Shown here: in pieces, positions 1-64,000 of the stretch
Position numbering within the stretch: position 1 is the stretch's first letter
How the letters are laid out: each line of letters begins with the position of its first letter
Source of the DNA: Mammaliicoccus sp. Dog046
Lineage (GTDB): Bacteria; Bacillota; Bacilli; Staphylococcales; Staphylococcaceae
Direction: 5' to 3'
NCBI RefSeq assembly: GCF_034039665.1
Contig: NZ_CP120131.1
Span: 1,950,499-2,014,498, forward strand
Length of the DNA stretch: 64,000 nt
Translations under genes and position numbers: made by a program
Notes under the pieces: model-generated
Seen by the model: only the letters and a program-made list of their open reading frames with translations
The model's database searches: none
What the model was told of the DNA's origin: nothing

Positions 1-368
1 TATTTCTTCTGCCTTACTGCTATAGTGGCTCTTATAACTGATATTAATTGGTCTTGTTCGTCAACTACTTTGACATCCCAAACTTGTGTACTACGGCCTA
101 TATGCAATGCTGTTGCTATTGCTTTAACCTCACCTGAGCGAACGGACTTTATATGATTTGCATTGATTTCAAGACCAAATGCAAGTTCATCTTCTTTCGA
201 TGATAAATGTGCACCCATTGACGCTGCTGTTTCTGCTAGAGCAATTGTCGCACCTCCATGTAAAAAACCAAACGGCTGTTTAACATTGTCAGTCACTGGC
301 ATTGTCATTTCAACATATCCATATTTGGATTCTATTGTCTTCATTTGAAGAAGTTCTAATAAATTCAT
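1..368 (-). CDS. PaaI/MenI-type hotdog thioesterase (3' end at window edge)
   Basis: About 122 residues are readable from an ATG at 368 down to the window edge. The last two bases could begin a stop codon, so the protein may be nearly complete. It reads as a single hotdog-fold acyl-CoA thioesterase: a conserved H37-G-G followed by a helix with E46, as in the PaaI and DHNA-CoA thioesterase families, then strands containing GRSTQVWDVKV and a final strand with ATIAVRQKK. Family members hydrolyse phenylacetyl-CoA, DHNA-CoA or similar thioesters in the cytosol; the substrate cannot be told from sequence. It lies 20 bp downstream of the antiporter gene on the same strand and may share its transcript. 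I am confident in the fold, less so in the exact 3' end. Confidence 0.8.
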   Translation of the reverse strand, partial: MNLLELLQMKTIESKYGYVEMTMPVTDNVKQPFGFLHGGATIALAETAASMGAHLSSKEDELAFGLEINANHIKSVRSGEVKAIATALHIGRSTQVWDVKVVDEQDQLISVIRATIAVRQKK

Positions 369-388
369 ATGCAATCCCTCCATTCACT

Positions 389-1708
389 CTATAATACCAT
401 AGCTGCTATAAAACCAAATATAATCAGTGGTATGTTATAAATAAGGAAGTTTGGAATACAAGTATCTCTAATGTGATCATGTTCTCCATCTACATTTAAT
501 CCGGCTGTTGGTCCTAATGTTGAATCACTCGCTGGACTACCTGAATCACCTAGTGCACCTGCAGTACCAATAACAGCAATTAATGCCATTGCACTTAATC
601 CAATTTCCTGACCAAATGGAATAAATAAACTTGCGATGATTGGAATCGTCGCAAATGATGAACCAATACCTAGTGTTACGATTAAACCAATAGCATACAT
701 CATAATGATACTCAGCGCTTTGTTGTCACCAGTAATGTGCGCCAAACTTTTAACTAAAGTACTTACTTCATTTGTAGCATTCATCACACCAGCAAAACCG
801 TTTGCTGCTAATATAACGACACCGATATACGCCATGATTTGTATACCTTCTACTAATTTATCATCTAAATTTCTCCAATTATATAATCCTGAGATGAAGA
901 AGATTAATATACCTGCTAATGCACCAAAAATCATTGATTCTGTATATGTTTGTACGATAAATGTAGCCAAGATAGATATGATTGTAACAATTAATGGATA
1001 AGGTTTTAATGTTTTAATTTCCTCATCTTCTTCTACTTTAATTGTTTTATAAGTTCTTGGTTTCCAATAAATAATGATTGCAACGATTAAACCAAAAACA
1101 TAACCCATTGAAGGGATTAACATTGCTTTCCAAATACTATTAAAAGCTATATTCACATGTGCTTTATGGAACGCATCAAAAATAATTGATTGGAAGATGT
1201 GTCCATAACCATATGGAAATAGAATATATGGGAAACAAAGTCCAAACCCAATCACTGTAGCAATTAACCTTCTATCCATTTTTAATTCATTAAATAAACT
1301 TAATAAAGGAGGAATTAATATTGGTATAAACGCAATATGTACAGGTATAATATTTTGACTCATTACAGAAATAACAAGAAGTACTGCTACTAAAGTAATT
1401 TTTATTTTTACTCTACTTTTTTGAGAGTTCTCTTTCTTCATAGATTGAATAATTTTTCCAACGATATAATCTGTAATGCCACTATATGAAATTAATGCGG
1501 CAAATCCACCTAATAACGCATAAGATAATGCAACTTCTGCACCATCAACAATTGTATTTCCAAATGTTGAAATAACTTTATCAAGTGACATACCACTAAA
1601 TAATCCACCAGTTAATGCCCCTACGAATATACTTAACACAACGTTTAATCTCATTAAACAAAGTATAATCATGACAATAACGGCTACTAATACTGCATTT
1701 ATTTCCAA
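389..1708 (-). CDS. NhaC/YuiF-type Na+/H+ antiporter family membrane protein
   Basis: A polytopic membrane protein of about 440 residues with roughly 11-12 hydrophobic segments. It includes an N-terminal VLVAVIVMIILCLMRLNVV segment and a late conserved GDSGSPASDSTLGPTAGLN stretch typical of the NhaC/YuiF transporter superfamily. B. subtilis YuiF-like members sit beside the leucyl aminopeptidase yuiE, as here, which supports a role in cation or amino-acid exchange across the membrane; the substrate is unknown. I prefer the TTG at 1708, which follows AGAGG at good spacing. The upstream ATG at 1723 has no convincing ribosome binding site because the GGAGAGG lies inside its coding region. The gene is probably monocistronic or co-transcribed with the thioesterase. 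Confidence 0.82.
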   Translation of the reverse strand: MEINAVLVAVIVMIILCLMRLNVVLSIFVGALTGGLFSGMSLDKVISTFGNTIVDGAEVALSYALLGGFAALISYSGITDYIVGKIIQSMKKENSQKSRVKIKITLVAVLLVISVMSQNIIPVHIAFIPILIPPLLSLFNELKMDRRLIATVIGFGLCFPYILFPYGYGHIFQSIIFDAFHKAHVNIAFNSIWKAMLIPSMGYVFGLIVAIIIYWKPRTYKTIKVEEDEEIKTLKPYPLIVTIISILATFIVQTYTESMIFGALAGILIFFISGLYNWRNLDDKLVEGIQIMAYIGVVILAANGFAGVMNATNEVSTLVKSLAHITGDNKALSIIMMYAIGLIVTLGIGSSFATIPIIASLFIPFGQEIGLSAMALIAVIGTAGALGDSGSPASDSTLGPTAGLNVDGEHDHIRDTCIPNFLIYNIPLIIFGFIAAMVL

Positions 1709-1836
1709 GTAAATCCTCTCCATTCTTTAACTCTCTACCACGATAAAGTGAAATGATGCATATATCATATCAATTGTTAAATATCATGTCAATACACTGA
1801 GTATTAGTCTAAATTTTCAGAAAATGTAACTAAAAT

Positions 1837-1867
1837 ATAAGTGAGACACTTTTCATGTCTCACTTAT
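1837..1867 (-). terminator. Terminator of the leucyl aminopeptidase gene
   Basis: A 12-bp perfect stem (ATAAGTGAGACA / TGTCTCACTTAT) with a 7-base loop lies 11 bp past the aminopeptidase stop. On the minus strand it is followed by a weakly T-rich run. Confidence 0.75.
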
Positions 1868-1877
1868 TTTAAATTTT

Positions 1878-3356
1878 TTATGCTTTGTTTTTTAAGAAAT
1901 GTAGAATGGTTGGAATCATTGCACCTGTGGCACCTTTTGGACCTCGGTACGATGCTTGTTCTGTCTCACTTGAAGCTGCAATATCAAAGTGTAAATGCGG
2001 TGTTTCAACACTGAAATGTGTTACGAATGCTGCAGCAAAAAGTGCTTTCCCATGTTTATTTAAAATACAATTCGTTAAATCTGCTACTTCAGAAGATTTA
2101 ATATCTTGTTTCTCTTCTTCAGTAATTGGTAATTCAAAACTGATCTCATTTGAATATTTTGAAGCTTTTTTCACTTCATCTATATATTGATCTGCATCAC
2201 TAGAGAATATACCAGTCTTCCCAAATCCTAACGCAGCAACAACTGCACCAGTTAAAGTAGCAAAATTCATTATTAATTCTGGTTTAAATTGTTTAGCGTA
2301 AGTCACCGCTTCACCTAGTACTAAGCGTCCTTCTGCATCCGTATTTGTTATTTCAACAGTTTCACCATTTAATGCTGTAAATACATCATCCGGCTTCATG
2401 GCATTACTAGAAATCATATTTTCTGCTAAAGGCAACACAGCAACAATATGAATAGGTAACTCTAATTTCGCAATTGCATTTACCATCGCTACGACATTAC
2501 TTGCACCACTCATATCATATTTCATCGTCGGCATACCCGTCTTAGGTTTAATTTGATAACCACCTGAATCGTAAGTAACCCCTTTACCAACTAATGCAAT
2601 AGGATCTTTATCTGAGCCTTTATACGTCAACGTAACTAAGCGAGGACCATGAATAGAACCTTTACCAACCGCATCAATTAAACCAAAACCTTCTTCTCTA
2701 ATTGCTTTGTCATCTTTAATTGAAACTTCAACATTTGAACCTTTGAAGTGCTTTTCAATACTTTTTGCAAAATAGTCGGGTGTTAATATATTTGGCGGTG
2801 TTTGTGAATAAGTTCTTGCTAAGTTAATGCTATCACCTAAAATTTCACCTTGTTGAATATAAGTAAGTACTGTTTCATCTTGTGAAGTAATAAGTTCAAT
2901 TTTTGTTTCAACTTGAGCTGATTTATTTGTCTTATAATGATCAAAATCAAATACTGATTGTTTTGAGAACCATCCAAAACGGTATAATCTCTCTTCATCT
3001 GTAACAGTTTGTGCCACAAATGTATCATCTAAAAGTTGAACTTGTTCGATTTTATTTTGATATAAGTAACGGCTTAAATTACCATATATCACCTGATAAT
3101 CATTTTCTTTGATTGTTTTTAAATTGCCTAATCCAACTGCAATTAATTTCACGACTTTCCCATTGATTGAAATTGCAGTGCTTGAAATTGAACCAAGCTC
3201 ACTATTTAATATTTGTTCATGTTTTAATTCTTCTAATTGGTTATTGACTATTTCATTTATGTGTTCAAAATTTTTCATTTGATTTAAATGACTTGGACAT
3301 CCGATTACGACTGGAAATTCATTTTCAATCTGTTTATTTTTTATTTGAAATTTCAT
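1878..3356 (-). CDS. pepA: Leucyl aminopeptidase, M17 family
   Basis: A 492-residue cytosolic di-zinc/manganese aminopeptidase that removes N-terminal residues from peptides. The N-terminal third is the variable domain. The catalytic domain shows VGKGVTYDSGG (about residues 256-265), MKYDMSGA, and the signature NTDAEGRL at about residues 337-344, carrying metal ligands and the catalytic arginine. Length matches the family (480-500 aa). The ATG follows AAAGGGGATAGTAAA. It lies 16 bp downstream of the YuiB-like membrane gene on the same strand, matching the B. subtilis yuiB-yuiE neighbourhood. A serine replaces a commonly seen glycine in the MSGA stretch, which is a minor variation. Confidence 0.92.
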   Translation of the reverse strand: MKFQIKNKQIENEFPVVIGCPSHLNQMKNFEHINEIVNNQLEELKHEQILNSELGSISSTAISINGKVVKLIAVGLGNLKTIKENDYQVIYGNLSRYLYQNKIEQVQLLDDTFVAQTVTDEERLYRFGWFSKQSVFDFDHYKTNKSAQVETKIELITSQDETVLTYIQQGEILGDSINLARTYSQTPPNILTPDYFAKSIEKHFKGSNVEVSIKDDKAIREEGFGLIDAVGKGSIHGPRLVTLTYKGSDKDPIALVGKGVTYDSGGYQIKPKTGMPTMKYDMSGASNVVAMVNAIAKLELPIHIVAVLPLAENMISSNAMKPDDVFTALNGETVEITNTDAEGRLVLGEAVTYAKQFKPELIMNFATLTGAVVAALGFGKTGIFSSDADQYIDEVKKASKYSNEISFELPITEEEKQDIKSSEVADLTNCILNKHGKALFAAAFVTHFSVETPHLHFDIAASSETEQASYRGPKGATGAMIPTILHFLKNKA

Positions 3357-3372
3357 TTTACTATCCCCTTTT

Positions 3373-3693
3373 TTAGAACATTGAATATCCGCTTCTTCTT
3401 AAGTTTCTAATCACAAACCCTGCTACAATCGCACCAATCCAACCAGAACCGAGCATCAGTATATCAGCAGTATGTATATTTGTTAAACCAGTTATTAATT
3501 TTGAAAATGCCAATGATGGGTTTGAAAAATAAGTAAACGTTGATATCTTATCTACAATCGCAAATATTACAAATGGATAAAATACTGACATAATCCATGT
3601 TGACTTTAATAACATATTTAATATAAAACCAATTCCAAAAAATAAAACAAAGAATAATGCCATTGAAATAATTACTTGTGGTAACGATATCAT
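3373..3693 (-). CDS. YuiB-like small membrane protein
   Basis: A 106-residue protein with three hydrophobic stretches: a long N-terminal one with VIISMALFFVLFFGIGFIL, a second around WIMSVFYPFVIFAIV, and a third around LMLGSGWIGAIVAGFVI. No catalytic motif is visible. It resembles the YuiB family of uncharacterised Firmicute membrane proteins, which lie between the NADH dehydrogenase and the leucyl aminopeptidase exactly as here. The start has AAAGGAGG at ideal spacing. It is separated from ndh by a terminator, so it probably has its own promoter or depends on readthrough. Function is unknown. Confidence 0.75.
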   Translation of the reverse strand: MISLPQVIISMALFFVLFFGIGFILNMLLKSTWIMSVFYPFVIFAIVDKISTFTYFSNPSLAFSKLITGLTNIHTADILMLGSGWIGAIVAGFVIRNLRRSGYSMF

Positions 3694-3707
3694 AGCTAAC
3701 CTCCTTT

Positions 3708-3739
3708 AAAAAAAGAGACCCGCCTAATAGCAGGTCTCT
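3708..3739 (-). terminator. Terminator downstream of ndh
   Basis: AGAGACC / GGTCTCT stem, followed on the minus strand by a run of seven T. It lies just after the ndh stop and before yuiB. Confidence 0.75.
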
Positions 3740-3758
3740 GTACTTAATAATCTAAAAA

Positions 3759-4973
3759 TTAGAATTTACCTTTTTTATAGGCTAATCCGATACCACCGAT
3801 TTTGAATACGGCACGTGTATCGATAACTTTTTTCATGAACGCTGCTTTTTTACCAGTAATTTCACGACCCATAACAACACCAACACCGTCATGGCTACCT
3901 AATGAACATACAGTACCTTTGTCATCATATGAGAAAGCTGTAGTTTGTTCGCCATTAAGAATGTTTTTAATATTTTTAGCAAGGTGTTCACCTTGTTGCA
4001 TTGCGATTTGTGCAGTAGTTGGTAATGGACGTTTGTTTTCGCCTTCACCAGCCATAACTGCTGAACAGTCACCAATAACGAAGATATTTTCATGGTTATC
4101 GATAGATAAATCTTCTTTAACTACGATACGACCACGTTTAACGCCATCGAATGATTCTTCCATTAATTTGCTACCTCTAACTCCGGCAGCCCAAATTGCA
4201 GTGTTTGCTTCTAATGTTTGTTCTTCGTCATTAACTTTAACTACGAAACCTTTTTCGTTACAAGCAACGATTGGTGTAGAAATTTTGAATTCAACGCCAC
4301 GGTCTTCTAGGTATCTAACAACATAATTTACTAAGTTCTCTGAGAACATAGGTAACATTTTTGGAGCAGCTTCAACACAAGTAATTTTAACTTTAGATTG
4401 ATCTACACCATATTTTTTACATAGTTCTGGGATACGCTCAGTTAATTCACCTAATAATTCAACACCAGTGAATCCAGCACCACCTACTAAGATTGCTAAA
4501 TCATTTTCATCTTTTTCTTTAGATGAAGCATAGTTTGCAAATCTATCTTCAAGGTGTTTAGCGATACGACGAGAAGTATTAATATTTTCAATTTGAAGTG
4601 CATGTTCTTTCATACCTTCAATACCGAATGTTTCACTTTCAAATCCTAAAGCGACTACTAAAATATCAAATTCAAATATACCATTTGAAGTTTCTACTGT
4701 TTTATCATCTTTGTTAATTTTAGTTACTTCAGCTTTAACAAAGTTTACTTTATTACGATCAATAACATTAGTAATTGGGTATAATGCATCTTCATAATTT
4801 AAAGTACCAGCTGATGCCTCATGTAACCATGTTGCTTCATAGTGATAATCATTTTTGTTGATTAAAGTAACATCAACGTCTTGGTTTGAAACTAATTTTT
4901 GCAATTTAGATATTGTTTGTAAGCCAGCATATCCTGCCCCTAATACGAGAACTTTTTTACGTTCAAATCCCAT
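3759..4973 (-). CDS. ndh: Type II NADH:quinone oxidoreductase (NDH-2)
   Basis: A 404-residue single-subunit, non-proton-pumping NADH dehydrogenase that feeds electrons from NADH to menaquinone at the inner face of the membrane. The FAD-binding motif is G12-A-G14-Y-A-G17. A second nucleotide-binding motif [10 protein letters not shown] binds NADH, and [15 protein letters not shown] is the second FAD-binding ATG/GD segment. The C-terminal [17 protein letters not shown] forms the amphipathic membrane-association part. I chose the ATG at 4973, preceded by AGGTG at good spacing, over a GTG three codons upstream that overlaps the Shine-Dalgarno. A Rex-like box lies about 55 bp upstream, suggesting control by NADH/NAD+ ratio. 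Confidence 0.92.
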
Positions 4974-5028
4974 TATTTTCACCTATACTTTCTAATATTT
5001 GTTTGACACTGAGGAAAGTCGTGTCACT

Positions 5029-5046
5029 TTGTGCTTTTTGTCACAA
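5029..5046. promoter_or_regulatory. Rex-like operator upstream of ndh
   Basis: TTGTG and CACAA arms separated by 8 bases give the 18-bp layout of Gram-positive Rex boxes (TTGTGA-N6-TCACAA). The arms are perfect but the central bases are not the usual A/T palindrome. The site lies in the 5' region of ndh. Rex control of NADH dehydrogenase genes is known in other Firmicutes; here it is inferred. Confidence 0.5.
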
Positions 5047-5125
5047 TCAAAGATAAAACAATTTACATACAAGGTTTATTGTATATTTTTATAAAGATAA
5101 ATTCAAGTGTCAGACATTAAAATAA

Positions 5126-5485
5126 TTAACAGTTCTCAGGTGTTCCTGCAACGTCCTTCGTCTTAAATGAACTTCCACATCCGCATGCTGCAATCGCATT
5201 AGGATTATCAATCGCAAATCCACCACCCATTAAGGATGTTTTGAAATCAATTGTAGTCCCATTTAAGATGGGTGCATCATTCTTATCTACTAATACTTTA
5301 ACGCCAAAATACTCTAATATTTCATCATTTTCAGCAGGTTCAGCTTCTGCCGCCATTCCGTATGATAAACCGGTACATCCGCCACCTTTTACAGATACTC
5401 TTAAGTATCCATCTGGCATATCGTTATTCTTCATCATATCCTTTACTTCATAAGCTGCTGCTTCAGTTAATATAACTGTTGACAT
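5126..5485 (-). CDS. sufA: A-type Fe-S carrier, HesB/IscA/SufA family
   Basis: A 119-residue iron-sulfur cluster carrier. Three conserved cysteines are visible: one in VKGGGCTGLSY (near residue 36) and the pair in ACGCGSSFKTK near the C terminus, which bind the cluster passed on to apo-proteins. The length equals that of the S. aureus SufA-type protein as I recall it. It is not in the suf operon (24 kb away) but in a cluster with YuzB, YuzD and Nfu, all small thiol or Fe-S proteins. The start has AAGGAGG at good spacing, and the gene follows yuzB by 15 bp, suggesting co-transcription. Confidence 0.88.
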   Translation of the reverse strand: MSTVILTEAAAYEVKDMMKNNDMPDGYLRVSVKGGGCTGLSYGMAAEAEPAENDEILEYFGVKVLVDKNDAPILNGTTIDFKTSLMGGGFAIDNPNAIAACGCGSSFKTKDVAGTPENC

Positions 5486-5500
5486 ATTTATTCCTCCTTC

Positions 5501-5737
5501 TTAAAAAATCCAATTTTCTTCTATATGGCTATATATGTTTTCTAATAATTCTTCTGGTGTCTCTCCCTTGACCATATCTCCATTTACTAATGCATATAAC
5601 CCTCTAGCACATGGTCCGCAATTCTGTAGACAACCGTATTCCAATACATCTACTTCAGGATCATTGTCGAGCTTGTTAAACACTACATCAGCACCTTTAG
5701 CCATGTTAGAAATACAAAATTCGACAATCGGGTTCAA
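5501..5737 (-). CDS. YuzB family protein (DUF1450)
   Basis: A 78-residue protein with FCISNMAKG near the N terminus and a cysteine pair in [20 protein letters not shown], resembling a thioredoxin-fold ferredoxin without a demonstrated cluster. The family is DUF1450/YuzB. I chose the TTG at 5737 (protein beginning MNPIVEF), since AGGTG sits six bases before it and the remembered staphylococcal homologue starts there; a GTG nine bases upstream is possible. It is transcribed towards the A-type Fe-S carrier and is divergent from the yutJ oxidoreductase. A role in Fe-S or redox biology is suggested only by the neighbours. Confidence 0.82.
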
Positions 5738-5889
5738 TGTGTTCACCTACTCCTTAATATTCGTTAAACTATTTTAACATTCATTGTAGTTTATGCCAAA
5801 AAAGATTATACTAAAACTATACTTATGTATTATAAAATATATACATACAAATTTGTAGAAATTTGATTTATGGGTAAAGGAGAATAACG

Positions 5890-6954
5890 ATGAAAAGCTT
5901 AGTATTATTAGGGGGCGGATATGGTAATATGCGCTTGATGAAAGAAATCTTACCAAGTACATTACCTTCCGATTATTCAATTACGCTGATTGATCGTATG
6001 CCATTTCACGGATTAAAAACAGAATTCTACGCTTTAGCTGCTGGAACAACACCAGATAAAGATGTTCGCGTTCAATTTCCAAATGACAAAAAGATAAATA
6101 CTGTGTATGGGGAAATCACTGACATTGATTTAGATAATCAAATTGTTTCAGTTGGTGACACAAGAGTGGATTATGATGACCTCGTAATCGGTCTAGGTTG
6201 TGAAGATAAATATCACAATGTACCAGGTGCGAAAGAATTCACTTATAGTATTCAAACGATTCAAAATGCAAGAAAGACTTACCAATCAATATGTGACTTA
6301 CCGAGCGGTGCAACAGTTGGTATCGTCGGTGCAGGGTTAAGTGGTATCGAACTTGCAAGTGAATTACGTGAAAGTCGTAAAGATATTCAAATCAAATTAT
6401 TCGATAGAGGTTCTCGAATTCTTCCTGCATTTCCAGAAAAATTAAGTAAATACGTTAAAAAATGGTTCGATAAACATGATGTTGAAGTTATTCCAAATTC
6501 AAATATTACAAAAGTTGAACCTGGTAAATTACACAATAACGAAGATATCCAAGATATTGATTTAGTTGTGTGGACAGCAGGTATTCAACCCGTTGAAATC
6601 GTCAGAAATTTACCTGTTGATACAAATGATGGCAGAAGAGTCATTGTGAATCAGTATCACCAAATTCCAACATATAAAAATGTATATATCGTCGGCGACT
6701 GTGCTGCTTTACCACATGCACCAAGTGCATACTTAGCAGAAATTCAAGCTGATCAAATTGCTGAGGTAATGAAATTACAATGGAATAATAAACCATTACC
6801 TGAAAAAATGCCTGAGTTAAAACCACAAGGCTTTGTTGGTTCATTAGGTGAAAAGCAAGGTTTTGCTTATTTAATGGAACAAACAGTGACTGGACGTTTA
6901 GCAAGAGTCATTAAATCAGGTGTCCTTTGGTTATATAAATATCATAACGGATAA
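5890..6954 (+). CDS. YutJ-like FAD/NAD(P)-dependent oxidoreductase (NDH-2 family)
   Basis: A 354-residue flavoprotein paralogous to NDH-2. It has an N-terminal LGGGYGNMR FAD-binding motif, a second GIVGAGLSGIELASE nucleotide-binding motif in the middle, and VYIVGDCAALPHAPS near the C terminus. The first motif lacks the third canonical glycine spacing of NDH-2, as in YutJ homologues. It is shorter than NDH-2 and has a reduced C-terminal membrane region. It probably oxidises NAD(P)H with an unknown acceptor. The start has AAAGGAG seven bases upstream. It is divergent from yuzB and ends in a strong terminator. Confidence 0.83.
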   Translation: MKSLVLLGGGYGNMRLMKEILPSTLPSDYSITLIDRMPFHGLKTEFYALAAGTTPDKDVRVQFPNDKKINTVYGEITDIDLDNQIVSVGDTRVDYDDLVIGLGCEDKYHNVPGAKEFTYSIQTIQNARKTYQSICDLPSGATVGIVGAGLSGIELASELRESRKDIQIKLFDRGSRILPAFPEKLSKYVKKWFDKHDVEVIPNSNITKVEPGKLHNNEDIQDIDLVVWTAGIQPVEIVRNLPVDTNDGRRVIVNQYHQIPTYKNVYIVGDCAALPHAPSAYLAEIQADQIAEVMKLQWNNKPLPEKMPELKPQGFVGSLGEKQGFAYLMEQTVTGRLARVIKSGVLWLYKYHNG

Positions 6955-6958
6955 TATG

Positions 6959-6993
6959 AAAGAGACAGGAATATTCAAATTCCTGTCTCTTTT
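6959..6993 (+). terminator. Terminator of the yutJ-like gene
   Basis: A stem of about 14 bp (AAAGAGACAGGAAT / ATTCCTGTCTCTTT) followed by T residues, five bases after the stop. It may also stop the convergent yuzD transcript. Confidence 0.85.
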
Positions 6994-7032
6994 AGTATGT
7001 TGACAAGCACTTTTAAGCACTAACTCCCCTAT

Positions 7033-7359
7033 TTAAGAAGTGCTCACTATATGATTATCAACGTATTTTGTAATTTGTTTTAATTGAATATATCCATCTG
7101 CAACATATTCATCATTAATAATTACAAGTGGATAGAACAGTTCATCTTCATTAATTCGCTCAATGAATTGTTGGTCATGGTCGGTTAAATTTTCAGTTTG
7201 ATTGATAATATCGATGTATGTGTATTCAATATCTAAATCTGTATACTTTCTACCTAATATTGCTTGTAACCATTCGTAAGTATCTTTCGATGATGGTGCA
7301 TTCACACAACTCGCACACACAACATCTGCACCGTAAATCACTACACTTGCTTTAGACAT
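7033..7359 (-). CDS. YuzD family protein (DUF1462)
   Basis: A 108-residue thioredoxin-fold protein with a CASC motif in YGADVVCASCVNAPSS near the N terminus, like a disulfide or Fe-S-related thiol protein. The family is DUF1462/YuzD. I chose the ATG at 7359 (protein MSKASVVIYG), preceded by AAGGGGAC; the longer in-frame extension upstream has no ribosome binding site. It is divergent from nfu, with start codons about 110 bp apart, in a cluster rich in Fe-S genes. The molecular role is not established. Confidence 0.8.
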   Translation of the reverse strand: MSKASVVIYGADVVCASCVNAPSSKDTYEWLQAILGRKYTDLDIEYTYIDIINQTENLTDHDQQFIERINEDELFYPLVIINDEYVADGYIQLKQITKYVDNHIVSTS

Positions 7360-7468
7360 ATAAACGTCCCCTTTAGTTTTCATGAATAGATTTTTTAGTT
7401 TATATCCATTATAATAGATAAATAAGATAAATGTATCTATAAACACTTGATGAGAGGAGTACCGATAA

Positions 7469-7711
7469 ATGACAACCGAACAACAAACAATGTTTGATCA
7501 AGTCAGTGATGTACTTGAGAAATTAAGACCGTTTCTATTACGTGACGGTGGCGACTGTGAATTAGTTGATGTTGACGATGGTATTGTTAAACTACGCCTA
7601 CTTGGTGCATGTGGTACTTGCCCAAGTTCTACGATTACTTTAAAAGCCGGCATCGAACGTGCTTTATTAGAAGAAGTACCCGGTGTTGTAGAAGTAGAAC
7701 AAGTATTTTAA
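7469..7711 (+). CDS. nfu: NifU C-terminal domain protein, Nfu-type Fe-S carrier
   Basis: An 80-residue Nfu-domain protein. It has the conserved [14 protein letters not shown] segment and the cluster-binding C-x-x-C in [14 protein letters not shown], followed by [13 protein letters not shown]. It acts as a late-stage [4Fe-4S] scaffold/carrier that delivers clusters to targets such as aconitase. The GGAGTACCGATAA leader gives a good ribosome binding site. It converges on dltD, and a shared hairpin ends both transcripts. Confidence 0.92.
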
Positions 7712-7720
7712 TAAAAAAGA

Positions 7721-7755
7721 AACGCTTAATCGATTTTTCGATTAAGCGTTTTTTG
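7721..7755. terminator. Bidirectional terminator between nfu and dltD
   Basis: AACGCTTAATCGA / TCGATTAAGCGTT stem, flanked by A-rich and T-rich tracts so that it works for both strands. It overlaps the last codons and stop of dltD (stop at 7726-7728). Confidence 0.85.
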
Positions 7756-8910
7756 TTTAAATCTATCATTGATATGATTCAACATTTGTTCATCAAGATA
7801 GACCCAACCTTTCCATCCAATATGAACGGCGTCATTAATAACGTATGATTCATATTCTTTATCTGTAATGTCGTAAAGTTTCATATTATTCGATGTGATG
7901 ATGTTATTGATTTTCTTATAAACGACTTCCCGTTTATTTTTATCAACATTGATATGATCATACCACTTACCATTCGCAGGAATCACCATAAATAATGGAT
8001 CTGCTTTTGCTTCTTTTAAAGCATCAATTAATAATTGTAAATCATCAAACTCTTTAGAATGCGCATTGAACTCATAACTTCGGTTATATCTCTTACGCTG
8101 TTGATTTAATAACGACCAATATTGATCATTCATTCCAAATTCATTCGATGACGAATGCTTTGCACCATACTGACTGTCATATCGTTTCATACCTGTCCAA
8201 TCCATTTCACCTATGTGTCGAGGCGTGTATTTAGGAATGACACTTTGTTCTCTCCCAAATATTGATTTTAAAGCATCGTGTTTTTCATAAATACGATTTT
8301 GAAAATCATTCATAAACGTGCCTTCTTCATAGGTGTTATTATCTTTTTTTACAGCTGAGTTTAAATAATTGTCGGATTTCAATTGTTTAAACTCTAGTAA
8401 TCGTTGTGCAAAACGGTCTTTCAATTCACTGCTGATCGCTGGGTTTTTAAACAGGCGATCTACTTGTAATGGCGAATACCTCGCATCAAAATTATCATTC
8501 GTTAAACCGTGGTTCGTAAACCATTGTGGCGAAATGATGATACCCACTTTTTTACCTTCGAGATTTTGTGCTTGGCTAGCAACATTAATCGCATGAATCA
8601 AATCAGTTGATCCACCCTTACCTATTAAATATGGTTTTAATTTTGAATTTTTGTCTTTCAAAATATGTGCCGGATGAAATATGTCTTGTTTCTCTAATTC
8701 ACTTGAACCAAATATAGGATAATATCGGTTACTTCTCAACATTTCTTCTTGTGAATGAATACCTTTTAACACCGAATCATTAAGTGATGTTGCTTCTTCA
8801 TGAATATTTTGTCGCTTTGATAAAGATGTAAACCAGTCTACTGGTATCAATAAGAATAAGCCAAATAAAATTCCACTAATAAGTAATGGCAGCAACCATT
8901 TTAATTTCAT
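7726..8910 (-). CDS. dltD: D-alanyl-lipoteichoic acid biosynthesis protein DltD
   Basis: A 394-residue membrane-anchored SGNH-like hydrolase with an N-terminal signal anchor ([19 protein letters not shown]) and an extracellular catalytic domain. The catalytic serine sits in GSSE (Ser70) and the C-terminal D-x-x-H is D360-A-V-H363. It acts in the last step of D-alanine transfer to teichoic acid outside the membrane. It overlaps dltC by four bases. Length agrees with staphylococcal DltD (about 390 aa). D-alanylation lowers surface negative charge and raises resistance to cationic peptides. Confidence 0.95.
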
Positions 8911-9143
8911 TGTAATTCCTTAAGTACATTTATAATTTTATTTGGTGTTGCCCACTCATCTCTATCAAAATCAGTAATCGTGACATCAATATCTAAATTA
9001 TTTTGTATTTCTAACAATAATCCAACTGTTGCGAATGAATCAATAATACCTTCATCAAATATTGCAATATCTGGATTTTCTTTAACAATATCATTTTCTG
9101 CTACGTCTGCTAATATATTTAATACTTGTTCATCAAAATTCAT
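8907..9143 (-). CDS. dltC: D-alanyl carrier protein
   Basis: A 78-residue acyl-carrier-like protein. The phosphopantetheine attachment serine is Ser36 in [12 protein letters not shown]. It receives D-alanine from DltA and passes it to the DltB channel. It is 15 bp downstream of dltB and overlaps the dltD start, an arrangement expected of the dlt operon. Length and motif match DltC closely. Confidence 0.95.
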
Positions 9144-9158
9144 TATAAATCTCCTCGT

Positions 9159-10379
9159 TTAATGTATTAATTTTCCTGAGAATAATAAAAATCCAAATGC
9201 GACACTATGGAACGTGATTACTATTGCTACAGCATTTGTAAATTTGTTATTCCATTTAGGTGGATGTGCTTTTCGCCATTGCTCATAGTATCCATAACCA
9301 ATAAATAATAACGCGTGATATAAGCCATATAGAATATAATATGTCTCAATACCATGCCAAATACCCATAATAAAGAAATTAATAAAAAATCCTAAATTAG
9401 AAATTAATAGCTTATCTTTTAATAATTTTTCTTTAGATACCCAAAAGACAAATCGCATATAAACACAATCTCTAAACCAGAATGACAAAGTCATATGCCA
9501 TCTATTCCAGAAATCTTTTATATTTTTAGCTTTAAATGGTTGGTTGAAGTTGAGCGGTGTTTGAATGCCAAATAAATAACTGAACGCGACGGCAAACAAA
9601 CTATATCCTGCAAAATCAAAAAACAAATAAAAACTATATCCGTACATATAGTACACATAATTTAAAAATGTAGGATCTGTATCTATAGATACGACGTTAA
9701 TTACATATTCGTTAATATAATAAGCAATGATATATTTATATAAAAAACCTAGAAATATCATATGTATTGCTTTCAGTAACAACGAATAATATTTTTCAGG
9801 ATCTATCATTTTATCTTCATCTTTAATGAACCTTTTATATCTATCAATTGGTCCTGAAGATATCGTTGGGAAGAACGTGATGAAATCTATGAGTTTTAAT
9901 GAATCAATGGATTTAATTCTATTGTCACGTATCTCCATAATGAGCTGAATGCTTTTGAAAGCAATATATGAAATACCAAGAAAACCGATAAATTCAATTA
10001 CTCTATTACCGTGAATCATCAGTTGATGTTCACCTAACCAACTACTTTGCAGAACTTTAACAATGATTAACGGTAAAATCGACAAAAATATAGTGACTAC
10101 AAATAGTTTGAAGTTGTTTAATTTTTTACTAATAGTTATGTAAGATTTAATTAAAACAACTTGATAACAAACATATAAAGTAAAGAATATAATTTGAAAA
10201 CTTAAATAAGGATTATCAAAAATGTTTTTACTATCATCTGAGAAGATAAGTACAAGCATGATTAATGTGATGATTCTATTGTAAATAAGACTTCTTTTAC
10301 CTATTAACCCTAAGACAATTACAGGTATCATTAACGTTAAGGTAATTAAGAAATACGTAAAGTCACCGTAAGGTATCAT
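9159..10379 (-). CDS. dltB: D-alanyl transfer protein, MBOAT O-acyltransferase
   Basis: A 406-residue polytopic membrane protein of the MBOAT family, with conserved histidines at H342 in GIWHGIETYY and H355 in YGLYHALLF. It takes D-alanine from DltC on the cytosolic side and moves it towards the outside. It overlaps dltA by four bases, showing translational coupling. Earlier motifs such as DFWNRWHMTLSFWFRD, containing the second conserved MBOAT segment, are also visible. Confidence 0.95.
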   Translation of the reverse strand: MIPYGDFTYFLITLTLMIPVIVLGLIGKRSLIYNRIITLIMLVLIFSDDSKNIFDNPYLSFQIIFFTLYVCYQVVLIKSYITISKKLNNFKLFVVTIFLSILPLIIVKVLQSSWLGEHQLMIHGNRVIEFIGFLGISYIAFKSIQLIMEIRDNRIKSIDSLKLIDFITFFPTISSGPIDRYKRFIKDEDKMIDPEKYYSLLLKAIHMIFLGFLYKYIIAYYINEYVINVVSIDTDPTFLNYVYYMYGYSFYLFFDFAGYSLFAVAFSYLFGIQTPLNFNQPFKAKNIKDFWNRWHMTLSFWFRDCVYMRFVFWVSKEKLLKDKLLISNLGFFINFFIMGIWHGIETYYILYGLYHALLFIGYGYYEQWRKAHPPKWNNKFTNAVAIVITFHSVAFGFLLFSGKLIH

Positions 10380-11836
10380 GATTGAATCTCCTCTAACACT
10401 TTTTTCCTATCCAATTTACCGTTTACTGTCAGTGGTAATTGATCCACAAATCTAAACTTTCTCGGAATCATATATTCAGGTAATTGCAATTTAAGTGCTG
10501 CTTTTACCTGTTTGGACATTTCCGCTTCATTAATGGTACTCATTTCAGTTAATACTAAAGTGGCGTACAAATATTGAACCTTTTCTCCATTTTTAATTGG
10601 CGTTATCATCGCTTGTTTCACTTCTGGTAATTGTTCAAGTATCATTTCAATTTCTTCAAGTTCCATTCGATAGCCGTTTATCTTAATTTGAAAATCTAAA
10701 CGTCCTTGAATGAACCAATATCCATCACGGAATGTTGCTTTATCTCCTGTATGATAATGCACTTTGCCATTTATATTTTTAAACACTTTGTTATGCTTTT
10801 CTTTGTCCTTGAGATAACCTTGACTCACACTTTTACCGATAATTACTAATTCACCTCGATCTGTCAGCTCAATTTCTGTGTTTGGTCTAACTGTTCCAAC
10901 AGGTAAAGGATTAAATTGATCAAGTATGTCTTGCGTAATTTGTACACCCGTAATCGCTACTGTCGCTTCTGTAGGTCCATACGTATTATAAATCGTCGCA
11001 TCACGGTATAAATCAAGCAATTTCTGTGCAGTCTTATGACTAAATATCTCTCCGCAAAAGAAAAACTGTTTCAATTTCGGATATTTATCTTGATTAAAAT
11101 CAGGTAGTAATAAACACATTTCTAAAAATGATGGCGTTGATACCCAACTTTCAACTTCACTATGATTTAATAAATCATATAGTTCTCTTGGCTTTTCAAT
11201 CATTTGTTTATCGACTAATTCCAACGTACCGCCTGTCATCAAGCATGGGTAAATTGACATCACTGATAAATCAAATGAAAATGGCGCTTGATTTAACCAT
11301 TTCTTATGGTTACCAACTTTATTTAAATCAGTCATCCATTGAATAAAGTCTAATAAACTTTCATAGCTGATTTGAACACCTTTAGGTAACCCTGTAGAAC
11401 CTGAAGTGAAAATTGTATAAACCGTTTGCTCACGTTTGATAGGTTCAATATCTTCAAGGCGTATTTCAGTTTGGACACAATCCTCTATTGTAATTTGCTC
11501 TATATGTAATTCGTTCAATATTTTTCCAGTTGTATTAAAAATAAAAACAGGTTCTACCTTCTCTATGATATGTTCTATCCTTTCTATCGGAAGAGAAATA
11601 TCAATTGGAACGTACCCATTACCTGCTTTCATACTTGCAATCATTCCTACAATCATAAAAGGTGACATATGACCGTATAATACCAGTGGTTGTTTAGAAT
11701 GACCTATTAATGTAGCTAATTGATTCGAGTAAAAATCGAGCTCACCATAAGTTAAAGATGTTTCTCTATAACTTATTGCTACATTATCAGTATGATATTC
11801 ACTCATATACGATAATTGTTCTAAGATGTCTCTCAT
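10376..11836 (-). CDS. dltA: D-alanine--[D-alanyl-carrier protein] ligase
   Basis: A 486-residue adenylate-forming enzyme that activates D-alanine with ATP and loads it on DltC. The AMP-binding P-loop TSGSTGLPKG begins at residue 144. The YGPTEATVAIT motif and the C-terminal hinge/lysine region around LDFQIKINGYRMELEEIE and LTVNGKLDRKKV (catalytic lysine) are all present. It follows dltX by 15 bp and overlaps dltB. Length is typical (485 aa). Confidence 0.96.
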   Translation of the reverse strand: MRDILEQLSYMSEYHTDNVAISYRETSLTYGELDFYSNQLATLIGHSKQPLVLYGHMSPFMIVGMIASMKAGNGYVPIDISLPIERIEHIIEKVEPVFIFNTTGKILNELHIEQITIEDCVQTEIRLEDIEPIKREQTVYTIFTSGSTGLPKGVQISYESLLDFIQWMTDLNKVGNHKKWLNQAPFSFDLSVMSIYPCLMTGGTLELVDKQMIEKPRELYDLLNHSEVESWVSTPSFLEMCLLLPDFNQDKYPKLKQFFFCGEIFSHKTAQKLLDLYRDATIYNTYGPTEATVAITGVQITQDILDQFNPLPVGTVRPNTEIELTDRGELVIIGKSVSQGYLKDKEKHNKVFKNINGKVHYHTGDKATFRDGYWFIQGRLDFQIKINGYRMELEEIEMILEQLPEVKQAMITPIKNGEKVQYLYATLVLTEMSTINEAEMSKQVKAALKLQLPEYMIPRKFRFVDQLPLTVNGKLDRKKVLEEIQS

Positions 11837-11851
11837 ATACTTACTCCTTTA

Positions 11852-11995
11852 TTAAAATTCGTTATAAATAAAATTATTACTCGCGTTCCCGCCACCATAA
11901 ATCCAAAATAAAATAAGCATGATTACAAAATAGAAAAGGGTTAATCCGACTATTTTTGCATTGTCAGTTTGAAATATACTTTTAAATTTTTCCAT
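11852..11995 (-). CDS. dltX: DltX, teichoic acid D-Ala incorporation-associated small protein
   Basis: A 47-residue single-span membrane protein. It starts MEKFKSIFQTDNAK, has one hydrophobic segment (VGLTLFYFVIMLILFWIY), then GGGNASNNFIYNEF. The conserved C-terminal motif and position immediately upstream of dltA identify DltX, which hands D-alanine to teichoic acid outside the membrane. The ribosome binding site is AAAGGGGATTAACA before the ATG. It is the first gene of the dlt operon, so the operon promoter must lie in 11996-12128. Confidence 0.93.
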   Translation of the reverse strand: MEKFKSIFQTDNAKIVGLTLFYFVIMLILFWIYGGGNASNNFIYNEF

Positions 11996-12128
11996 TGTTA
12001 ATCCCCTTTTGTTTATATGTTTTGTTTATTCTATTTCAATATTATATTCTATGTATCCATCTTTATCAATTAATATATGTAAAATAATAGCATTTTTTGT
12101 ATTTAAAAGGAAAATGTATGTTGAAAAT

Positions 12129-12168
12129 AAAAAGCCCTCAAAACTGAATCATCGTTTTGAAGGCTTTT
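12129..12168 (-). terminator. Terminator of the 2-hydroxyacid dehydrogenase gene
   Basis: A stem of AAAAGCC and TCAAAAC against GTTTTGA and GGCTTTT, with one bulge per arm and a T-rich tail on the minus strand. It lies just before the dltX promoter region. Confidence 0.8.
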
Positions 12169-12176
12169 ATTAAATA

Positions 12177-13142
12177 TTAAATTTTAACTGGTGTCAGTGG
12201 TTCATCACCTTTAATTATTTGAATTGTATTATCTACACAAAGTTGAACCATTTTATTTCTTGTTTTTAATGAACTACTACCAATATGCGGTACGACAATG
12301 ACTTGATCCATTTTTAAAAATGGATGATCATTTGCTATCGGTTCTTTCTCAACAACATCTAATGCTGCACCTAGTATTTCATTATTATTTATCGCATCGA
12401 CTAAGTCATTTTCAACTATATGAGGACCACGGCCAATATTAATGAGTATTGCAGAATTTTTCATCTTCTCAAATGCATCTTTATTAAAGATACCTTTTGT
12501 TTCAGGTGTTAAAGGTGCTGTACATACAACGAAATCACTTTCTTCAAGTAGTTCTTCAAATGAGCGATACTCGACATTTAAACGTTGTTCCGCTTCTTCT
12601 TTTCTAGAGCGATTATGATAAAGTACTTTGCAATTAAATCCTAATAATCTTCTCGCAAATGCTTCACCAATTGCACCCATTCCGTATATACCTACCGTTG
12701 AACCATGAACATCTTGACCGGCTAATAAATAAGGTCCCCAACTTTTCCATTCTCCATCTTGAACATATTCAACCGCTTCAACAATTCGTCGTGCAGCAGT
12801 TAACATTAAACTGAATCCTAATTCTGCCGTCGTTTCAGTTAATACTTCAGGTGTGTTCGTTACAATCACTTTTTTCTCATGAGCAAGTTCTAAATCAATG
12901 TTATCAAATCCGACAGCTAAATTAACAACACCTTTTACATTTGGTGCCGCTTCAAAAAATATTTCGTCTATTTTTTCACTTAAAGTCGTTATGACTATAG
13001 TAGCGTCTTTAGCTTCTTCTAAAAATTGTGCTCTAGGCATAGGTTCTAATTCGCTATCCCACATTTTTACTTTAGCAAGATTCTCTATTTGTTGAACGAA
13101 TTTTTCTGGTAACTTTCTTGATATTAATACTTTCTCTTCCAT
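12177..13142 (-). CDS. D-isomer specific 2-hydroxyacid dehydrogenase (glyoxylate/hydroxypyruvate reductase type)
   Basis: A 321-residue NAD(P)-dependent dehydrogenase that reduces 2-ketoacids such as glyoxylate or hydroxypyruvate. The Rossmann motif is VGIYGMGAIGEAFARR. The catalytic triad is visible as Arg in LINIGRGPHIVE, Glu in ALDVVEKEPI and His in VVPHIGSSS. AVGFDNIDLE marks the substrate-domain hinge. It follows the HAD phosphatase gene by 18 bp on the same strand. Length is normal for the family; the in vivo substrate is unknown. Confidence 0.88.
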   Translation of the reverse strand: MEEKVLISRKLPEKFVQQIENLAKVKMWDSELEPMPRAQFLEEAKDATIVITTLSEKIDEIFFEAAPNVKGVVNLAVGFDNIDLELAHEKKVIVTNTPEVLTETTAELGFSLMLTAARRIVEAVEYVQDGEWKSWGPYLLAGQDVHGSTVGIYGMGAIGEAFARRLLGFNCKVLYHNRSRKEEAEQRLNVEYRSFEELLEESDFVVCTAPLTPETKGIFNKDAFEKMKNSAILINIGRGPHIVENDLVDAINNNEILGAALDVVEKEPIANDHPFLKMDQVIVVPHIGSSSLKTRNKMVQLCVDNTIQIIKGDEPLTPVKI

Positions 13143-13160
13143 GATTCCAACTCCTTAATG

Positions 13161-13931
13161 TTATTCATTAATGACTTCGAATAAATTTTCTACACTATAT
13201 GTAGGTAATACTTCCTTCTTGTTAATTTCATCTAAAGTTGTCACGCCTGTTTGTACATGCAACGTATCGATGCCACTATTAATACCAGCTAAAATATCTG
13301 TATCATATAAATCACCAATCATGACACACTCATCTTTAGAAAGATTTATCTTTTCTATTGCTTGTTCCATAATAATCGTTTCTGGTTTACCGATAAAAAT
13401 CGGTGTAATGCCTGTAGATACACTAACAACACTTGTAAGTGAACCATTACCAGGTAAGAAACCTCTCTCATTAGGTATAGACACGTCTTTATTTGTAGAA
13501 ATAAACTTCGCACCATTTCTTACTGCTAAACAAGCTACAGATAATTTTTCATAAGAAATATTCACATCAAGTCCAACAACAACATAATCAACATGTTCAT
13601 CATCTTTAATGATTAAACCTGCATCAGTAAGTGACTTTCTTAATCCACTGCCACCAATCATATATACTGTTGAACCAGGAGCGATTTCACTAATATATCC
13701 AGCTGTTGCCATCGCTGAAGTGATTACATGTTCACTTGATGTTTGAAATCCCATATTATTTAATTTTTCAGCAACTTCATCTGGTGTTTTTGATGAGTTA
13801 TTCGTTACAAATAAATAATCTTTATTTTGTTCATTCAAATAACTGATAAATTCAATTGCACCTTCAATCACTTCTGTACCTTTATACATCGTTCCATCTA
13901 TATCAATTAAATAACCTTTATAATCTTTCAT
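13161..13931 (-). CDS. HAD-IIA family (NagD/YutF-like) phosphatase
   Basis: A 256-residue HAD hydrolase. Motif I is [11 protein letters not shown] with the nucleophile and acid/base Asp pair, motif II is FVTNNSSKT, and motif III/IV is IGKPETI then [10 protein letters not shown]. The NagD/AraL class dephosphorylates sugar or nucleotide phosphates. I chose the ATG at 13931 with GGAG at good spacing over the longer TTG-started form. Its first codons overlap the 3' end of the upstream DUF86 gene, so the two are translationally coupled; this pair is conserved as yutE-yutF in B. subtilis. Confidence 0.88.
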
Positions 13932-14361
13932 TTTTATCTCCTTCACCAAATGCTGTGATGGCTACATTTTCATTAACTAAAAAATGTTTCGTATCCGCAA
14001 TTGCCTGTTTATAATATGGCGTTGCTTGTTCAAATGCTTTTCTTAAAGCATCATGATCAATATTTTCATAATTACGTGTTAATTCTTTTCTATAATCAAT
14101 GGAAATTCTAATCTCTTCAGCAGTTGAAGGTTGAAACACTTTTTCAAGTTCCATAATGTCAATTACGTCTTTATAATTGCCCGGATCTCTTAAAATAAAT
14201 GCATCAATAATTAAATTCCCAACATCTACAACCGATTCAATCATCATATGAGCAACTCTTTCTAACGCGTATGGTGATTGCTTCACATCTTCAAAATCAA
14301 TTGTTAATTGTTCTAAGTAGTTCAATTTTAAATTCAGTGTTTTACTATCCACAAAATACAT
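13918..14361 (-). CDS. DUF86 (HepT-like) domain protein, YutE type
   Basis: A 147-residue all-helical DUF86/HepT-fold protein. The segment [32 protein letters not shown] is typical of the fold. A short R-N-Y stretch follows in [12 protein letters not shown], where HepT toxins carry their R-X4-6-Y motif. No adjacent MNT nucleotidyltransferase is present, so a toxin-antitoxin role is not supported; the partner is instead a NagD-like phosphatase, as in the yutEF pair. The start has AGGAGG at good spacing. Confidence 0.78.
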
Positions 14362-14470
14362 GTAGAAAACCTCCTATTCATATATTATAATATCATAATT
14401 TTGAATTATACGGCATTGCTCTGTATACTTATCAATGAAACTATCCCTAAAAATAAAGGAATGAAATCAC

Positions 14471-14740
14471 ATGATAGATATGTTTTTATATGATGAACAA
14501 GATGAAGCAAAAATACAATTCGTAGGATTTGTCGGCGAGCATAGCCGTTATGACTTAACACTCATTTATACCGACAGACATTACGGAAAAACTATTGTAT
14601 TAAATACACAAAATAATAAATTTGGAATTATAGGTAAAGATGATTTAGAAGAAGAAGGATATATCAGTCATATATTAGGATTGTCAGCGGAAGAAGGCGA
14701 CGAAGTTACTGAATATTTAAATGATGTAATTGATATTTAG
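14471..14740 (+). CDS. DUF3055 domain-containing protein
   Basis: An 89-residue acidic protein containing the DUF3055 core (KIQFVGFVGEHSRYDL, FYGKTIV-like and LNTQNNKFGIIGKDDL). Such proteins are restricted to Bacillales and have no known function. It is preceded by AAAGGAATGAAATCAC and is divergent from the DUF86 gene. It ends in a region without an obvious terminator before the 39-bp repeat array. Confidence 0.8.
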   Translation: MIDMFLYDEQDEAKIQFVGFVGEHSRYDLTLIYTDRHYGKTIVLNTQNNKFGIIGKDDLEEEGYISHILGLSAEEGDEVTEYLNDVIDI

Positions 14741-14784
14741 TTTAATTGAGGTTATTTTTATGAATGATTGAGTTGTGTATGTAC

Positions 14785-15178
14785 GTAAGTGTCAGAATTC
14801 CGGATTGTGATCGTTAGAATGCTGTAATTGCCAGAATTCCGGATTGTGATCGTTAGAATGCTGTAACGGACATTATTCCGAATTCTGTCCCTTAGAACCG
14901 TGTAACGGACACTTTTCCGAATTATGTCCCTTAGAATCGTGTAAGGGACATTATTCTGAATTATGTCCCTTAGAATCGTGTAACGGACATTATTCCGAAT
15001 TATGTCCCTTAGAATCGTGTAACGGACATTATTCCGAATTATGTCCCTTAGAACCGTGTAACGGACACTTTTCTGAATTCTGTCCCTTAGAACTGTGTAA
15101 CGGACACTTTTCCGAATTATGTCCCTTAGAACTGTGTAACGGACACTTTTCCGAATTATGTCCCTTAGAATCGCAGTA
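14785..15178. repeat. Tandem array of 39-bp palindromic units
   Basis: Eight units have GGACA at 14868, 14907, 14946, 14985, 15024, 15063, 15102 and 15141, exactly 39 bp apart. Two diverged units at the 5' end repeat CAGAATTCCGGATTG at 14793 and 14832, also 39 bp apart. Each unit holds a near-perfect 23-bp palindrome with GGACAT and ATGTCC arms. The array fills the gap between the convergent DUF3055 gene and yutD. Because 39 is divisible by three it stays open as a repetitive minus-strand frame, which I do not regard as a gene. Confidence 0.9.
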
Positions 15179-15183
15179 TAGAA

Positions 15184-15222
15184 AAAAGAGGCTGGACACA
15201 ATGTTATGTCTCAGCCTCTTTT
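15184..15222 (-). terminator. Terminator of yutD
   Basis: AAAGAGGCTG / CAGCCTCTTT stem with T-tract on the minus strand, immediately after the yutD stop. Confidence 0.8.
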
Positions 15223-15227
15223 CGTAA

Positions 15228-15740
15228 TTATAAATAATCTTTCAAAGTATTTCGAGGGGTCTGTGGTGCTTCGATTTCCTTGATTTCTTCAACTTCATCG
15301 ACTTGCTCCACTTCTTCCACTTTTTCTACTTCTTCAATTTCATTTTGTTTCTTAGATTCTTTTTTACTATTTTGTTGTATTGTCGGTTCTATTTTTACGT
15401 TGTCTAATTTACTATCTTCATCTACAAAGTCAGCGTCTTCGGCTGTTAATTTTGCAATTTCGGATTTCGAAAGTCGTCGTAACACAAAATACTTACATCC
15501 AAAGTTACAATATTCTAATAAGTAATCTTGAATAGCTGAAAAACGTTTGTTAGCATCGCTTTTTTTATTTGAATCATGGTAAAAACCTTTTAATCGTAAT
15601 TGATCATATCCAAAATCGCCAACAATAAAATCATATTTATCTAGAATTTCAGAATAACGTGATGTAAATTGTTCTTCATTAAATGATTTTTGATCATCTT
15701 TAATTACTTCAAAATAGCTTTGTTCTATTTTAGTTAACAT
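15228..15740 (-). CDS. YutD-like protein (DUF1027)
   Basis: A 170-residue protein. The first about 110 residues form the DUF1027/YutD domain (YDFIVGDFGYDQLRLKGFY, then NFGCKYFVLRRL). The C-terminal 60 residues are an acidic E/V-rich tail with repeated EEVE-type runs, probably disordered. It is 12 bp downstream of lipA on the same strand, a conserved pairing in Bacillales. Function is unknown. Confidence 0.8.
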   Translation of the reverse strand: MLTKIEQSYFEVIKDDQKSFNEEQFTSRYSEILDKYDFIVGDFGYDQLRLKGFYHDSNKKSDANKRFSAIQDYLLEYCNFGCKYFVLRRLSKSEIAKLTAEDADFVDEDSKLDNVKIEPTIQQNSKKESKKQNEIEEVEKVEEVEQVDEVEEIKEIEAPQTPRNTLKDYL

Positions 15741-15752
15741 TCAATCACCTTA

Positions 15753-16670
15753 TTAATTATTAAGTGCTTGTTCACCTAGAATGTGTTTTTGTTTAGCTGC
15801 TTCATTAACTTGTTCATCTGCATGATATGAACTACGTACCATTGGACCTGCTTGACAGTGTTTAAAGCCTTTTTCCATAGCAACTTTTCTTAATTTACCA
15901 AATTCTAATGGTGTATAGTACTTTTGTACATTTAAATGTTTACGTGAAGGTTGTAGATATTGACCAATTGTCATAATGTCTACTCCATTTGCGCGTAAAT
16001 CATCCATCGTTTCATAAATTTCTTCTACAGTTTCTCCTAATCCAACCATTAAACTTGATTTCGTTGGGATATCTGGATACATTTCTTTAGAACGTCTTAA
16101 GAATTCAAGCGTACGATCATACTTAGCACGTGCTCTAACTCTTGGCGTCAAACGTCTTACTGTTTCGATATTATGGTTTAAAATGTCTGGTTTTGAAGCC
16201 ATTAATGTTTCTAAAGCTTCATAACTTCCACCCATATCTGAAGGTAAGATTTCGATTGTCGTATAAGGATTTAATTCTCTAACTTTACGTACAGTTTCAG
16301 CGTAAACCGTTGAACCTGCATCTTTCAAGTCATCTCTTGCAACTGCTGTAATAACAACGTGTTTTAAGTTCATTAATTGAACAGATTCTGCTACACGTTG
16401 TGGCTCATCTAAATCTAATTCATTTGGAAGTCCTGTTTTTACAGCACAGAAACGACACGCTCTTGTACAAACAGCACCTAATATCATAAACGTTGCAGTA
16501 CGTCTTTCTCCCCAACATTCATGGATATTCGGACATTTTGCTTCTTCACAAACTGTGTGAAGATTTTTCTCACGCATCATTTTCTTCAAGCCTGTATAGT
16601 TCTTATTCGTATTTAACTTTATCTTTAACCAGTCTGGTTTACGTAATATTTCTTCATTCTTGGTAGCCAT
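15753..16670 (-). CDS. lipA: Lipoyl synthase
   Basis: A 305-residue radical SAM enzyme that inserts two sulfurs into octanoyl groups to make lipoate on E2 and GcvH proteins. The radical SAM cluster motif is C-x3-C-x2-C in [10 protein letters not shown]. The auxiliary cluster cysteines lie in [13 protein letters not shown], with a closing R-S-S-Y in [11 protein letters not shown] chose the ATG at 16670 (protein [12 protein letters not shown]), matching the remembered staphylococcal start and preceded by GGGTG; the longer frame upstream has no ribosome binding site. GcvH, a likely lipoyl client, is encoded at 40.0-40.4 kb. Confidence 0.95.
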
Positions 16671-16745
16671 ATACGCATACACCCTTCTATAATTAATTTT
16701 CATCTTTGTTCATTATAACAAAAAACATATAAATTTAAATGCTCG

Positions 16746-18077
16746 TTACGCTTTCTTTTCACTTTGCATAATTTTTTGTTCAAAAATATTTCTTAAAAAG
16801 TCAGGCATAATATAATTGATATCCATTTCTTTTAACGTTGGGAAGTACCTTCCAAATGTATACATATCAATCGTACCTAATTTATAAGTACTGTTATCTT
16901 GAATTTCTTCACCTTTAACGAAGCACTGTCCAGTCGATTCTATATAGCCGATATTTTTAAATACATATCCTCCAAAAATATCTCCTCTAAAACCAAACCC
17001 TATTGCTACTTCGTCCATATAAGATTGTTCCATTGCTTTATAAATAATTTGCTTCAGTTCTATACCTTTGAGCTCAATTGAAACTGTGTTAATTGGATGT
17101 GGCAACATTTGATGAATATCGTATTCAGTCAAAACATTCCCCGTCTTTCCTTTAACAATAAGCCCTGCATTAATAATTGCACAATCTGCCTCTGTAAATT
17201 CAAGTATACTTTCACATAATAAATCCGTTGTATAACTCGCACTGTTGACGCGTCGAGGAAGAGAAATCTCTTGATTGAAAATTGGTTTACTTAATAAATC
17301 TTTACCTTTTTCTTCATAATTATTCTCAACTTCATCTAACGTTTTTGTATCTAATAAATGTGCTTTTTTACTTATGACTTTATGATCCTCGATTTCTAAT
17401 TCCACTGTACCAACATAATGACCATACTTACCAGCTGCCGCCATAAGTACACCATTCTTTTCTTCACCTTGTTCAAAGTAATGATGCGTATGTGCGCCAA
17501 AAATAACATCAATTTCCGGACATTCTTCACATAGTTGTTCATCAAAGAATATACCAACATGACTTAATACGAGTAACACGTCGTAGTCTTCTTTAATTTG
17601 TTCAATTTCATTTTTTAAAGCAAGTAATGGAGATGTAACTTTCCAATCTAATGTCTCATAAATATGATTAAATGGCGCGGTAAGTCCAATCATGCAAACA
17701 TTTAAACCATTGATGTGCTTTACAACATGAGACGTGAGATGTTCTGGTAAATTACCTTCTAAATCAAATAGATTACAACATGTAACATCAAATTCAGCAT
17801 CTTTATAGAGTCGATTCAATGCTTCATGAGAAATTGTCATACCTTCGTTATTACCGAGTGTAACGACATCTACACTGCTTTCATTCAATATATTAATATT
17901 TTCTAAGCCTTGTGAAGCTTCCGTTAATGGATGAAACAAATCTATATGATCGCCAATATCAATATATAAAGAATCATGTTCTAGCTGACTTCTCTCTTCT
18001 TTAATATATTTTGATATTTTTGCATATGTATTTAAGTGACTGTGAATATCATTTGTATGAAATATCGTGAGTTTCAC
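16746..18077 (-). CDS. YunD-like metallophosphatase / 5'-nucleotidase family protein
   Basis: A 443-residue two-domain protein. The N-terminal metallophosphoesterase domain shows FHTNDIHSH (metal ligands), LGNNEG, LSHVG and FGAHTHHYFEQ. The C-terminal 5'-nucleotidase domain extends from about residue 270. There is no signal peptide, so a cytosolic nucleotide phosphohydrolase is likely, as for YunD. It lies 12 bp downstream of the TauE/SafE transporter gene in the same order as the B. subtilis yunDEF genes. Confidence 0.85.
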   Translation of the reverse strand: MKLTIFHTNDIHSHLNTYAKISKYIKEERSQLEHDSLYIDIGDHIDLFHPLTEASQGLENINILNESSVDVVTLGNNEGMTISHEALNRLYKDAEFDVTCCNLFDLEGNLPEHLTSHVVKHINGLNVCMIGLTAPFNHIYETLDWKVTSPLLALKNEIEQIKEDYDVLLVLSHVGIFFDEQLCEECPEIDVIFGAHTHHYFEQGEEKNGVLMAAAGKYGHYVGTVELEIEDHKVISKKAHLLDTKTLDEVENNYEEKGKDLLSKPIFNQEISLPRRVNSASYTTDLLCESILEFTEADCAIINAGLIVKGKTGNVLTEYDIHQMLPHPINTVSIELKGIELKQIIYKAMEQSYMDEVAIGFGFRGDIFGGYVFKNIGYIESTGQCFVKGEEIQDNSTYKLGTIDMYTFGRYFPTLKEMDINYIMPDFLRNIFEQKIMQSEKKA

Positions 18078-18089
18078 TAATCCAACTCC

Positions 18090-18920
18090 TTATAGAACAC
18101 TTTTTAAAATCAAATATATACCTAAGATTAATAACGTAATTCTCAATACTAATACTACTGTATCTGAATTCATTTTACTGTTTACTTTCACGCCAATTTT
18201 TGCACCGAAGTAACTTGAAACAATAAGCACAATGGCATGTACCCATAATACATTTCCTTGAATAACATGACTGACAGAACTAGATAAACTTGAGAAGAAT
18301 ATCATCATCATACTTGTTCCTACAGCGACATGTGGTGGGAATTTAAATACAATGATCATTAATGGTGTCATTAATGCGCCACCACCTATACCAAATAGCC
18401 CAGTTGTTATACCTACAACAAACGCAGATACCACAGCCATTACAGGTGGGATACCATAGCGATGATGCACACCTTTTTGATCAATGAATGATTTTAAATA
18501 TTTTTCTTGTTGAAAATATTTAATCGGTTTGACGTGATTACGAATCATTAAAATAATAGATACTATGATTAAAAATAATCCAAAGTATAAATTAAATGAA
18601 TCTAATGTAAAATATTTACTTAAATACGCACCAACTAAAGAACCAGGAATAATACCTACTAAGAATATTAATCCATTCTTCACATCCACTTGTTTCGTTT
18701 TTAAATAGCCTAGTGTTGCAGTTAATCCTGTTGTAATCAAGATAACTGAAGATGTTCCGATTGCTTTTTGAGGTGTCATTCCAGACAATAATTGGTGGTC
18801 AATTCCAAAGTAAACAAGTGAAGGTACGATGATAATGCCTCCACCAATACCAACAAGTGCCCCAATAATTGCCGAAAGAACCCCTATGATTACTAATACT
18901 AAATATGCCACTACTGTCAC
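18090..18920 (-). CDS. TauE/SafE family transporter (YunE-like)
   Basis: A 276-residue membrane protein with about eight hydrophobic segments in two similar halves, each containing a glycine-rich signature: GIGGGIIIVPSL near the N terminus and FGIGGGALMTPLMI in the second half. The family exports sulfite or organosulfonate-derived anions. It follows the DUF72 gene by 2 bp and precedes yunD, forming a three-gene transcript. Confidence 0.85.
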   Translation of the reverse strand: MTVVAYLVLVIIGVLSAIIGALVGIGGGIIIVPSLVYFGIDHQLLSGMTPQKAIGTSSVILITTGLTATLGYLKTKQVDVKNGLIFLVGIIPGSLVGAYLSKYFTLDSFNLYFGLFLIIVSIILMIRNHVKPIKYFQQEKYLKSFIDQKGVHHRYGIPPVMAVVSAFVVGITTGLFGIGGGALMTPLMIIVFKFPPHVAVGTSMMMIFFSSLSSSVSHVIQGNVLWVHAIVLIVSSYFGAKIGVKVNSKMNSDTVVLVLRITLLILGIYLILKSVL

Positions 18921-18922
18921 CT

Positions 18923-19771
18923 CTAAAATAATTTAAGTTGTTTTGGCGCTAAACCTTCATAATTTATATCTAATATATTTTGGTAAGTTTTAGCATTTTG
19001 TGCAGCGTGACCACCAGAGTTATTATTAAATACAACATAAATGTCTTTCGCTTTATGATTTAAAATCTTAACTTTTTCGCTTAATTCCTTTAATTCTTCA
19101 TCATTATAATCATATAGATACCTTACATTTCGCCATTCTTGATCAGTCATATCCTTTTTTGTCCAACCATTCACATTTCGACCATGATATCGAACAAATG
19201 CAACATCATGTGTAATACGATTAACTAAAGGAATAGAACCTTCTCCACTTTGAGGCTCATCACAAACACTATGAATGAATTTCATATTCGTTAAAAATTC
19301 TAACGTATATTCCTTAACATCATCTTTAAACCACGATCGATTTCGAAATTCGATACACACATCAAATTCCTTTAATTGCTCTCGAACGTACCTTAAATAA
19401 TTAATATTCTGCGGTTGTAAATCAAACCACGGTGGAAATTGGACTAATACCATTGCCAATTTATTGGCAGCTTGTAAAGGTATAATAGAATCTTTAAATA
19501 AATTAAATAACGCTTCTTTACCTTCAGCAAAATCAGTCACTTCAGCATGACCAGTTAACGCTTGATGAATCTTTACTATAAATTTAAAGTTTTTCGGCGT
19601 TTCTTTAATCCATTTTTCGATGTTTCTATGAGGTTGAATTGCGTAATATGTTGCATCTAATTCCACAATTGGAAAATGAGCAGCATACGTTTTTAATTTA
19701 TCTTTTTTATTCGAAAGATCGAGATATAAATCATCATGATCTCCCCAACCAGTTAGTCCAATATTTATCAT
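18923..19771 (-). CDS. DUF72 domain protein (YunF-like)
   Basis: A 282-residue TIM-barrel-like DUF72 protein. It begins INIGLTGWGDHDDLY and contains the conserved ELDATYYAIQ, FKFIVKIHQALTGH, LVQFPPWFDL, IEFRNRSW and YVVFNNNSGGHAAQNA motifs. Some family members have been linked to UV or DNA metabolism, but no activity is established. It is first in the yunFED transcript. Confidence 0.85.
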   Translation of the reverse strand: MINIGLTGWGDHDDLYLDLSNKKDKLKTYAAHFPIVELDATYYAIQPHRNIEKWIKETPKNFKFIVKIHQALTGHAEVTDFAEGKEALFNLFKDSIIPLQAANKLAMVLVQFPPWFDLQPQNINYLRYVREQLKEFDVCIEFRNRSWFKDDVKEYTLEFLTNMKFIHSVCDEPQSGEGSIPLVNRITHDVAFVRYHGRNVNGWTKKDMTDQEWRNVRYLYDYNDEELKELSEKVKILNHKAKDIYVVFNNNSGGHAAQNAKTYQNILDINYEGLAPKQLKLF

Positions 19772-19853
19772 TTATCATCACCACTTTTATCATAACACAT
19801 CGTATATTTATAGTTCAGTTAGTTTGTTTTATTCATGAAAATTAAATAAAAAA

Positions 19854-19885
19854 GAAGCTAAGTTAAATTAATTAACTTTAGCTTC
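19854..19885 (-). terminator. Terminator of the YxeA-like gene
   Basis: GAAGCTAA and GTTAA against TTAAC and TTTAGCTTC arms, with a six-T tail on the minus strand. Confidence 0.78.
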
Positions 19886-19910
19886 GATTGTTAAACATAT
19901 TTGATTCCTC

Positions 19911-20270
19911 TTATTTACTTACTTTTCTTTCAAATTCTTTTTTAGTTATATATTCAATAAAAAAAACATACTTACCTTTATGTTCAATTTTCACAAATTG
20001 ACCTGATGGGTCATGTCCTTTAAAGGAAAGTTTATATCGATTTTTATTTCCTTCTTCATCATAAGACGTTATATTTTTATAATCTTGTATTTCTATTATT
20101 TCTTCTCTAGTCTTTGATTCTGCATCTTTATAAAATGGTACTTCTGCATAACTCCATTGCTTCTCAACTAACGGATTTACCCTATCTAAATATGGTTCTA
20201 AGTATCTCAGCACGAATAATGAAAAGACTGCAAAAACTATGATTATAAAACTATATATCCATTTTTTCAT
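19911..20270 (-). CDS. YxeA-like (DUF1093) secreted or membrane-anchored protein
   Basis: A 119-residue protein with an N-terminal hydrophobic segment (WIYSFIIIVFAVFSLFVL) that anchors or exports it. The remainder is a small beta-rich domain ending in HKGKYVFFIEYITKKEFE, the pattern of the DUF1093/YxeA family. A GTG nine bases upstream is an alternative start. It is monocistronic with a terminator on each side, between the yun genes and the phage-like lysis cassette. Function is unknown. Confidence 0.65.
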   Translation of the reverse strand: MKKWIYSFIIIVFAVFSLFVLRYLEPYLDRVNPLVEKQWSYAEVPFYKDAESKTREEIIEIQDYKNITSYDEEGNKNRYKLSFKGHDPSGQFVKIEHKGKYVFFIEYITKKEFERKVSK

Positions 20271-20367
20271 CCCAATCACTTCTTCCCTTTATTTTAAGTT
20301 AGCTTAATTATAATATATTCATTTCATAATATTCTGTCAATATGTTTTTTGTAATTAATTTACAACA

Positions 20368-20406
20368 TAAAACCCGCACACCTTATTTGTCGGTGTGCGG
20401 GTTTTA
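20368..20406. terminator. Strong terminator downstream of the endolysin gene
   Basis: AAACCCGCACACC / GGTGTGCGGGTTT, a 13-bp GC-rich perfect stem with a 9-base loop. A-rich and T-rich flanks suggest it can work in both directions. It marks the left edge of the lysis cassette. Confidence 0.85.
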
Positions 20407-20480
20407 TGTTATATTTACATTACTATATAGATGTCTTACTTAAACATTTAAATGATGGCCGTCATTGTAATATGTTTTTG

Positions 20481-20510
20481 TTAAGGCATTTTTTTATTGT
20501 TTTCATTCAT
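20481..20510 (-). other. Nine-codon mini-ORF after the endolysin, with A7 run
   Basis: An ATG at 20510 has AAAGGAG at ideal spacing and reads MNENNKKMP before a stop. The codons run through seven consecutive A. A one-base slip there would give a 23-residue peptide ending NALTKTYYNDGHHLNV (to 20440). Whether either product is made is unknown. Confidence 0.25.
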
Positions 20511-20523
20511 TTCAACTGCTCCT

Positions 20524-21777
20524 TTATTTTAATTTCAACACTTGTCCTACGTAAATGACGTCTGATTTTAGTCCGTTTAAACTTTTTAATGTAGCTACGG
20601 ATACGCCTGTTTTTTGACTAATTCCCCATAATGTATCTCCTGATACTACTGTATACGTCGTTGGTGTACTTCCAATTGGTGCGCCATGAATGGCTTCTGC
20701 TAGTGATTTTGTATAGTTATTTAAATTACTTTTAATTGCGTTCATGTCTTTAGTTGAAGTAATGAATCCTAATTCTACAAGTCTATAATTGATATATTCT
20801 GCTTTGGCAACATTACAATGTAATAGATCACTTCTTTGTGTAATGCCACGAATTGTTCCTACATATTTCTGAATAGATTGTTGTAATCCATTATCAATAT
20901 AATCTGGTGCTAATCCACTTGGAATAATCACATGTCCGCCTGATGCTGTTGGTCCTGCTGAATCTAAATGAAATTCAACAACTATTTCATATCCTTGTGA
21001 TTTAACCCAATATAATCCATAGTCTGTCTTGTTCCCAACTTGTTCTCCATATGCTGTATCTTGATACATATCTTGGTCTTTTCCATAAACTGCTACTGTA
21101 TTGCCTGCTTGTTTAAGATAATTGGCTACACGGTCTACAATATTTGCTCTAATAAAATCTCTTTCATTTGTTCCATTTCCTACTGCTCCTGGATCATTAT
21201 ATCCATGTCCTGCTACGATCATAATTTTTCTACTCATTTTAACTACTCCTTTATTATTTGATTGGTCTAATTTTTGATTTAAATTTGTAATATCATATTT
21301 TTCTATTGGCATCCCACTACATACTCTCGTGACTTCATTAGTAATGTCTTCGCCTTTTCTTCTTAATTGGATATGCAAGTGGGCGCTCATTGGATTTCCT
21401 GCATAATTACTATTTCCTTGCAGTCCGATGATATCTCCTTGATTGACTTTATCACCTTTCGAAAATTTCAAAATATCTCTTTGCATATGTCCATAAATCC
21501 AGTCATTACCGTTGCTATCTCGAATTTCCATTGTCCCACCGAAATTCCCAAATGGTTCACTGAGTATGACTGTTCCACTTGTTACTGCAGGTATTTGATC
21601 CGTCTTGTTGTTAAATACATCAAATGCTCTATGGTATCCACTGCAATATGCATCATAATTGATACCACCTTCAATATAATTTCTATATCCGTACTTATCG
21701 GGATACCCCTTATATGTTCTTGGATCAGAGGAAATCTCCCAACCTTTCTTTGTTAAGTAATCAATTGCTGTTAACAT
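20524..21777 (-). CDS. Phage-type endolysin: M23 peptidase + amidase_3 + LysM
   Basis: A 417-residue modular cell wall hydrolase. Residues about 45-150 are an M23 glycyl-glycine/lysostaphin-like peptidase with HRAFDVFN and the H-x-H of SAHLHIQL. Residues about 185-345 are an N-acetylmuramoyl-L-alanine amidase_3 domain (IMIVAGHGYNDPGAVG, EFHLDSAGP, LVELGFITS). The C-terminal 45 residues are one LysM repeat (YTVVSGDTLWGISQKTG). There is no signal peptide, so release depends on the holin encoded 19 bp upstream. The ribosome binding site is AAAAGGATG. Two catalytic domains in one lysin are known in staphylococcal phages, though those usually end in SH3b, not LysM. Confidence 0.9.
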   Translation of the reverse strand: MLTAIDYLTKKGWEISSDPRTYKGYPDKYGYRNYIEGGINYDAYCSGYHRAFDVFNNKTDQIPAVTSGTVILSEPFGNFGGTMEIRDSNGNDWIYGHMQRDILKFSKGDKVNQGDIIGLQGNSNYAGNPMSAHLHIQLRRKGEDITNEVTRVCSGMPIEKYDITNLNQKLDQSNNKGVVKMSRKIMIVAGHGYNDPGAVGNGTNERDFIRANIVDRVANYLKQAGNTVAVYGKDQDMYQDTAYGEQVGNKTDYGLYWVKSQGYEIVVEFHLDSAGPTASGGHVIIPSGLAPDYIDNGLQQSIQKYVGTIRGITQRSDLLHCNVAKAEYINYRLVELGFITSTKDMNAIKSNLNNYTKSLAEAIHGAPIGSTPTTYTVVSGDTLWGISQKTGVSVATLKSLNGLKSDVIYVGQVLKLK

Positions 21778-21796
21778 TTAATCATCCTTTTCTTTT

Positions 21797-22117
21797 TTAT
21801 TTTTTTCCTGATTGTTTTAAAAATGTTTCTTGGTCTCTCGATCGACTTGTTAAAATGAAAGTATTTTTCCAAATGCCATATAGTACGAACACTATTGGGA
21901 TACCTGTATTTAATACGTTCATCCACGCGTCTAACTTTTGAGGATTCAACCAATCTATATAAATTCCAGATGCGCTCAATGCTAAATATACTGCACCTAT
22001 AAATCCTCCAATCATAGCTATAAATTGTTTGATCTTATCTGGATTTATTTCGATTCGGTTATCTTCCTCTGAATAATCAAAGTTTACTTTGTCTGATTTG
22101 AAATTCATTTTAACCAT
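21797..22117 (-). CDS. Phage holin
   Basis: A 106-residue protein. A charged N-terminal third is followed by two transmembrane segments (FIAMIGGFIGAVYLALSA and WMNVLNTGIPIVFVLYGIW) and a charged tail ending LKQSGKK. The architecture and the PDKIKQFIAMIGG lead-in resemble holins of the phi-LC3/Phage_holin_1 type. It would permeabilise the membrane and release the endolysin encoded immediately downstream. I chose the ATG at 22117, with AAGGAGG at ideal spacing; three more codons upstream overlap that site. Confidence 0.82.
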   Translation of the reverse strand: MVKMNFKSDKVNFDYSEEDNRIEINPDKIKQFIAMIGGFIGAVYLALSASGIYIDWLNPQKLDAWMNVLNTGIPIVFVLYGIWKNTFILTSRSRDQETFLKQSGKK

Positions 22118-22138
22118 TTCGTTCACCTCCTTGGTTAC

Positions 22139-22167
22139 ACTATAGTATAACTTTTGGTTGACGTCAA
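22139..22167 (-). promoter_or_regulatory. Sigma-A promoter of the holin-endolysin genes
   Basis: On the minus strand: -35 TTGACG (22162-22167), a 17-bp spacer and -10 TATAGT (22139-22144), close to consensus. The predicted start of transcription falls at the Shine-Dalgarno, giving a leader of about 15 bases. A degenerate operator half-site fills the spacer. Confidence 0.7.
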
Positions 22168-22181
22168 TAACTTTGAGTTAT
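22167..22181. promoter_or_regulatory. Repressor operator O2 (perfect 15-bp palindrome)
   Basis: ATAACT-TTG-AGTTAT, abutting the -35 of the holin promoter. A degenerate copy (O1, left arm ATAACT intact) lies at 22147-22161 between -35 and -10. The same arms recur at 22208-22222, so this is very likely the binding site of the adjacent cI-like repressor. Confidence 0.7.
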
Positions 22182-22197
22182 ATTTTTTGTTTTTTTA

Positions 22198-22225
22198 TTG
22201 AAATAATATAACTAATAGTTATAAT
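22198..22225 (+). promoter_or_regulatory. Promoter and operator O3 of the repressor gene
   Basis: -35 TTGAAA (22198-22203), a 16-bp spacer and a perfect -10 TATAAT (22220-22225). The palindrome TATAACTAATAGTTATA (22207-22223) occupies the spacer and touches the -10, predicting negative autoregulation. Confidence 0.7.
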
Positions 22226-22257
22226 TAAGGTATCAATTAATTAAGGAGCGGGAACTT

Positions 22258-22587
22258 ATGGTGTCTGGAAACAAACTCTCAGAGCAAATCAGTTTACTTA
22301 GAACTAAGCAGGGCTGGACGCAACAGAAATTAGCAGATGAATTACAAGTTTCAAAACAATCCATTTCATATTGGGAAACAGGTCGTAAAGCACCAAAGAT
22401 GAAGAAAATCGAAGAAATGGCGCAATTGTTTAATGTAAGTGTAAGTTATTTATTAGATGGGGAAACTAAAACAACGTATAACTCAACCGCAGAAACAATC
22501 GCTGCTCATTTAGATGGAGAATTAACAGAAGCAGAACTCAATAAAGTGCTAGAATATGTTGATTTCTTAAAACATCAAAATAAATAA
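22258..22587 (+). CDS. XRE/cI-like repressor
   Basis: A 109-residue regulator with an N-terminal helix-turn-helix (residues about 6-60: ISLLRTKQGWTQQKLADEL and VSKQSISYWETGRKAPK) and a short C-terminal helical tail. It lacks a LexA-like S24 autoprotease domain, so relief of repression would need another factor. The ImmA-like protease encoded next is the obvious candidate, as in the ImmR/ImmA pair of ICEBs1. AAGGAG lies nine bases before the ATG. It is divergent from the holin and its likely operators cover both promoters. Confidence 0.88.
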   Translation: MVSGNKLSEQISLLRTKQGWTQQKLADELQVSKQSISYWETGRKAPKMKKIEEMAQLFNVSVSYLLDGETKTTYNSTAETIAAHLDGELTEAELNKVLEYVDFLKHQNK

Positions 22588-22619
22588 AGATATCAATAGA
22601 AAATTATGGTGGGGATATA

Positions 22620-23084
22620 TTGAATAGATATGAAAAGACGCTTATCAATAATGAGCACATTATCATTAAAGAAACAAATAACCTTCCTGATCATTTGAAA
22701 GGTCTATACGTTGATGGGTTAATTTTATTGCAGGAAAATTTAACTGACAAAGAAAAACTTGAAGTATTAGGTGAAGAATTAGCACATCACGATATTTCAT
22801 ATGGTAATATCATCGACACAGATGAATTATGGAAATGGAAATTTGAACATAAAGCACGTAGACTTGGTTTTGAAAAAATCATTCCACTACAAAATATCGT
22901 CCAAGCATATCAATCAGGTGTCCACAACAAGTTTGAGCTCAGTAACTATTTAGATGTATCAGAAGGGTATATTGATGAAGCACTTGAACATTACCAACAA
23001 AAATACGGACTAAGTACGTGGCATGAACATTTTTTAATTAAATTCAATCCATTACAAGTATTTGAATACAAAGAAATTAAATAA
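22620..23084 (+). CDS. ImmA/IrrE-like metallopeptidase
   Basis: A 154-residue protein of the phage ImmA type. The zinc-binding helix reads VLGEELAHHDIS, in which the second motif histidine pair is present but the first position of HExxH is Glu-Glu, a variant I recall in many phage ImmA proteins. Downstream WKWKFEHKARRLG supplies another conserved acidic/His region. The gene uses a TTG start after GGTGGGG. It lies 32 bp after the repressor and ends in a strong terminator. It is expected to cleave the repressor on induction; the trigger is unknown. Confidence 0.78.
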   Translation: MNRYEKTLINNEHIIIKETNNLPDHLKGLYVDGLILLQENLTDKEKLEVLGEELAHHDISYGNIIDTDELWKWKFEHKARRLGFEKIIPLQNIVQAYQSGVHNKFELSNYLDVSEGYIDEALEHYQQKYGLSTWHEHFLIKFNPLQVFEYKEIK

Positions 23085-23125
23085 CAGCGTATAAGATTAG
23101 CGAACTACTAATCTTATACGCTGTT
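23083..23125. terminator. Terminator after the ImmA-like gene
   Basis: An 18-bp perfect stem (AACAGCGTATAAGATTAG with its complement) and a 7-base loop, then T-rich. It marks the right edge of the lysis cassette and may also end the convergent dgo operon. Confidence 0.88.
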
Positions 23126-23137
23126 TTTGTTTTTTCA

Positions 23138-24286
23138 TCACCACTCTGCTATACTGCCATCTTTATGTCTCCATATTGGATTATGCCAATCATGTCCTAC
23201 CTTTGCCATTTCTCGCACATGATCTTCATCAATTTCAATACCTAATCCTGGACCTTGTGGTATTTTCACTTGACCATTTTCAAATTCAAACACTTCTTTA
23301 TTCTTAATGTAATCAAGTATATCGCTATCTTTATTGTAATGAATACCTAAACTTTGTTCTTGAATAAATGCATTGTGACTCGTCGCATCTACTTGTAAAC
23401 ATGAAGATAAAGCAATCGGCCCTAGTGGACAATGTGGTGCCGCACCTACATCATATGCTTCTGCCATAGAAATAATCTTTTTACATTCTGTAATTCCGCC
23501 TGCATGAGATAAATCAGGTTGTATGATATCTACAAATCCACTTTCAAGTATCGGTTTAAAGTCCCATCTTGAGAATAGTCGTTCGCCTAAAGCAATTGGG
23601 ATTGTTGTCGTTTGACTAATTTCTCGAATCGCTTCTATATTTTCACTGAGTACAGGTTCTTCAATAAACATCGGTTTAAATGGTTCTAATTCTTTTGCCA
23701 ATATTTTAGCCATTGGTTTATGCACTCTACCATGGAAATCAATACCTATTCCTAATTGATTCCCTACCGCTTCTCTTATACCTGCAACGCGTTCTACAAC
23801 TTGATCGATTTTATCATAACTATCTACATATTGTAGTTCCTCTGTCGCATTCATCTTTATCGCTTCAAATCCATTTTCGTGTGCTTTTTTAGCTGCATTA
23901 ACCGTATCTTGTGGACGATCTCCACCTATCCACGAATACACTTTGATTGAATCTCGACATGCACCGCCCATTAACTCATGTACGGGTGCTTGATAATATT
24001 TACCTTTAATATCCCATAGTGCTTGATCAATCCCAGAAATGGCACTCATTAAAATAGGTCCACCTCTATAAAAGCCACTTCGATACATCATATTCCAATG
24101 ATCCTCTATCTTAAGTGGATCTTTACCGATGAGTTGTTTCATAAATTCATGTACAGCCGCTTCAACTGTAGCTGCTTTACCTTCTATTAATGGTTCACCC
24201 CATCCGGAAATACCTTCGTCAGTTGTTATTTTTAAAAATAACCATCTAGGTGGTAATTGAAATAATTCATAGTCTACAATCTTCAT
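23138..24286 (-). CDS. dgoD: D-galactonate dehydratase
   Basis: A 382-residue enolase-superfamily enzyme that converts D-galactonate to 2-keto-3-deoxy-galactonate. It matches the remembered E. coli DgoD in length and in many motifs: [80 protein letters not shown] and the catalytic [12 protein letters not shown]. It ends GSIAEW like DgoD. It is last in a four-gene operon with aldolase, kinase and dehydrogenase. Gluconate-type substrates cannot be wholly excluded, but similarity to DgoD is strong. Confidence 0.9.
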
Positions 24287-24303
24287 TCTTTACACGTCCT
24301 TTA

Positions 24304-24930
24304 TTAATGTACTTTGTTATAGAATGCTTTTGCTGTTTGTTCTAAAGATTCAAAGTAAGCGTCGTTTGTTTCAGCTTTAGTATTGACGAGCGCACTGCCT
24401 AAGCCAACCCCCACTGCACCTGCTTTAATAAAATCACTTACATTATTTAAATCAACGCCACCTGTTGGTAACAATGGAATGTGTGGTAATGGACCTTGTA
24501 AATCTTTGATATAAGCTGGTCCTAAAGTCGTTGTAGGGAATACTTTAATAATATCCCCACCATATTCATATGCTTCTAATATTTCAGTAGGTGTCATTGC
24601 ACCTGGAATACTAACTGCACCATATTTTTTACTCATTCTTATCGTTTCTTTATTAACTGTCGGCGATAAAATGAAAGTTGCCCCACTTAATATCGCTAAT
24701 CGTGCAGTTTCAGGATCTAAGACAGTCCCAGCGCCTACAACTACTTTATCTTTCATCTCATTCGCTATTAATTCAATTGATTCTAATGCTTTTGGTGAAT
24801 TCATCGTAACTTCTATCGCTTTAACCCCAGATTTATATAGACTTTTAACGATTGGTAATATATCATCTGGATTCGCATTTCTTATAATAGCAATCAACTT
24901 TGTTTCTTTAATTACATTTAACGTGTTCAT
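24304..24930 (-). CDS. 2-dehydro-3-deoxy-phosphogluconate/phosphogalactonate aldolase
   Basis: A 208-residue class I aldolase of the KDPG/KHG family (Eda/DgoA). It has KAIEVTMNSP with the catalytic Glu, GAGTVLDPE, and the Schiff-base lysine in GGDIIKVFPTTTLGP, with LLPTGGVDLNNV forming the phosphate site. It cleaves the phosphorylated keto-deoxy sugar acid to pyruvate and glyceraldehyde-3-phosphate. It lies between the dehydratase and kinase genes, so KDPGal from galactonate is the likely substrate. Confidence 0.88.
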   Translation of the reverse strand: MNTLNVIKETKLIAIIRNANPDDILPIVKSLYKSGVKAIEVTMNSPKALESIELIANEMKDKVVVGAGTVLDPETARLAILSGATFILSPTVNKETIRMSKKYGAVSIPGAMTPTEILEAYEYGGDIIKVFPTTTLGPAYIKDLQGPLPHIPLLPTGGVDLNNVSDFIKAGAVGVGLGSALVNTKAETNDAYFESLEQTAKAFYNKVH

Positions 24931-24942
24931 GGAAAAGCCTCC

Positions 24943-25899
24943 TCATCTAATTACATCTTCAATATCATTTGAATCCTTCATTTGTTCTAAAGCTTCCAAT
25001 GTAGGTAAACCTTCAACATCACCTTTAACAGTTGTGACAAGTGCACCTACGTTACATCCTTGTTCAACCGCTTCATTTAATGATAATCCGTTAATATAAC
25101 CAGCAATAAAACCAGCAGCAAACCCATCACCTGCACCAACAGGATCGATAACATTTACTATTTTAGATGCTTGGGCATAGCCAGCTTCATTTTTATCTTT
25201 ATAAAATGCACCTTTGCTCCCTAGCTTCACCACTACGGTTGATGCACCGAGTTCAATCATTTTATTCGCGATGATTTCTTCATCCGTGTCACCAAATAAA
25301 AATGCCCCTTCACTAATACCAGGTAGTACAATATCACTTAAAGCGATGATGTTTATTAAAGTTTCTCGTGCTTCATCTTCAGCCCATAATTTCAATCTTA
25401 AATTTGGATCAAAAATGATTTTTAAACCTAACTTTTTCGCTTCATCTATTAAATGAAAGATCATTTTTTTACAATTCTCACTTAATGCTGGCGTGATACC
25501 TGTAACATATAAGTATTTAAATTGAGCTACATAATCTAAATCGATATTCGCGTCTGTCATTTTACTAGCAGCAGAATTGCTTCTATAATAATGTACGCGT
25601 GTTTGATCTTGATTTAATTTCTCTTTTAGAAACAATCCAGTGGAAGCATCATTATTTAATGTAACGGAATCAACATTAATACCTTCACCTCTAACAAATG
25701 AAAGAATTTTATGACCTAATTCATCATTTCCAAGCTGGCTAATCCAACCTGATTTGACGCCTAATTTTTCTAAACCAATAAGTGTATTCGTTTCTGCACC
25801 TGCGATATGCGTTGTAAAATCATGTGCATATCGCATTGGTCCATCTTCTTTTGGAGAAAACACAATCATCGTTTCACCAATTGATAATACGTCCATCAT
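24943..25899 (-). CDS. PfkB-family 2-keto-3-deoxy sugar acid kinase
   Basis: A 318-residue ribokinase-family kinase with SIGETMIVF at the N terminus, the AGAETNTLIGLEKLG substrate region and the C-terminal anion-hole signature DPVGAGDGFAAGF with catalytic Asp. It resembles KdgK. In this operon it would phosphorylate 2-keto-3-deoxy-galactonate (or -gluconate) made by the dehydratase before aldol cleavage. Spacing to its neighbours is 12-18 bp. The start MMDVL has a second Met as an alternative. Confidence 0.85.
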   Translation of the reverse strand: MMDVLSIGETMIVFSPKEDGPMRYAHDFTTHIAGAETNTLIGLEKLGVKSGWISQLGNDELGHKILSFVRGEGINVDSVTLNNDASTGLFLKEKLNQDQTRVHYYRSNSAASKMTDANIDLDYVAQFKYLYVTGITPALSENCKKMIFHLIDEAKKLGLKIIFDPNLRLKLWAEDEARETLINIIALSDIVLPGISEGAFLFGDTDEEIIANKMIELGASTVVVKLGSKGAFYKDKNEAGYAQASKIVNVIDPVGAGDGFAAGFIAGYINGLSLNEAVEQGCNVGALVTTVKGDVEGLPTLEALEQMKDSNDIEDVIR

Positions 25900-25917
25900 T
25901 CCATCACGCCTTTCAAG

Positions 25918-26703
25918 TTAATAACCTTCAGCATTGTACAATCTTGCTGATAATCCACCATCTATAACTAAATGTTCGCCTGTCATCATTTCAGAATCAT
26001 CTGAAGCGAGATATTGTGCTAACTTACCAATATCTTCAGGTTCATTGATTCTATGTGTAGCATGTAAATCAAGAACACCTTGTCTCACTTCTTCTTCGTT
26101 ATCCATTGAATCGAACCAATTTTTTAAATGTGAGGTATTCGTAAATCCAGGACATATCGCATTCACACGTATACGATATTTCCCTAAACTCAACGCCATA
26201 CCTCTCGTCATACCGTTTACGCCACCTTTTGCTGCTGCATACATATCCGTATCAGGCAACGTAGCTAGCGAGTGATTTGAAGAAATATTGATAATTGACC
26301 CTCCACCTTGACGTTTCATTTCTGGAATCACATGTTTAGAACATAAGAATGTACCTCTTAAATCAATATTAATAATTGAATCCCAATCTTCCACTGATGC
26401 TTCTTCTATTGATTTAAATACTGTAATACCTGCATTGTTTACAAGTGTATTAATTTGACCATAATGTTGAACCGTTTCTTCAATCATGTTGATAATACTT
26501 GCTTCTTTTGAAACATCTGTTTCTACAAAATAGGCATCCCCACCGTCTTTAATAATTTCTTCCACAGTTTCTCTGCCAAAAGATTCATCAATTGTTGCAA
26601 CGACAATTTTCGCCCCTTTACTGCCGAGTTGTTTTGCTATGCCTTTTCCTATACCTTTACCAGCACCTGTAACTATTACAACTTGTTCGTTTAAATTTGC
26701 CAT
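25918..26703 (-). CDS. SDR-family dehydrogenase, probable aldose 1-dehydrogenase
   Basis: A 261-residue classical short-chain dehydrogenase with VTGAGKGIGKG (cofactor binding), LVNNAGIT, the catalytic Ser in INISSNHS and Y-x3-K in YAAAKGG, ending HLVIDGGLSARLYNAEGY. As the first gene of the dgo operon it may oxidise the sugar (galactose or a relative) to its lactone, the opening step of the DeLey-Doudoroff route. Substrate is inferred only from context; no lactonase gene is visible in the operon. Confidence 0.82.
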   Translation of the reverse strand: MANLNEQVVIVTGAGKGIGKGIAKQLGSKGAKIVVATIDESFGRETVEEIIKDGGDAYFVETDVSKEASIINMIEETVQHYGQINTLVNNAGITVFKSIEEASVEDWDSIINIDLRGTFLCSKHVIPEMKRQGGGSIINISSNHSLATLPDTDMYAAAKGGVNGMTRGMALSLGKYRIRVNAICPGFTNTSHLKNWFDSMDNEEEVRQGVLDLHATHRINEPEDIGKLAQYLASDDSEMMTGEHLVIDGGLSARLYNAEGY

Positions 26704-26717
26704 CGTTTTTTCTCCCC

Positions 26718-27941
26718 TTATTCATTATTCAAATTTGTTAACTTAAATGTCTCTTCAACAATTAATGACGATGCACCAATTGTATATAAATTTTTTCCTA
26801 ATCCTGATGTTACGATGGGTGTATGCTTTGCATCATTGCCCATCACTTTTAACTGGATGATATCTTGAATGATTGGTATTAAAATCTCACTCATTGTTGT
26901 GATGCTTCCGCCCAGTACAATAAACTTTGGTCCAAATAAATTTATTAATATCGTAAATCCAAGTCCTAAATATTTACCGACATCACGTGCAATTGTGAGA
27001 CATAATGAATCTCCTTCTTTAACTGCTTGATAAAAATGATTGATATTGAGTTCATCAATATCAGTGACACTTTGCATGACACTACTTTTCTCACCTAGTT
27101 TCAATTGGCGTTTTAAGTTTTTTAGAATTGCCTGTTCAGAAGTAAATGTTTCTAAACAACCATAATTACCACATGAGCATAATGGTCCATCAGGATCAAT
27201 CGTCACATGTCCAATCTGTCCAGTGACGTGGTGAGCACCTTTTAAAATTGCACCTTGATTGATAATACTTGCACCTACACCGTAATCTACAAGGACGGAT
27301 ATAAAATTATTTTCATCTTGTCCTTGCCCAAACCACATTTCAGCTAATGCTGCACTATTACAATCATTATCGATCATGACATGTAGATTCGTAATCTTTT
27401 CTAAAATCGATTGAATCTCTATATTTCGCCAACCTAAATTTGGTGCAAATATATTCTTACCTTGTTTCGTATCAACAAGACCATGCATACCGACCCCTAA
27501 ACCTAAAATGTCTATATTTTGTTCGATATAATGTGCAGTAATTTTATTTATTTGTTCTCCTAAATACGTAATCACTTGCTCAGGTTCATGTTGGGCATTA
27601 ATTTCTATTTGTACTTCATACAATATTTCTGCTTTGAGATTACTCACTATGACGTTCGTTACATATGCGCCTATCTCTAATCCGATAATCAATTTCTGCT
27701 CTCTATTAATATCCAGTGGTATAGGTTGTCTACCTCTAACTTTCATATTCGTAGGTTTCTCTTCAATCCACCGTTCATCAATCAATAATGTAACTATTTC
27801 TGAAACTGATGGTCTTGAAAGTTGAATTCGATTTGCTATATCAACTCTTGATATCGGACCATGCTTTTGAATCGTTCTTAAAACAAGTTGCTTATTATAA
27901 TCTTTCATTAAATTTACATTTATTCTTGAAGTTTGTTTCAT
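26718..27941 (-). CDS. ROK-family transcriptional regulator
   Basis: A 407-residue ROK repressor. The N-terminal winged helix-turn-helix (residues about 20-65: GPISRVDIANRIQLSRPSV) is followed by the sugar-binding ROK domain with LGLGVGMHGLVD, VDYGVGASI and the zinc motif C-x-C-G-x2-G-C in LCSCGNYGCLE. It is encoded just upstream of the SDR gene and divergent from the sugar transporter, so it probably controls both. The likely effector is the pathway sugar or an intermediate. Confidence 0.87.
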   Translation of the reverse strand: MKQTSRINVNLMKDYNKQLVLRTIQKHGPISRVDIANRIQLSRPSVSEIVTLLIDERWIEEKPTNMKVRGRQPIPLDINREQKLIIGLEIGAYVTNVIVSNLKAEILYEVQIEINAQHEPEQVITYLGEQINKITAHYIEQNIDILGLGVGMHGLVDTKQGKNIFAPNLGWRNIEIQSILEKITNLHVMIDNDCNSAALAEMWFGQGQDENNFISVLVDYGVGASIINQGAILKGAHHVTGQIGHVTIDPDGPLCSCGNYGCLETFTSEQAILKNLKRQLKLGEKSSVMQSVTDIDELNINHFYQAVKEGDSLCLTIARDVGKYLGLGFTILINLFGPKFIVLGGSITTMSEILIPIIQDIIQLKVMGNDAKHTPIVTSGLGKNLYTIGASSLIVEETFKLTNLNNE

Positions 27942-28018
27942 GACCGTCCCCCTATACCTTTAAGTAACTTCAAATAACTAATCATTCTAGTTTTTTTATT
28001 TTACACTTGATTTTATTC

Positions 28019-28035
28019 TTGAAAAGGCTTACATT
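28019..28035. promoter_or_regulatory. cre-like site (CcpA) in the ROK/transporter intergenic region
   Basis: TTGAAAAGGCTTACATT matches the Bacillus cre consensus WTGNAARCGNWWWCAWW at all positions except the central C. Catabolite repression by CcpA is inferred. Confidence 0.45.
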
Positions 28036-28038
28036 TAT

Positions 28039-28104
28039 AATTAAATCAGATTAGTTAAATAAATACAACAGTTTTTAGTTATTTAAGATAATTAAATCTG
28101 ATTA
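28039..28104. promoter_or_regulatory. Direct repeats, possible ROK operators
   Basis: AATTAAATCAGATTA (28039-28053) and AATTAAATCTGATTA (28090-28104) differ at one base and lie 51 bp apart, five helical turns, between the regulator and transporter genes. This suggests cooperative or looped binding by the ROK protein. Confidence 0.45.
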
Positions 28105-28173
28105 CATAATTAAAACAAAGTTCGATAAATCGAAACAACATTGTCTTTTCCAAAACATAAGGGGGTAATAAAC

Positions 28174-29541
28174 ATGGAAACAAGTAGTTATAGAACAAAA
28201 TTGATATTCTTCTTAGGGGCGCTAGGTGGTTTACTATACGGTTATGATACTGGGGTCATTTCAGGGGCGTTACTTTTCATCAAAAATGATATTCCACTGA
28301 CTCATTTTACTGAAGGGCTCGTTGTTAGTTCAATGTTAGTTGGGGCAATATTTGGTTCAGGGGCAAGTGGTCCACTATCAGATAAACTCGGTCGTAGAAA
28401 ATTAGTATTTATGATTGCCATCGTATTTATCATTGGTGCAATGATACTTTCATTTGCTCAATCAATGGTTGTACTCGTAATAGGTAGATTCATTATTGGT
28501 TTAGCAGTCGGTGGTTCAACGGCAATTGTGCCAGTATATCTTTCAGAAATGGCACCTACAGACTCACGCGGATCATTGAGTTCACTGAATCAGCTAATGA
28601 TAACAATCGGTATACTCGTATCTTATTTAATAAACTATGCATTTGCAGATATGGAAGCATGGAGATGGATGGTCGGTTTAGCGGTCGTTCCTTCTGTAAT
28701 ACTTATGATTGGTGTTTATTTCATGCCAGAAAGTCCAAGATGGTTATTAGAACATAAAAGTGAAAGTGCAGCTAGAAAAGTTATGGCAATAACAAGAAAT
28801 AAAAAAGAAATCGATAAAGAAATTGGTGAAATGAAAGAAATCATTCGTATTTCAGAAAGCACTTGGACTGTACTCAAATCCGTTTGGTTACGACCTGTCC
28901 TACTCATTGGATGTGTATTCGCCTTACTTCAACAAATCATAGGTATTAATGCCATTATTTATTATGCACCTACGATTTTTAGTAAAGCTGGATTAGGAGA
29001 TGCTACTGCAATTTTAGGTACTGTAGGTATCGGATCAGTCAACGTTATCGTAACAATCTTTGCAGTGTATATATTAGATAAAGTAGATCGTAAAAAACTA
29101 CTTGTTACAGGTAATATAGGTATGGTTTGCTCGTTATTGATAATGGCAACTTTATCATGGACAATTGGTTTAAATTCAACAATCGGTGCATGGATCATCG
29201 TCGTTTGTTTAACTTTATTCATCGTATTCTTCGCATTTACTTGGGGGCCAATACTTTGGATTGTGTTACCTGAACTATTCCCAATGAGAGCTAGAGGCGC
29301 GGCTACAGGAATTGCTACATTATCACTATCTATTGGTAGTTTATTAGTCGCACAGTTCTTCCCAATGCTTACATCAGTTATGGGTGTAGAACAAGTATTC
29401 CTTATCTTCGCATTCATCGGAGTTATCTCGATGATATTCGTTATTAAATACTTACCAGAAACAAGAGGACGTAGTTTAGAAGAAATAGAAGTTGATCTAA
29501 GAAACCGCACATCTAAAGCACAACTATCTGCGATTGATTAA
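28174..29541 (+). CDS. Sugar:H+ symporter, MFS sugar porter family
   Basis: A 455-residue, 12-span sugar porter. Signature motifs are GGLLYGYDTGVISGALLF, the loop DKLGRRKLVF, PESPRWLLEHKSE, QQIIGINAIIYYAPTIF and the C-terminal PETRGRSLEEIE. It resembles GalP/CsbC/YwtG-type proton-coupled transporters of galactose, glucose or pentoses. The ATG at 28174 has AAGGGGG at good spacing; an upstream TTG is not supported. It is divergent from the ROK regulator and catabolic operon and probably imports their substrate. Confidence 0.9.
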   Translation: METSSYRTKLIFFLGALGGLLYGYDTGVISGALLFIKNDIPLTHFTEGLVVSSMLVGAIFGSGASGPLSDKLGRRKLVFMIAIVFIIGAMILSFAQSMVVLVIGRFIIGLAVGGSTAIVPVYLSEMAPTDSRGSLSSLNQLMITIGILVSYLINYAFADMEAWRWMVGLAVVPSVILMIGVYFMPESPRWLLEHKSESAARKVMAITRNKKEIDKEIGEMKEIIRISESTWTVLKSVWLRPVLLIGCVFALLQQIIGINAIIYYAPTIFSKAGLGDATAILGTVGIGSVNVIVTIFAVYILDKVDRKKLLVTGNIGMVCSLLIMATLSWTIGLNSTIGAWIIVVCLTLFIVFFAFTWGPILWIVLPELFPMRARGAATGIATLSLSIGSLLVAQFFPMLTSVMGVEQVFLIFAFIGVISMIFVIKYLPETRGRSLEEIEVDLRNRTSKAQLSAID

Positions 29542-29560
29542 AAAGAAATCTAGATAAAAA

Positions 29561-29592
29561 ACGACAAAGTTTTCGACTTTGTCGTCTTTTTT
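29561..29592 (+). terminator. Terminator of the sugar transporter gene
   Basis: ACGACAAAG / CTTTGTCGT stem with a 7-base loop and a run of six T. Confidence 0.85.
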
Positions 29593-29598
29593 ATATGC

Positions 29599-29655
29599 TT
29601 ATCGTTTAGTCTTCGTGCGATTGATACTGAATCGCACGATATCTCTTTCCTCCAT
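29599..29655 (-). CDS. Possible 18-residue peptide gene overlapping a palindromic element
   Basis: An ATG at 29655 follows a strong AAGGAGG and reads MEERDIVRFSINRTKTKR before a stop. The coding region overlaps a 10-bp stem shared with 61758-61792. The strong ribosome binding site is the only argument for translation; a structural repeat is an equally good explanation. Low confidence. Confidence 0.3.
   Translation of the reverse strand: MEERDIVRFSINRTKTKR
29613..29639. repeat. Dispersed hairpin element, copy 1
   Basis: TCGTGCGATT and AATCGCACGA arms with a 7-base loop. The right arm continues TATC, matching the 14-base right arm of copy 2 at 61758-61792 exactly. Confidence 0.65.
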
Positions 29656-29690
29656 AATACTTCCTCCTTCAATTCTATTTAAAATCAAAA

Positions 29691-29727
29691 AAAGTAGAAA
29701 TTCCATCACTGGAATTTCTACTTTTTT
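29691..29727 (-). terminator. Terminator of the suf operon
   Basis: A 14-bp perfect stem (AAAGTAGAAATTCC / GGAATTTCTACTTT) lies 25 bp after sufB, with flanking A and T tracts. Confidence 0.85.
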
Positions 29728-29749
29728 TACTTTATTTAAATGAATATGA

Positions 29750-31147
29750 TTAGCCGATTGAGCCTTCCATTTCAAATTTGATTAGACGGTTCATTTCAAC
29801 TGCATATTCCATTGGTAATTCTTTAGTGAATGGTTCAATGAAGCCCATTACGATCATTTCAGTTGCTTCTTCTTCTGAAATACCACGGCTCATTAAGTAG
29901 AATAATTGTTCTTCTGATACTTTAGAAACTTTCGCTTCGTGTTCTAATGAAATGTTATCATTCATAATTTCATTATAAGGAATTGTATCTGAAGTTGATT
30001 CATTATCCATGATTAAAGTATCACATTCAATATTAGAACGTGCACCAGTTGCATTACGGCCAAAGTGAACTTGTCCACGGTATACAACTTTACCACCATT
30101 TTTAGAAATAGATTTTGATACTATTGTTGATGACGTATTTGGAGCTTTATGAATCATCTTAGCACCAGCATCTTGTACTTGGCCTTTACCTGCAAGTGCG
30201 ATAGATAAAGTCATACCTCTTGCGCCTTCACCTAATAATACACATGATGGATATTTCATAGTTAACTTAGAACCTAAGTTACCATCAATCCATTCCATCG
30301 TACCATTCTCATAAACAAATGTACGTTTTGTAACTAAGTTAAATACGTTATTTGCCCAGTTTTGAATTGTTGTATAACGGCAGTATGCATCTTTTTTAAC
30401 AATGATTTCAACTACAGCTGAGTGTAATGAATTCGTTGTATAAACTGGTGCTGTACAACCTTCTACGTAATGTACTGAAGAACCTTCATCAGCAATAATT
30501 AATGTTCTTTCAAATTGTCCCATGTTTTCAGAGTTAATTCTGAAGTACGCTTGTAACGGCGTTTCAAGTTTAACACCTTTAGGTACATAGATGAATGAAC
30601 CACCTGACCATACAGCTGAGTTTAATGCTGAGAATTTATTGTCTGCAGCAGGAATTACTGAAGCAAAGTGTTCTTTGAATAGATCTTCATTCTCGCGTAA
30701 AGCTGAGTCAGTATCTTTAAAGATAATACCTTGTTCTTCTAAATCTTTTTCCATGTTATGGTAAACTACTTCTGATTCATACTGTGCTGATACACCAGCA
30801 AGGTATTTTTGTTCTGCTTCAGGAATACCTAATTTATCAAAAGTATTTTTAATTTCTTCAGGAACTTCATCCCATGAACGTTCTGAACGTTCTGATGGTT
30901 TAACATAATATGTGATTTCATCAAAGTTTAATTCTGATAAATCCCCACCCCACATTGGCATAGGCATTTTGTAGAATTGTTTTAATGATTTCAAACGAAA
31001 ATCAAGCATCCATTGAGGTTCGTCTTTCATTTCAGATATTTTTTTAACGATTTCTTCAGTTAAACCTCTACCTGAACGGAAAATAGAAACGTCTTCATCA
31101 TGGAAGCCATATTTATAATCTCCAACTTCTGGTGATTTTTTAGCCAT
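29750..31147 (-). CDS. sufB: Fe-S cluster assembly scaffold SufB
   Basis: A 465-residue SufB that builds [4Fe-4S] clusters in the SufBCD complex. The right-handed beta-helix core is followed by the conserved [27 protein letters not shown] segment and C-terminal [17 protein letters not shown]. The protein starts [15 protein letters not shown] at 31147, with AGGAG at good spacing. It is the last gene of sufCDSUB, the order found in staphylococci. Confidence 0.96.
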
Positions 31148-31193
31148 TTTCTTCACTCCTCTATTATTATAGCGTTCATATCAATCGCATCTG

Positions 31194-34208
<3,015 letters not shown>

Positions 34209-34243
34209 TTATACTCCTCCTACTTAACTATATTTCCTATATA

Positions 34244-35023
34244 TTACTCAGCATTAATTGTTTCGTCTTCAATATTAAGTTCTTCTTTAATCCATTCGTA
34301 ACCTTCATTTTCAAGACGTTTCGCTAATTCTTCGCCACCTGATTTAACAACGCGACCTTGCATCATTACATGTACGAAGTCTGGTGTAATATAGTTTAAT
34401 AGTCTTTGGTAGTGAGTGATGATTAAGCAACCAAATTCTTCTCCACGCATTTTGTTGATACCTTTAGATACAACTTTTAATGCATCGATATCTAAACCTG
34501 AGTCAATTTCATCTAAAATTGCAAACTTAGGTTCTAACATCATTAATTGAAGAATTTCATTACGTTTCTTCTCTCCACCTGAGAAACCTTCATTAAGATA
34601 TCTTTGTGCCATATCTTGATCCATTTCTAATAGATCCATTTGTTTATCTAATTTCTTAATGAATTGCATAAGGTTGATTTCGTCGCCTTCTTCGCGTTTT
34701 GCATTAATAGCAGAACGTAAGAAATCAGCGTTTGTAACACCTGAAATCTCTGATGGGTATTGCATCGCAAGGAATAAACCTGCTTGAGCACGTTCATCAA
34801 CTTCCATTTCTAATACATTTTCACCATCTAATAAAATTTCACCTTGTGTTACTTCATATTTAGGGTGACCCATAATTGCTGATGATAAAGTTGATTTACC
34901 AGTACCATTTGGTCCCATAATTGCATGAATTTCACCTTGTTGTATAGTTAAGTCTACACCTTTAAGAATTTTTTTACCTTCGATTTCTACGTGTAAATCT
35001 TTAATTTCTAATTTTGATGCCAT
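34244..35023 (-). CDS. sufC: Fe-S cluster assembly ATPase SufC
   Basis: A 259-residue ABC ATPase. Walker A is GPNGTGKST, the ABC signature [10 protein letters not shown] and Walker [13 protein letters not shown]. It drives conformational change in SufBCD. I chose the ATG at 35023 ([13 protein letters not shown]) with GGAGGG upstream; the ten-residue longer frame is unsupported. It is the first gene of the suf operon, whose promoter lies in 35024-35350. Confidence 0.96.
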
Positions 35024-35353
35024 ATTATTTTTCCCTCCAGAGAATTTATTCACATTTAAAAAGATAACCCAATATTATCTTTTCTAGTTTATAATAATTT
35101 TAATGTAACGTCAAAGTTTGTTATGAATCTTTACCCTTAATATTATAACGTAGTTAAATAGTCAATTAAACACTTTCGCTCAATTTAAATAGAAGAAACA
35201 CCACATCATAACCTTTTCTATGAAAACACATTCAAATGATAATCAATTCAATTCATTCTCAATTTATAACATTTCTAATACATCCATTTACAAGCGATTT
35301 AAGTTTCTTATATTATAATGAAAGATAAGCTACATACAGAAAGGAATAATCAC

Positions 35354-35578
35354 ATGGAACGTTATGAACAATTCGCATTTGTCATCAGTGCCATTTGTGC
35401 TTTTATACTATTATTAAATATTGTCGGCGTCACAAATTTGAATCACCTTTACCATTCACTCCTTACAGCCGTTACATTATTTAGCATAGCCACATTTAAC
35501 ATAAGAAAACATAAAATCATCGGAATCATTTTATATACACTCGGTATATTTATGTTGCTTTCCATTTTGTATGAGTAA
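35354..35578 (+). CDS. Small membrane protein, unknown
   Basis: A 74-residue hydrophobic protein with two or three membrane segments: FAFVISAICAFILLLNIVGV, LTAVTLFSIATFNI and IIGIILYTLGIFMLLSIL. No family is recognised. The ATG at 35354 is preceded by AAAGGAATAATCAC. It is divergent from the suf operon. Confidence 0.6.
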   Translation: MERYEQFAFVISAICAFILLLNIVGVTNLNHLYHSLLTAVTLFSIATFNIRKHKIIGIILYTLGIFMLLSILYE

Positions 35579-35634
35579 AATTTTGAATGTAGGTTGAGAT
35601 TTAAAGAGACAAAAAAGTTATAAGGCGGCTAATA

Positions 35635-36099
35635 ATGAATCAAAGCAAAAATTTATTTTTCATAGCATTAATTTTTTTAATTTCAGTAATAACAATAATT
35701 ATCGAATTTAACACTTCGTTTTCTGGCAGATTATCTTCTTTTTTATTCTTACAGTTTGTTTATTCGCTATTCTTAAATATATTTTTATTGAAATTCATCT
35801 TCTCGTTTGAAGTGATCACACATTTCTTCAACAGATTTAATATTTTCATTCAATATTTCATTTATATCATTTTATTCATTTCATCTATTTTCATTATCGT
35901 TAATTTAGATTTCAGTATTGGACCGTTAGTTGGACAATTGATAGCTTTGGTGTTTTTATTTACCTTTAGTTTTTTAACTCAGTTATTAATTTATGAAACG
36001 CTAAGTAAAATTTATAAACAAAACAGCTTATTCATTTATTTTAGTGCAGCGACAATGTTCATTTTATTTATCATATTGCTATCGCCTCTTTATATTTAG
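35635..36099 (+). CDS. Polytopic membrane protein, unknown
   Basis: A 154-residue protein that is almost entirely hydrophobic, with about five membrane segments and very high Phe/Ile/Leu content. There are no charged catalytic motifs and I recognise no family. AAGGCGG precedes the ATG. It lies directly before the 41-bp repeat array and may be transcribed with the small gene upstream. Confidence 0.55.
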   Translation: MNQSKNLFFIALIFLISVITIIIEFNTSFSGRLSSFLFLQFVYSLFLNIFLLKFIFSFEVITHFFNRFNIFIQYFIYIILFISSIFIIVNLDFSIGPLVGQLIALVFLFTFSFLTQLLIYETLSKIYKQNSLFIYFSAATMFILFIILLSPLYI

Positions 36100-36104
36100 T
36101 AATT

Positions 36105-36432
36105 TCGGCGTTCAATGTTGCTTGTCGACCTCCACTTGCAATATTCAACGCCCCGATGTTGCTTGTCAGACTCCACTTGCAATATTCAACGCCCCGATGT
36201 TGCTTGTCAGACTCCACTTGCAACATTCAGCGCCTTAATGTTGCTTGTCGACCTTCACTTGCAATATTCAGCGCCCCAGTGTTGCTTGTCGACCTCCACT
36301 TGCAATGTTCAGCGCCCCAATGTTGCTTGTCGACCTCCACTTGCAATGTTCAGCGCCCCAGTGTTGCTTGTCGACCTCCACTTGCAATGTTCAGCGCCCC
36401 AGTGTTGCTTGTCGACCTCCACTTGCAATATT
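36105..36432. repeat. Tandem array A of 41-bp units (8 copies)
   Basis: TTGCTTGTC recurs at 36118, 36159, 36200, 36241, 36282, 36323, 36364 and 36405, exactly 41 bp apart. Each unit continues with a C-rich stretch and ACTTGCAATGTTCAGCGCCC. All three plus frames stay open with Cys-rich repeats, which reflects base composition and not coding. A related array of eight units lies at 45835-46163. Confidence 0.92.
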
Positions 36433-36443
36433 AATCCATAAAA

Positions 36444-36475
36444 AAAGCCCTCTAACTTTTGTGTTAGAGGGCTTT
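36444..36475. terminator. Terminator after metQ and after array A
   Basis: AAAGCCCTCTAAC / GTTAGAGGGCTTT, a 13-bp perfect stem with a 6-base loop and A/T-rich flanks; suitable for both strands. Confidence 0.85.
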
Positions 36476-36480
36476 AAAAT

Positions 36481-37299
36481 TTATTTTGCTGAAATAACAG
36501 CACCATCGTATTTTTTGTTGATGAAGTCTTTAATTTCTTTTGATTGTAATACTTTAACTAATGCTTTGATTTTCTTATCGTCTTTATGTCCTTTTTGAAC
36601 TGCGATTAAGTTAGCGTATGGTGAATCTTTTCCTTCTACAGCGATTGAATCTTTAAGTGGATTTAATCCTTGTTCAATTGCAAAGTTAGAGTTGATGATT
36701 GTCGCATCGCCTTCATTCGCTTGATAAGATTTTGGTAAGAATTCTGCTGATTGTTTATTGTTGAATTTAATATTTTTCTTGTTTTCAGTAATGTCATCAA
36801 ATGTTGCATCTACTGGATTAACGCCATCTTTAATTTTGATTAATCCTGCTTTTTCGAAGAATGATAAGAATCTTCCTTCTTCTGCTGGGTTATTTGAAAC
36901 ATATACTGTAGCGTTCTTAGGTAAATCTTTTAATTTTTTATATTTTTTTGAATAAACTGCCATTGGTTCTAAATGTACGTTACCTGCTGATTCGATTTTA
37001 TAACCTTTTTCTTTAGATTCTGTTTTTAAGTAAGGTGTGTGTTGGAAGAAGTTTGCATCCAATTCACCTTTATCTAAAAGTTTATTAGGTGTTGTATAAT
37101 CGTTAATTGTTTTAATTTCTAAATCATAACCTTCTTTTTTAAGAAGTGGTTTAGCTTCTTCTAAAATTTCAGCATGTGGAGCTGGTGATGCACCGATTTT
37201 AATTGTTTCTTCTTTACCTTTTTTGTCGCTATTTCCACCACAAGCAACGAGAACTACCGTTAATAATGATACTAATAATAATCCAAAAACTTTTTTCAT
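36481..37299 (-). CDS. metQ: Methionine ABC transporter substrate-binding lipoprotein
   Basis: A 272-residue NlpA/MetQ lipoprotein. The signal peptide ends in the lipobox LVAC, so the mature protein begins at Cys20 and is lipid-anchored. The binding domain shows IKIGASPAPHAEIL, DYTTPNKLLDKGELDANFFQH and AAEEGRFLSF-like features. It captures D/L-methionine for the MetN-MetP transporter. It is the last gene in an operon led by a SAM-I riboswitch. Confidence 0.93.
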   Translation of the reverse strand: MKKVFGLLLVSLLTVVLVACGGNSDKKGKEETIKIGASPAPHAEILEEAKPLLKKEGYDLEIKTINDYTTPNKLLDKGELDANFFQHTPYLKTESKEKGYKIESAGNVHLEPMAVYSKKYKKLKDLPKNATVYVSNNPAEEGRFLSFFEKAGLIKIKDGVNPVDATFDDITENKKNIKFNNKQSAEFLPKSYQANEGDATIINSNFAIEQGLNPLKDSIAVEGKDSPYANLIAVQKGHKDDKKIKALVKVLQSKEIKDFINKKYDGAVISAK

Positions 37300-37314
37300 A
37301 TAAATGACACTCCT

Positions 37315-38010
37315 TTAACGTTTATCAATTTTTTTAACTATTATATCTCCAATAAATTGGATGACGAATACAATGATTAATATAAGTATTGTTGATACTA
37401 ATATGACGTCGTTTTGATTTCGTGTAAATCCTGTTAAATAAGCTAAGTTACCAAGTCCACCTGCACCGATAACTCCGGCAATTGCTGTAGATCCTACTAA
37501 TGCGATTGCTGTCACTGTAAGTCCTGAAATTAATGCTGGTAGTGATTCTTTTAATAAGACTTTTCTAACGACTGTCCATGTTGTTGCCCCCATAGACACA
37601 GCCGCTTCGATTACACCTTTATCAATTTCTTTCATACCAATTTCAACTAATCTCGCATAGAATGGTGATGCCCCAATAATTAAAGCAGGTAAAGCACCTT
37701 TCGGACCACTAATTGTACCAAGTAATATATCTGTAAATGGTATCAATAATAAAATTAATATAATGAATGGAATTGCTCTAAATAAGTTCACAATAAACGA
37801 TACGATTGAATAGAATATACGTGAACTTTTAGATGTTCCTCTTGATGTTAAGAATAATAACGTACCTAATATTAAACCGAAAACAAATGTAAATACTGTT
37901 GAAACCACTGTCATATAAAGGGTTTCGTTTAATGCTTCCCAAACAGCATCCCATCTCACGTTAGGCATTGTAATCATTTCAGTAATGATATCCCCAAATG
38001 ACTTATTCAC
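37315..38010 (-). CDS. metP: Methionine ABC transporter permease
   Basis: A 231-residue permease with five to six membrane segments and the EAA loop [29 protein letters not shown] that contacts the ATPase. It contains [19 protein letters not shown], typical of MetI/MetP. Its start overlaps the end of metN by eight bases. Confidence 0.93.
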
Positions 38011-39028
38011 CTACGTTCACCTCAACCTTCACACCTAAATCTTTAAGCTCTTCAATGATTTCTTTTTTAGAGTAATCACCTTTAGGTAAATGCACGATCA
38101 TGTGACCAAATGTACCATTTTGAGTTAACTTCACATCACCTTCAATGACGTTGATATCTACATTGTAATCTTTAATGATTTTAGCTAATACCGGGTTCGC
38201 ACTTGAACCTCCAACAAAATTCAATTTCCAAATTTCGCCATGTGGTTGAGTTTCTCTAAAGTTACTTAACGTTTTATTTAGATCATCTGCTTTTAAATCA
38301 TCTTTAACAAATCGTTGTGTGACATGTGTTTGAGGATTATTAAATACGCTGATAACTTCACCTTGTTCAACGAATTTACCATTTTCCATAACAGCAACAT
38401 GATCACAAATCTTTCTAATAACATGCATTTCATGTGTAATTAATACGATTGTTAATTTTAATTCTTTGTTGATATCTACTAATAAATCAAGAATCTCGTC
38501 TGTTGTTTGAGGGTCTAATGCACTTGTCGCCTCGTCACATAATAGTACTTCAGGATCATTAGCTAACGCTCTAGCGATACCTACTCTTTGTTTTTGTCCA
38601 CCTGATAGTTGAGAAGGATATGCATTTTCTCTTCCTTCTAATCCTACTCGTTTAATGAGGGCAACCGTTTTTTCTTTAATTTCTCTTTTTGGTACACCCG
38701 CGATTTCTAAAGGAAATGCGATATTATCTTGCACTGTTCTAGACCAAAGTAAATTGAAGTGTTGGAAAATCATGCTTATTTTTTGTCGTTTTTTTCTAAG
38801 CTGACTTTTATTTAACTCTCCCATATTGACATTATCAATAATGACTTCACCTTCAGTTGGTGACTCCAGTCCATTAAACATTCGAATTAACGTACTTTTT
38901 CCTGCTCCCGAAAAACCTATAACGCCATATATGCTTCCCTTATCTATTTTTAAGTCAACATTGTCAACAGCGGTTATGTCGCCTTTTTTAGTTTTGAAAG
39001 TTTTAACAACTTTATTTAACTCAATCAA
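38003..39028 (-). CDS. metN: Methionine ABC transporter ATP-binding protein
   Basis: A 341-residue ABC ATPase. Walker A is GFSGAGKST, the signature LSGGQKQR and Walker [13 protein letters not shown]. The C-terminal about 90 residues form the NIL domain that senses methionine for trans-inhibition. It is the first gene after the SAM-I riboswitch. Confidence 0.95.
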
Positions 39029-39059
39029 ATCTGTTGCCTCCTAATCTCAAAAATTAAAA

Positions 39060-39091
39060 ACGCCTCACTCTAATAAATAAGAGAAAGGCGT
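39060..39091 (-). terminator. Riboswitch-controlled terminator of metNPQ
   Basis: ACGCCT and CTCT against AGAG and AGGCGT arms, with a T-tract on the minus strand, between the SAM aptamer and the metN ribosome binding site. Confidence 0.85.
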
Positions 39092-39106
39092 GAAATTTAT
39101 TGTCTT

Positions 39107-39213
39107 TCTCTCATCTCCAAAAGTTAACACTTTCTGTGAATTGGCACCATTTCATTTACATGACGGTTGCCGGGCTTCAAAGGGCACATCCCTCCACCAC
39201 TCTTGATAAGAGT
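39107..39213 (-). ncRNA. SAM-I (S-box) riboswitch aptamer
   Basis: On the minus strand the P1 strand TCTTATC is followed by AAGAGTGGTGGAGGGA, then TGAAGCCCGGCAACC, the S-box hallmark, and closes with GATGAGA pairing to the 5' arm. Binding of S-adenosylmethionine should stabilise the downstream terminator and switch off metNPQ. Confidence 0.95.
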
Positions 39214-39241
39214 TATTACGTATTTAATTAAATTCATACTA

Positions 39242-39565
39242 TCATGATAAGTTTTTAGCGTCAATAACTTTTTGAATATTCTCAACTATAAACGGGACGG
39301 ATTGAAAAGCATAAATACGCTTCATCACTTTATCCTGTTTCATAATAAATAGTACTGGCACCGACTGAATCTCATAATCTTTACAAAATTCAGGGTAAAA
39401 ATTCAAATCGCTTTTATTGATTGGTAATTGTGTAATTTGGTTTGCTATATCCAGCATGCGTTCTGATATTTTACATGTACCACATGTCGGTGTGTAACCA
39501 AATAATAAATGAATGTCTTCATCAAAATGCTTGTATATATCGTTCGATATTTCTGTGTGTGTCAT
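39242..39565 (-). CDS. Thioredoxin-like protein
   Basis: A 107-residue thioredoxin-fold protein with C-x-x-C in TPTCGTCKISERML and cis-proline region QSVPVLFIMKQDK. It overlaps the upstream Toprim gene by 44 bases, so the pair is co-transcribed. A role in thiol redox is likely; no partner is evident. Confidence 0.82.
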   Translation of the reverse strand: MTHTEISNDIYKHFDEDIHLLFGYTPTCGTCKISERMLDIANQITQLPINKSDLNFYPEFCKDYEIQSVPVLFIMKQDKVMKRIYAFQSVPFIVENIQKVIDAKNLS

Positions 39566-39926
39566 GATAACGGTACTTCCCTTTCAATACAAAATCATTG
39601 TTCACTGCAAATCCATGATAGTTTAACACATTCGCTAAGTATTGTCTTGGGCAGCGTGCTACTTCTGAAAAAGTAGAATCTATATAAATATGATGACTTT
39701 CACTTACATATTTTTCAAACCATTTTCTAATACGTTTGCCTTCTTTATCTTGATCCACAAGCACGTATACTTGTGCACCATAAATTTCATCTAAAAGCTC
39801 GTCCATCTTTTCTACACCCATTGTTCCATGGGTGCATATAATATGAACTTGATCATTTAATACTTCTTTCACTCGTTTCTTATCTGAAATACCTTCTACG
39901 ATTAAAACTTTTTTTATGATCGTCAT
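39522..39926 (-). CDS. Toprim domain protein (YusF-like)
   Basis: A 134-residue protein consisting mainly of one Toprim domain: KVLIVEGISDKKRV carries the conserved Glu and VYVLVDQDKEGKRIRKW the D-x-D. Such small Toprim proteins are seen beside gcvH in Bacillales, as here. Nuclease or primase-related activity is possible but unproven. I chose the ATG at 39926, with AAGGTG upstream. Confidence 0.82.
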   Translation of the reverse strand: MTIIKKVLIVEGISDKKRVKEVLNDQVHIICTHGTMGVEKMDELLDEIYGAQVYVLVDQDKEGKRIRKWFEKYVSESHHIYIDSTFSEVARCPRQYLANVLNYHGFAVNNDFVLKGKYRYHDTHRNIERYIQAF

Positions 39927-39987
39927 GGGCTTCACCTTCTACAAATGAATAATATTAGTGTTCAACTTCAAAATGAAACTACAAAAA

Positions 39988-40016
39988 ACTCCATGATACT
40001 ACAGTACCGTGGAGTT
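39988..40016 (-). terminator. Terminator of gcvH
   Basis: AACTCCA / TGGAGTT outer stem with an inner TACT / AGTA pairing and T6 on the minus strand. Confidence 0.72.
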
Positions 40017-40026
40017 AAATGTCATG

Positions 40027-40407
40027 CTATTCACCTATCATTTCGCTATACGCATCCGCGTCTAATAACTCATCTAATTGAGCTTTGTCAGTTAATTCAA
40101 CTTTAACCATCCAAGCTTTGTCATATGATGATTCATTAACAAATTCCGGACTATCTTCTAGTTCTTCGTTTACTTCAACGACTTTACCAGATAGTGGTGC
40201 ATATAGTTCAGAAACTGTCTTAACAGATTCTACACTACCGAATGAATCTCCACTTGTTAATGCGTCACCTTCTTCAGGTAACTCAACGAACACAATGTCC
40301 CCTAATTCTGATTGAGCAAAATCAGTAATACCGATTGTTGCAACATCGCCATCTACTTTTACCCATTCATGTTCTTTTGAATATTTTAACTCACTAGGCA
40401 CTGTCAA
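40027..40407 (-). CDS. gcvH: Glycine cleavage system H protein
   Basis: A 126-residue lipoyl carrier. The lipoylated lysine lies in [18 protein letters not shown]. In staphylococci GcvH is also the relay for lipoyl groups to other E2 subunits. The start has GGAGG nearby. The lipoyl synthase gene lipA is in the same window. Confidence 0.96.
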
Positions 40408-40474
40408 AGTAATCCCCTCCTATATGTAATTCAATTATTATCATGACATAAAGCGATTATTCAAGCAACTATTT

Positions 40475-40828
40475 TTATAACCAAGTATTACGATATTCTT
40501 CTTCTTTGAAGCCTAACGTTACTTTGTTACCTAATACTGCTAATGGTCGTTTAATTAACATGCCATCTGAAGCTAATAAATCGAATTTTTCATTGTCTGA
40601 TAAATCTTGCATTTTATCCTTCAAGCCTAACTCGCGGTATTTAGCACCTCTAGAATTAAATAATTGATCAACAGTAATTTCTGTTCCATCAATCATATCC
40701 TTTAGTTCTTTAGCTGTAGGTGTAAGTTGTGTAATATCAATCGGTTCAAAACTCGCACCATTCATTTCTAAGAACTTTGCTGCTTTTTTACAAGTTGTAC
40801 AATTAGGATATTGATAAAATTTTATCAT
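40475..40828 (-). CDS. ArsC/Spx-family protein (YusI-like)
   Basis: A 117-residue thioredoxin-fold protein with C-x-x-C in YPNCTTCKKAAKFLE and the IKRPLAVLGNKVTLGFKEEEY C-terminal region. It belongs to the ArsC/Spx superfamily, YusI type. It probably acts as a disulfide reductase or regulator, not as a real arsenate reductase, since no ars genes are adjacent. It is transcribed towards gcvH. Confidence 0.85.
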   Translation of the reverse strand: MIKFYQYPNCTTCKKAAKFLEMNGASFEPIDITQLTPTAKELKDMIDGTEITVDQLFNSRGAKYRELGLKDKMQDLSDNEKFDLLASDGMLIKRPLAVLGNKVTLGFKEEEYRNTWL

Positions 40829-40970
40829 GTACTTACCTCCATCTGTCTATTTAAATCCATTATAACAATATTAACGTTCAACATGATAGTAATGAGTTAA
40901 ATATTTTTTTTAATATTGAAAATAAGATATAATCCAAGTATAAGTATAATATCTAAGGAGCAAATAAATC

Positions 40971-41291
40971 ATGAGAACAATTAGTCAATATGCAGAATTC
41001 GAAGAAATTACACAAAGTGAAACACCTGTCGTTGTAAAATTCTTTGCTGATTGGTGTCCAGATTGCACGAGAATGAATCAATGGATTGATCCTATTATTG
41101 ATGAATATAGTCAATACAACTGGTATCAAATCAATCGTGACCAAGTGCCAGAAGCAGCAACTGAAAATGATGTTATGGGTATCCCAAGTTTATTAGTATT
41201 CTCTAAAAACGAAAAGCTTGCCCACTTACATTCAGCTAATGCGAAAACACCTGAAGATGTAAAAGCTTTCTTAGCTGAACATTTAAAATAA
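40971..41291 (+). CDS. Thioredoxin-family protein
   Basis: A 106-residue thioredoxin with active site W-C-P-D-C in FFADWCPDCTRMN and cis-Pro loop MGIPSLLVFSKNEK. The CPDC dipeptide differs from classical CGPC and suggests a dedicated reductant. It starts after AAGGAGCAAATAAATC and is divergent from the YusI-like gene. Confidence 0.87.
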   Translation: MRTISQYAEFEEITQSETPVVVKFFADWCPDCTRMNQWIDPIIDEYSQYNWYQINRDQVPEAATENDVMGIPSLLVFSKNEKLAHLHSANAKTPEDVKAFLAEHLK

Positions 41292-41299
41292 TATAAAAA

Positions 41300-41417
41300 G
41301 GGAGCGGGACAGAAATCTAATTTATAAAAAAAGATTTCGTAGTCCCGCCCCGGCAAGGATGACTAGAGTTGAAAAAAGCTTGATACAAGCGCATTTTTAA
41401 CTCAGTCATCTACTGCC
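41300..41417. repeat. Structured intergenic element with two adjacent hairpins
   Basis: Hairpin 1 pairs GCGGGAC with GTCCCGC (41300-41351), with an inner AAATCT/AGATTT stem. Hairpin 2 begins at once: GGCA, GATGACT, AGTT and GCTT pair in order with AAGC, AACT, AGTCATC and TGCC (41352-41417). It resembles, from memory, the staphylococcal intergenic family beginning GGGACAGAAAT and ending GTCCCNCCCC. Function unknown. Confidence 0.7.
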
Positions 41418-41426
41418 AAGATACTA

Positions 41427-41465
41427 AAAGAGACTGGGACATTATATTATGTCCCAGTCTCTTTT
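41427..41465. terminator. Bidirectional terminator before the nitroreductase
   Basis: AAAAGAGACTGGGACAT / ATGTCCCAGTCTCTTTT stem with a 5-base loop, flanked by A and T tracts. Confidence 0.88.
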
Positions 41466-41467
41466 AT

Positions 41468-42007
41468 TTACCATCTTGTTAATATAGATTGGTTTTTTCT
41501 TTTCATTAATTTAACGTTCGGATCTGGTTCTGTAATATATAAGAATCCATTCACTTCTTCATCTGCATGTGCATCAACAATACTTCTAAATGACGGCTTG
41601 AAGATAAATTCCGGTGTCTTCCAACAAGATCCCATTCCTTCAGCATGTACAAGTAACATTAAGTTTTGCACAAATGCACCAATTGCCATTTGATCTTCTA
41701 AGTATTCTTTTTGTCTCGGATCACGTTTAGATAATATAACAAACATGCCTCCGACTTTAGTTACTTTATTAATGTATTTATCCTGCTTTTCTTTATCATT
41801 TGGAAATGCAGATTCCGCAACTTGTTCTGCGAAATCGGGAATTTGTTTTTTACTAATATAAACCAATCTCCAAGGTTCTCTCATTCCATGATTCGGCGCA
41901 TATGCAGCAAGTTCAACTAAAGATAATACTTTTTCTTCGTCGATGTACATTTCATAATCATAATTCTTTACGCTACGTCTTTCTATAATAGCTTGCTTTA
42001 ATTCCAT
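41468..42007 (-). CDS. Nitroreductase-family FMN oxidoreductase
   Basis: A 179-residue nitroreductase-fold flavoprotein with IIERRSVKNYD at the N terminus (FMN phosphate contacts), APNHGMREPWRLVYI and the central GAFVQNLMLLVHAEGMGSCWKTPEFIF. It probably reduces quinones or nitro compounds using NAD(P)H. It follows aroD by 11 bp. Confidence 0.87.
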   Translation of the reverse strand: MELKQAIIERRSVKNYDYEMYIDEEKVLSLVELAAYAPNHGMREPWRLVYISKKQIPDFAEQVAESAFPNDKEKQDKYINKVTKVGGMFVILSKRDPRQKEYLEDQMAIGAFVQNLMLLVHAEGMGSCWKTPEFIFKPSFRSIVDAHADEEVNGFLYITEPDPNVKLMKRKNQSILTRW

Positions 42008-42018
42008 CTTCTACACTC

Positions 42019-42756
42019 CTACTTTTGATATAAAGCGAGTTGCTCTTTTATTTCTTTCACATGTAATTGTCCAGGTGCCGCTTCTTTACCAACGTAACCA
42101 TAAGTAAATTTAGATCCAAATAGTCCACCTGTAATTCGTGTCATTCTTCCTAATTCACCCATAGATATGCCAATCACATCGATATCCAATTGATGATACG
42201 CTCTATTCATTGCATTAAGCATTGCAAGTAGATGCTTTTCATTTTGAGGCATTACAGCTAATTTTCCGATGTCTGCACCTAATTCTGCCATTTTTTCAAA
42301 AGTAACATACATCTCTTCTACATCTGGTGTTGATTTAAAATCATGATGTGAAATGATAATTTTAACTTCATGATTTTGTGCTTTTGTAATACAATTCATC
42401 AAATTATCTTCATACGTATCAAGTTGAATATCTACATAATCCACTTTTTTATTATGAATCATGTCTTGCATTAATTTATAGTAAGTTTCATGATCGAATT
42501 CTCCAAACCCACCTTGCCCTACTGAACGATAAGTGAACAAGATTGGTGCTTGTTGATATGCATCTTTAAAAGTCATTAATGTTTTATTAATGTTTTCAAT
42601 TGATGTATCTGCTAACGTATCTGCTCTAAACTCCACGATATCTATTGAATCTTTGTTTAATTCAAGTTCTTGAACAGTTTTTTTGATATCTTCTTCTGTT
42701 TCTAACGATATTGTCGCAACGATATAAGGAAACGTTTTCTTTTGTTCATCAGTCAT
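42019..42756 (-). CDS. aroD: Type I 3-dehydroquinate dehydratase
   Basis: A 245-residue shikimate-pathway enzyme that dehydrates 3-dehydroquinate through a Schiff base. The catalytic histidine is in IIISHHDFKSTP and the Schiff-base lysine in GADIGKLAVMPQNE. I chose the ATG at 42756 because GGAGG lies seven bases upstream; the ATG two codons earlier is too close to it. Confidence 0.94.
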   Translation of the reverse strand: MTDEQKKTFPYIVATISLETEEDIKKTVQELELNKDSIDIVEFRADTLADTSIENINKTLMTFKDAYQQAPILFTYRSVGQGGFGEFDHETYYKLMQDMIHNKKVDYVDIQLDTYEDNLMNCITKAQNHEVKIIISHHDFKSTPDVEEMYVTFEKMAELGADIGKLAVMPQNEKHLLAMLNAMNRAYHQLDIDVIGISMGELGRMTRITGGLFGSKFTYGYVGKEAAPGQLHVKEIKEQLALYQK

Positions 42757-43060
42757 AGTCATTCCTCCAATGTTCTTCTATTTATATTTTACATGAGTAG
42801 CGATATTTTTTCTATGAATCTATGCATTTACTTCACATACTTCGTACATTTAGTTGAGTTTATAAATTATATTAATTGAATATTAAAGTTATATTTATCT
42901 TAAACTTATGTAGATTTATTTCCCTAATTACTATAAAATAAAAGTAATTAATAATCACAACAATTGTTATACATTCACTTAACAACTGGTCTATTCTCCT
43001 TTTTAGCTATGTATAGACAATTTAGTCTTATTAAAATTATTATTAAAAGGGGGGAATATT

Positions 43061-43834
43061 ATGGCAAATTCTAACCAGAATCCATTTAACACGAATGCTT
43101 CGGGACAGCAAAACTCGCAACAAAGTAATCCATTTAACGATTCAAACGGGAGTAATCCACCACCTACCTCTGGTGATGAAAATGGTTCTAGCATGAAACC
43201 TTGGCTATTTGGCTGTGGTGGGTGTTTAGTTATCTTCATCATTTTGGCAGTCATTCTTGGTGCATGTGCAGCAACTCCAATCAAAAATCAAATTGACAAC
43301 ATGACTAACAAAACAGAAGAAAAATCTACAGAGGAAAAATCAACTGAAGAAGACACTACAGAAGAGTCAACAACTGAAGAATCTACAACCGAGGAATCTA
43401 CGACAGAAGAAGATAGCAGTAGTTCAACTACAGAAAGAAAATCTACATCTGTTGGTAATTCAATTGATGTGGTCGGTACAAAAGTAACTGTTGATAGAGC
43501 TGAATTCGTTGAACCAAGTTCTAAATATAGTAAACCTTCTAAAGGTAAAGTATTAAAAGTTTACTACAAACTTCAAAATATTAATAACTCTAGTTTATAC
43601 GTAAGTGATTCAAACTTCGGTATTCTTGCAGATGGATCTCGTGTTTCTAAATTCTATGGTATGGACGATACAGACGATGGATTCTCAGCCAGTCTAAAAC
43701 CAGGTGAATCTGATGAAGGTTATGTTTATTATGATGTACCTGACGCAGATAAATATGAAGTTTATCTCAAATTACGTTCATCTGAAAAAGCTTACGAAAT
43801 GAAATGGAACATCAATGATTCAGACGTAAAGTAA
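43061..43834 (+). CDS. Membrane-anchored DUF4352-type (telokin-like) protein
   Basis: A 257-residue protein. An N-terminal Asn/Ser/Gln-rich cytosolic stretch precedes one membrane segment (CLVIFIILAVILGACAA). This is followed by a Thr/Glu-rich tandem spacer built on TTEES, then an extracellular beta-sandwich (about residues 130-257) with VTVDRAEFVEP, GKVLKVYYKLQN and EGYVYYDVPD. The domain looks like DUF4352. A paralogue with the same domain is encoded at 46233-47477. AAGGGGGG precedes the ATG. Role unknown; surface ligand binding is a guess. Confidence 0.72.
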   Translation: MANSNQNPFNTNASGQQNSQQSNPFNDSNGSNPPPTSGDENGSSMKPWLFGCGGCLVIFIILAVILGACAATPIKNQIDNMTNKTEEKSTEEKSTEEDTTEESTTEESTTEESTTEEDSSSSTTERKSTSVGNSIDVVGTKVTVDRAEFVEPSSKYSKPSKGKVLKVYYKLQNINNSSLYVSDSNFGILADGSRVSKFYGMDDTDDGFSASLKPGESDEGYVYYDVPDADKYEVYLKLRSSEKAYEMKWNINDSDVK

Positions 43835-43917
43835 CGACAAAAGATGAAGCACAGAATTCAACATCTCAGTTTAAACATCGCTTCTTCTATTAATCATCTT
43901 GCAAATTTGAAGATAAT

Positions 43918-43953
43918 AAAAGAGTCTGGGACATAATGTCCCAGACTCTTTTT
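43918..43953. terminator. Terminator after the first DUF4352-type gene
   Basis: AAAGAGTCTGGGACAT / ATGTCCCAGACTCTTT stem with almost no loop, then T residues. It shares GTCTGGGACAT with the terminator at 41427. Confidence 0.85.
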
Positions 43954-43982
43954 GTCCATTAACTATATATAGATTAACCATG

Positions 43983-44146
43983 CTAGCAGGATTGTTTCAC
44001 GGAACTATCTCTTTAGATTTTCTAACAAGATTGTTTTCTGAAACTATCTCGTTAGCGTATCATTTTCTTATTTTTTGTAGTAAATTATGCTTTTTTGCGG
44101 GCTATTTTCGCTCTAACGGGATTGTTTCACGGAACTATCTCGTTAG
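43983..44146. repeat. Three copies of a 34-bp palindromic repeat
   Basis: Copies at 43983-44016, 44022-44055 and 44113-44146. Consensus arms are CTAACGGGAT and ATCTCGTTAG around a TTTCACGGAA core. Copies 1 and 3 differ mainly in the arms. They fill the 360-bp gap between the DUF4352-type gene and the DMT transporter. At 44153-44190 a single diverged unit of the 41-bp array family follows. Confidence 0.8.
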
Positions 44147-44195
44147 CCATGCCCAATGTTGTATGTCAGCCCTCACCTGCAATATTTAGCAATTT

Positions 44196-45149
44196 TTATG
44201 ATACTTTTCGATTAAACAATTTATCTATAAAGCTATAGATACACATACCTACAATAATTAAACCGACACCAATCATACTCAATCCGTTCGGTAATGGTAA
44301 TCCCATCAAAATCATTTCTCCAATAATAGCAAATACAACTTCTAAAGATTGCGTGGCTTCTACAGCTGCTAATTGATCTTGATTATCCTTCACTAAGTTC
44401 GTTGCATAGAAGAATAATACTGTTGCAATAATTCCTGAGAATAAAGCAACAACAAATGATTGAACGACTTGATTAAATGATGGTAAACCCTCAATCACAA
44501 CGCCTATTATAAATATCGTGATCCAAATTGGTATTGTAACGAGTGTCATACCGTATACACGTTCTATCGTCCCTATTTCACTATTTACAACTTGCATCAT
44601 TTTTCGATTTCCGAGTGGATAACATACTGCTGCAATTAATATTGGCAAGAACCCTAATAAGAATACATGCATTTCTATATGACGTGCTTGTGGAATTTGT
44701 ATAATGATAATACCAATAAACATGATCCCTGAAATCAACAACGAACGCCATGGAATTTGATGTCTAACCATTGTTTCCTTGCCTTGAATAACTACTTTTT
44801 CAACAAATAATGGTGCTAACAACATGCCACAAATAATCGTAATTTGCCAAGTACCTGAAATTAACCAGCCTGGGCTATATTCGGCAGCGAATGTTAATGG
44901 TGCGTAGAATAATACAAATGCAAAGACGCTCCATATCAACCATGAACGTCGATGATGCTTAATATGTTGTGTAACTACTTTTGTTCTCCCCTTAATAAAT
45001 ACGATTAGCCATAAAAACGGCAACATAAAAATAAATCGAAGCGACGCACTAAAGTACCACGCCCCACCTTCATCTGCCATCATATGATTAAAAACAAAAG
45101 TAACTGCAAAGAATAAAGCTGCAAGAACACCTATTAATATCGCCTTCAT
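44196..45149 (-). CDS. DMT-superfamily (EamA/EmrE-like) transporter
   Basis: A 317-residue membrane protein with about ten hydrophobic segments in two halves. It begins GVLAALFFAVTFVFNHMMADEGG and its C-terminal half contains VEATQSLEVVFAIIGEMILMG, the pattern of multidrug/metabolite exporters of the DMT group. Substrate unknown. A clean AAAGAGAGG precedes the start. It is divergent from ohr. Confidence 0.82.
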   Translation of the reverse strand: MKAILIGVLAALFFAVTFVFNHMMADEGGAWYFSASLRFIFMLPFLWLIVFIKGRTKVVTQHIKHHRRSWLIWSVFAFVLFYAPLTFAAEYSPGWLISGTWQITIICGMLLAPLFVEKVVIQGKETMVRHQIPWRSLLISGIMFIGIIIIQIPQARHIEMHVFLLGFLPILIAAVCYPLGNRKMMQVVNSEIGTIERVYGMTLVTIPIWITIFIIGVVIEGLPSFNQVVQSFVVALFSGIIATVLFFYATNLVKDNQDQLAAVEATQSLEVVFAIIGEMILMGLPLPNGLSMIGVGLIIVGMCIYSFIDKLFNRKVS

Positions 45150-45289
45150 GTCGTAACCTCTCTTTATGTATAATATTTATTATTTCATATTATTAAACAT
45201 TTTTATATTAAAACTTTTTATATATTTATGATTGAAAAAACGTGTTACGGGTAAATATGATATATAAACTTATTAGGAGGTCTTTTTTA

Positions 45290-45706
45290 ATGGCGACTCA
45301 TTATGAAACAAAAGCAACAAACACTGGTGGACGTAAAGGTCATGTATATACAGATGATAAAGCAATTGATGTAGATGTTTTACCACCACAACAAGCAGAC
45401 GGCAAAGCAACAAATCCGGAACAACTATTCGCGGCTGGTTACGCTTCATGTTTCAATGGTGCATTTGATTTAATTCTTAAACAAAATAAAGTACGTGATG
45501 CTGAACCAGAAGTGACTTTAACAGTACGTTTAGTTGATGATGAAAATGCAGAAAGCCCTAAATTAGAAGTAGATATTGATGCTAAAGTAAAAAATCTTTC
45601 TCAAGAAGATGCTGAAAAATATCTAAAAGACGCTCACGATTTCTGCCCATATTCAAAAGCAACACGTAATAATATAGATGTTAAATTAAATGTTGAAACA
45701 GTTTAA
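45290..45706 (+). CDS. ohr: OsmC/Ohr-family organic hydroperoxide peroxiredoxin
   Basis: A 138-residue Ohr-type protein with the peroxidatic cysteine in [14 protein letters not shown] and the resolving cysteine in [13 protein letters not shown], plus the conserved Arg region [12 protein letters not shown]. It reduces organic hydroperoxides. I chose the ATG at 45290, preceded by TAGGAGG. Confidence 0.93.
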
Positions 45707-45759
45707 TTTATGCTGAGAGAAGCGGCTGAGATATAATGTCTCAGCTTATACTTTGAACA

Positions 45760-45794
45760 AACTGAACTTAGATTGATAAGTTCAGTTTTTTTTG
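45760..45794 (+). terminator. Terminator of ohr
   Basis: AACTGAACTTA / TAAGTTCAGTT stem with a 6-base loop and eight T. A weaker GCTGAGA/TCTCAGC hairpin lies just upstream. Confidence 0.85.
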
Positions 45795-45834
45795 TGTGTA
45801 AATATTAATAGGATTCTCTTGCTTATCGGATGTT

Positions 45835-46163
45835 CGACGGCTCAATGTTGCTTGTCGAGCCTCACTTGCAATGTTCAGGCGCTCAATGTTGCTTGTCGAG
45901 CCTCACTTGCAATGTTCAGGCGCTCAATGTTGCTTGTCGGGCTCCACTTGCAATGTTCAGGCGCTCAATGTTGCTTGTCAGCCCTCACTTGCAATGTTCA
46001 GACGCTCAATGTTGCTTGTCAGCCTCCACTTGCAATGTTCAGGCGCTCAATGTTGCTTGTCGGGCTCCACTTGCAATGTTCAGGCGCTCAATGTTGCTTG
46101 TCAGCCCTCACTTGCAATGTTCAGACGCTCAATGTTGCTTGTCAGGCCTCACTTGCAATGTTC
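45835..46163. repeat. Tandem array B of 41-bp units (8 copies)
   Basis: TTGCTTGTC recurs at 45848, 45889, 45930, 45971, 46012, 46053, 46094 and 46135, exactly 41 bp apart. The core TTGCTTGTC...CACTTGCAATGTTCAG is shared with array A at 36105-36432, but here the linker is GCGCTCAA in place of GCGCCCCA. It lies between the convergent ohr gene and the second DUF4352-type gene. Confidence 0.92.
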
Positions 46164-46194
46164 GACACTATATTCAACTTATTTTCAACACAAA

Positions 46195-46224
46195 AAAAGA
46201 GGTTGGGATTCCCAACCTCTTTTA
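46195..46224. terminator. Terminator of the second DUF4352-type gene
   Basis: AAAGAGGTTGGGA / TCCCAACCTCTTT stem with poly-A/poly-T flanks. Confidence 0.85.
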
Positions 46225-46232
46225 TATACATC

Positions 46233-47477
46233 TTATCTTTCTTCAGATGATGAATTTGATTTTTCTTTTGCTTTTTGAGCTGCCTGTTGAGCGGCTCTTT
46301 CTTTTGCTTGTTGTTGTTGCTGTTGCTTAGCATCTTCAGCGGCTTGTTGTTGTTTTTGTTGCTCGGCTTTTTGTTCTGCTGCCTTTTGTTCTGCAGCTTT
46401 TTGCTCTGCAGCTTTCTGTTCAGCGGCCTTCTGCTCTGCGGCTTTTTGATCTGCCGCCTTTTGTTCAGCTGCCTTTTGCTCTGCTTCTTGTTCCTTTTTA
46501 GCATTAGCTTGTTCTTCTTGTTTTCGTTGTTTTTCTTCTTCAGCAGCTTTTTTATCCGCTTCTTGTTGCTGCTGTTTCTCTTCTTGAGCTGCTTTTTTAT
46601 CCGCTTCTTGTTGACGTTTCTTCTCGTCTGCAGCTGCTTGTTTATCTTGTTCTTGCTGGCGTTTTTTCTCATCTGCAGCTGCTTGCTTATCTGCTTCTTG
46701 CTGACGTTTCTTTTCTGCATCATTATTATTCGGTGGTGCTACTGTAGGTTGTTCACTTGTTTGAAGTTCTTGAGGTGGTAACATTTGATTTTCATTTGTT
46801 TGTTGTTTATCTTCATTAATTGATTTACGTGGAATATCCCATACCGCTTTATATGGTTTTTTAGATGGTTTGTAATCCATTTCTACTTTATAACCATTCA
46901 TATCTGCCACGTCATAATATACATATGCAGATTCAGATTGACCTTTTTCTAATTGATATTGGAATCCACCTTTATTATCTTTCATACCGTTAAATTGTGG
47001 CTGCGCTTCACCATCTGTTGTAACTTTAAAATTCGTATGATCGATTAAAGCTTTTTCTTTATTTAAATTCTTAAATTTATAGTTAACCTTTAAAATTTTA
47101 CCATTTTGAGAATATGAATATCCGTCATCTGGTTCGACAAATTCAGCTTTTGTTACTGTGACTTCTAATTCATTGACTCTTATTTTGTCACCTATTTTTA
47201 AATTTTTTAAATCTTTTTTAGATGTGTCTGCTATTTTCTTATCTTGAACACCTTTATCTTCATTAAATAGCTTGCTGTATGAATAGTCTTTATTAAATGC
47301 CATGCTTACAAATATACAAGCAAAACAAATAGCACCTATAAAGAACATTATAATTGTACTCACTAAATAGCTTCCATAAGCACGATCTTTAGCATATTTG
47401 ACTACTGCAGTTACTAAAGTCGTTATAAAGGCAATGGATATAATTATCCATAGTATTACAAAAAGTAAACTACTCAT
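46233..47477 (-). CDS. DUF4352-type membrane protein with Gln/Ala/Glu/Lys-rich tail
   Basis: A 414-residue protein. Two membrane segments at the N terminus (FVILWIIISIAFITTLVTAVV and LVSTIIMFFIGAICFACIFV) are followed by a DUF4352-like beta domain (about residues 90-215: VTVTKAEFVEPDDG, ILKVNYKFKNLN, SAYVYYDVADM). Then comes a 170-residue low-complexity tail of EEKKRQQEADKQAA and AEQKAA repeats, probably a long charged helix. The beta domain parallels the protein at 43061. The tail consists of near-identical DNA repeats likely to vary in copy number. Confidence 0.72.
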   Translation of the reverse strand: MSSLLFVILWIIISIAFITTLVTAVVKYAKDRAYGSYLVSTIIMFFIGAICFACIFVSMAFNKDYSYSKLFNEDKGVQDKKIADTSKKDLKNLKIGDKIRVNELEVTVTKAEFVEPDDGYSYSQNGKILKVNYKFKNLNKEKALIDHTNFKVTTDGEAQPQFNGMKDNKGGFQYQLEKGQSESAYVYYDVADMNGYKVEMDYKPSKKPYKAVWDIPRKSINEDKQQTNENQMLPPQELQTSEQPTVAPPNNNDAEKKRQQEADKQAAADEKKRQQEQDKQAAADEKKRQQEADKKAAQEEKQQQQEADKKAAEEEKQRKQEEQANAKKEQEAEQKAAEQKAADQKAAEQKAAEQKAAEQKAAEQKAAEQKAEQQKQQQAAEDAKQQQQQQAKERAAQQAAQKAKEKSNSSSEER

Positions 47478-47586
47478 TGCTTCCCTCCTTATTTTTTGTT
47501 TATTATTTTCATGATAGCACGAATTCCTTAAAAAATAGTGCTAAATTAATTAATTTCTTGCAATTATTATCATTAATTATACAATT

Positions 47587-48123
47587 TTATTCATTTTCTA
47601 AATTTTCAAATGAAAGTTCGTACAAATCTTTGTCATCCAAATTCACAAAATTATCAATAGAAATTCTATATTCATTTGAATCTCTCTTTTTCGAAACTTG
47701 ACCATTATACTTTAACTCAACTGTCATATTTGTTTGATACCCGTTATTTTCAATCGTATTTCTAAACTCTTCAAAAACCTTTTGATTAATTGGAATTAAA
47801 TAAAACTGATTGTTCGGCAATATATTGATATGTTTACTTTGAAGTATTTCATTATCGTTTAATTTTAAAACAACTTCGATATTTCTAGCCGAACCACCGC
47901 CTAAATTTAATAACTTAAAAGCGGTATGAACATACTCATGGTCAGAAGAAGTTAAGTTAACTACTTTAATATCGTCTTTCTTTTCTAAAATAATTTGATC
48001 AAAAGATAAATAAGGTATAAACGAAATTTTTATTTGCCTAATTTGAATCATAACGGAAATAAAGTACAAAATTGCCATAATAAAAGTCCCTATAGACCCA
48101 ATCGCCTGTATAATGCTAATCAT
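47587..48123 (-). CDS. Membrane-anchored protein, unknown
   Basis: A 178-residue protein with one N-terminal membrane segment (IGTFIMAILYFISVMIQI) and a soluble remainder of about 140 residues that looks beta-rich (HTAFKLLNLGGGSARNIEVV). No family is recognised. GAGGTGAGAAT precedes the ATG. It is divergent from the MazG-like gene. Confidence 0.6.
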   Translation of the reverse strand: MISIIQAIGSIGTFIMAILYFISVMIQIRQIKISFIPYLSFDQIILEKKDDIKVVNLTSSDHEYVHTAFKLLNLGGGSARNIEVVLKLNDNEILQSKHINILPNNQFYLIPINQKVFEEFRNTIENNGYQTNMTVELKYNGQVSKKRDSNEYRISIDNFVNLDDKDLYELSFENLENE

Positions 48124-48249
48124 ATTCTCACCTCACAGCACATACTTGTTCTACCCCTATACCCACTCTATAGTTCGTAAATCATATAGAATTGAAACCG
48201 TGAACCTACTATTATACAATTAAAAATGAAATTGAAAGGAGATAATCAG

Positions 48250-48564
48250 ATGAATATAAATGAGTTCCAATTATGGACTAAACAATTTTACAAACAAAGA
48301 GGATGGTACGAATTAGATGTTTTCAAACGTTTAGCATTTCTGACAGAAGAAACAGGTGAAGTAGCAAGGGCCATTAGAGCAATCGAAATTGGTAGAGACC
48401 GCCCTGATGAATCTATATTAAATAATGAAGATAAGATAACAGAATTAAAAAGTGAACTCGGTGATGTCTTTGCTAATTTAACAATTATTGTAGATAAATA
48501 CGACTTAAACATAGAAGATATACTAAAGGAACATTGCGATAAGTTAGATCAACGATTTAATTAA
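48250..48564 (+). CDS. MazG-like nucleotide pyrophosphohydrolase
   Basis: A 104-residue single MazG domain with the metal-binding E-E-x-G-E of FLTEETGEVARA and the downstream E-L-G-D in LKSELGDVFANLTI. Small MazG proteins hydrolyse non-canonical or excess NTPs to NMPs. I chose the ATG at 48250, with AAGGAG upstream. Confidence 0.87.
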   Translation: MNINEFQLWTKQFYKQRGWYELDVFKRLAFLTEETGEVARAIRAIEIGRDRPDESILNNEDKITELKSELGDVFANLTIIVDKYDLNIEDILKEHCDKLDQRFN

Positions 48565-48590
48565 TATTATTTGATGTGATAATAGAATTA

Positions 48591-48631
48591 AAAAAGGTTC
48601 AGTACTCTTTTAACGAGTACCGAACCTTTTT
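48591..48631. terminator. Terminator between mazG-like and GNAT genes
   Basis: AAAGGTTC and GTACTC against GAGTAC and GAACCTTT, with A/T-rich flanks; works for both convergent genes. Confidence 0.82.
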
Positions 48632-48642
48632 AAAATTACTTT

Positions 48643-49143
48643 TTAATATTCTTCTTTTAAAATGCCGTAAATTAATGAGTCTCTGAAACCATCTTTCAGT
48701 TTCACATTTTGTCTTAATATCGCTTCATGTTTCATGCCTAATTTTTGTAACACTATTTCTGAAGCGGTATTTCTAATATCTGTTGATGCCCAAATTCTAT
48801 TAAGTTTCAGCACTTTGAAACCATATTTAATAATTGTTCTACCGATATCTGTAGCAATACCGTTACCCCAATAATCCGGGTGTACAATATAACCCAACTC
48901 TGCACTTTGGTTTTTAGTATCACTGACTAATTGGACAGCGCCAATGACTTTATCTTTGTCAGCATCTACAATCACATTGTACATCCAGTTTTCATCTCTG
49001 TTTAAAAGCATATTCACAAAAGCTTCTGTTTCTTCATATGTTTGAGGTTCCCATACTTGATATTGACTCACCTCTGGCTTGGCATTAAATGCGTGTATAT
49101 CGTCTATATCTGACTGTTTTAAATCTCTTAAGTAGTAATCCAT
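48643..49143 (-). CDS. GNAT acetyltransferase (RimJ/RimL type)
   Basis: A 166-residue N-acetyltransferase. The acetyl-CoA loop is seen around LGYIVHPDYWGNGIATDIG, with the R/Q-x-x-G-x-G/A-like part YWGNGIA, and the C-terminal ENAGF-equivalent LQKLGMKHEAILRQ. Substrate unknown. It is one of four GNAT genes in this window. Confidence 0.83.
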   Translation of the reverse strand: MDYYLRDLKQSDIDDIHAFNAKPEVSQYQVWEPQTYEETEAFVNMLLNRDENWMYNVIVDADKDKVIGAVQLVSDTKNQSAELGYIVHPDYWGNGIATDIGRTIIKYGFKVLKLNRIWASTDIRNTASEIVLQKLGMKHEAILRQNVKLKDGFRDSLIYGILKEEY

Positions 49144-49238
49144 TTAGACGTCCTCCAATTAGTTTATGTAAATTCATGAATGGCGTTATCTTATCATAAT
49201 CTGCAGGTTAAACAAAGTTTTATATTTTTTAGGGTGAT

Positions 49239-49272
49239 TACCGGCTCAGTAATTTTCAGTACTGAGCCGGTA
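49239..49272 (-). terminator. Hairpin after the second GNAT gene
   Basis: TACCGGCTCAGTA / TACTGAGCCGGTA, a 13-bp perfect stem with an 8-base loop. It lacks a good T-tract, so termination is less certain. Confidence 0.55.
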
Positions 49273-49289
49273 TTACAGTTTCTATCCCT

Positions 49290-49796
49290 TCACTCACTAA
49301 AATAATATACATTTCCTTCTTCATTATAATCATCAAACGTTGAATCGTGTTTCAACCCTAATGATTCTGCTGTTTTTATGGAGGGTTCGTTTTCTTTTTT
49401 TGTGAGTGCAACGATTTGATATTGATTATTTGTTAGTTCTTTAACATGGGATATGACGCGCTCACTTGCTTCTCCTACATATCCTTTTCTCGTTTGAACT
49501 GATTCTATTCGATAGTATATATTCAAATATGTTTGTCCCTTTATTTCTTTAAATTGTAGTCCGCACATACCTATTGGTTCATAGTCTTCTTTTTTAATTA
49601 ATACATAATACCCAAATCCATGTGTATCATAGTGTTGAATCCATTGATTTAATGTTTCTTTAAATGTTTCCATTGATGTTACGGGGCCATTTGGATTGTA
49701 TTTCTGGTTCAATGGGTTGCTGTGCACTTCAAATAATGTATTGATATATGTATTTGCTGGTGGTACAAGTTTCAGTCGCTCAGTTTCTAATATCAT
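49290..49796 (-). CDS. GNAT acetyltransferase
   Basis: A 168-residue RimJ/RimL-type N-acetyltransferase beginning ILETERLKLVPP, with NIYYRIESVQTRKGYVGEASE as the acetyl-CoA region and AESLGLKHDSTFDDYNEEGNVYYF at the C terminus. I chose the ATG at 49796, preceded by AAGGAGG, over the longer frame. Substrate unknown. Confidence 0.82.
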   Translation of the reverse strand: MILETERLKLVPPANTYINTLFEVHSNPLNQKYNPNGPVTSMETFKETLNQWIQHYDTHGFGYYVLIKKEDYEPIGMCGLQFKEIKGQTYLNIYYRIESVQTRKGYVGEASERVISHVKELTNNQYQIVALTKKENEPSIKTAESLGLKHDSTFDDYNEEGNVYYFSE

Positions 49797-49849
49797 CGTC
49801 AACGCCTCCTTCACTAAATTTATCCTTTATCATACCACTAACCACAAAA

Positions 49850-49873
49850 AATACCTATCCTTTGATAGGTATT
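49850..49873 (-). terminator. Terminator of the rpsN2-cobW operon
   Basis: AATACCTATC / GATAGGTATT stem with a 4-base loop and six T on the minus strand, just after the cobW stop. Confidence 0.78.
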
Positions 49874-49877
49874 TTTA

Positions 49878-51071
49878 TTATGATAATTGCCATTGATATG
49901 GATCATTTAGTTTAGACCAATCTTCATCCATTTCTTGTGTTTTTACTAAACATGCATCTAGTGATTGTGTAATTTCATCGACATCTAAGTCACTGCCGAT
50001 AATAACAAATTGTGTTTCTCTATCACCATATTCAGAATCCCAATTCTCTTTCACTTCAGGACGTTCTGCTAATATTTCTTCTTTCTGCTCGTGCGACATT
50101 GCATCAACCCAATAAGTCACTGGATGTATATTCACGAATGAACCTGCCTGCGATATCAAACATGCAACGTGATTATACTGCGCTAACCAGACAATACCTT
50201 TTGTTCTTATAATATTAGGCTGCATATCTTCCATCCATTGGTTGAATCGTTCTGCATGAAACGGCAATCTTCTCTTATATACAAATGATGAAATACCGTA
50301 CTCTTCCGTTTCAGGCGTATGCTGTGCATGTCCACCTTCTGTTAATTCTTTTATCCATCCCGCAGACTGACTTGCTTTCTCATAATCAAACAACCCAGTA
50401 TTTACAACATCTTCTAATGGTACTTCTGAAAAACGTGTCGTTATAAATTTTGCTGTAGGCTGTATTTTTCTGAGTATGGTTTCTAACTGCTTCAAATCTT
50501 CCTCATCAACCAAATCTGCTTTATTCAAAATCAAAACATCACAAAATTCTATTTGATCAATAAGTAAATCAGAAATAGAACGCTCGTCTTCCGAATCAAC
50601 ACCTTGGTCTCGATCTCTTAATAAATCTTCAGAATGCATATCATTCACAAAACGATGTGCATCAACGACAGTAACCATCGTATCTAATCGACATATACGT
50701 GTTAAATCTATACCTAGCTCATCATCCATATATGTAAATGTTTGTGCAACAGGTACAGGTTCGGAAATACCTGTCGATTCAATAACAATTTGCTCCACAT
50801 CTCCACGCTGAACAATCTTCTCAACTTCCATCAGCAAATCTTCTCTTAATGTACAGCAAATACACCCATTTGAAAGTTCGACAAGTTTCTCATCCGTTCT
50901 AGAAATCCCGCCACCTTCTACAATCAAATCCTTATCAATATTAATCTCGCTCATATCATTTACAATTACCGCTATCTTTAAACCCTCACGATTTTGCAAA
51001 ATATTATTTAACAACGTCGTTTTGCCTGATCCTAAATAGCCACTTAATACAGTTACAGGTATCTTATTCAA
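49878..51071 (-). CDS. CobW/COG0523-family GTPase, probable zinc metallochaperone
   Basis: A 397-residue G3E GTPase. The P-loop is GYLGSGKTTLLN, the metal-binding C-x-C-C motif lies in SNGCICCTLRED, and the base-recognition motif is NKADL. The CobW C-terminal domain follows from about residue 255. It starts with TTG after GAGGAGG and lies 32 bp downstream of the zinc-free rpsN paralogue. A Zur box precedes rpsN, so it should be induced by zinc limitation and supply zinc to essential enzymes. Confidence 0.88.
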   Translation of the reverse strand: MNKIPVTVLSGYLGSGKTTLLNNILQNREGLKIAVIVNDMSEINIDKDLIVEGGGISRTDEKLVELSNGCICCTLREDLLMEVEKIVQRGDVEQIVIESTGISEPVPVAQTFTYMDDELGIDLTRICRLDTMVTVVDAHRFVNDMHSEDLLRDRDQGVDSEDERSISDLLIDQIEFCDVLILNKADLVDEEDLKQLETILRKIQPTAKFITTRFSEVPLEDVVNTGLFDYEKASQSAGWIKELTEGGHAQHTPETEEYGISSFVYKRRLPFHAERFNQWMEDMQPNIIRTKGIVWLAQYNHVACLISQAGSFVNIHPVTYWVDAMSHEQKEEILAERPEVKENWDSEYGDRETQFVIIGSDLDVDEITQSLDACLVKTQEMDEDWSKLNDPYQWQLS

Positions 51072-51103
51072 ACCATTGCCTCCTCATACTTTTATAAAAA
51101 AAC

Positions 51104-51373
51104 TTACCAACTTGATTTTTTCAGACCAGGAATTTGACCCTTATGTGCATAATCTCTTAAAGCAATTCTAGACATACCAAACTTTCTATAGACACCTCTT
51201 GGTCTACCAGTCACTTGGCAACGACGCGTAATACGTGTTGGTGATGCATCACGTGGTAACTTCTTCAAACCCTCGTAATCTTTATTCGCTTTTAATAATT
51301 CACGTTGTTCACGATATTTTTCTACCATTTGAATACGTTTTTGTTCTTTTGCAATTTTAGATTTTTTCGCCAT
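51104..51373 (-). CDS. rpsN: 30S ribosomal protein S14, zinc-independent paralogue
   Basis: An 89-residue S14 with a single cysteine ([11 protein letters not shown]), so it lacks the two C-x-x-C pairs of the zinc-binding 61-residue form. It ends [12 protein letters not shown] like typical long S14 proteins. Replacement of zinc ribosomal proteins by zinc-free versions during zinc shortage is well known in Firmicutes. It is the first gene of the Zur-controlled operon with cobW. Confidence 0.94.
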
Positions 51374-51411
51374 TTATAGTGCTCCTTTTATATTTTTAAT
51401 GTGAATTGAAA

Positions 51412-51437
51412 AAATGAAGCCAACATAACGTTGGCTT
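51412..51437 (-). promoter_or_regulatory. Hairpin in the rpsN2 5' leader, possible attenuator
   Basis: AAGCCAAC / GTTGGCTT with a 5-base loop, followed on the minus strand by CATTTTTTC, about 40 bases before the rpsN start. It looks like an intrinsic terminator inside the leader. A role in attenuation or S14 autoregulation is conjecture. Confidence 0.45.
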
Positions 51438-51486
51438 GAAATCGTATATTAAAGAAAGTAAAGTAGTCAAAATCATCTCTCGGAGG

Positions 51487-51538
51487 TAAATCGTAATGAC
51501 TACGTTTTAAATATAAAGTATATGTTTCATTTTTGCAA
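51487..51538 (-). promoter_or_regulatory. Promoter with Zur box upstream of rpsN2-cobW
   Basis: Minus strand: -35 TTGCAA (51533-51538), a 17-bp spacer and -10 TATATT (51510-51515). At 51487-51509, covering the start of transcription, lies a 23-bp dyad whose plus-strand halves read TAAATCGTAAT and ACTACGTTTTA, matching the Zur operator of Bacillus and Staphylococcus (arms AAATCGTAAT). Zinc-dependent repression is predicted. Confidence 0.75.
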
Positions 51539-51665
51539 GTAGAAATTTTTATTTTTCTATTGATTCGGAAATTATAAATTGATTTCAAATTTTATTTCGT
51601 TTACCATTATAATTATCAGAATTTTCTAACCACAAACTACAATATATAGAAACAGGTGAACTAAT

Positions 51666-52073
51666 ATCGAATTTAAAGACTTTCATGCATCACAAATAAG
51701 AATAGCAAGACCTACTGATAAATTTGAAGAAGTCATAAATTTTTATCAGAATGGACTAGGTTTGAAAAAAATAGAACAATTTGAAGGAAAAAGAGGTTAT
51801 AAAGGGGTTACTCTTGGATTGCCAAATACAAATTATCACTTAGAATTCACTACACATATAGAAGGTAGCCCTTGCCCATCTCCAACAAAAGATAATCTTT
51901 TAGTTTTTTATATAGAGAATAAGCAAGAAATAAATAATGTTGCCACTCGCATAAAAAATTTAGGCTACCCAGAAGTCGCGCCAGAAAATACTTATTGGGA
52001 AGAACTAGGAGTTACGATTGAAGATCCTGATGGATGGAGAATTGTTTTAATGAATCGATCGTATACAAAATAA
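51666..52073 (+). CDS. VOC-family (glyoxalase/bleomycin-resistance-like) protein with non-canonical start
   Basis: The frame encodes EFKDFHASQIRIARPTDKFEEV, a normal VOC N terminus with the metal-ligand His region, then HLEFTTHIEG and ending VTIEDPDGWRIVLMNRS. AGGTGA sits where a ribosome binding site should be, but the codon at the expected start (51666) is ATC, and an in-frame stop lies just upstream (51657). The next recognised start is a TTG at 51762, which would remove the first 32 residues. Either ATC is used or the gene has lost its start. Confidence 0.65.
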   Translation: MEFKDFHASQIRIARPTDKFEEVINFYQNGLGLKKIEQFEGKRGYKGVTLGLPNTNYHLEFTTHIEGSPCPSPTKDNLLVFYIENKQEINNVATRIKNLGYPEVAPENTYWEELGVTIEDPDGWRIVLMNRSYTK

Positions 52074-52119
52074 TCGATTAATACGGATATTCAGTTTAAA
52101 ATACCAATTAATATAAAAA

Positions 52120-52162
52120 AACAAACCGCCAACCTGTCCATACGACAGATTAGCGGTTTGTT
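52120..52162. terminator. Bidirectional terminator between VOC and GNAT genes
   Basis: AACAAACCGC and CTGTC against GACAG and GCGGTTTGTT, flanked by A7 and T-rich DNA. Confidence 0.82.
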
Positions 52163-52163
52163 A

Positions 52164-52694
52164 TTACTTCAAATATTCTTTTGCCAGCACACTCATGTGA
52201 ATGTCACTATAATATGTTCCATTTATTAGTGCAGTTTCTCGTTCTTCTCCTTCTTTTATAAATCCTGCATTTTCATATGCTTGTATGCCTCTTTGATTAT
52301 ATTTCAAGACTTTTAAATGTATTCTATGTAACTTTAAGGTTTCAAATCCGTATTTTAATACTTCCTTTGTAACCTTCGTACCTATGCCTTTTGACCAATA
52401 TTCTGAATTGAAGATACCTATTGCAAATTTGGCTTTATTATTTTCACTATCAACTACTAATCTTACTTGCCCGATAAATGTACCTTTATATTCTATTGCC
52501 CACTCGTAAGGTTCTTTTCTAATTTCTGCTATTAATAATTTAGCTTTGTCCTTTGACTTCGGTGTTTTATAATCTAATGTTGATCCATACATTTCTAATA
52601 ATTCTTTACTAAATGGTACAGACATATAATCTTCAATGTCTCGTTCTTCTGCATCTCGTAAAATTAATTCATTATTTATTTTAATATATTTCAT
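52164..52694 (-). CDS. GNAT acetyltransferase (RimJ/RimL type)
   Basis: A 176-residue N-acetyltransferase with the acetyl-CoA region GIFNSEYWSKGIGTKVTKEV and the typical YENAGFIKEGEERETAL near the C terminus. Protein or small-molecule substrate unknown. A purine-rich AGGAGAAGGGG precedes the ATG. Confidence 0.84.
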   Translation of the reverse strand: MKYIKINNELILRDAEERDIEDYMSVPFSKELLEMYGSTLDYKTPKSKDKAKLLIAEIRKEPYEWAIEYKGTFIGQVRLVVDSENNKAKFAIGIFNSEYWSKGIGTKVTKEVLKYGFETLKLHRIHLKVLKYNQRGIQAYENAGFIKEGEERETALINGTYYSDIHMSVLAKEYLK

Positions 52695-52832
52695 ACGACA
52701 CCCCTTCTCCTATGAATCTTTATCACTTAAATTCTCATTGGTAATTTGAGTAATTATACTACATAATAGCATAAGTGATTGTTATATTACCTGCTTTGTA
52801 TTGAAGGTATGATTACGTTAAAGGAGCATCTT

Positions 52833-53795
52833 ATGAATCGTATTAAATTATTTTTAGAACTTAAACAAATTTACATATACATGCTATTTTTAATTTTTGG
52901 CATTGTCTTCGGTCTTTCTTTTGAACATGCTAAATATGTGTTCGAACCTTTTATTTCAATTTTTATTATCATTCTCATGTTTGGTATGTTTACTCAAGTA
53001 CCGTTCTTCTCATTGAGAAATCAGCGTTTAAATCTAAAGTATTTGTATGCTTTGATTCTTTCAAACTTTGTATTCATACCTATACTTGTATTTACACTCG
53101 TATCTTTATTTAACATTTCATCGACACCGCTTCTGATTGGTCTTTACTTAGTGTTGTTAACACCTTGTATTGATTATGTCATTGTATTTACAAACTTAGG
53201 TAAAGGTAATATGGAGTATATGCTAATTTCTACACCTATATTATTTATTCTACAAATGTTATTACTACCTATTTATTTTTTATTATTTTTAAATCAAGAT
53301 CTTTCTCACTACATTGATTTTCGACCTTTTATTGAGACTTTTATATGTATGATAATCTTGCCTCTGCTTGCTGCGGTTGCTTTACAATTTCTGAGTATCA
53401 AGTCTAAAACATTCACTCCGTTATTAAATTTATCGGAATGGATTCCAGTACCGTTTATGGCACTTGTATTAATGACTGTTGTCGGATCTCAAATGAGTTG
53501 TATTGTCTCTGATTTTCATCATGTCTTACGTGTTGTTCCTATTTATATTTGCTTTATGATTATTGCACCTTTGATCGGTTTACTAGCTGGCAAATGGTTT
53601 CAGCTACCCGTTGATTTAAACCGTACTTTAGCTTTTAGTTCAAGTACACGAAATGCTCTAGTCGTCTTACCTTTAGCATTATCCTTACCCAATCAATGGT
53701 CTAGCATTGTAACTACTGTGATTGTTACACAAACATTGATAGAACTTATTGGAGAATTGATTTACATTAAACTCATTCCCCGATTAATTAAATAA
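52833..53795 (+). CDS. BASS/ACR3-like transporter (arsenical-resistance or bile-acid:Na+ symporter superfamily)
   Basis: A 320-residue membrane protein with about ten segments. LLTPCIDYVIVFTNLGKGN resembles the conserved cysteine-containing motif of ACR3/ArsB-type permeases, and FSSSTRNALVVLPLALSLP the second signature. The substrate could be arsenite or an organic anion; no ars operon genes are adjacent. I chose the ATG at 52833, with AAAGGAG upstream. Confidence 0.75.
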   Translation: MNRIKLFLELKQIYIYMLFLIFGIVFGLSFEHAKYVFEPFISIFIIILMFGMFTQVPFFSLRNQRLNLKYLYALILSNFVFIPILVFTLVSLFNISSTPLLIGLYLVLLTPCIDYVIVFTNLGKGNMEYMLISTPILFILQMLLLPIYFLLFLNQDLSHYIDFRPFIETFICMIILPLLAAVALQFLSIKSKTFTPLLNLSEWIPVPFMALVLMTVVGSQMSCIVSDFHHVLRVVPIYICFMIIAPLIGLLAGKWFQLPVDLNRTLAFSSSTRNALVVLPLALSLPNQWSSIVTTVIVTQTLIELIGELIYIKLIPRLIK

Positions 53796-53810
53796 AATGT
53801 AATAGACCCA

Positions 53811-53838
53811 TGCCACATATTGCTGACATGGGTCTATT
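53811..53838. terminator. Terminator of the BASS-type transporter
   Basis: AATAGACCCATG / CATGGGTCTATT stem with T-rich tail, between two convergent genes. Confidence 0.8.
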
Positions 53839-53847
53839 TTAATTTGT

Positions 53848-54075
53848 TCAAAATAATCCTAATACGTTACCAATAAGTCCAGCAAATGCTATAAGTAATC
53901 CAATGCCGGACAATGTCCATGTAATCATTGATTTTTGATTTCTTTTATTTGTTTCGTTCATATTTTTCTCAAATTGATGCATCGATATTGTTATTTTATC
54001 TTGAATAATATTCGGTAAGCGATCAATCTTCTCATTTAATTTATCAAATTCTTTTTTCGTCATAAATTCAGCCAT
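53848..54075 (-). CDS. Small coiled-coil plus single-span membrane protein, unknown
   Basis: A 75-residue protein. The first about 50 residues are charged and probably helical (KKEFDKLNEKIDRLPNIIQD). One C-terminal membrane segment follows (WTLSGIGLLIAFAGLIGNVL). The layout resembles phage XhlA-type membrane proteins, but I cannot assign it. GAGGTGTGAACA precedes the ATG. It is divergent from the LexA-boxed polymerase gene. Confidence 0.55.
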   Translation of the reverse strand: MAEFMTKKEFDKLNEKIDRLPNIIQDKITISMHQFEKNMNETNKRNQKSMITWTLSGIGLLIAFAGLIGNVLGLF

Positions 54076-54192
54076 TGTTCACACCTCATTTATTAGATAT
54101 TCATTTAGATTATATGATTTTAAAATAGAATGGCCAACAATTTATTTTCCTCTATCTGACTTAAAAATTATAGACGTTTAAGTATTTTTCTC

Positions 54193-54222
54193 TTTACAAA
54201 ACAGAACGTACGTTCTTATAAT
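54193..54222 (+). promoter_or_regulatory. LexA-controlled promoter of the Y-family polymerase gene
   Basis: -35 TTTACA (54193-54198) and -10 TATAAT (54217-54222). Between them AGAACGTACGTTCT (54203-54216) is a perfect dyad matching the Gram-positive SOS box CGAACRNRYGTTYC at the core. DNA damage induction is expected. Confidence 0.82.
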
Positions 54223-54250
54223 AAAACTACTATATAACTGAGGTGGTTTT

Positions 54251-55510
54251 ATGTATAACTACGATAATTGTCTAAACAAAGATATTTTATGTGTAGATTT
54301 AAAGAGTTTCTTTGCGTCTGTTTCTTGCATTGAAAAGGGATTAGACCCTCTTACGACAAAACTAGCTGTTGTTGCTGATACGAAACGTCAAGGTTCTGTT
54401 GTACTTGCTGCTACTCCACCATTGAAAGCAATCGGTATTTCTACGGGTTCGCGTTTATTTGAAATACCTCAACGTAAAGATATTTATATTATTAACCCAA
54501 CAATGAAGAAGTATATTCAGTTATCAACACAGATTAGTAAAATCGCTCTCGACTATGTTGCACCTGAAGATTTCCATCAATATAGCATTGATGAGTTTTT
54601 CATGGATGTTTCAGAGTCTTATCATTTATTTGCGCATGCACCCTTTTCATTAGCGGTTCAGTTACAAGATCGCATTTTTAAACATACTCAAATTCGCAGC
54701 ACGATTGGCATTGGTCCTAATTTATTGCTCGCGAAACTTGCTATGGATATTGATGCTAAACATACAAAGCTCGGGATATCAGAGTGGCGTTACGAAGACG
54801 TGCCTGATAAACTTTGGCCGATTCAACCATTACGAAAAATGTGGGGCATTAATAAACGTACTGAAGTTAAATTAAATCATAAAGGGATATTTACAGTTGG
54901 GCATTTAGCAAACTACTCTGTTGAATATTTGAAGAGAGACTTCGGTATTTTAGGCGTTGATTTACACCTACACGCAAATGGTATTGATGAAAGTATGATT
55001 AGACAACCTCATAAGACATATGATAAATCTTTAGGAAAATCTCAAATCCTTATGCGTGATTACCAGCTGAATGAATTGAAAACAGTATTAAATGAACAAG
55101 TCGATGAAGTGTATTTTAGAGCGCGGAAGTTAAATTTATATCCTACACGTATTAGCGTAAGCGTAGGATATGCTGATGTTGGTGGTGTCAGAAAACAATT
55201 TACGAACAAATCCGGGTTCATGAACACATACGCTATTGTAGATACATTATGGGCATATTTATCACAACACTTAGAAACAGATAGACTCTATCGCACAATC
55301 GCAATTTCATTTGGTAAATTCATCCCTAATCAAATTCAGCAACTCACATTGTTTGATGATCCCTTTCAAATTAAGACAGAAGCGGTTGAAAAACATTTAG
55401 ACTTTCTCCGTTTGAAATATGGGAAAAATATTGTCATGCGCGGTTCTAGCTTATTACCAAGTGGTACACTCCTAGAAAGAAAAGGATTAATAGCTGGGCA
55501 TAAAGCTTAA
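54251..55510 (+). CDS. Y-family translesion DNA polymerase (UmuC/UvrX-like)
   Basis: A 419-residue Y-family polymerase. Catalytic carboxylates are in CVDLKSFFASVSCIEKG and YSIDEFFMDVSE. The helix-hairpin-helix region WGINKRTEVKLNHKG and little-finger domain follow. It is the UvrX/YqjW type that often sits on mobile elements or under SOS control. A LexA box in its promoter supports damage-induced translesion synthesis. It appears intact. Confidence 0.92.
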   Translation: MYNYDNCLNKDILCVDLKSFFASVSCIEKGLDPLTTKLAVVADTKRQGSVVLAATPPLKAIGISTGSRLFEIPQRKDIYIINPTMKKYIQLSTQISKIALDYVAPEDFHQYSIDEFFMDVSESYHLFAHAPFSLAVQLQDRIFKHTQIRSTIGIGPNLLLAKLAMDIDAKHTKLGISEWRYEDVPDKLWPIQPLRKMWGINKRTEVKLNHKGIFTVGHLANYSVEYLKRDFGILGVDLHLHANGIDESMIRQPHKTYDKSLGKSQILMRDYQLNELKTVLNEQVDEVYFRARKLNLYPTRISVSVGYADVGGVRKQFTNKSGFMNTYAIVDTLWAYLSQHLETDRLYRTIAISFGKFIPNQIQQLTLFDDPFQIKTEAVEKHLDFLRLKYGKNIVMRGSSLLPSGTLLERKGLIAGHKA

Positions 55511-55522
55511 ATTCATAAACTT

Positions 55523-55568
55523 ATATTTAGTACAGTAATCAATTCAAATTGATTACTGTACTAAATAT
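55523..55568. repeat. 46-bp near-perfect palindrome after the polymerase gene
   Basis: Arms of 22 bp (beginning ATATTTAGTACAGTAATC) are perfectly complementary around a central CA. It lies 13 bp after the stop and lacks a T-tract. It could form a very stable hairpin or cruciform and may act as the transcript end. Confidence 0.75.
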
Positions 55569-55655
55569 CTGTGACAATAAAAATAAGCACCTCTTTCATG
55601 AAAACCAAATTTTTCACGCGAAATATTTTACATATAAAGGAATTAAATTCATATA

Positions 55656-55720
55656 TTGACAATCTTATGGAAATAATTAACTATAGTAATAAGTAATTAT
55701 TTCTTCATGAAAATAATTAC
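55656..55720 (+). promoter_or_regulatory. Candidate promoter region and inverted repeat before the toxin gene
   Basis: TTGACA (55656-55661) is a consensus -35, but the best -10 candidates lie at imperfect spacing. GTAATTATTT (55693-55702) and AAATAATTAC (55711-55720) form a perfect 10-bp inverted repeat with an 8-base loop, just before the AGGAGG of the toxin gene. It may be an operator or an mRNA hairpin. Confidence 0.4.
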
Positions 55721-55742
55721 AAAATCAACTAGGAGGATTTAT

Positions 55743-56497
55743 ATGAAGTTTAAAATTTTAAACCCTTTGTCTATTTAATTGCTTTCGCTGTATTATTCTC
55801 AGGATTTGGTAATATACAAGCACAAGAGGACAATAGTATTATTAAAGAAAATCCTGAAGTAACCGACACCCTTTCAAATGCGGATGTTACTGAAAATAAA
55901 TCTGGAGAAATATCTAAAGTTAACACATTAATCGACGATGAAGAAATATCATTAGATACAACTTTGACGAACAATTTTGAAACAGGAGATATTAATTTAA
56001 AAGGAGAAATATCTAATAATGATGAAATAGAAAACATCGACTATTCTATAGACTTAACTTATGCGGATGAAAACGACATTGCAGGATTCTTAATTGATAA
56101 CAAAACAGGAAAAGAACACGAATTCGATACTCGTTTATCTGAAGCTTCAGCAGCTCCTTTAGTTGTAGTAGCTGTCATGGCTGCTCGATATGGTATCAAA
56201 TGGGCTATTAAAAAATATGGAAAAAAAGCCGTGAATAAAGCTGTCCAATCAAATACACACCGTATAGCTAAAGGGATTAATAAAAGCTTACTAAATAGTA
56301 CAGGAGTTAATTTAAAAAAATTCACAAGCAGAGTTAGTAAAAAAGGAAAACCAGCGACCTATAAAGATCCAAAATCTAAATGGATAATTCAAAGAGATAC
56401 TGCTGGCCACGGAGGAAAATGGTGGAAATTAAAAAATCCTAAAGGCCAAATTAAAGCTGCTTTAGATAAAAATGGAAAAATAATAAGTAAAAGTTAA
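55743..56497 (+). pseudogene. SAR2788/Ntox21-like secreted toxin, frameshifted in the signal peptide
   Basis: A strong AGGAGG precedes the ATG at 55743. That frame reads MKFKILNPLSI and stops at 55776. The next frame, from about 55763, continues a clear signal peptide (PFVYLIAFAVLFSGFGNIQAQ) and runs open to 56497. Restoring one base near 55759-55762, in a TTTTAAA run, would give a 251-residue secreted protein: acidic middle, a short hydrophobic/Ala-rich segment, then a basic C-terminal toxin-like domain with RDTAGHGGKWWKLKNPKG and LDKNGKII. From memory this resembles the SAR2788 putative toxin family and Ntox21. The break may be decay, phase variation or a read error. Confidence 0.72.
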
Positions 56498-56510
56498 AAG
56501 GATGATACCA

Positions 56511-57137
56511 ATGATACAACTACCCATTTATAAAAAAGAATTTTTTTTAAAAGACATGACATTTCACGTAGATTTAACAGAAGGACTACAACAATATTTA
56601 GAGAGACCTGAACATGTTAGTGTAGATACTTTTTCAGAATACAATCCTATATATTTTAAAACAGTGAATGAGAATGCGGTTAGTGTCTTCGACTATGTAT
56701 TCTCAAAGTATGATCATTTAATTTTTGTTGCCTCTATTATGACTTATAATGATGTTCCAAAAGAACGTACAAATTTCTTGTCCAAATATATAAAAAATCA
56801 CCACAAATGGAAATATCATTTACAACGAAAAGTATTTAAAAATGATATTGATATAGATGAAGATTTTAAAAACTTCGAATATTACTGGGTGAAAATTGAC
56901 AAAAAAGATTTAAGACATAAGAAATTGATTGAAAGTATCGCGAATATGGATTTCCCAAGAAGAACACCAAATATGAACAAACGATGGACTTGGAACGATT
57001 ACTTTATCCTAAGTGAAGATCAAAATATAACATTCTTTATGCATGACGATACAGGTATAGGAGTTAATTTTAAAAATAAAGATGATTATGTAGCATTCAA
57101 GAAAAAATATGAACATTTTAAGTATGAATACGTTTAA
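56511..57137 (+). CDS. Probable immunity protein (DUF3885-like)
   Basis: A 208-residue cytosolic protein with no signal peptide, rich in aromatic and charged residues. Segments such as DYVFSKYDHLIFVASIM, RTWNDYF-like RWTWNDYFILSEDQNITFFMHDDTG and a C-terminal KDDYVAFKKKYEHF recall DUF3885 proteins, which often sit beside polymorphic toxins. It starts 13 bp after the toxin stop and overlaps the protease start by one base. I chose the ATG at 56511, since AAAAGG directly abuts the earlier ATG at 56502. Immunity function is inferred from position. Confidence 0.65.
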   Translation: MIQLPIYKKEFFLKDMTFHVDLTEGLQQYLERPEHVSVDTFSEYNPIYFKTVNENAVSVFDYVFSKYDHLIFVASIMTYNDVPKERTNFLSKYIKNHHKWKYHLQRKVFKNDIDIDEDFKNFEYYWVKIDKKDLRHKKLIESIANMDFPRRTPNMNKRWTWNDYFILSEDQNITFFMHDDTGIGVNFKNKDDYVAFKKKYEHFKYEYV

Positions 57138-57862
57138 TGAAATCTATAATAAAAAAGGATTTTAATGTTAAAAAATTCATAAGTATGTATATTATAATAT
57201 CAACTATGATGCTTATCTGTTACTTTATTTACTATAATCACAGCAATAAATTCATCAAAGTAGCCGTATTAGATACGGGTATAGATAGTAAATTAATTCG
57301 AAGTAAAGTAATTTCTAAAAATTTTCTCCACATATCTAAACATAAAAATATGCATGGCACTAATATTGCTAAAAAAATAGAAAATCAAAATAAAATCATT
57401 ATATACGATGCAGAAGTATTAAATAATAATGGTAATGGGACCATAGAAGATACGATAGATGGTATAGATTGGGCTATTAAAAATAAAGTGCATATTATTA
57501 ACATGAGTTATGGTTTTACACATAATTATAAAGACCTTCAAGAAAAAATAACAGAAGCAAGAAGTAAAGGAATTATCATCGTGACAGCCAATGGTAATGA
57601 TATCTTTGGACAAAAATAATATCCAGCTTCATATCAAGAGACAATCTCTGTTGGTGTCATGAAAAATGAAAAGAGTAAATCCATCTTTAATTCAAATGAC
57701 GATGCAGACATATATATTCAATTATGCAATAACTCTAAAAAAAACAATAATACATCTGAAGCTACCGCAATAGCCACTAATAGATTAATCAGGATATATG
57801 ATAACAAGTTAGTAAATATGACTAAGCCTGAACTAGTTAAATTAATTAAAAACGAAACATAA
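57137..57862 (+). pseudogene. Membrane-anchored S8 subtilase interrupted by an in-frame stop
   Basis: The frame starts with an N-terminal membrane anchor (FISMYIIISTMMLICYFIYY) and then the subtilase core: catalytic Asp in VAVLDTGIDSK, His in MHGTNIAKK, oxyanion-hole Asn in IIVTANGND. A TAA at 57617-57619 ends the 160-residue ORF, but the same frame continues YPASYQETISVGVMKNEKS and reaches the catalytic Ser region NTSEATAIATNR before a second stop at 57862. So only one codon separates this from an intact 241-residue protease. The His-G-T and Ser motifs are unusually compact. It overlaps the immunity gene by one base and may process the secreted toxin. Confidence 0.78.
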
Positions 57863-57980
57863 GTTATGAATCTACATATCATTAATCAAAAGGATCAATA
57901 CCTTGATATAAAGCTTAAATTCACATTCCATTTTAATACCTTTGTTGTGTATATTTGCCAATTTATATTTTATAAAATGT

Positions 57981-58006
57981 GTTTAGCACTACCTTTCTCT
58001 GGTTAT
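57981..58006 (+). promoter_or_regulatory. Sigma-B-like promoter of the GlsB-type gene
   Basis: GTTTAG (57981-57986), 14 bases, GGTTAT (58001-58006) is close to the staphylococcal sigma-B consensus GTTTAA-N12-15-GGGTAT. General stress control fits the gene family. Confidence 0.55.
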
Positions 58007-58043
58007 ATATAAAGAAGCTCAAGCAAAAGGAGGAAACAAAACT

Positions 58044-58292
58044 ATGGGATTCATTTTAATGTTAATCGTAGGTGGTCTTATCGGCTGGCTAGCAGGCGTT
58101 ATTTTAGGTAAAGATATTCCTGGTGGTATTATTGGTAATATCATCGCTGGTTTAATCGGTTCTGCTATCGGTGGATCATTATTAGGCGATTTAGGCCCAG
58201 TAATTGGTGGAGTAGCAATTATTCCAGCACTTATCGGTTCAATCGTATTAATTTTAATCGTTTCATTTATTTTAAAAGCTATCAGAAAATAA
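58044..58292 (+). CDS. GlsB/YeaQ/YmgE-family stress membrane protein
   Basis: An 82-residue protein with three hydrophobic segments and strong glycine repeats (LIVGGLIGWLAGVILG, GGIIGNIIAGLIGSAIGG). It matches the transglycosylase-associated/GlsB family of small stress-induced membrane proteins. AAAGGAGG precedes the ATG. A sigma-B-like promoter lies 38 bp upstream. Confidence 0.9.
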   Translation: MGFILMLIVGGLIGWLAGVILGKDIPGGIIGNIIAGLIGSAIGGSLLGDLGPVIGGVAIIPALIGSIVLILIVSFILKAIRK

Positions 58293-58314
58293 ATGTTAAA
58301 TAAACGCAACAATG

Positions 58315-58348
58315 ACCCAAAATGCCTTTGTGTATTTTGGGTTTATTT
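58315..58348 (+). terminator. Terminator of the GlsB-type gene
   Basis: ACCCAAAAT / ATTTTGGGT stem with 10-base loop and T-rich tail. Confidence 0.78.
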
Positions 58349-58416
58349 ATTATCAAATATGATTTCTATATTGAACATCTATTTGCTATACTCAAATAAA
58401 AAAGGTGGCGAACATT

Positions 58417-58686
58417 ATGGCTAAAGTTACTCAATGTCAAAGTTGTGGCATACCATTAGATAAGAAAACACCAGCAGGCACTGAAAAAGATGGCAGTTTA
58501 TCTTCTAAGTATTGTACACATTGTTATCAAAACGGCGAGTGGACTATGGATTTGAGTTTTGATGAAATGTATGACTACAATTTAAAGAGATTCCAAGAAT
58601 CAGATATGAACAAAGTACAAAAATACTTCCTTAATAAAATGTACACGAAAAAATTCATGCGTAAACTCGATCGTTGGAGTGAATAA
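58417..58686 (+). CDS. Zinc ribbon protein
   Basis: An 89-residue protein with two C-x2-C pairs, in TQCQSCGIPLDK and KYCTHCYQNGEW, forming a zinc ribbon of the Zn_ribbon_2 type, followed by a helical C terminus. Family function unknown. I chose the ATG at 58417 with AAGGTGG upstream; a GTG four codons earlier is inside that site. Confidence 0.82.
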   Translation: MAKVTQCQSCGIPLDKKTPAGTEKDGSLSSKYCTHCYQNGEWTMDLSFDEMYDYNLKRFQESDMNKVQKYFLNKMYTKKFMRKLDRWSE

Positions 58687-58694
58687 GCAAAAAA

Positions 58695-58732
58695 TAAAGG
58701 TCGAAGTCATCTAAACGATGAATCGACCTTTA
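58695..58732 (+). terminator. Terminator of the zinc ribbon gene
   Basis: AAAGGTCGA and TCATC against GATGA and TCGACCTTT. It may serve both directions. Confidence 0.78.
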
Positions 58733-58857
58733 CAAATACAATATACGAATAGTATTAGCAAAACCACTCTAGGTAAATAGCTTTGTACTAATAAATTACC
58801 CAGGATTTTTACGCTTTAAACAAATCATTCACATAAAATTAACACAAATTACATCTT

Positions 58858-58956
58858 TTATCTCTTATTAGTTGCTTTGTTTATTAAGTTACGAATGAGT
58901 TTAAAAATAACTGCCGTACCTATATATCTTAATATACGTTTTAATATATTTCCCAT
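58858..58956 (-). CDS. Cationic amphipathic 32-residue peptide
   Basis: A start at 58956 is preceded by AGGAGTGAATCAAT. The peptide reads MGNILKRILRYIGTAVIF followed by KLIRNLINKATNKR: nine Lys/Arg, no acidic residue, and hydrophobic residues spaced as in an amphipathic helix. Nothing else fills this 440-bp gap besides terminators. It could be a membrane-active or toxin-like peptide. I do not recognise a family; the good ribosome binding site makes translation plausible. Confidence 0.55.
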   Translation of the reverse strand: MGNILKRILRYIGTAVIFKLIRNLINKATNKR

Positions 58957-59051
58957 ATTGATTCACTCCTCATGCAATATAAATTTATTGAATGTTACAT
59001 GCTCTCATACACATACCCAAGAAACAATATATTTACACATCATTATATAGA

Positions 59052-59096
59052 AAAAACCAGCACAACCTATACTCATAGGTTGTGCTGGTTTTTTTA
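59052..59096 (-). terminator. Terminator of proP
   Basis: AAACCAGCACAACCTAT / ATAGGTTGTGCTGGTTT, a 17-bp perfect stem with a 4-base loop, A6 and T7 flanks. Confidence 0.9.
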
Positions 59097-59125
59097 AAAT
59101 TCTTCTTCAACTATAAGAAAAATTA

Positions 59126-60520
59126 TTATTTTGGACTTTCTTCATGCCACCATAATGAATCTTTTGGATTTTCCACAGCGTGTTTAAATTCTTTTTTAGA
59201 TGCTACTGTTGGATAAGATCCTTTTAAAGATTTTTTAGATGTATCTTCGAATAAGAATACTACGACGACTAATCCAATAACACTTACAGCTAATAAATAG
59301 AATGCAGGTGCTAAGTTGTTTCCTGTAGCATGTACTAACCAAGAAGCAACTAATGGTGTTGTTCCACCGAATAGTGAAACTGAAATGTTAAATGTCCATG
59401 ATAACGTTCTATAACGAATATCTGTATGGAATAATGTTGGTAATGAACCAGGCATTGTTCCTTCGTACACTGATAATACAATACCTAACAAAAGTAATCC
59501 TATAAATAAGAATCCTAAACCACCAAGGTTAAGTAATTGGAATGATCCCACTGATACAAGTAAAGCTAGAATAAGTCCAGCAGAAATAACTTTTTTATTT
59601 CCGATTTTATCACCTAGTCTACCGAAAGTGATCGCAAATGGTACCATAATCAACAACACAAGTGCTGTGATTGGTGTACTAATTTTATCACTAATACCAA
59701 TTGTTTCATCTAAATATGAAGGCATATAGCCTAATAAGATATAGTTAGTGATGTTGAAGAATGCAACGAATACAACACAGATTAAAATGTCTTTTTTGTA
59801 TTGTTTAATGATTTCTATTACACTCAACTGTTCATCTTGATCCGCAACATCATTTTCAAAGATAGGCGTTTCTTCAAGATGTGTTCTTAAGTAAAGACCA
59901 ATTAAACCAATCGGTGCACTTAAGAAGAATGGGATTCTCCAACCCCAAGATTCCATTTGAGCATCTGGTAATGCCCAGAATAGAATTGTAATGAGAATAG
60001 ACGCTGCTATATAACCAGATAATGTTCCGATTTCCAAACCACTACCAAGTCTAATTCTCTTATTATCTGGTGAAGATTCAGCAATGTAAACCATCGCACC
60101 AGCATATTCGCCACCAACTGAGAACCCTTGTAATATACGCGCTAAGAGTAATAAGATAGGTGCCCAAATACCAATTTGATCATAAGTAGGTAATAAACCA
60201 ATGATTAGCGTAGAAATTGCCATCATGATAATAGTAAACGTTAAGACTACTTTCCTACCTAACTTATCACCAATTTTACCAAAGACGATACCGCCTACAG
60301 GTCTTAATAGGAATGCTATAGCAAATGTTGCAAATGTGAATATTAATTTTAATTCATCATTTTGAACAGGACTAAAAAAGTTCTTACTTATAATTACTGC
60401 AAGATAAGAATAAAGTGCAAAGTCGAACCATTCCATTGCATTACCAATACCTGTGGCAAATACACTTTTCTTTGCCATGTTGATATCTACGACGTTAATT
60501 TTCTTTTTATTGAACTTCAA
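59126..60520 (-). CDS. proP: ProP-like glycine betaine/proline:H+ symporter (MFS)
   Basis: A 464-residue, 12-span MFS transporter of the metabolite:H+ symporter family. Motifs include [48 protein letters not shown] and [13 protein letters not shown]. It imports compatible solutes such as proline or betaine under osmotic stress. I keep the TTG start at 60520, with AAAGGAAGTGG upstream; an ATG at 60478 has no ribosome binding site. The solute is inferred from family. Confidence 0.85.
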
Positions 60521-60663
60521 ACGTATCCACTTCCTTTACATTTTTAAGAGTATACGCTCATCTTTACATACTGTCAACTTAATATTCCATAACGTTTATA
60601 TAATTAAATTATATAACTAACCTAAAAAAGTATGAATCTACATTAATTCGTTTACAAGATATA

Positions 60664-60707
60664 TTTACGACTTCGAGTAAGTATGTGATAATAGTACTAG
60701 GTACTAA
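60664..60707 (+). promoter_or_regulatory. Promoter with FapR-like operator before the FabH gene
   Basis: -35 TTTACG (60664-60669), 17 bp, extended -10 TGTGATAAT (hexamer 60687-60692). ATAGTACTAGGTACTAA (60691-60707) matches the FapR operator (TTAGTATCAGGTACTAA orientation) at 14 of 17 positions and overlaps the -10 and start site. Control by malonyl-CoA through FapR is predicted. Confidence 0.65.
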
Positions 60708-60733
60708 TTTTGTAATTTAAAGGAGATATTATT

Positions 60734-61714
60734 ATGAAATCATACGCAAAAATTACCGCTCAAGGTGCCTATGTACCTAGTAAAATCATGAACAATCAAG
60801 ATTTCGAACAAATCGTTGAAACAAGTGATGAATGGATACAACAAAGAACAGGCATAATCGAGCGAAGAATTGCAGCTGAAGATGAATATACAAGTGATTT
60901 GAGTTATAAAGCCATACTCAATCTGCAAGACAATTATAATGTAGATTTAAGTGATGTTGATATGATTATAAATGCGACATTAACACCAGATTTTAAAACT
61001 CCGAGCGTGGCTTCATACATTCAAGCTCAGTTAGGATTGGAACATTCCGGTGCTTTAGATATCAATGCAGCATGTGCAGGATTTACCTATGGACTCAATA
61101 TTGCAAATGGGCTCATTACCTCTGGACAAAATAAAAAAATACTCGTTATAGGATCAGAAACTTTATCAAAAGTAACTGATTATACAGATAGAAATACATG
61201 CATCTTATTCGGAGATGGCGCAGGTGCATTTTTAGTAGAATATACAGAAGATGAACCAAGCTTTATCGCAAGTACATTTGGTTCAGATGGTGCAAAAGGC
61301 AAACACTTATATTGCTCAGAACTTTCAACAGAAATGTTTGGAGAGCAATTAGAAAATCCAGGGCACGTCGTACAAAATGGTAGAGGTGTGTATAAATGGG
61401 CTGTTAGTTCTGTACCTAAAATAATAGAAGAAACCTTGCATAAAGGACAAATTCAATTAGAAGATTTAGACTGGTTCGTTCCACATAGCGCTAATGCTAG
61501 AATGATAGAATCCATCAGTGAACGTTCAAATATTAATAACGACAAAGCACTTATGAGTCTCGGTTATTATGGAAATACATCATCAGCAACAATTCCACTT
61601 TCCATCAACAAAGCCGTAACAGAAAATAAAATAAAAAAAGACGATCACCTATTACTCGTTGGATTCGGTGGCGGTCTAACCTATTCATCTTCGTTAATCA
61701 AATGGACGATATAG
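60734..61714 (+). CDS. fabH: 3-oxoacyl-[ACP] synthase III (FabH-type)
   Basis: A 326-residue KAS III. The catalytic triad is Cys in DINAACAGFTYGL, His in WFVPHSANARMIES and Asn in GYYGNTSSATIPLS; the C-terminal GFGGGLTYSSSLI is typical. It condenses acyl-CoA with malonyl-ACP to start fatty acid synthesis. No fabF follows, unlike the usual fabHF pair, so this may be a second FabH paralogue. A FapR-like box sits in its promoter. Confidence 0.9.
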   Translation: MKSYAKITAQGAYVPSKIMNNQDFEQIVETSDEWIQQRTGIIERRIAAEDEYTSDLSYKAILNLQDNYNVDLSDVDMIINATLTPDFKTPSVASYIQAQLGLEHSGALDINAACAGFTYGLNIANGLITSGQNKKILVIGSETLSKVTDYTDRNTCILFGDGAGAFLVEYTEDEPSFIASTFGSDGAKGKHLYCSELSTEMFGEQLENPGHVVQNGRGVYKWAVSSVPKIIEETLHKGQIQLEDLDWFVPHSANARMIESISERSNINNDKALMSLGYYGNTSSATIPLSINKAVTENKIKKDDHLLLVGFGGGLTYSSSLIKWTI

Positions 61715-61757
61715 ATATTGGTAGAATGATGAGATGTTAAAAGATGTTAAGAGTGAA

Positions 61758-61792
61758 GATATCGTGCGATTCACACCCAATCGCACGATATC
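61758..61792. repeat. Dispersed hairpin element, copy 2
   Basis: GATATCGTGCGATT and AATCGCACGATATC arms, 14 bp perfect, with a 7-base loop. The right arm is identical to that of copy 1 at 29613-29643. It precedes the terminator shared by fabH and the GNAT gene. Confidence 0.75.
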
Positions 61793-61810
61793 TTGATACT
61801 GTACAAAATA

Positions 61811-61844
61811 AAAATCCTGAGACGCTCAACGTCTCAGGATTTTT
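61811..61844. terminator. Bidirectional terminator between fabH and GNAT genes
   Basis: AAAATCCTGAGACG / CGTCTCAGGATTTT stem with a 5-base loop, touching the GNAT stop codon. Confidence 0.88.
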
Positions 61845-62310
61845 ATTTAAATTTCTCCATTCTAACAATACCTTCATCATCTTGTGTCGTGATACCATTC
61901 TTATAATCGTATCCGTACTTTTTATAGAAATTTACCGCTGTTAATGAGGCTGGAATTTCAATGCGATTAGCTCTTCTATAGTAATAATCATTTTCCAGTG
62001 TTTGAATAATTAATTTACCTATACCTCTATCTTGGTATTCGGGTGTAACAAATATGGTAAATAAGCTACTTTCTGTTTCACTATCCCAATAAGGTCCTAT
62101 CGCGCCAGTAGCAATTACTTCGTCATTATCTTCAAACAAATAAAAATGAGTAAAACTCGCTCTTTCTATTAAAGACTGTGGTGTAATTGTCGATACAACG
62201 TTTTCTATTTCTTCTTCAGATTCATCTTTAATATTCGTCGTTCTTAACGTATGAATAATCATTTTACTAACCGCTTCTGCATCCTTAGATTCGAACTTTC
62301 TAACCTTCAT
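61843..62310 (-). CDS. GNAT acetyltransferase
   Basis: A 155-residue N-acetyltransferase with the acetyl-CoA motif region VTPEYQDRGIGKLIIQTLE and AVNFYKKYGYDY near the C terminus. I chose the ATG at 62310, with GGAGTGAAAGTT upstream. Substrate unknown. It follows the nuclease gene by 18 bp on the same strand. Confidence 0.85.
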   Translation of the reverse strand: MKVRKFESKDAEAVSKMIIHTLRTTNIKDESEEEIENVVSTITPQSLIERASFTHFYLFEDNDEVIATGAIGPYWDSETESSLFTIFVTPEYQDRGIGKLIIQTLENDYYYRRANRIEIPASLTAVNFYKKYGYDYKNGITTQDDEGIVRMEKFK

Positions 62311-62328
62311 CAACTTTCACTCCATCCA

Positions 62329-63258
62329 TTAGCTCGCTTCACAAGCAAAGTTATCTTTATCTCTATCATGTTTCAGTGCATATGCTGGATGCGTACTTGG
62401 CACGCCATTTGGATAAACTTTTCTCAATTCTGTACAATTTGGATAAGATTCATTGCGATTACTATTCTCTACACTTGGTGACTCAGTTGAAACTTCTGGT
62501 GTACGCTGTACTTCCGGCGTTTGCGTTGTTGCTTGTTCTGTCGTCTCTTCATCAAAAGCACTTCCAAGGCTCCAAATACCTCGTTTTTGTTCTTTAGCAA
62601 TTGCTTCTGAACTTTCCAACTGTTCTAAGTAACGTGTACTTGGTGGATAAACATAAGCAACTTTCGCTAATCCTTCTTCCACTAAAATATCATTCAGCAT
62701 TTCTCCATCTACATATATGTATGCTAAATATCTTTGATACTTATCTTGTTTACCACCCACATCAAATTCTACTTCAATTTGATTCGCATTCGTCAGTAAT
62801 TCTTTTGTTCTATCTGAAGCTTCCTGACCAAAAGGCTGCTTACCTAACCTCGGATGTTTCGTTTCTGGTGTATCAATTAACAAAAATCTAAATGACGATT
62901 TCTTTCCATTATAAAAGAATTTCGCTGTGTCACCATCAACTGTATCTGCCAATTCTACAGGAATACGATCTGTCGTTCCTGGCGTGTAAGATTTTTTTGT
63001 TTTTTTCTTAACCTCTTCAGTTGAAGATTCTGTTTGATCGGCGTCGTCTTGTGCTTTATCATCCTCAACTGATTGAACTTCCGTCGACTCTGTTTTTTCT
63101 TTCGTTACTTGCTTTGGCTTATTTGATTTTTTCTGTTCTTCCTTCACCTTATCTTTACTTTGATTTCCCGATTCGTTATCCGTACTGTCCTCGCTAAAAA
63201 TCCCCACAATCATAGCAAAAATGATAATACATAAACCCCAAAATAAAAATTTCTTCAT
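62329..63258 (-). CDS. Secreted thermonuclease-like protein with Excalibur domain
   Basis: A 309-residue exported protein. The N-terminal hydrophobic segment (FLFWGLCIIIFAMIVGIF) is followed by a Lys/Glu/Gln/Ser-rich spacer to about residue 90. Next is a staphylococcal-nuclease domain (about 95-230) with VDGDTAKFFYNG, RFLLIDTPET, GQEASDRTKELL and GGKQDKYQRYLAYIYVDG. After a second Thr/Glu-rich linker comes a C-terminal Excalibur calcium-binding motif (YPNCTELRKVYPNGV, HDRDKDNFACE). The key Arg, Glu and Asp positions appear present. It is likely membrane-anchored or released and degrades DNA/RNA outside the cell. Confidence 0.88.
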   Translation of the reverse strand: MKKFLFWGLCIIIFAMIVGIFSEDSTDNESGNQSKDKVKEEQKKSNKPKQVTKEKTESTEVQSVEDDKAQDDADQTESSTEEVKKKTKKSYTPGTTDRIPVELADTVDGDTAKFFYNGKKSSFRFLLIDTPETKHPRLGKQPFGQEASDRTKELLTNANQIEVEFDVGGKQDKYQRYLAYIYVDGEMLNDILVEEGLAKVAYVYPPSTRYLEQLESSEAIAKEQKRGIWSLGSAFDEETTEQATTQTPEVQRTPEVSTESPSVENSNRNESYPNCTELRKVYPNGVPSTHPAYALKHDRDKDNFACEAS

Positions 63259-63390
63259 TTCAATCTCTCCTAAAACTGTTTTCCTTACCTTAATAATAAC
63301 AAATTTGGAAGAAATTTATATTACAATTTTAAAATAATGCCTTATTTATTACCGTTTTTTTATATTTTCCATTCTTTGATTTCATACATA

Positions 63391-63418
63391 AAAAAATAAA
63401 ACATCATTACGATGTTTT
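63391..63418 (-). terminator. Terminator of the 52-residue membrane protein gene
   Basis: AAAACATC / GATGTTTT stem with T7 on the minus strand, overlapping the stop codon. Confidence 0.65.
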
Positions 63419-63575
63419 AATCTAATAACTTAAATATTAATCTAAAAATCCAACCAATCGCTCGAGGAATATATAACACAACTACTTTAAACAGATCCCA
63501 TATCAAAAAGAACCCTTCAACGAAATCAAAATATTCCCAACCCTTTTTCTCCCGCTTCTTTTTCTTCTCTTTCAT
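63417..63575 (-). CDS. 52-residue basic membrane-associated protein
   Basis: The start at 63575 is preceded by AGGAGGATTC. The protein opens with a Lys/Arg/Glu-rich MKEKKKKREKKGWEYFDFVE, then one long hydrophobic stretch (FFLIWDLFKVVVLYIPRAIG) and WIFRLIFKLLD. It lies between the nuclease and the DinB-type gene. I recognise no family. The strong ribosome binding site and its own terminator support it as real. Confidence 0.6.
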   Translation of the reverse strand: MKEKKKKREKKGWEYFDFVEGFFLIWDLFKVVVLYIPRAIGWIFRLIFKLLD

Positions 63576-63603
63576 ATGAATCCTCCTAACCTTATTGGCT
63601 CAA

Positions 63604-64000
63604 TTATATAGTATCTATCCCTAATACATCAGTATTTTTAGGCGTATAACCAAGTAAACGAATGAACGTTACAATTTGTCCTTTATGATGAAATTCATGG
63701 CTAATAGAATGGAATAATAATTGTTTAGCTGATTTATGAACCATAGGACTATCTGGTCTCCATGACAGTTTCTTATCATGTATAAAATAGAATTCATCCT
63801 CACTTAAATTCAACACTGCTTCAACATATTGATCAGCACGTTTAAAATAATCAACGATATCATCAAACGATACATCTTCTATGTCTTTTTCCTTGTTTAA
63901 AGGTGTTGACGTAAGATTAAGCACATATGATCCTAACCATGCATGATAGCAACCCGCAATATGTACTAATGTTTGCTTTATAGATTGAAAACCAACATCA
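63604..64000 (-). CDS. DinB-family protein (N terminus beyond window)
   Basis: The frame is open to the window edge (…FQSIKQTLVHIAGCYHAWLG), so the start is outside. About 132 residues are visible. The DinB/YfiT metal triad is suggested by the His in LVHIAGCYHAW and the pair in HSISHEFHHKGQIVTFIRLLGY. The family includes metal-dependent thiol transferases and DNA-damage-inducible proteins. A start at a GTG inside the window (63924) would remove the first metal ligand and is not likely. Confidence 0.83.
   Translation of the reverse strand, partial: DVGFQSIKQTLVHIAGCYHAWLGSYVLNLTSTPLNKEKDIEDVSFDDIVDYFKRADQYVEAVLNLSEDEFYFIHDKKLSWRPDSPMVHKSAKQLLFHSISHEFHHKGQIVTFIRLLGYTPKNTDVLGIDTI

Follow-up and report, generated by a model that had tools for sequence, protein, structure and literature searches.

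The predicted lysis locus and its products

Within the stretch of Mammaliicoccus sp. Dog046 DNA analysed here (the window, 64,000 nucleotides of contig NZ_CP120131.1), the open reading frame list and domain searches place genes for a holin, an endolysin, an XRE repressor of small size and an M78 protein of the ImmA type at positions 20524-23084, flanked by two hairpins (Table 1). A sequence-only reading had described exactly four genes between two terminators. The four main genes and both hairpins are borne out at that place; the description omits a conserved non-coding element. A hairpin is present at the left end and another 3' of immA in 8 of 8 Mammaliicoccus genomes folded, the sequence of each differing between genomes. 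The left hairpin sits within inverted repeat I1 of the window repeat scan and went unlisted in the terminator scan, which took loops only up to 8.

The neighbours in the window are a YxeA-family gene (TIGR01655, above cut-off), DUF72 and TauE on one side and an enolase-superfamily gene (dgoD) on the other. No tRNA lies within the 64 kb. As the same reading had claimed, no phage structural, integrase or replication genes adjoin the unit in the window. The genes that would mark a complete or inducible prophage, those for integrase, packaging and structure, were not found beside it in the window or, two short gaps apart, in the relatives read. The repeat scan of the window gave no convincing att-like direct repeat flanking the unit. 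The only direct repeat that spans it, 14 bases at 19772 and 23132, falls in the DUF72 start region and the dgoD end and is best read as chance.

Table 1. Features of the lysis locus, in window coordinates
Feature	Position	Strand	Basis or remark
Terminator-like hairpin, left end	20364..20410		19-bp perfect stem, 9-nt loop; RNA fold, repeat scan
Conserved non-coding element, 3' region of lysis transcript	20430..20489	-	core AATGACGGCCATCATT at 20451-20466
Endolysin, 417 aa: Peptidase_M23 (48-145), Amidase_3 (185-363), LysM (375-416)	20524..21777	-	ORF, domain searches
Internal RBS and start (codon 181)	21235..21252	-	AAAGGAG and start kept in 8/8 (7 ATG, 1 TTG)
Holin, 106 aa, SPP1 type, MVKM start	21797..22117	-	domain searches, alignment
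Predicted holin-endolysin promoter, TTGACG-17-TATAGT	22139..22167	-	predicted by consensus alone; -35 and -10 hexamers invariant in 8/8
Candidate operator O1, a degenerate copy in the -35/-10 spacer of holin promoter	22146..22162		palindrome search
Candidate operator O2, AATAACTTTGAGTTATA, touching holin -35	22166..22182		palindrome search
Predicted repressor promoter, TTGAAA-16-TATAAT	22198..22225	+	consensus match only
Candidate operator O3, TATAACTAATAGTTATA, over repressor -10	22207..22223		palindrome search
XRE repressor, 109 aa, HTH 13-65, TIAAHLDG tail	22258..22587	+	HTH_3; cleavage between A83 and H84 predicted, motif from PMC6872733
ImmA/MpaR-type protease, 154 aa, EELAHH motif, TTG start	22620..23084	+	domain searches, alignment, structure model
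Terminator-like hairpin, right end	23083..23125	both (bidirectional)	terminator scan

The endolysin, earlier described as two-domain, has two catalytic domains and a LysM domain in addition. Residues H49, D53, H133 and H135 and residues H191, E205, H270 and E335, which we take to be the catalytic motif residues, are identical in 8/8 genomes. The conserved internal start came to light because it repeats a region resembling a start; translation from it would give the amidase and LysM part as a protein of its own, 237 aa long. A small peptide 3' of the endolysin was considered and rejected: its frame is broken in 3 of 8 genomes by eye, although the bases are retained. The holin probably starts at the ATG at 22117 behind AAGGAGG, with 106 aa likewise in the seven relatives. 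It scores just over the cut-off for Holin_SPP1 (27.1 vs 27 bits), matches a PHROG holin at E 1.1e-7 and has two hydrophobic stretches. Its N-terminal extension of about 24 aa has no counterpart in related prophage holins, two of which have start codons chosen by us. As in a phage holin-endolysin cassette, a predicted transmembrane holin thus adjoins an endolysin with its presumed catalytic residues kept in every genome.

The repressor was said to lack a cleavage domain of its own and to sit beside an ImmA-type protease, and indeed the M78 gene lies directly downstream of it. The protease scores 25.3 bits against Peptidase_M78 (cut-off 22) and E 1.6e-34 against a PHROG metallo-protease; its E52, E53, H56 and E76 are kept in 8/8 genomes and are invariant in a 14-row alignment. 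The best folds for its structure model (pLDDT 90.8) are CapP, ranked highest, a Mycobacterium regulator, IrrE and PprI; no Foldseek match to the model reaches E 0.001 (best 0.0029), and no solved structure related to the protein by sequence was found. According to PMC6872733, the Listeria protease MpaR cuts repressors at TIAA/HID and is inactivated by H54A in EELMH. The TIAAHLD of the module repressor's tail (TIAAHLDG), present in all eight genomes, and the EExxH motif match this MpaR pair, and the reading of a repressor-protease pairing is strengthened accordingly. The motif might be taken for a broken HExxH in a degenerate protease, but EExxH is the rule in the family alignment and is the active form in MpaR. 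Cleavage of the repressor by ImmA is, on these likenesses, the likely way in which the module switch opens.

Palindromes of the form ATAACYNNNRGTTAT lie at both predicted promoters of the divergent region. In that region 99 of 142 columns are invariant across the 8 genomes, and identity is 88%, compared with 61-73% at the third codon positions of five genes. The module-derived palindrome WATAACYNNNRGTTATW occurs 19 times in total, twice per module in 8/8 genomes and 3 times elsewhere; the reversed control occurs 12 times. Because so few sites lie outside the module, the repressor looks dedicated to the unit. A wider regulon was rejected on the same count of 3 outside sites for the strict palindrome in the 8 genomes, a stricter-centred form without flanks having also been tried.

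The 3' element is conserved as well, with 38 of 62 columns invariant in the 8 genomes and a mean identity of 84%, compared with 57% and 72% for the sequence on either side. Its core lies at the module in every genome. Neither a known RNA nor phage sequence could be recognised in it: none of 35 Rfam matches up to E 1 reaches the gathering score, and the 19 phage records matched are all weak (E 1 or above). In IMG/VR the core has 29 matches, 28 of them in unrelated sequence as judged by the flanking letters and one being the module in L159 (the same as record L085). Covariation, seen in 1 of 12 pairs, hints weakly at base pairing in the element; the count is no better than in shuffles (409 of 500), whereas only 7 of 500 match or exceed its covariation score.

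Conservation across Mammaliicoccus

The cross-genome comparison and dN/dS test proposed with the sequence-only reading were both carried out. In 8 of 8 Mammaliicoccus genomes (that of the window and seven others) the four genes adjoin dgoD in unchanged order, and DUF72 lies on the far side in 7 genomes, that is, in all where the contig reaches. Synteny was read in one genome per species, G001 and G007 being close kin, and also in the IMG/VR record L085, which shares 98% identity with G001. All 32 gene copies are intact and of constant length, so the inactivating holin or repressor changes that would speak against a functional unit are absent from this set; shorter database entries do occur (holin of 103, 82 and 72 aa; ImmA of 103 and 100 aa). 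Because it is intact in all eight genomes, the unit is not a product of chance. Median dN/dS is 0.077 for the endolysin, 0.080 for the holin, 0.062 for xre and 0.055 for immA, values that are rough because dS is near 1. They indicate purifying selection on all four genes, like that on core neighbours; nine neighbours give 0.025-0.124 and yxeA 0.378.

In each of the seven relatives 7.9-18.7 kb was read. Gaps of more than 400 bases between mapped window genes number five in total: two in G001, occupied by a bacteriocin locus and the ABC gene that belongs to it, one in G007, which by our reading of the gap listing holds an IS3-like transposase, and two of 554 and 929 bases that were left out of the gene-content reading. 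Outside these last two gaps no phage genes adjoin the unit in the relatives read; att sites, the other feature that would count against domestication, were checked in the window only. Site, intactness and purifying selection support the reading of a domesticated module. Module and neighbour trees agree in their firm pairs and differ in one branch, G003+G004 (86) vs G004+G006 (92-97).

A scan of genome contigs gave 9 loci, 4 in Mammaliicoccus, 1 in Macrococcus and 4 in Staphylococcus (M23 part only). The endolysin of Macrococcus carouselicus was rejected as a module copy: by our own reading it adjoins likely tail and recombinase genes and so belongs to a prophage. The 7 records from a plasmid collection bear endolysin or endolysin-holin parts only. 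Searches of open PubMed Central text listed no paper recognisable as being on the Mammaliicoccus four-gene unit.

Proposed origin and function of the unit

Phage relatives were found for all four module parts. In related prophages and phages the parts have the same orientation, with repressor and holin tens of kilobases apart. The closest phages carry HTH domains that differ from that of the module repressor, and none of the five loci of phages or prophages examined for the ATAAC palindrome has it; for these reasons no single parent phage was found. More specifically, Rockefellervirus CNPH82 and Mammaliicoccus phage phi6223 have an ImmA 49-50% identical to the module's, adjoining a repressor with an AAHLEG tail. 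Unlike the module they are complete temperate phages, with another HTH and no ATAAC palindrome in the stretches tested. The CNPH82 holin is dissimilar to that of the module, and its layout has the integrase between endolysin-holin-tail genes on one side and the order integrase-ImmA-repressor / cro on the other. Among viral contigs, 24 ImmA loci were found and only L085 has a nearby endolysin or holin match, the queries being module proteins, which distant lysis genes may escape. The parts look mosaic. The ancestor would have been a temperate siphophage with the order endolysin-holin ... cro / cI-immA-int, which would have lost its integrase and everything between cI and holin; a deletion of all that lay between cI and holin in such a prophage is the likely making of the module. 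The label of prophage remnant is thus apt as to origin; a decaying remnant does not fit a unit intact in 8/8 genomes and under purifying selection.

We consider it likely that this unit of four genes, probably phage-derived and present at one chromosomal place in all eight genomes, works as a self-contained, inducible cell-lysis switch. This reading draws on the shared site, the intact and constrained genes, the conserved palindromes, the repressor's TIAAHLD and the protease's EExxH. As long as the cell is resting, the repressor, bound to the palindromes, would shut the holin-endolysin promoter and its own. Stress would activate the protease, DNA damage being the best guess by likeness to MpaR, ImmA and PprI, and the active protease would remove the repressor's tail by a cut after A83, before H84. 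The holin promoter would then fire directly, without early or late phage genes, the holin would open the membrane and the two enzyme domains of the endolysin would cut the wall. Candidate reasons for retention are release of contents by a sacrificed fraction of cells, suicide under phage attack or damage, and coordination of resident prophages.

A recent or decaying prophage remnant, in which regulation and lysis were kept by happenstance, would be in keeping with phage relatives for every part. It is largely refuted by the cross-species data (one site in 8/8 genomes, synonymous change near saturation, intactness and constraint that includes the promoter region and the 3' element), and we give it hardly any credence. 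Scarcely more credible, and still very improbable, is a release device for a neighbouring bacteriocin in the manner of type 10 secretion. Directly downstream of the endolysin, G001 (M. sciuri) has lactococcin-972, DUF1430-like (below cut-off), yxeA and ABC ATPase genes, L085 shows the lactococcin-972 and DUF1430-like genes too, and of the 7 genomes in which this place is visible, 6 have a yxeA homologue there; the lactococcin 972 family, however, is present in 1 of 8 genomes. In G001 its gene stands behind a hairpin and a promoter-like sequence (by eye) and begins with a signal-peptide-like stretch, so that the product should not need lysis. Suicide triggered by phage or damage, with ImmA sensing ssDNA or incoming phage and lysis preceding phage release, has its parallel in CapH-CapP and seems to us unlikely: the repressor matches 27 profiles, among which capH does not score best, no PADLOC model recognises the endolysin, the holin or the protease, and a fold shared with CapP is no proof of function.

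The alternative that we hold doubtful, with rather more in its favour, is that the protease is the main reason for keeping the unit. ImmA would then be a host anti-repressor that triggers resident prophages lacking a protease, as MpaR does in Listeria (PMC6872733), and the lysis genes would ride along or add synchrony. Prophage repressors in G002 and G006 carry TTIAAHLDGE with no protease adjoining the repressor, and the module protein is the sole M78 match in the G006 genome. The G002 prophage tail matches at 11 places in the 8 genomes, namely 8 modules, 2 prophages and 1 short G002 frame. These observations hint that the module protease may also control the protease-less prophages of G002 and G006. 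Such prophages are present, however, in 2 of 8 genomes, yet the unit is in all eight; by dN/dS the two lysis genes are under about the same constraint as the regulators; G007 has a second ImmA of the same type beside a repressor match; and G002 has one other M78 protein elsewhere.

Taking the lysis switch and the prophages together, we tentatively suggest, as an idea that could well prove wrong, that the core genome of the genus contains a complete, cargo-free circuit for self-lysis in which repressor and protease connect directly to holin and endolysin; it would be the smallest such circuit of phage descent, and its protease would also fire protease-less resident prophages, one host-kept switch timing both cell and prophage burst. 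The likely lysis switch by itself, built in and left by a prophage, would enable these bacteria to burst on cue. When bacteria lyse by programme, an entire prophage, a tailocin or a toxin is usually involved, which makes the benefit of lysis itself hard to isolate. Being switch and lysis only, and genus-wide, the module offers a clean, small system for asking why likely lethal genes are kept, how much lysis a population can bear, and whether prophages are governed, as in Listeria, by a protease that the host has kept.

Comparison with known systems

The arrangement had been likened to the derepression system of ICEBs1. An HTH repressor with an M78 protease is indeed present, but the Listeria monocin or A118-type pair is the closer comparison. 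ICEBs1 ImmR-ImmA likewise joins a short HTH repressor to a separate M78 protease, and the repressor HTH matches the solved ICEBs1 regulator domain 7t8i (E 2.3e-5, not the top row). The ICEBs1 ImmA motif is HExxH, not EExxH, and the output of ICEBs1 is a conjugative element, unlike the module's holin-endolysin. CapH-CapP, the CBASS regulators, are also a repressor with an ImmA-like protease, and CapP is the top fold match of the module protease. CapH-CapP controls a nucleotide-signalling defence operon, whereas the genes adjoining the module switch are holin and endolysin.

Of the known systems the Listeria monocin locus comes closest, although the module lacks its tail genes. As described in PMC6872733, the monocin is likewise a chromosomal phage relic, present in nearly the whole genus and lacking excision and replication early genes, with a CI-like repressor and a separate EExxH metalloprotease, divergent promoters, a TIAAH cleavage motif, and holin and endolysin in the locus. 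It differs in that lmaD/lmaC and the genes of a tail-like bacteriocin are retained, with up to 17 genes. In the module the holin comes directly after the switch promoter and no cargo is encoded; phage-tail bacteriocin genes were found neither between nor beside the four genes in the window, and the relatives, by their mapped host genes, have no room for them.

Host-kept holin and endolysin also occur in type 10 secretion or lysis cassettes, for example in Yersinia entomophaga, where they release contents from a specialised cell fraction (PMC10847048, PMC10101115). Those cassettes are under other regulators and their toxin cargo has been identified, unlike the module, which has no linked cargo. 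The lysis genes that produce membrane vesicles in B. subtilis, L. lactis and L. casei (PMC5589764, PMC8966010, PMC9600169) resemble the module in using phage lysis enzymes within a population. Those genes are prophage-encoded, whereas the module is a stand-alone unit of four genes.

Conservation and descent of the module

The four genes described in the sequence-only reading are present as observed and encode endolysin, holin, XRE repressor and ImmA-type protein. A YxeA-family gene flanks them on one side and a member of the enolase superfamily (working name dgoD) on the other; no further phage-like genes adjoin the module in the window. Transcription is divergent, with the holin and endolysin running in one direction and the repressor and protease in the opposite one, and the holin start codon lies 140 bases from that of the repressor. 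The window's genome comprises one contig of 2.57 Mb.

Features of the module, its surroundings and the related loci
Feature	Sequence	Position	Strand	Remark
Repetitive stretch	window	14758-15201	-	between two genes; 'LRDIIRKSVRYT'-like units repeated in translation
yxeA homologue	window	19911-20279		
Conserved 60-base element	window	20430-20489	-	non-coding, 3' of endolysin
Endolysin	window	20524-21777	-	
Internal ribosome-binding site and start	window	21235-21252	-	endolysin codon 181
Holin	window	21797-22117	-	
Switch region	window	22118-22257		
Candidate dyad O1	window	22146-22162		inside holin promoter
Candidate dyad O2	window	22166-22182		touches -35 of holin promoter
Candidate dyad O3	window	22207-22223		covers -10 of repressor promoter
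XRE repressor	window	22258-22587	+	
ImmA-type protease	window	22620-23084	+	
SAM riboswitch	window	39108-39212	-	Rfam RF00162, 84 bits
Bacteriocin locus	L038 (G001)	10383-13726		
Beginning of same locus	L085 (IMG/VR)	1-2338		
Insertion in kdgK	L044 (G007)	14081-15572		
Prophage repressor	L079 (G002)	13108-13452		
Prophage repressor	L082 (G006)	1947-2282		

The full-length endolysin was recovered in all eight genomes of the genus (E < 1e-241), as was the holin; the endolysins of the seven relatives are 84-88% identical to that of the window. All seven relatives share the order and orientation of the four genes and their junction with dgoD, and the opposite flank (DUF72, TauE, a metallophosphatase gene and lipA) is the same in the six whose contig extends so far, lipA being cut in M. 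sciuri G001 and the contig of M. fleurettii G005 stopping just past the endolysin. None of the 32 gene copies is interrupted, and each gene is constant in length (417, 106, 109 and 154 aa from endolysin to protease). Close to the module in G007, kdgK is split by an insertion with IS3-like transposase frames.

Median pairwise dN/dS (Nei-Gojobori), which is rough given mean dS of 0.74-1.62, was 0.077 for the endolysin, 0.080 for the holin, 0.062 for the repressor and 0.055 for the protease; neighbouring genes gave 0.025 (lipA), 0.041 (dgoD), 0.048 (sdr), 0.053 (DUF72), 0.068 (tauE), 0.084 (KDPG aldolase), 0.086 (metallophosphatase), 0.102 (ROK), 0.124 (kdgK) and 0.378 (yxeA). Module and neighbour trees share the pairs G001-G007 (100 and 100) and G002-G005 (98 and 66); deeper branching is weakly supported, with one branch differing between them. 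The simplest interpretation is vertical inheritance that predates the splitting of the genus.

Holin matches occur in 24 of 108 family genomes, including all eight of the genus; among the repressor matches listed, the best non-module one reaches 51% identity. The protein database also includes endolysins (P0001-P0023), all of 417 aa with 85-95% identity and many labelled M. sciuri, and 106-aa holin clusters from 33 and 43 contigs. Shorter holin entries also exist (P0141, 103 aa; P0142, 82 aa; P0143, 72 aa); the contig of P0143 is apparently that of M. stepanovicii G004, yet the G004 holin was read here as 106 aa. Among ImmA entries, P0125 has a different end and P0126 and P0127 are short, the latter marked partial. 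Some names among P0130, P0134, P0143 and P0127 mislead, the holin appearing as 'PTS mannose transporter subunit IID' and the protease as 'toxin'. A 66-kb contig catalogued as viral in IMG/VR, IMGVR_UViG_2826141081_000002 (L085/L159), includes a Mammaliicoccus module with its neighbouring sugar operon; at least in the part read, it resembles host chromosome.

Control region, translation starts and downstream sequences

The switch region is strongly conserved, with 99 of 142 alignment columns invariant and a mean identity of 88%, compared to 61-73% in five genes at their third codon positions. It contains back-to-back predicted promoters; promoter-like sites are no commoner in the region scanned than in shuffles (23 versus 27.7), and the argument for switch promoters therefore rests on conservation. 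The repressor is inferred to bind the three dyads. A strict palindrome derived from the module itself, WATAACYNNNRGTTATW, occurs twice at the module in each of the eight genomes and three times elsewhere overall (19 in total, versus 12 for the reversed control). Because this palindrome is nearly confined to the module, the repressor is probably dedicated to the module and its own gene.

In alignment, the module holin carries about 24 more N-terminal residues than its relatives, and the 19 non-module matches with E < 1e-20 start at query residues 15-29. It begins MVKM in all eight genomes; a dual start is possible, and the second ATG is poorly spaced from the ribosome site. The internal ribosome-binding site and start at endolysin codon 181, both kept in 8/8 genomes, would yield a separate free amidase-LysM protein. 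A similar internal start has reportedly been found in the phage 2638A lysin.

The 60-base element downstream of the endolysin is conserved in all eight genomes, and its 16-base core, the near-palindrome AATGACGGCCATCATT, lies at the module in each, with one other near match across all eight. The element had no Rfam match at threshold and no convincing phage match. In G001 the endolysin is directly followed by a bacteriocin gene of the lactococcin-972 type and a DUF1430-like gene, with yxeA and an ABC ATPase after them; the beginning of this locus (bacteriocin and DUF1430-like genes) is also seen in L085, which is 98% identical to the G001 locus across 11.1 kb. At the corresponding place, the window carries nothing but a fast-evolving yxeA homologue.

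Probable phage ancestry

The temperate phage CNPH82 has endolysin, holin and tail genes on one side of its integrase; the other side reads integrase, small gene, ImmA, repressor and divergent cro. Opened prophage-style between integrase and endolysin, it gives endolysin-holin-tail, then cro, and divergently repressor-ImmA-integrase. At least eight family genomes (G002, G006, G018, G068, G069, G088, G121 and G126) pair holin and repressor matches within 50 kb on one contig, as combined by hand from two match listings. In all eight the two genes point apart as in the module, but with 32-47 kb between them rather than 140 bases; other holin-bearing genomes, such as G118, have no repressor so near among the matches listed. 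In the two of these that were read, G002 and G006, the gap or its borders carry ORFs that probably encode head, tail, replication and integrase proteins. A deletion running from cro to the gene preceding the holin in such a prophage would produce the module.

For the amidase part of the endolysin, the closest counterparts are in CNPH82-like and large Mammaliicoccus phages. The M23 part together with the holin matches S. pseudintermedius phages and 2638A (67-68% DNA identity), and the best non-module holin match lies in a G002 prophage. The best phage-set repressor match outside the genus has 38-40% identity. No single parent phage was found in the phage set or family genomes, and by sequence comparison the module's parts appear mosaic.

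Relation to the Listeria switches

The G002 and G006 prophage repressors share a TTIAAHLDGE tail, and no protease was found among their adjoining ORFs. The module protein is the sole M78 match of the whole G006 genome, and G002 has one other, a 393-aa frame elsewhere. Listeria phi10403S, which depends on the metalloprotease MpaR, has the same layout. Taken together, the tail, the lack of an adjoining protease and this layout lead to the prediction that the module ImmA, in a possible second role, would trigger the G002 and G006 prophages.

The earlier interpretation of the module as a domesticated, inducible lysis switch seems right as far as sequence can tell, and the module appears to be a cargo-free predicted lysis switch fixed in the genus. 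The Listeria monocin switch, in which a CI-like repressor is paired with MpaR, works alike (PMC6872733); the module, having no tail genes, falls outside that class.
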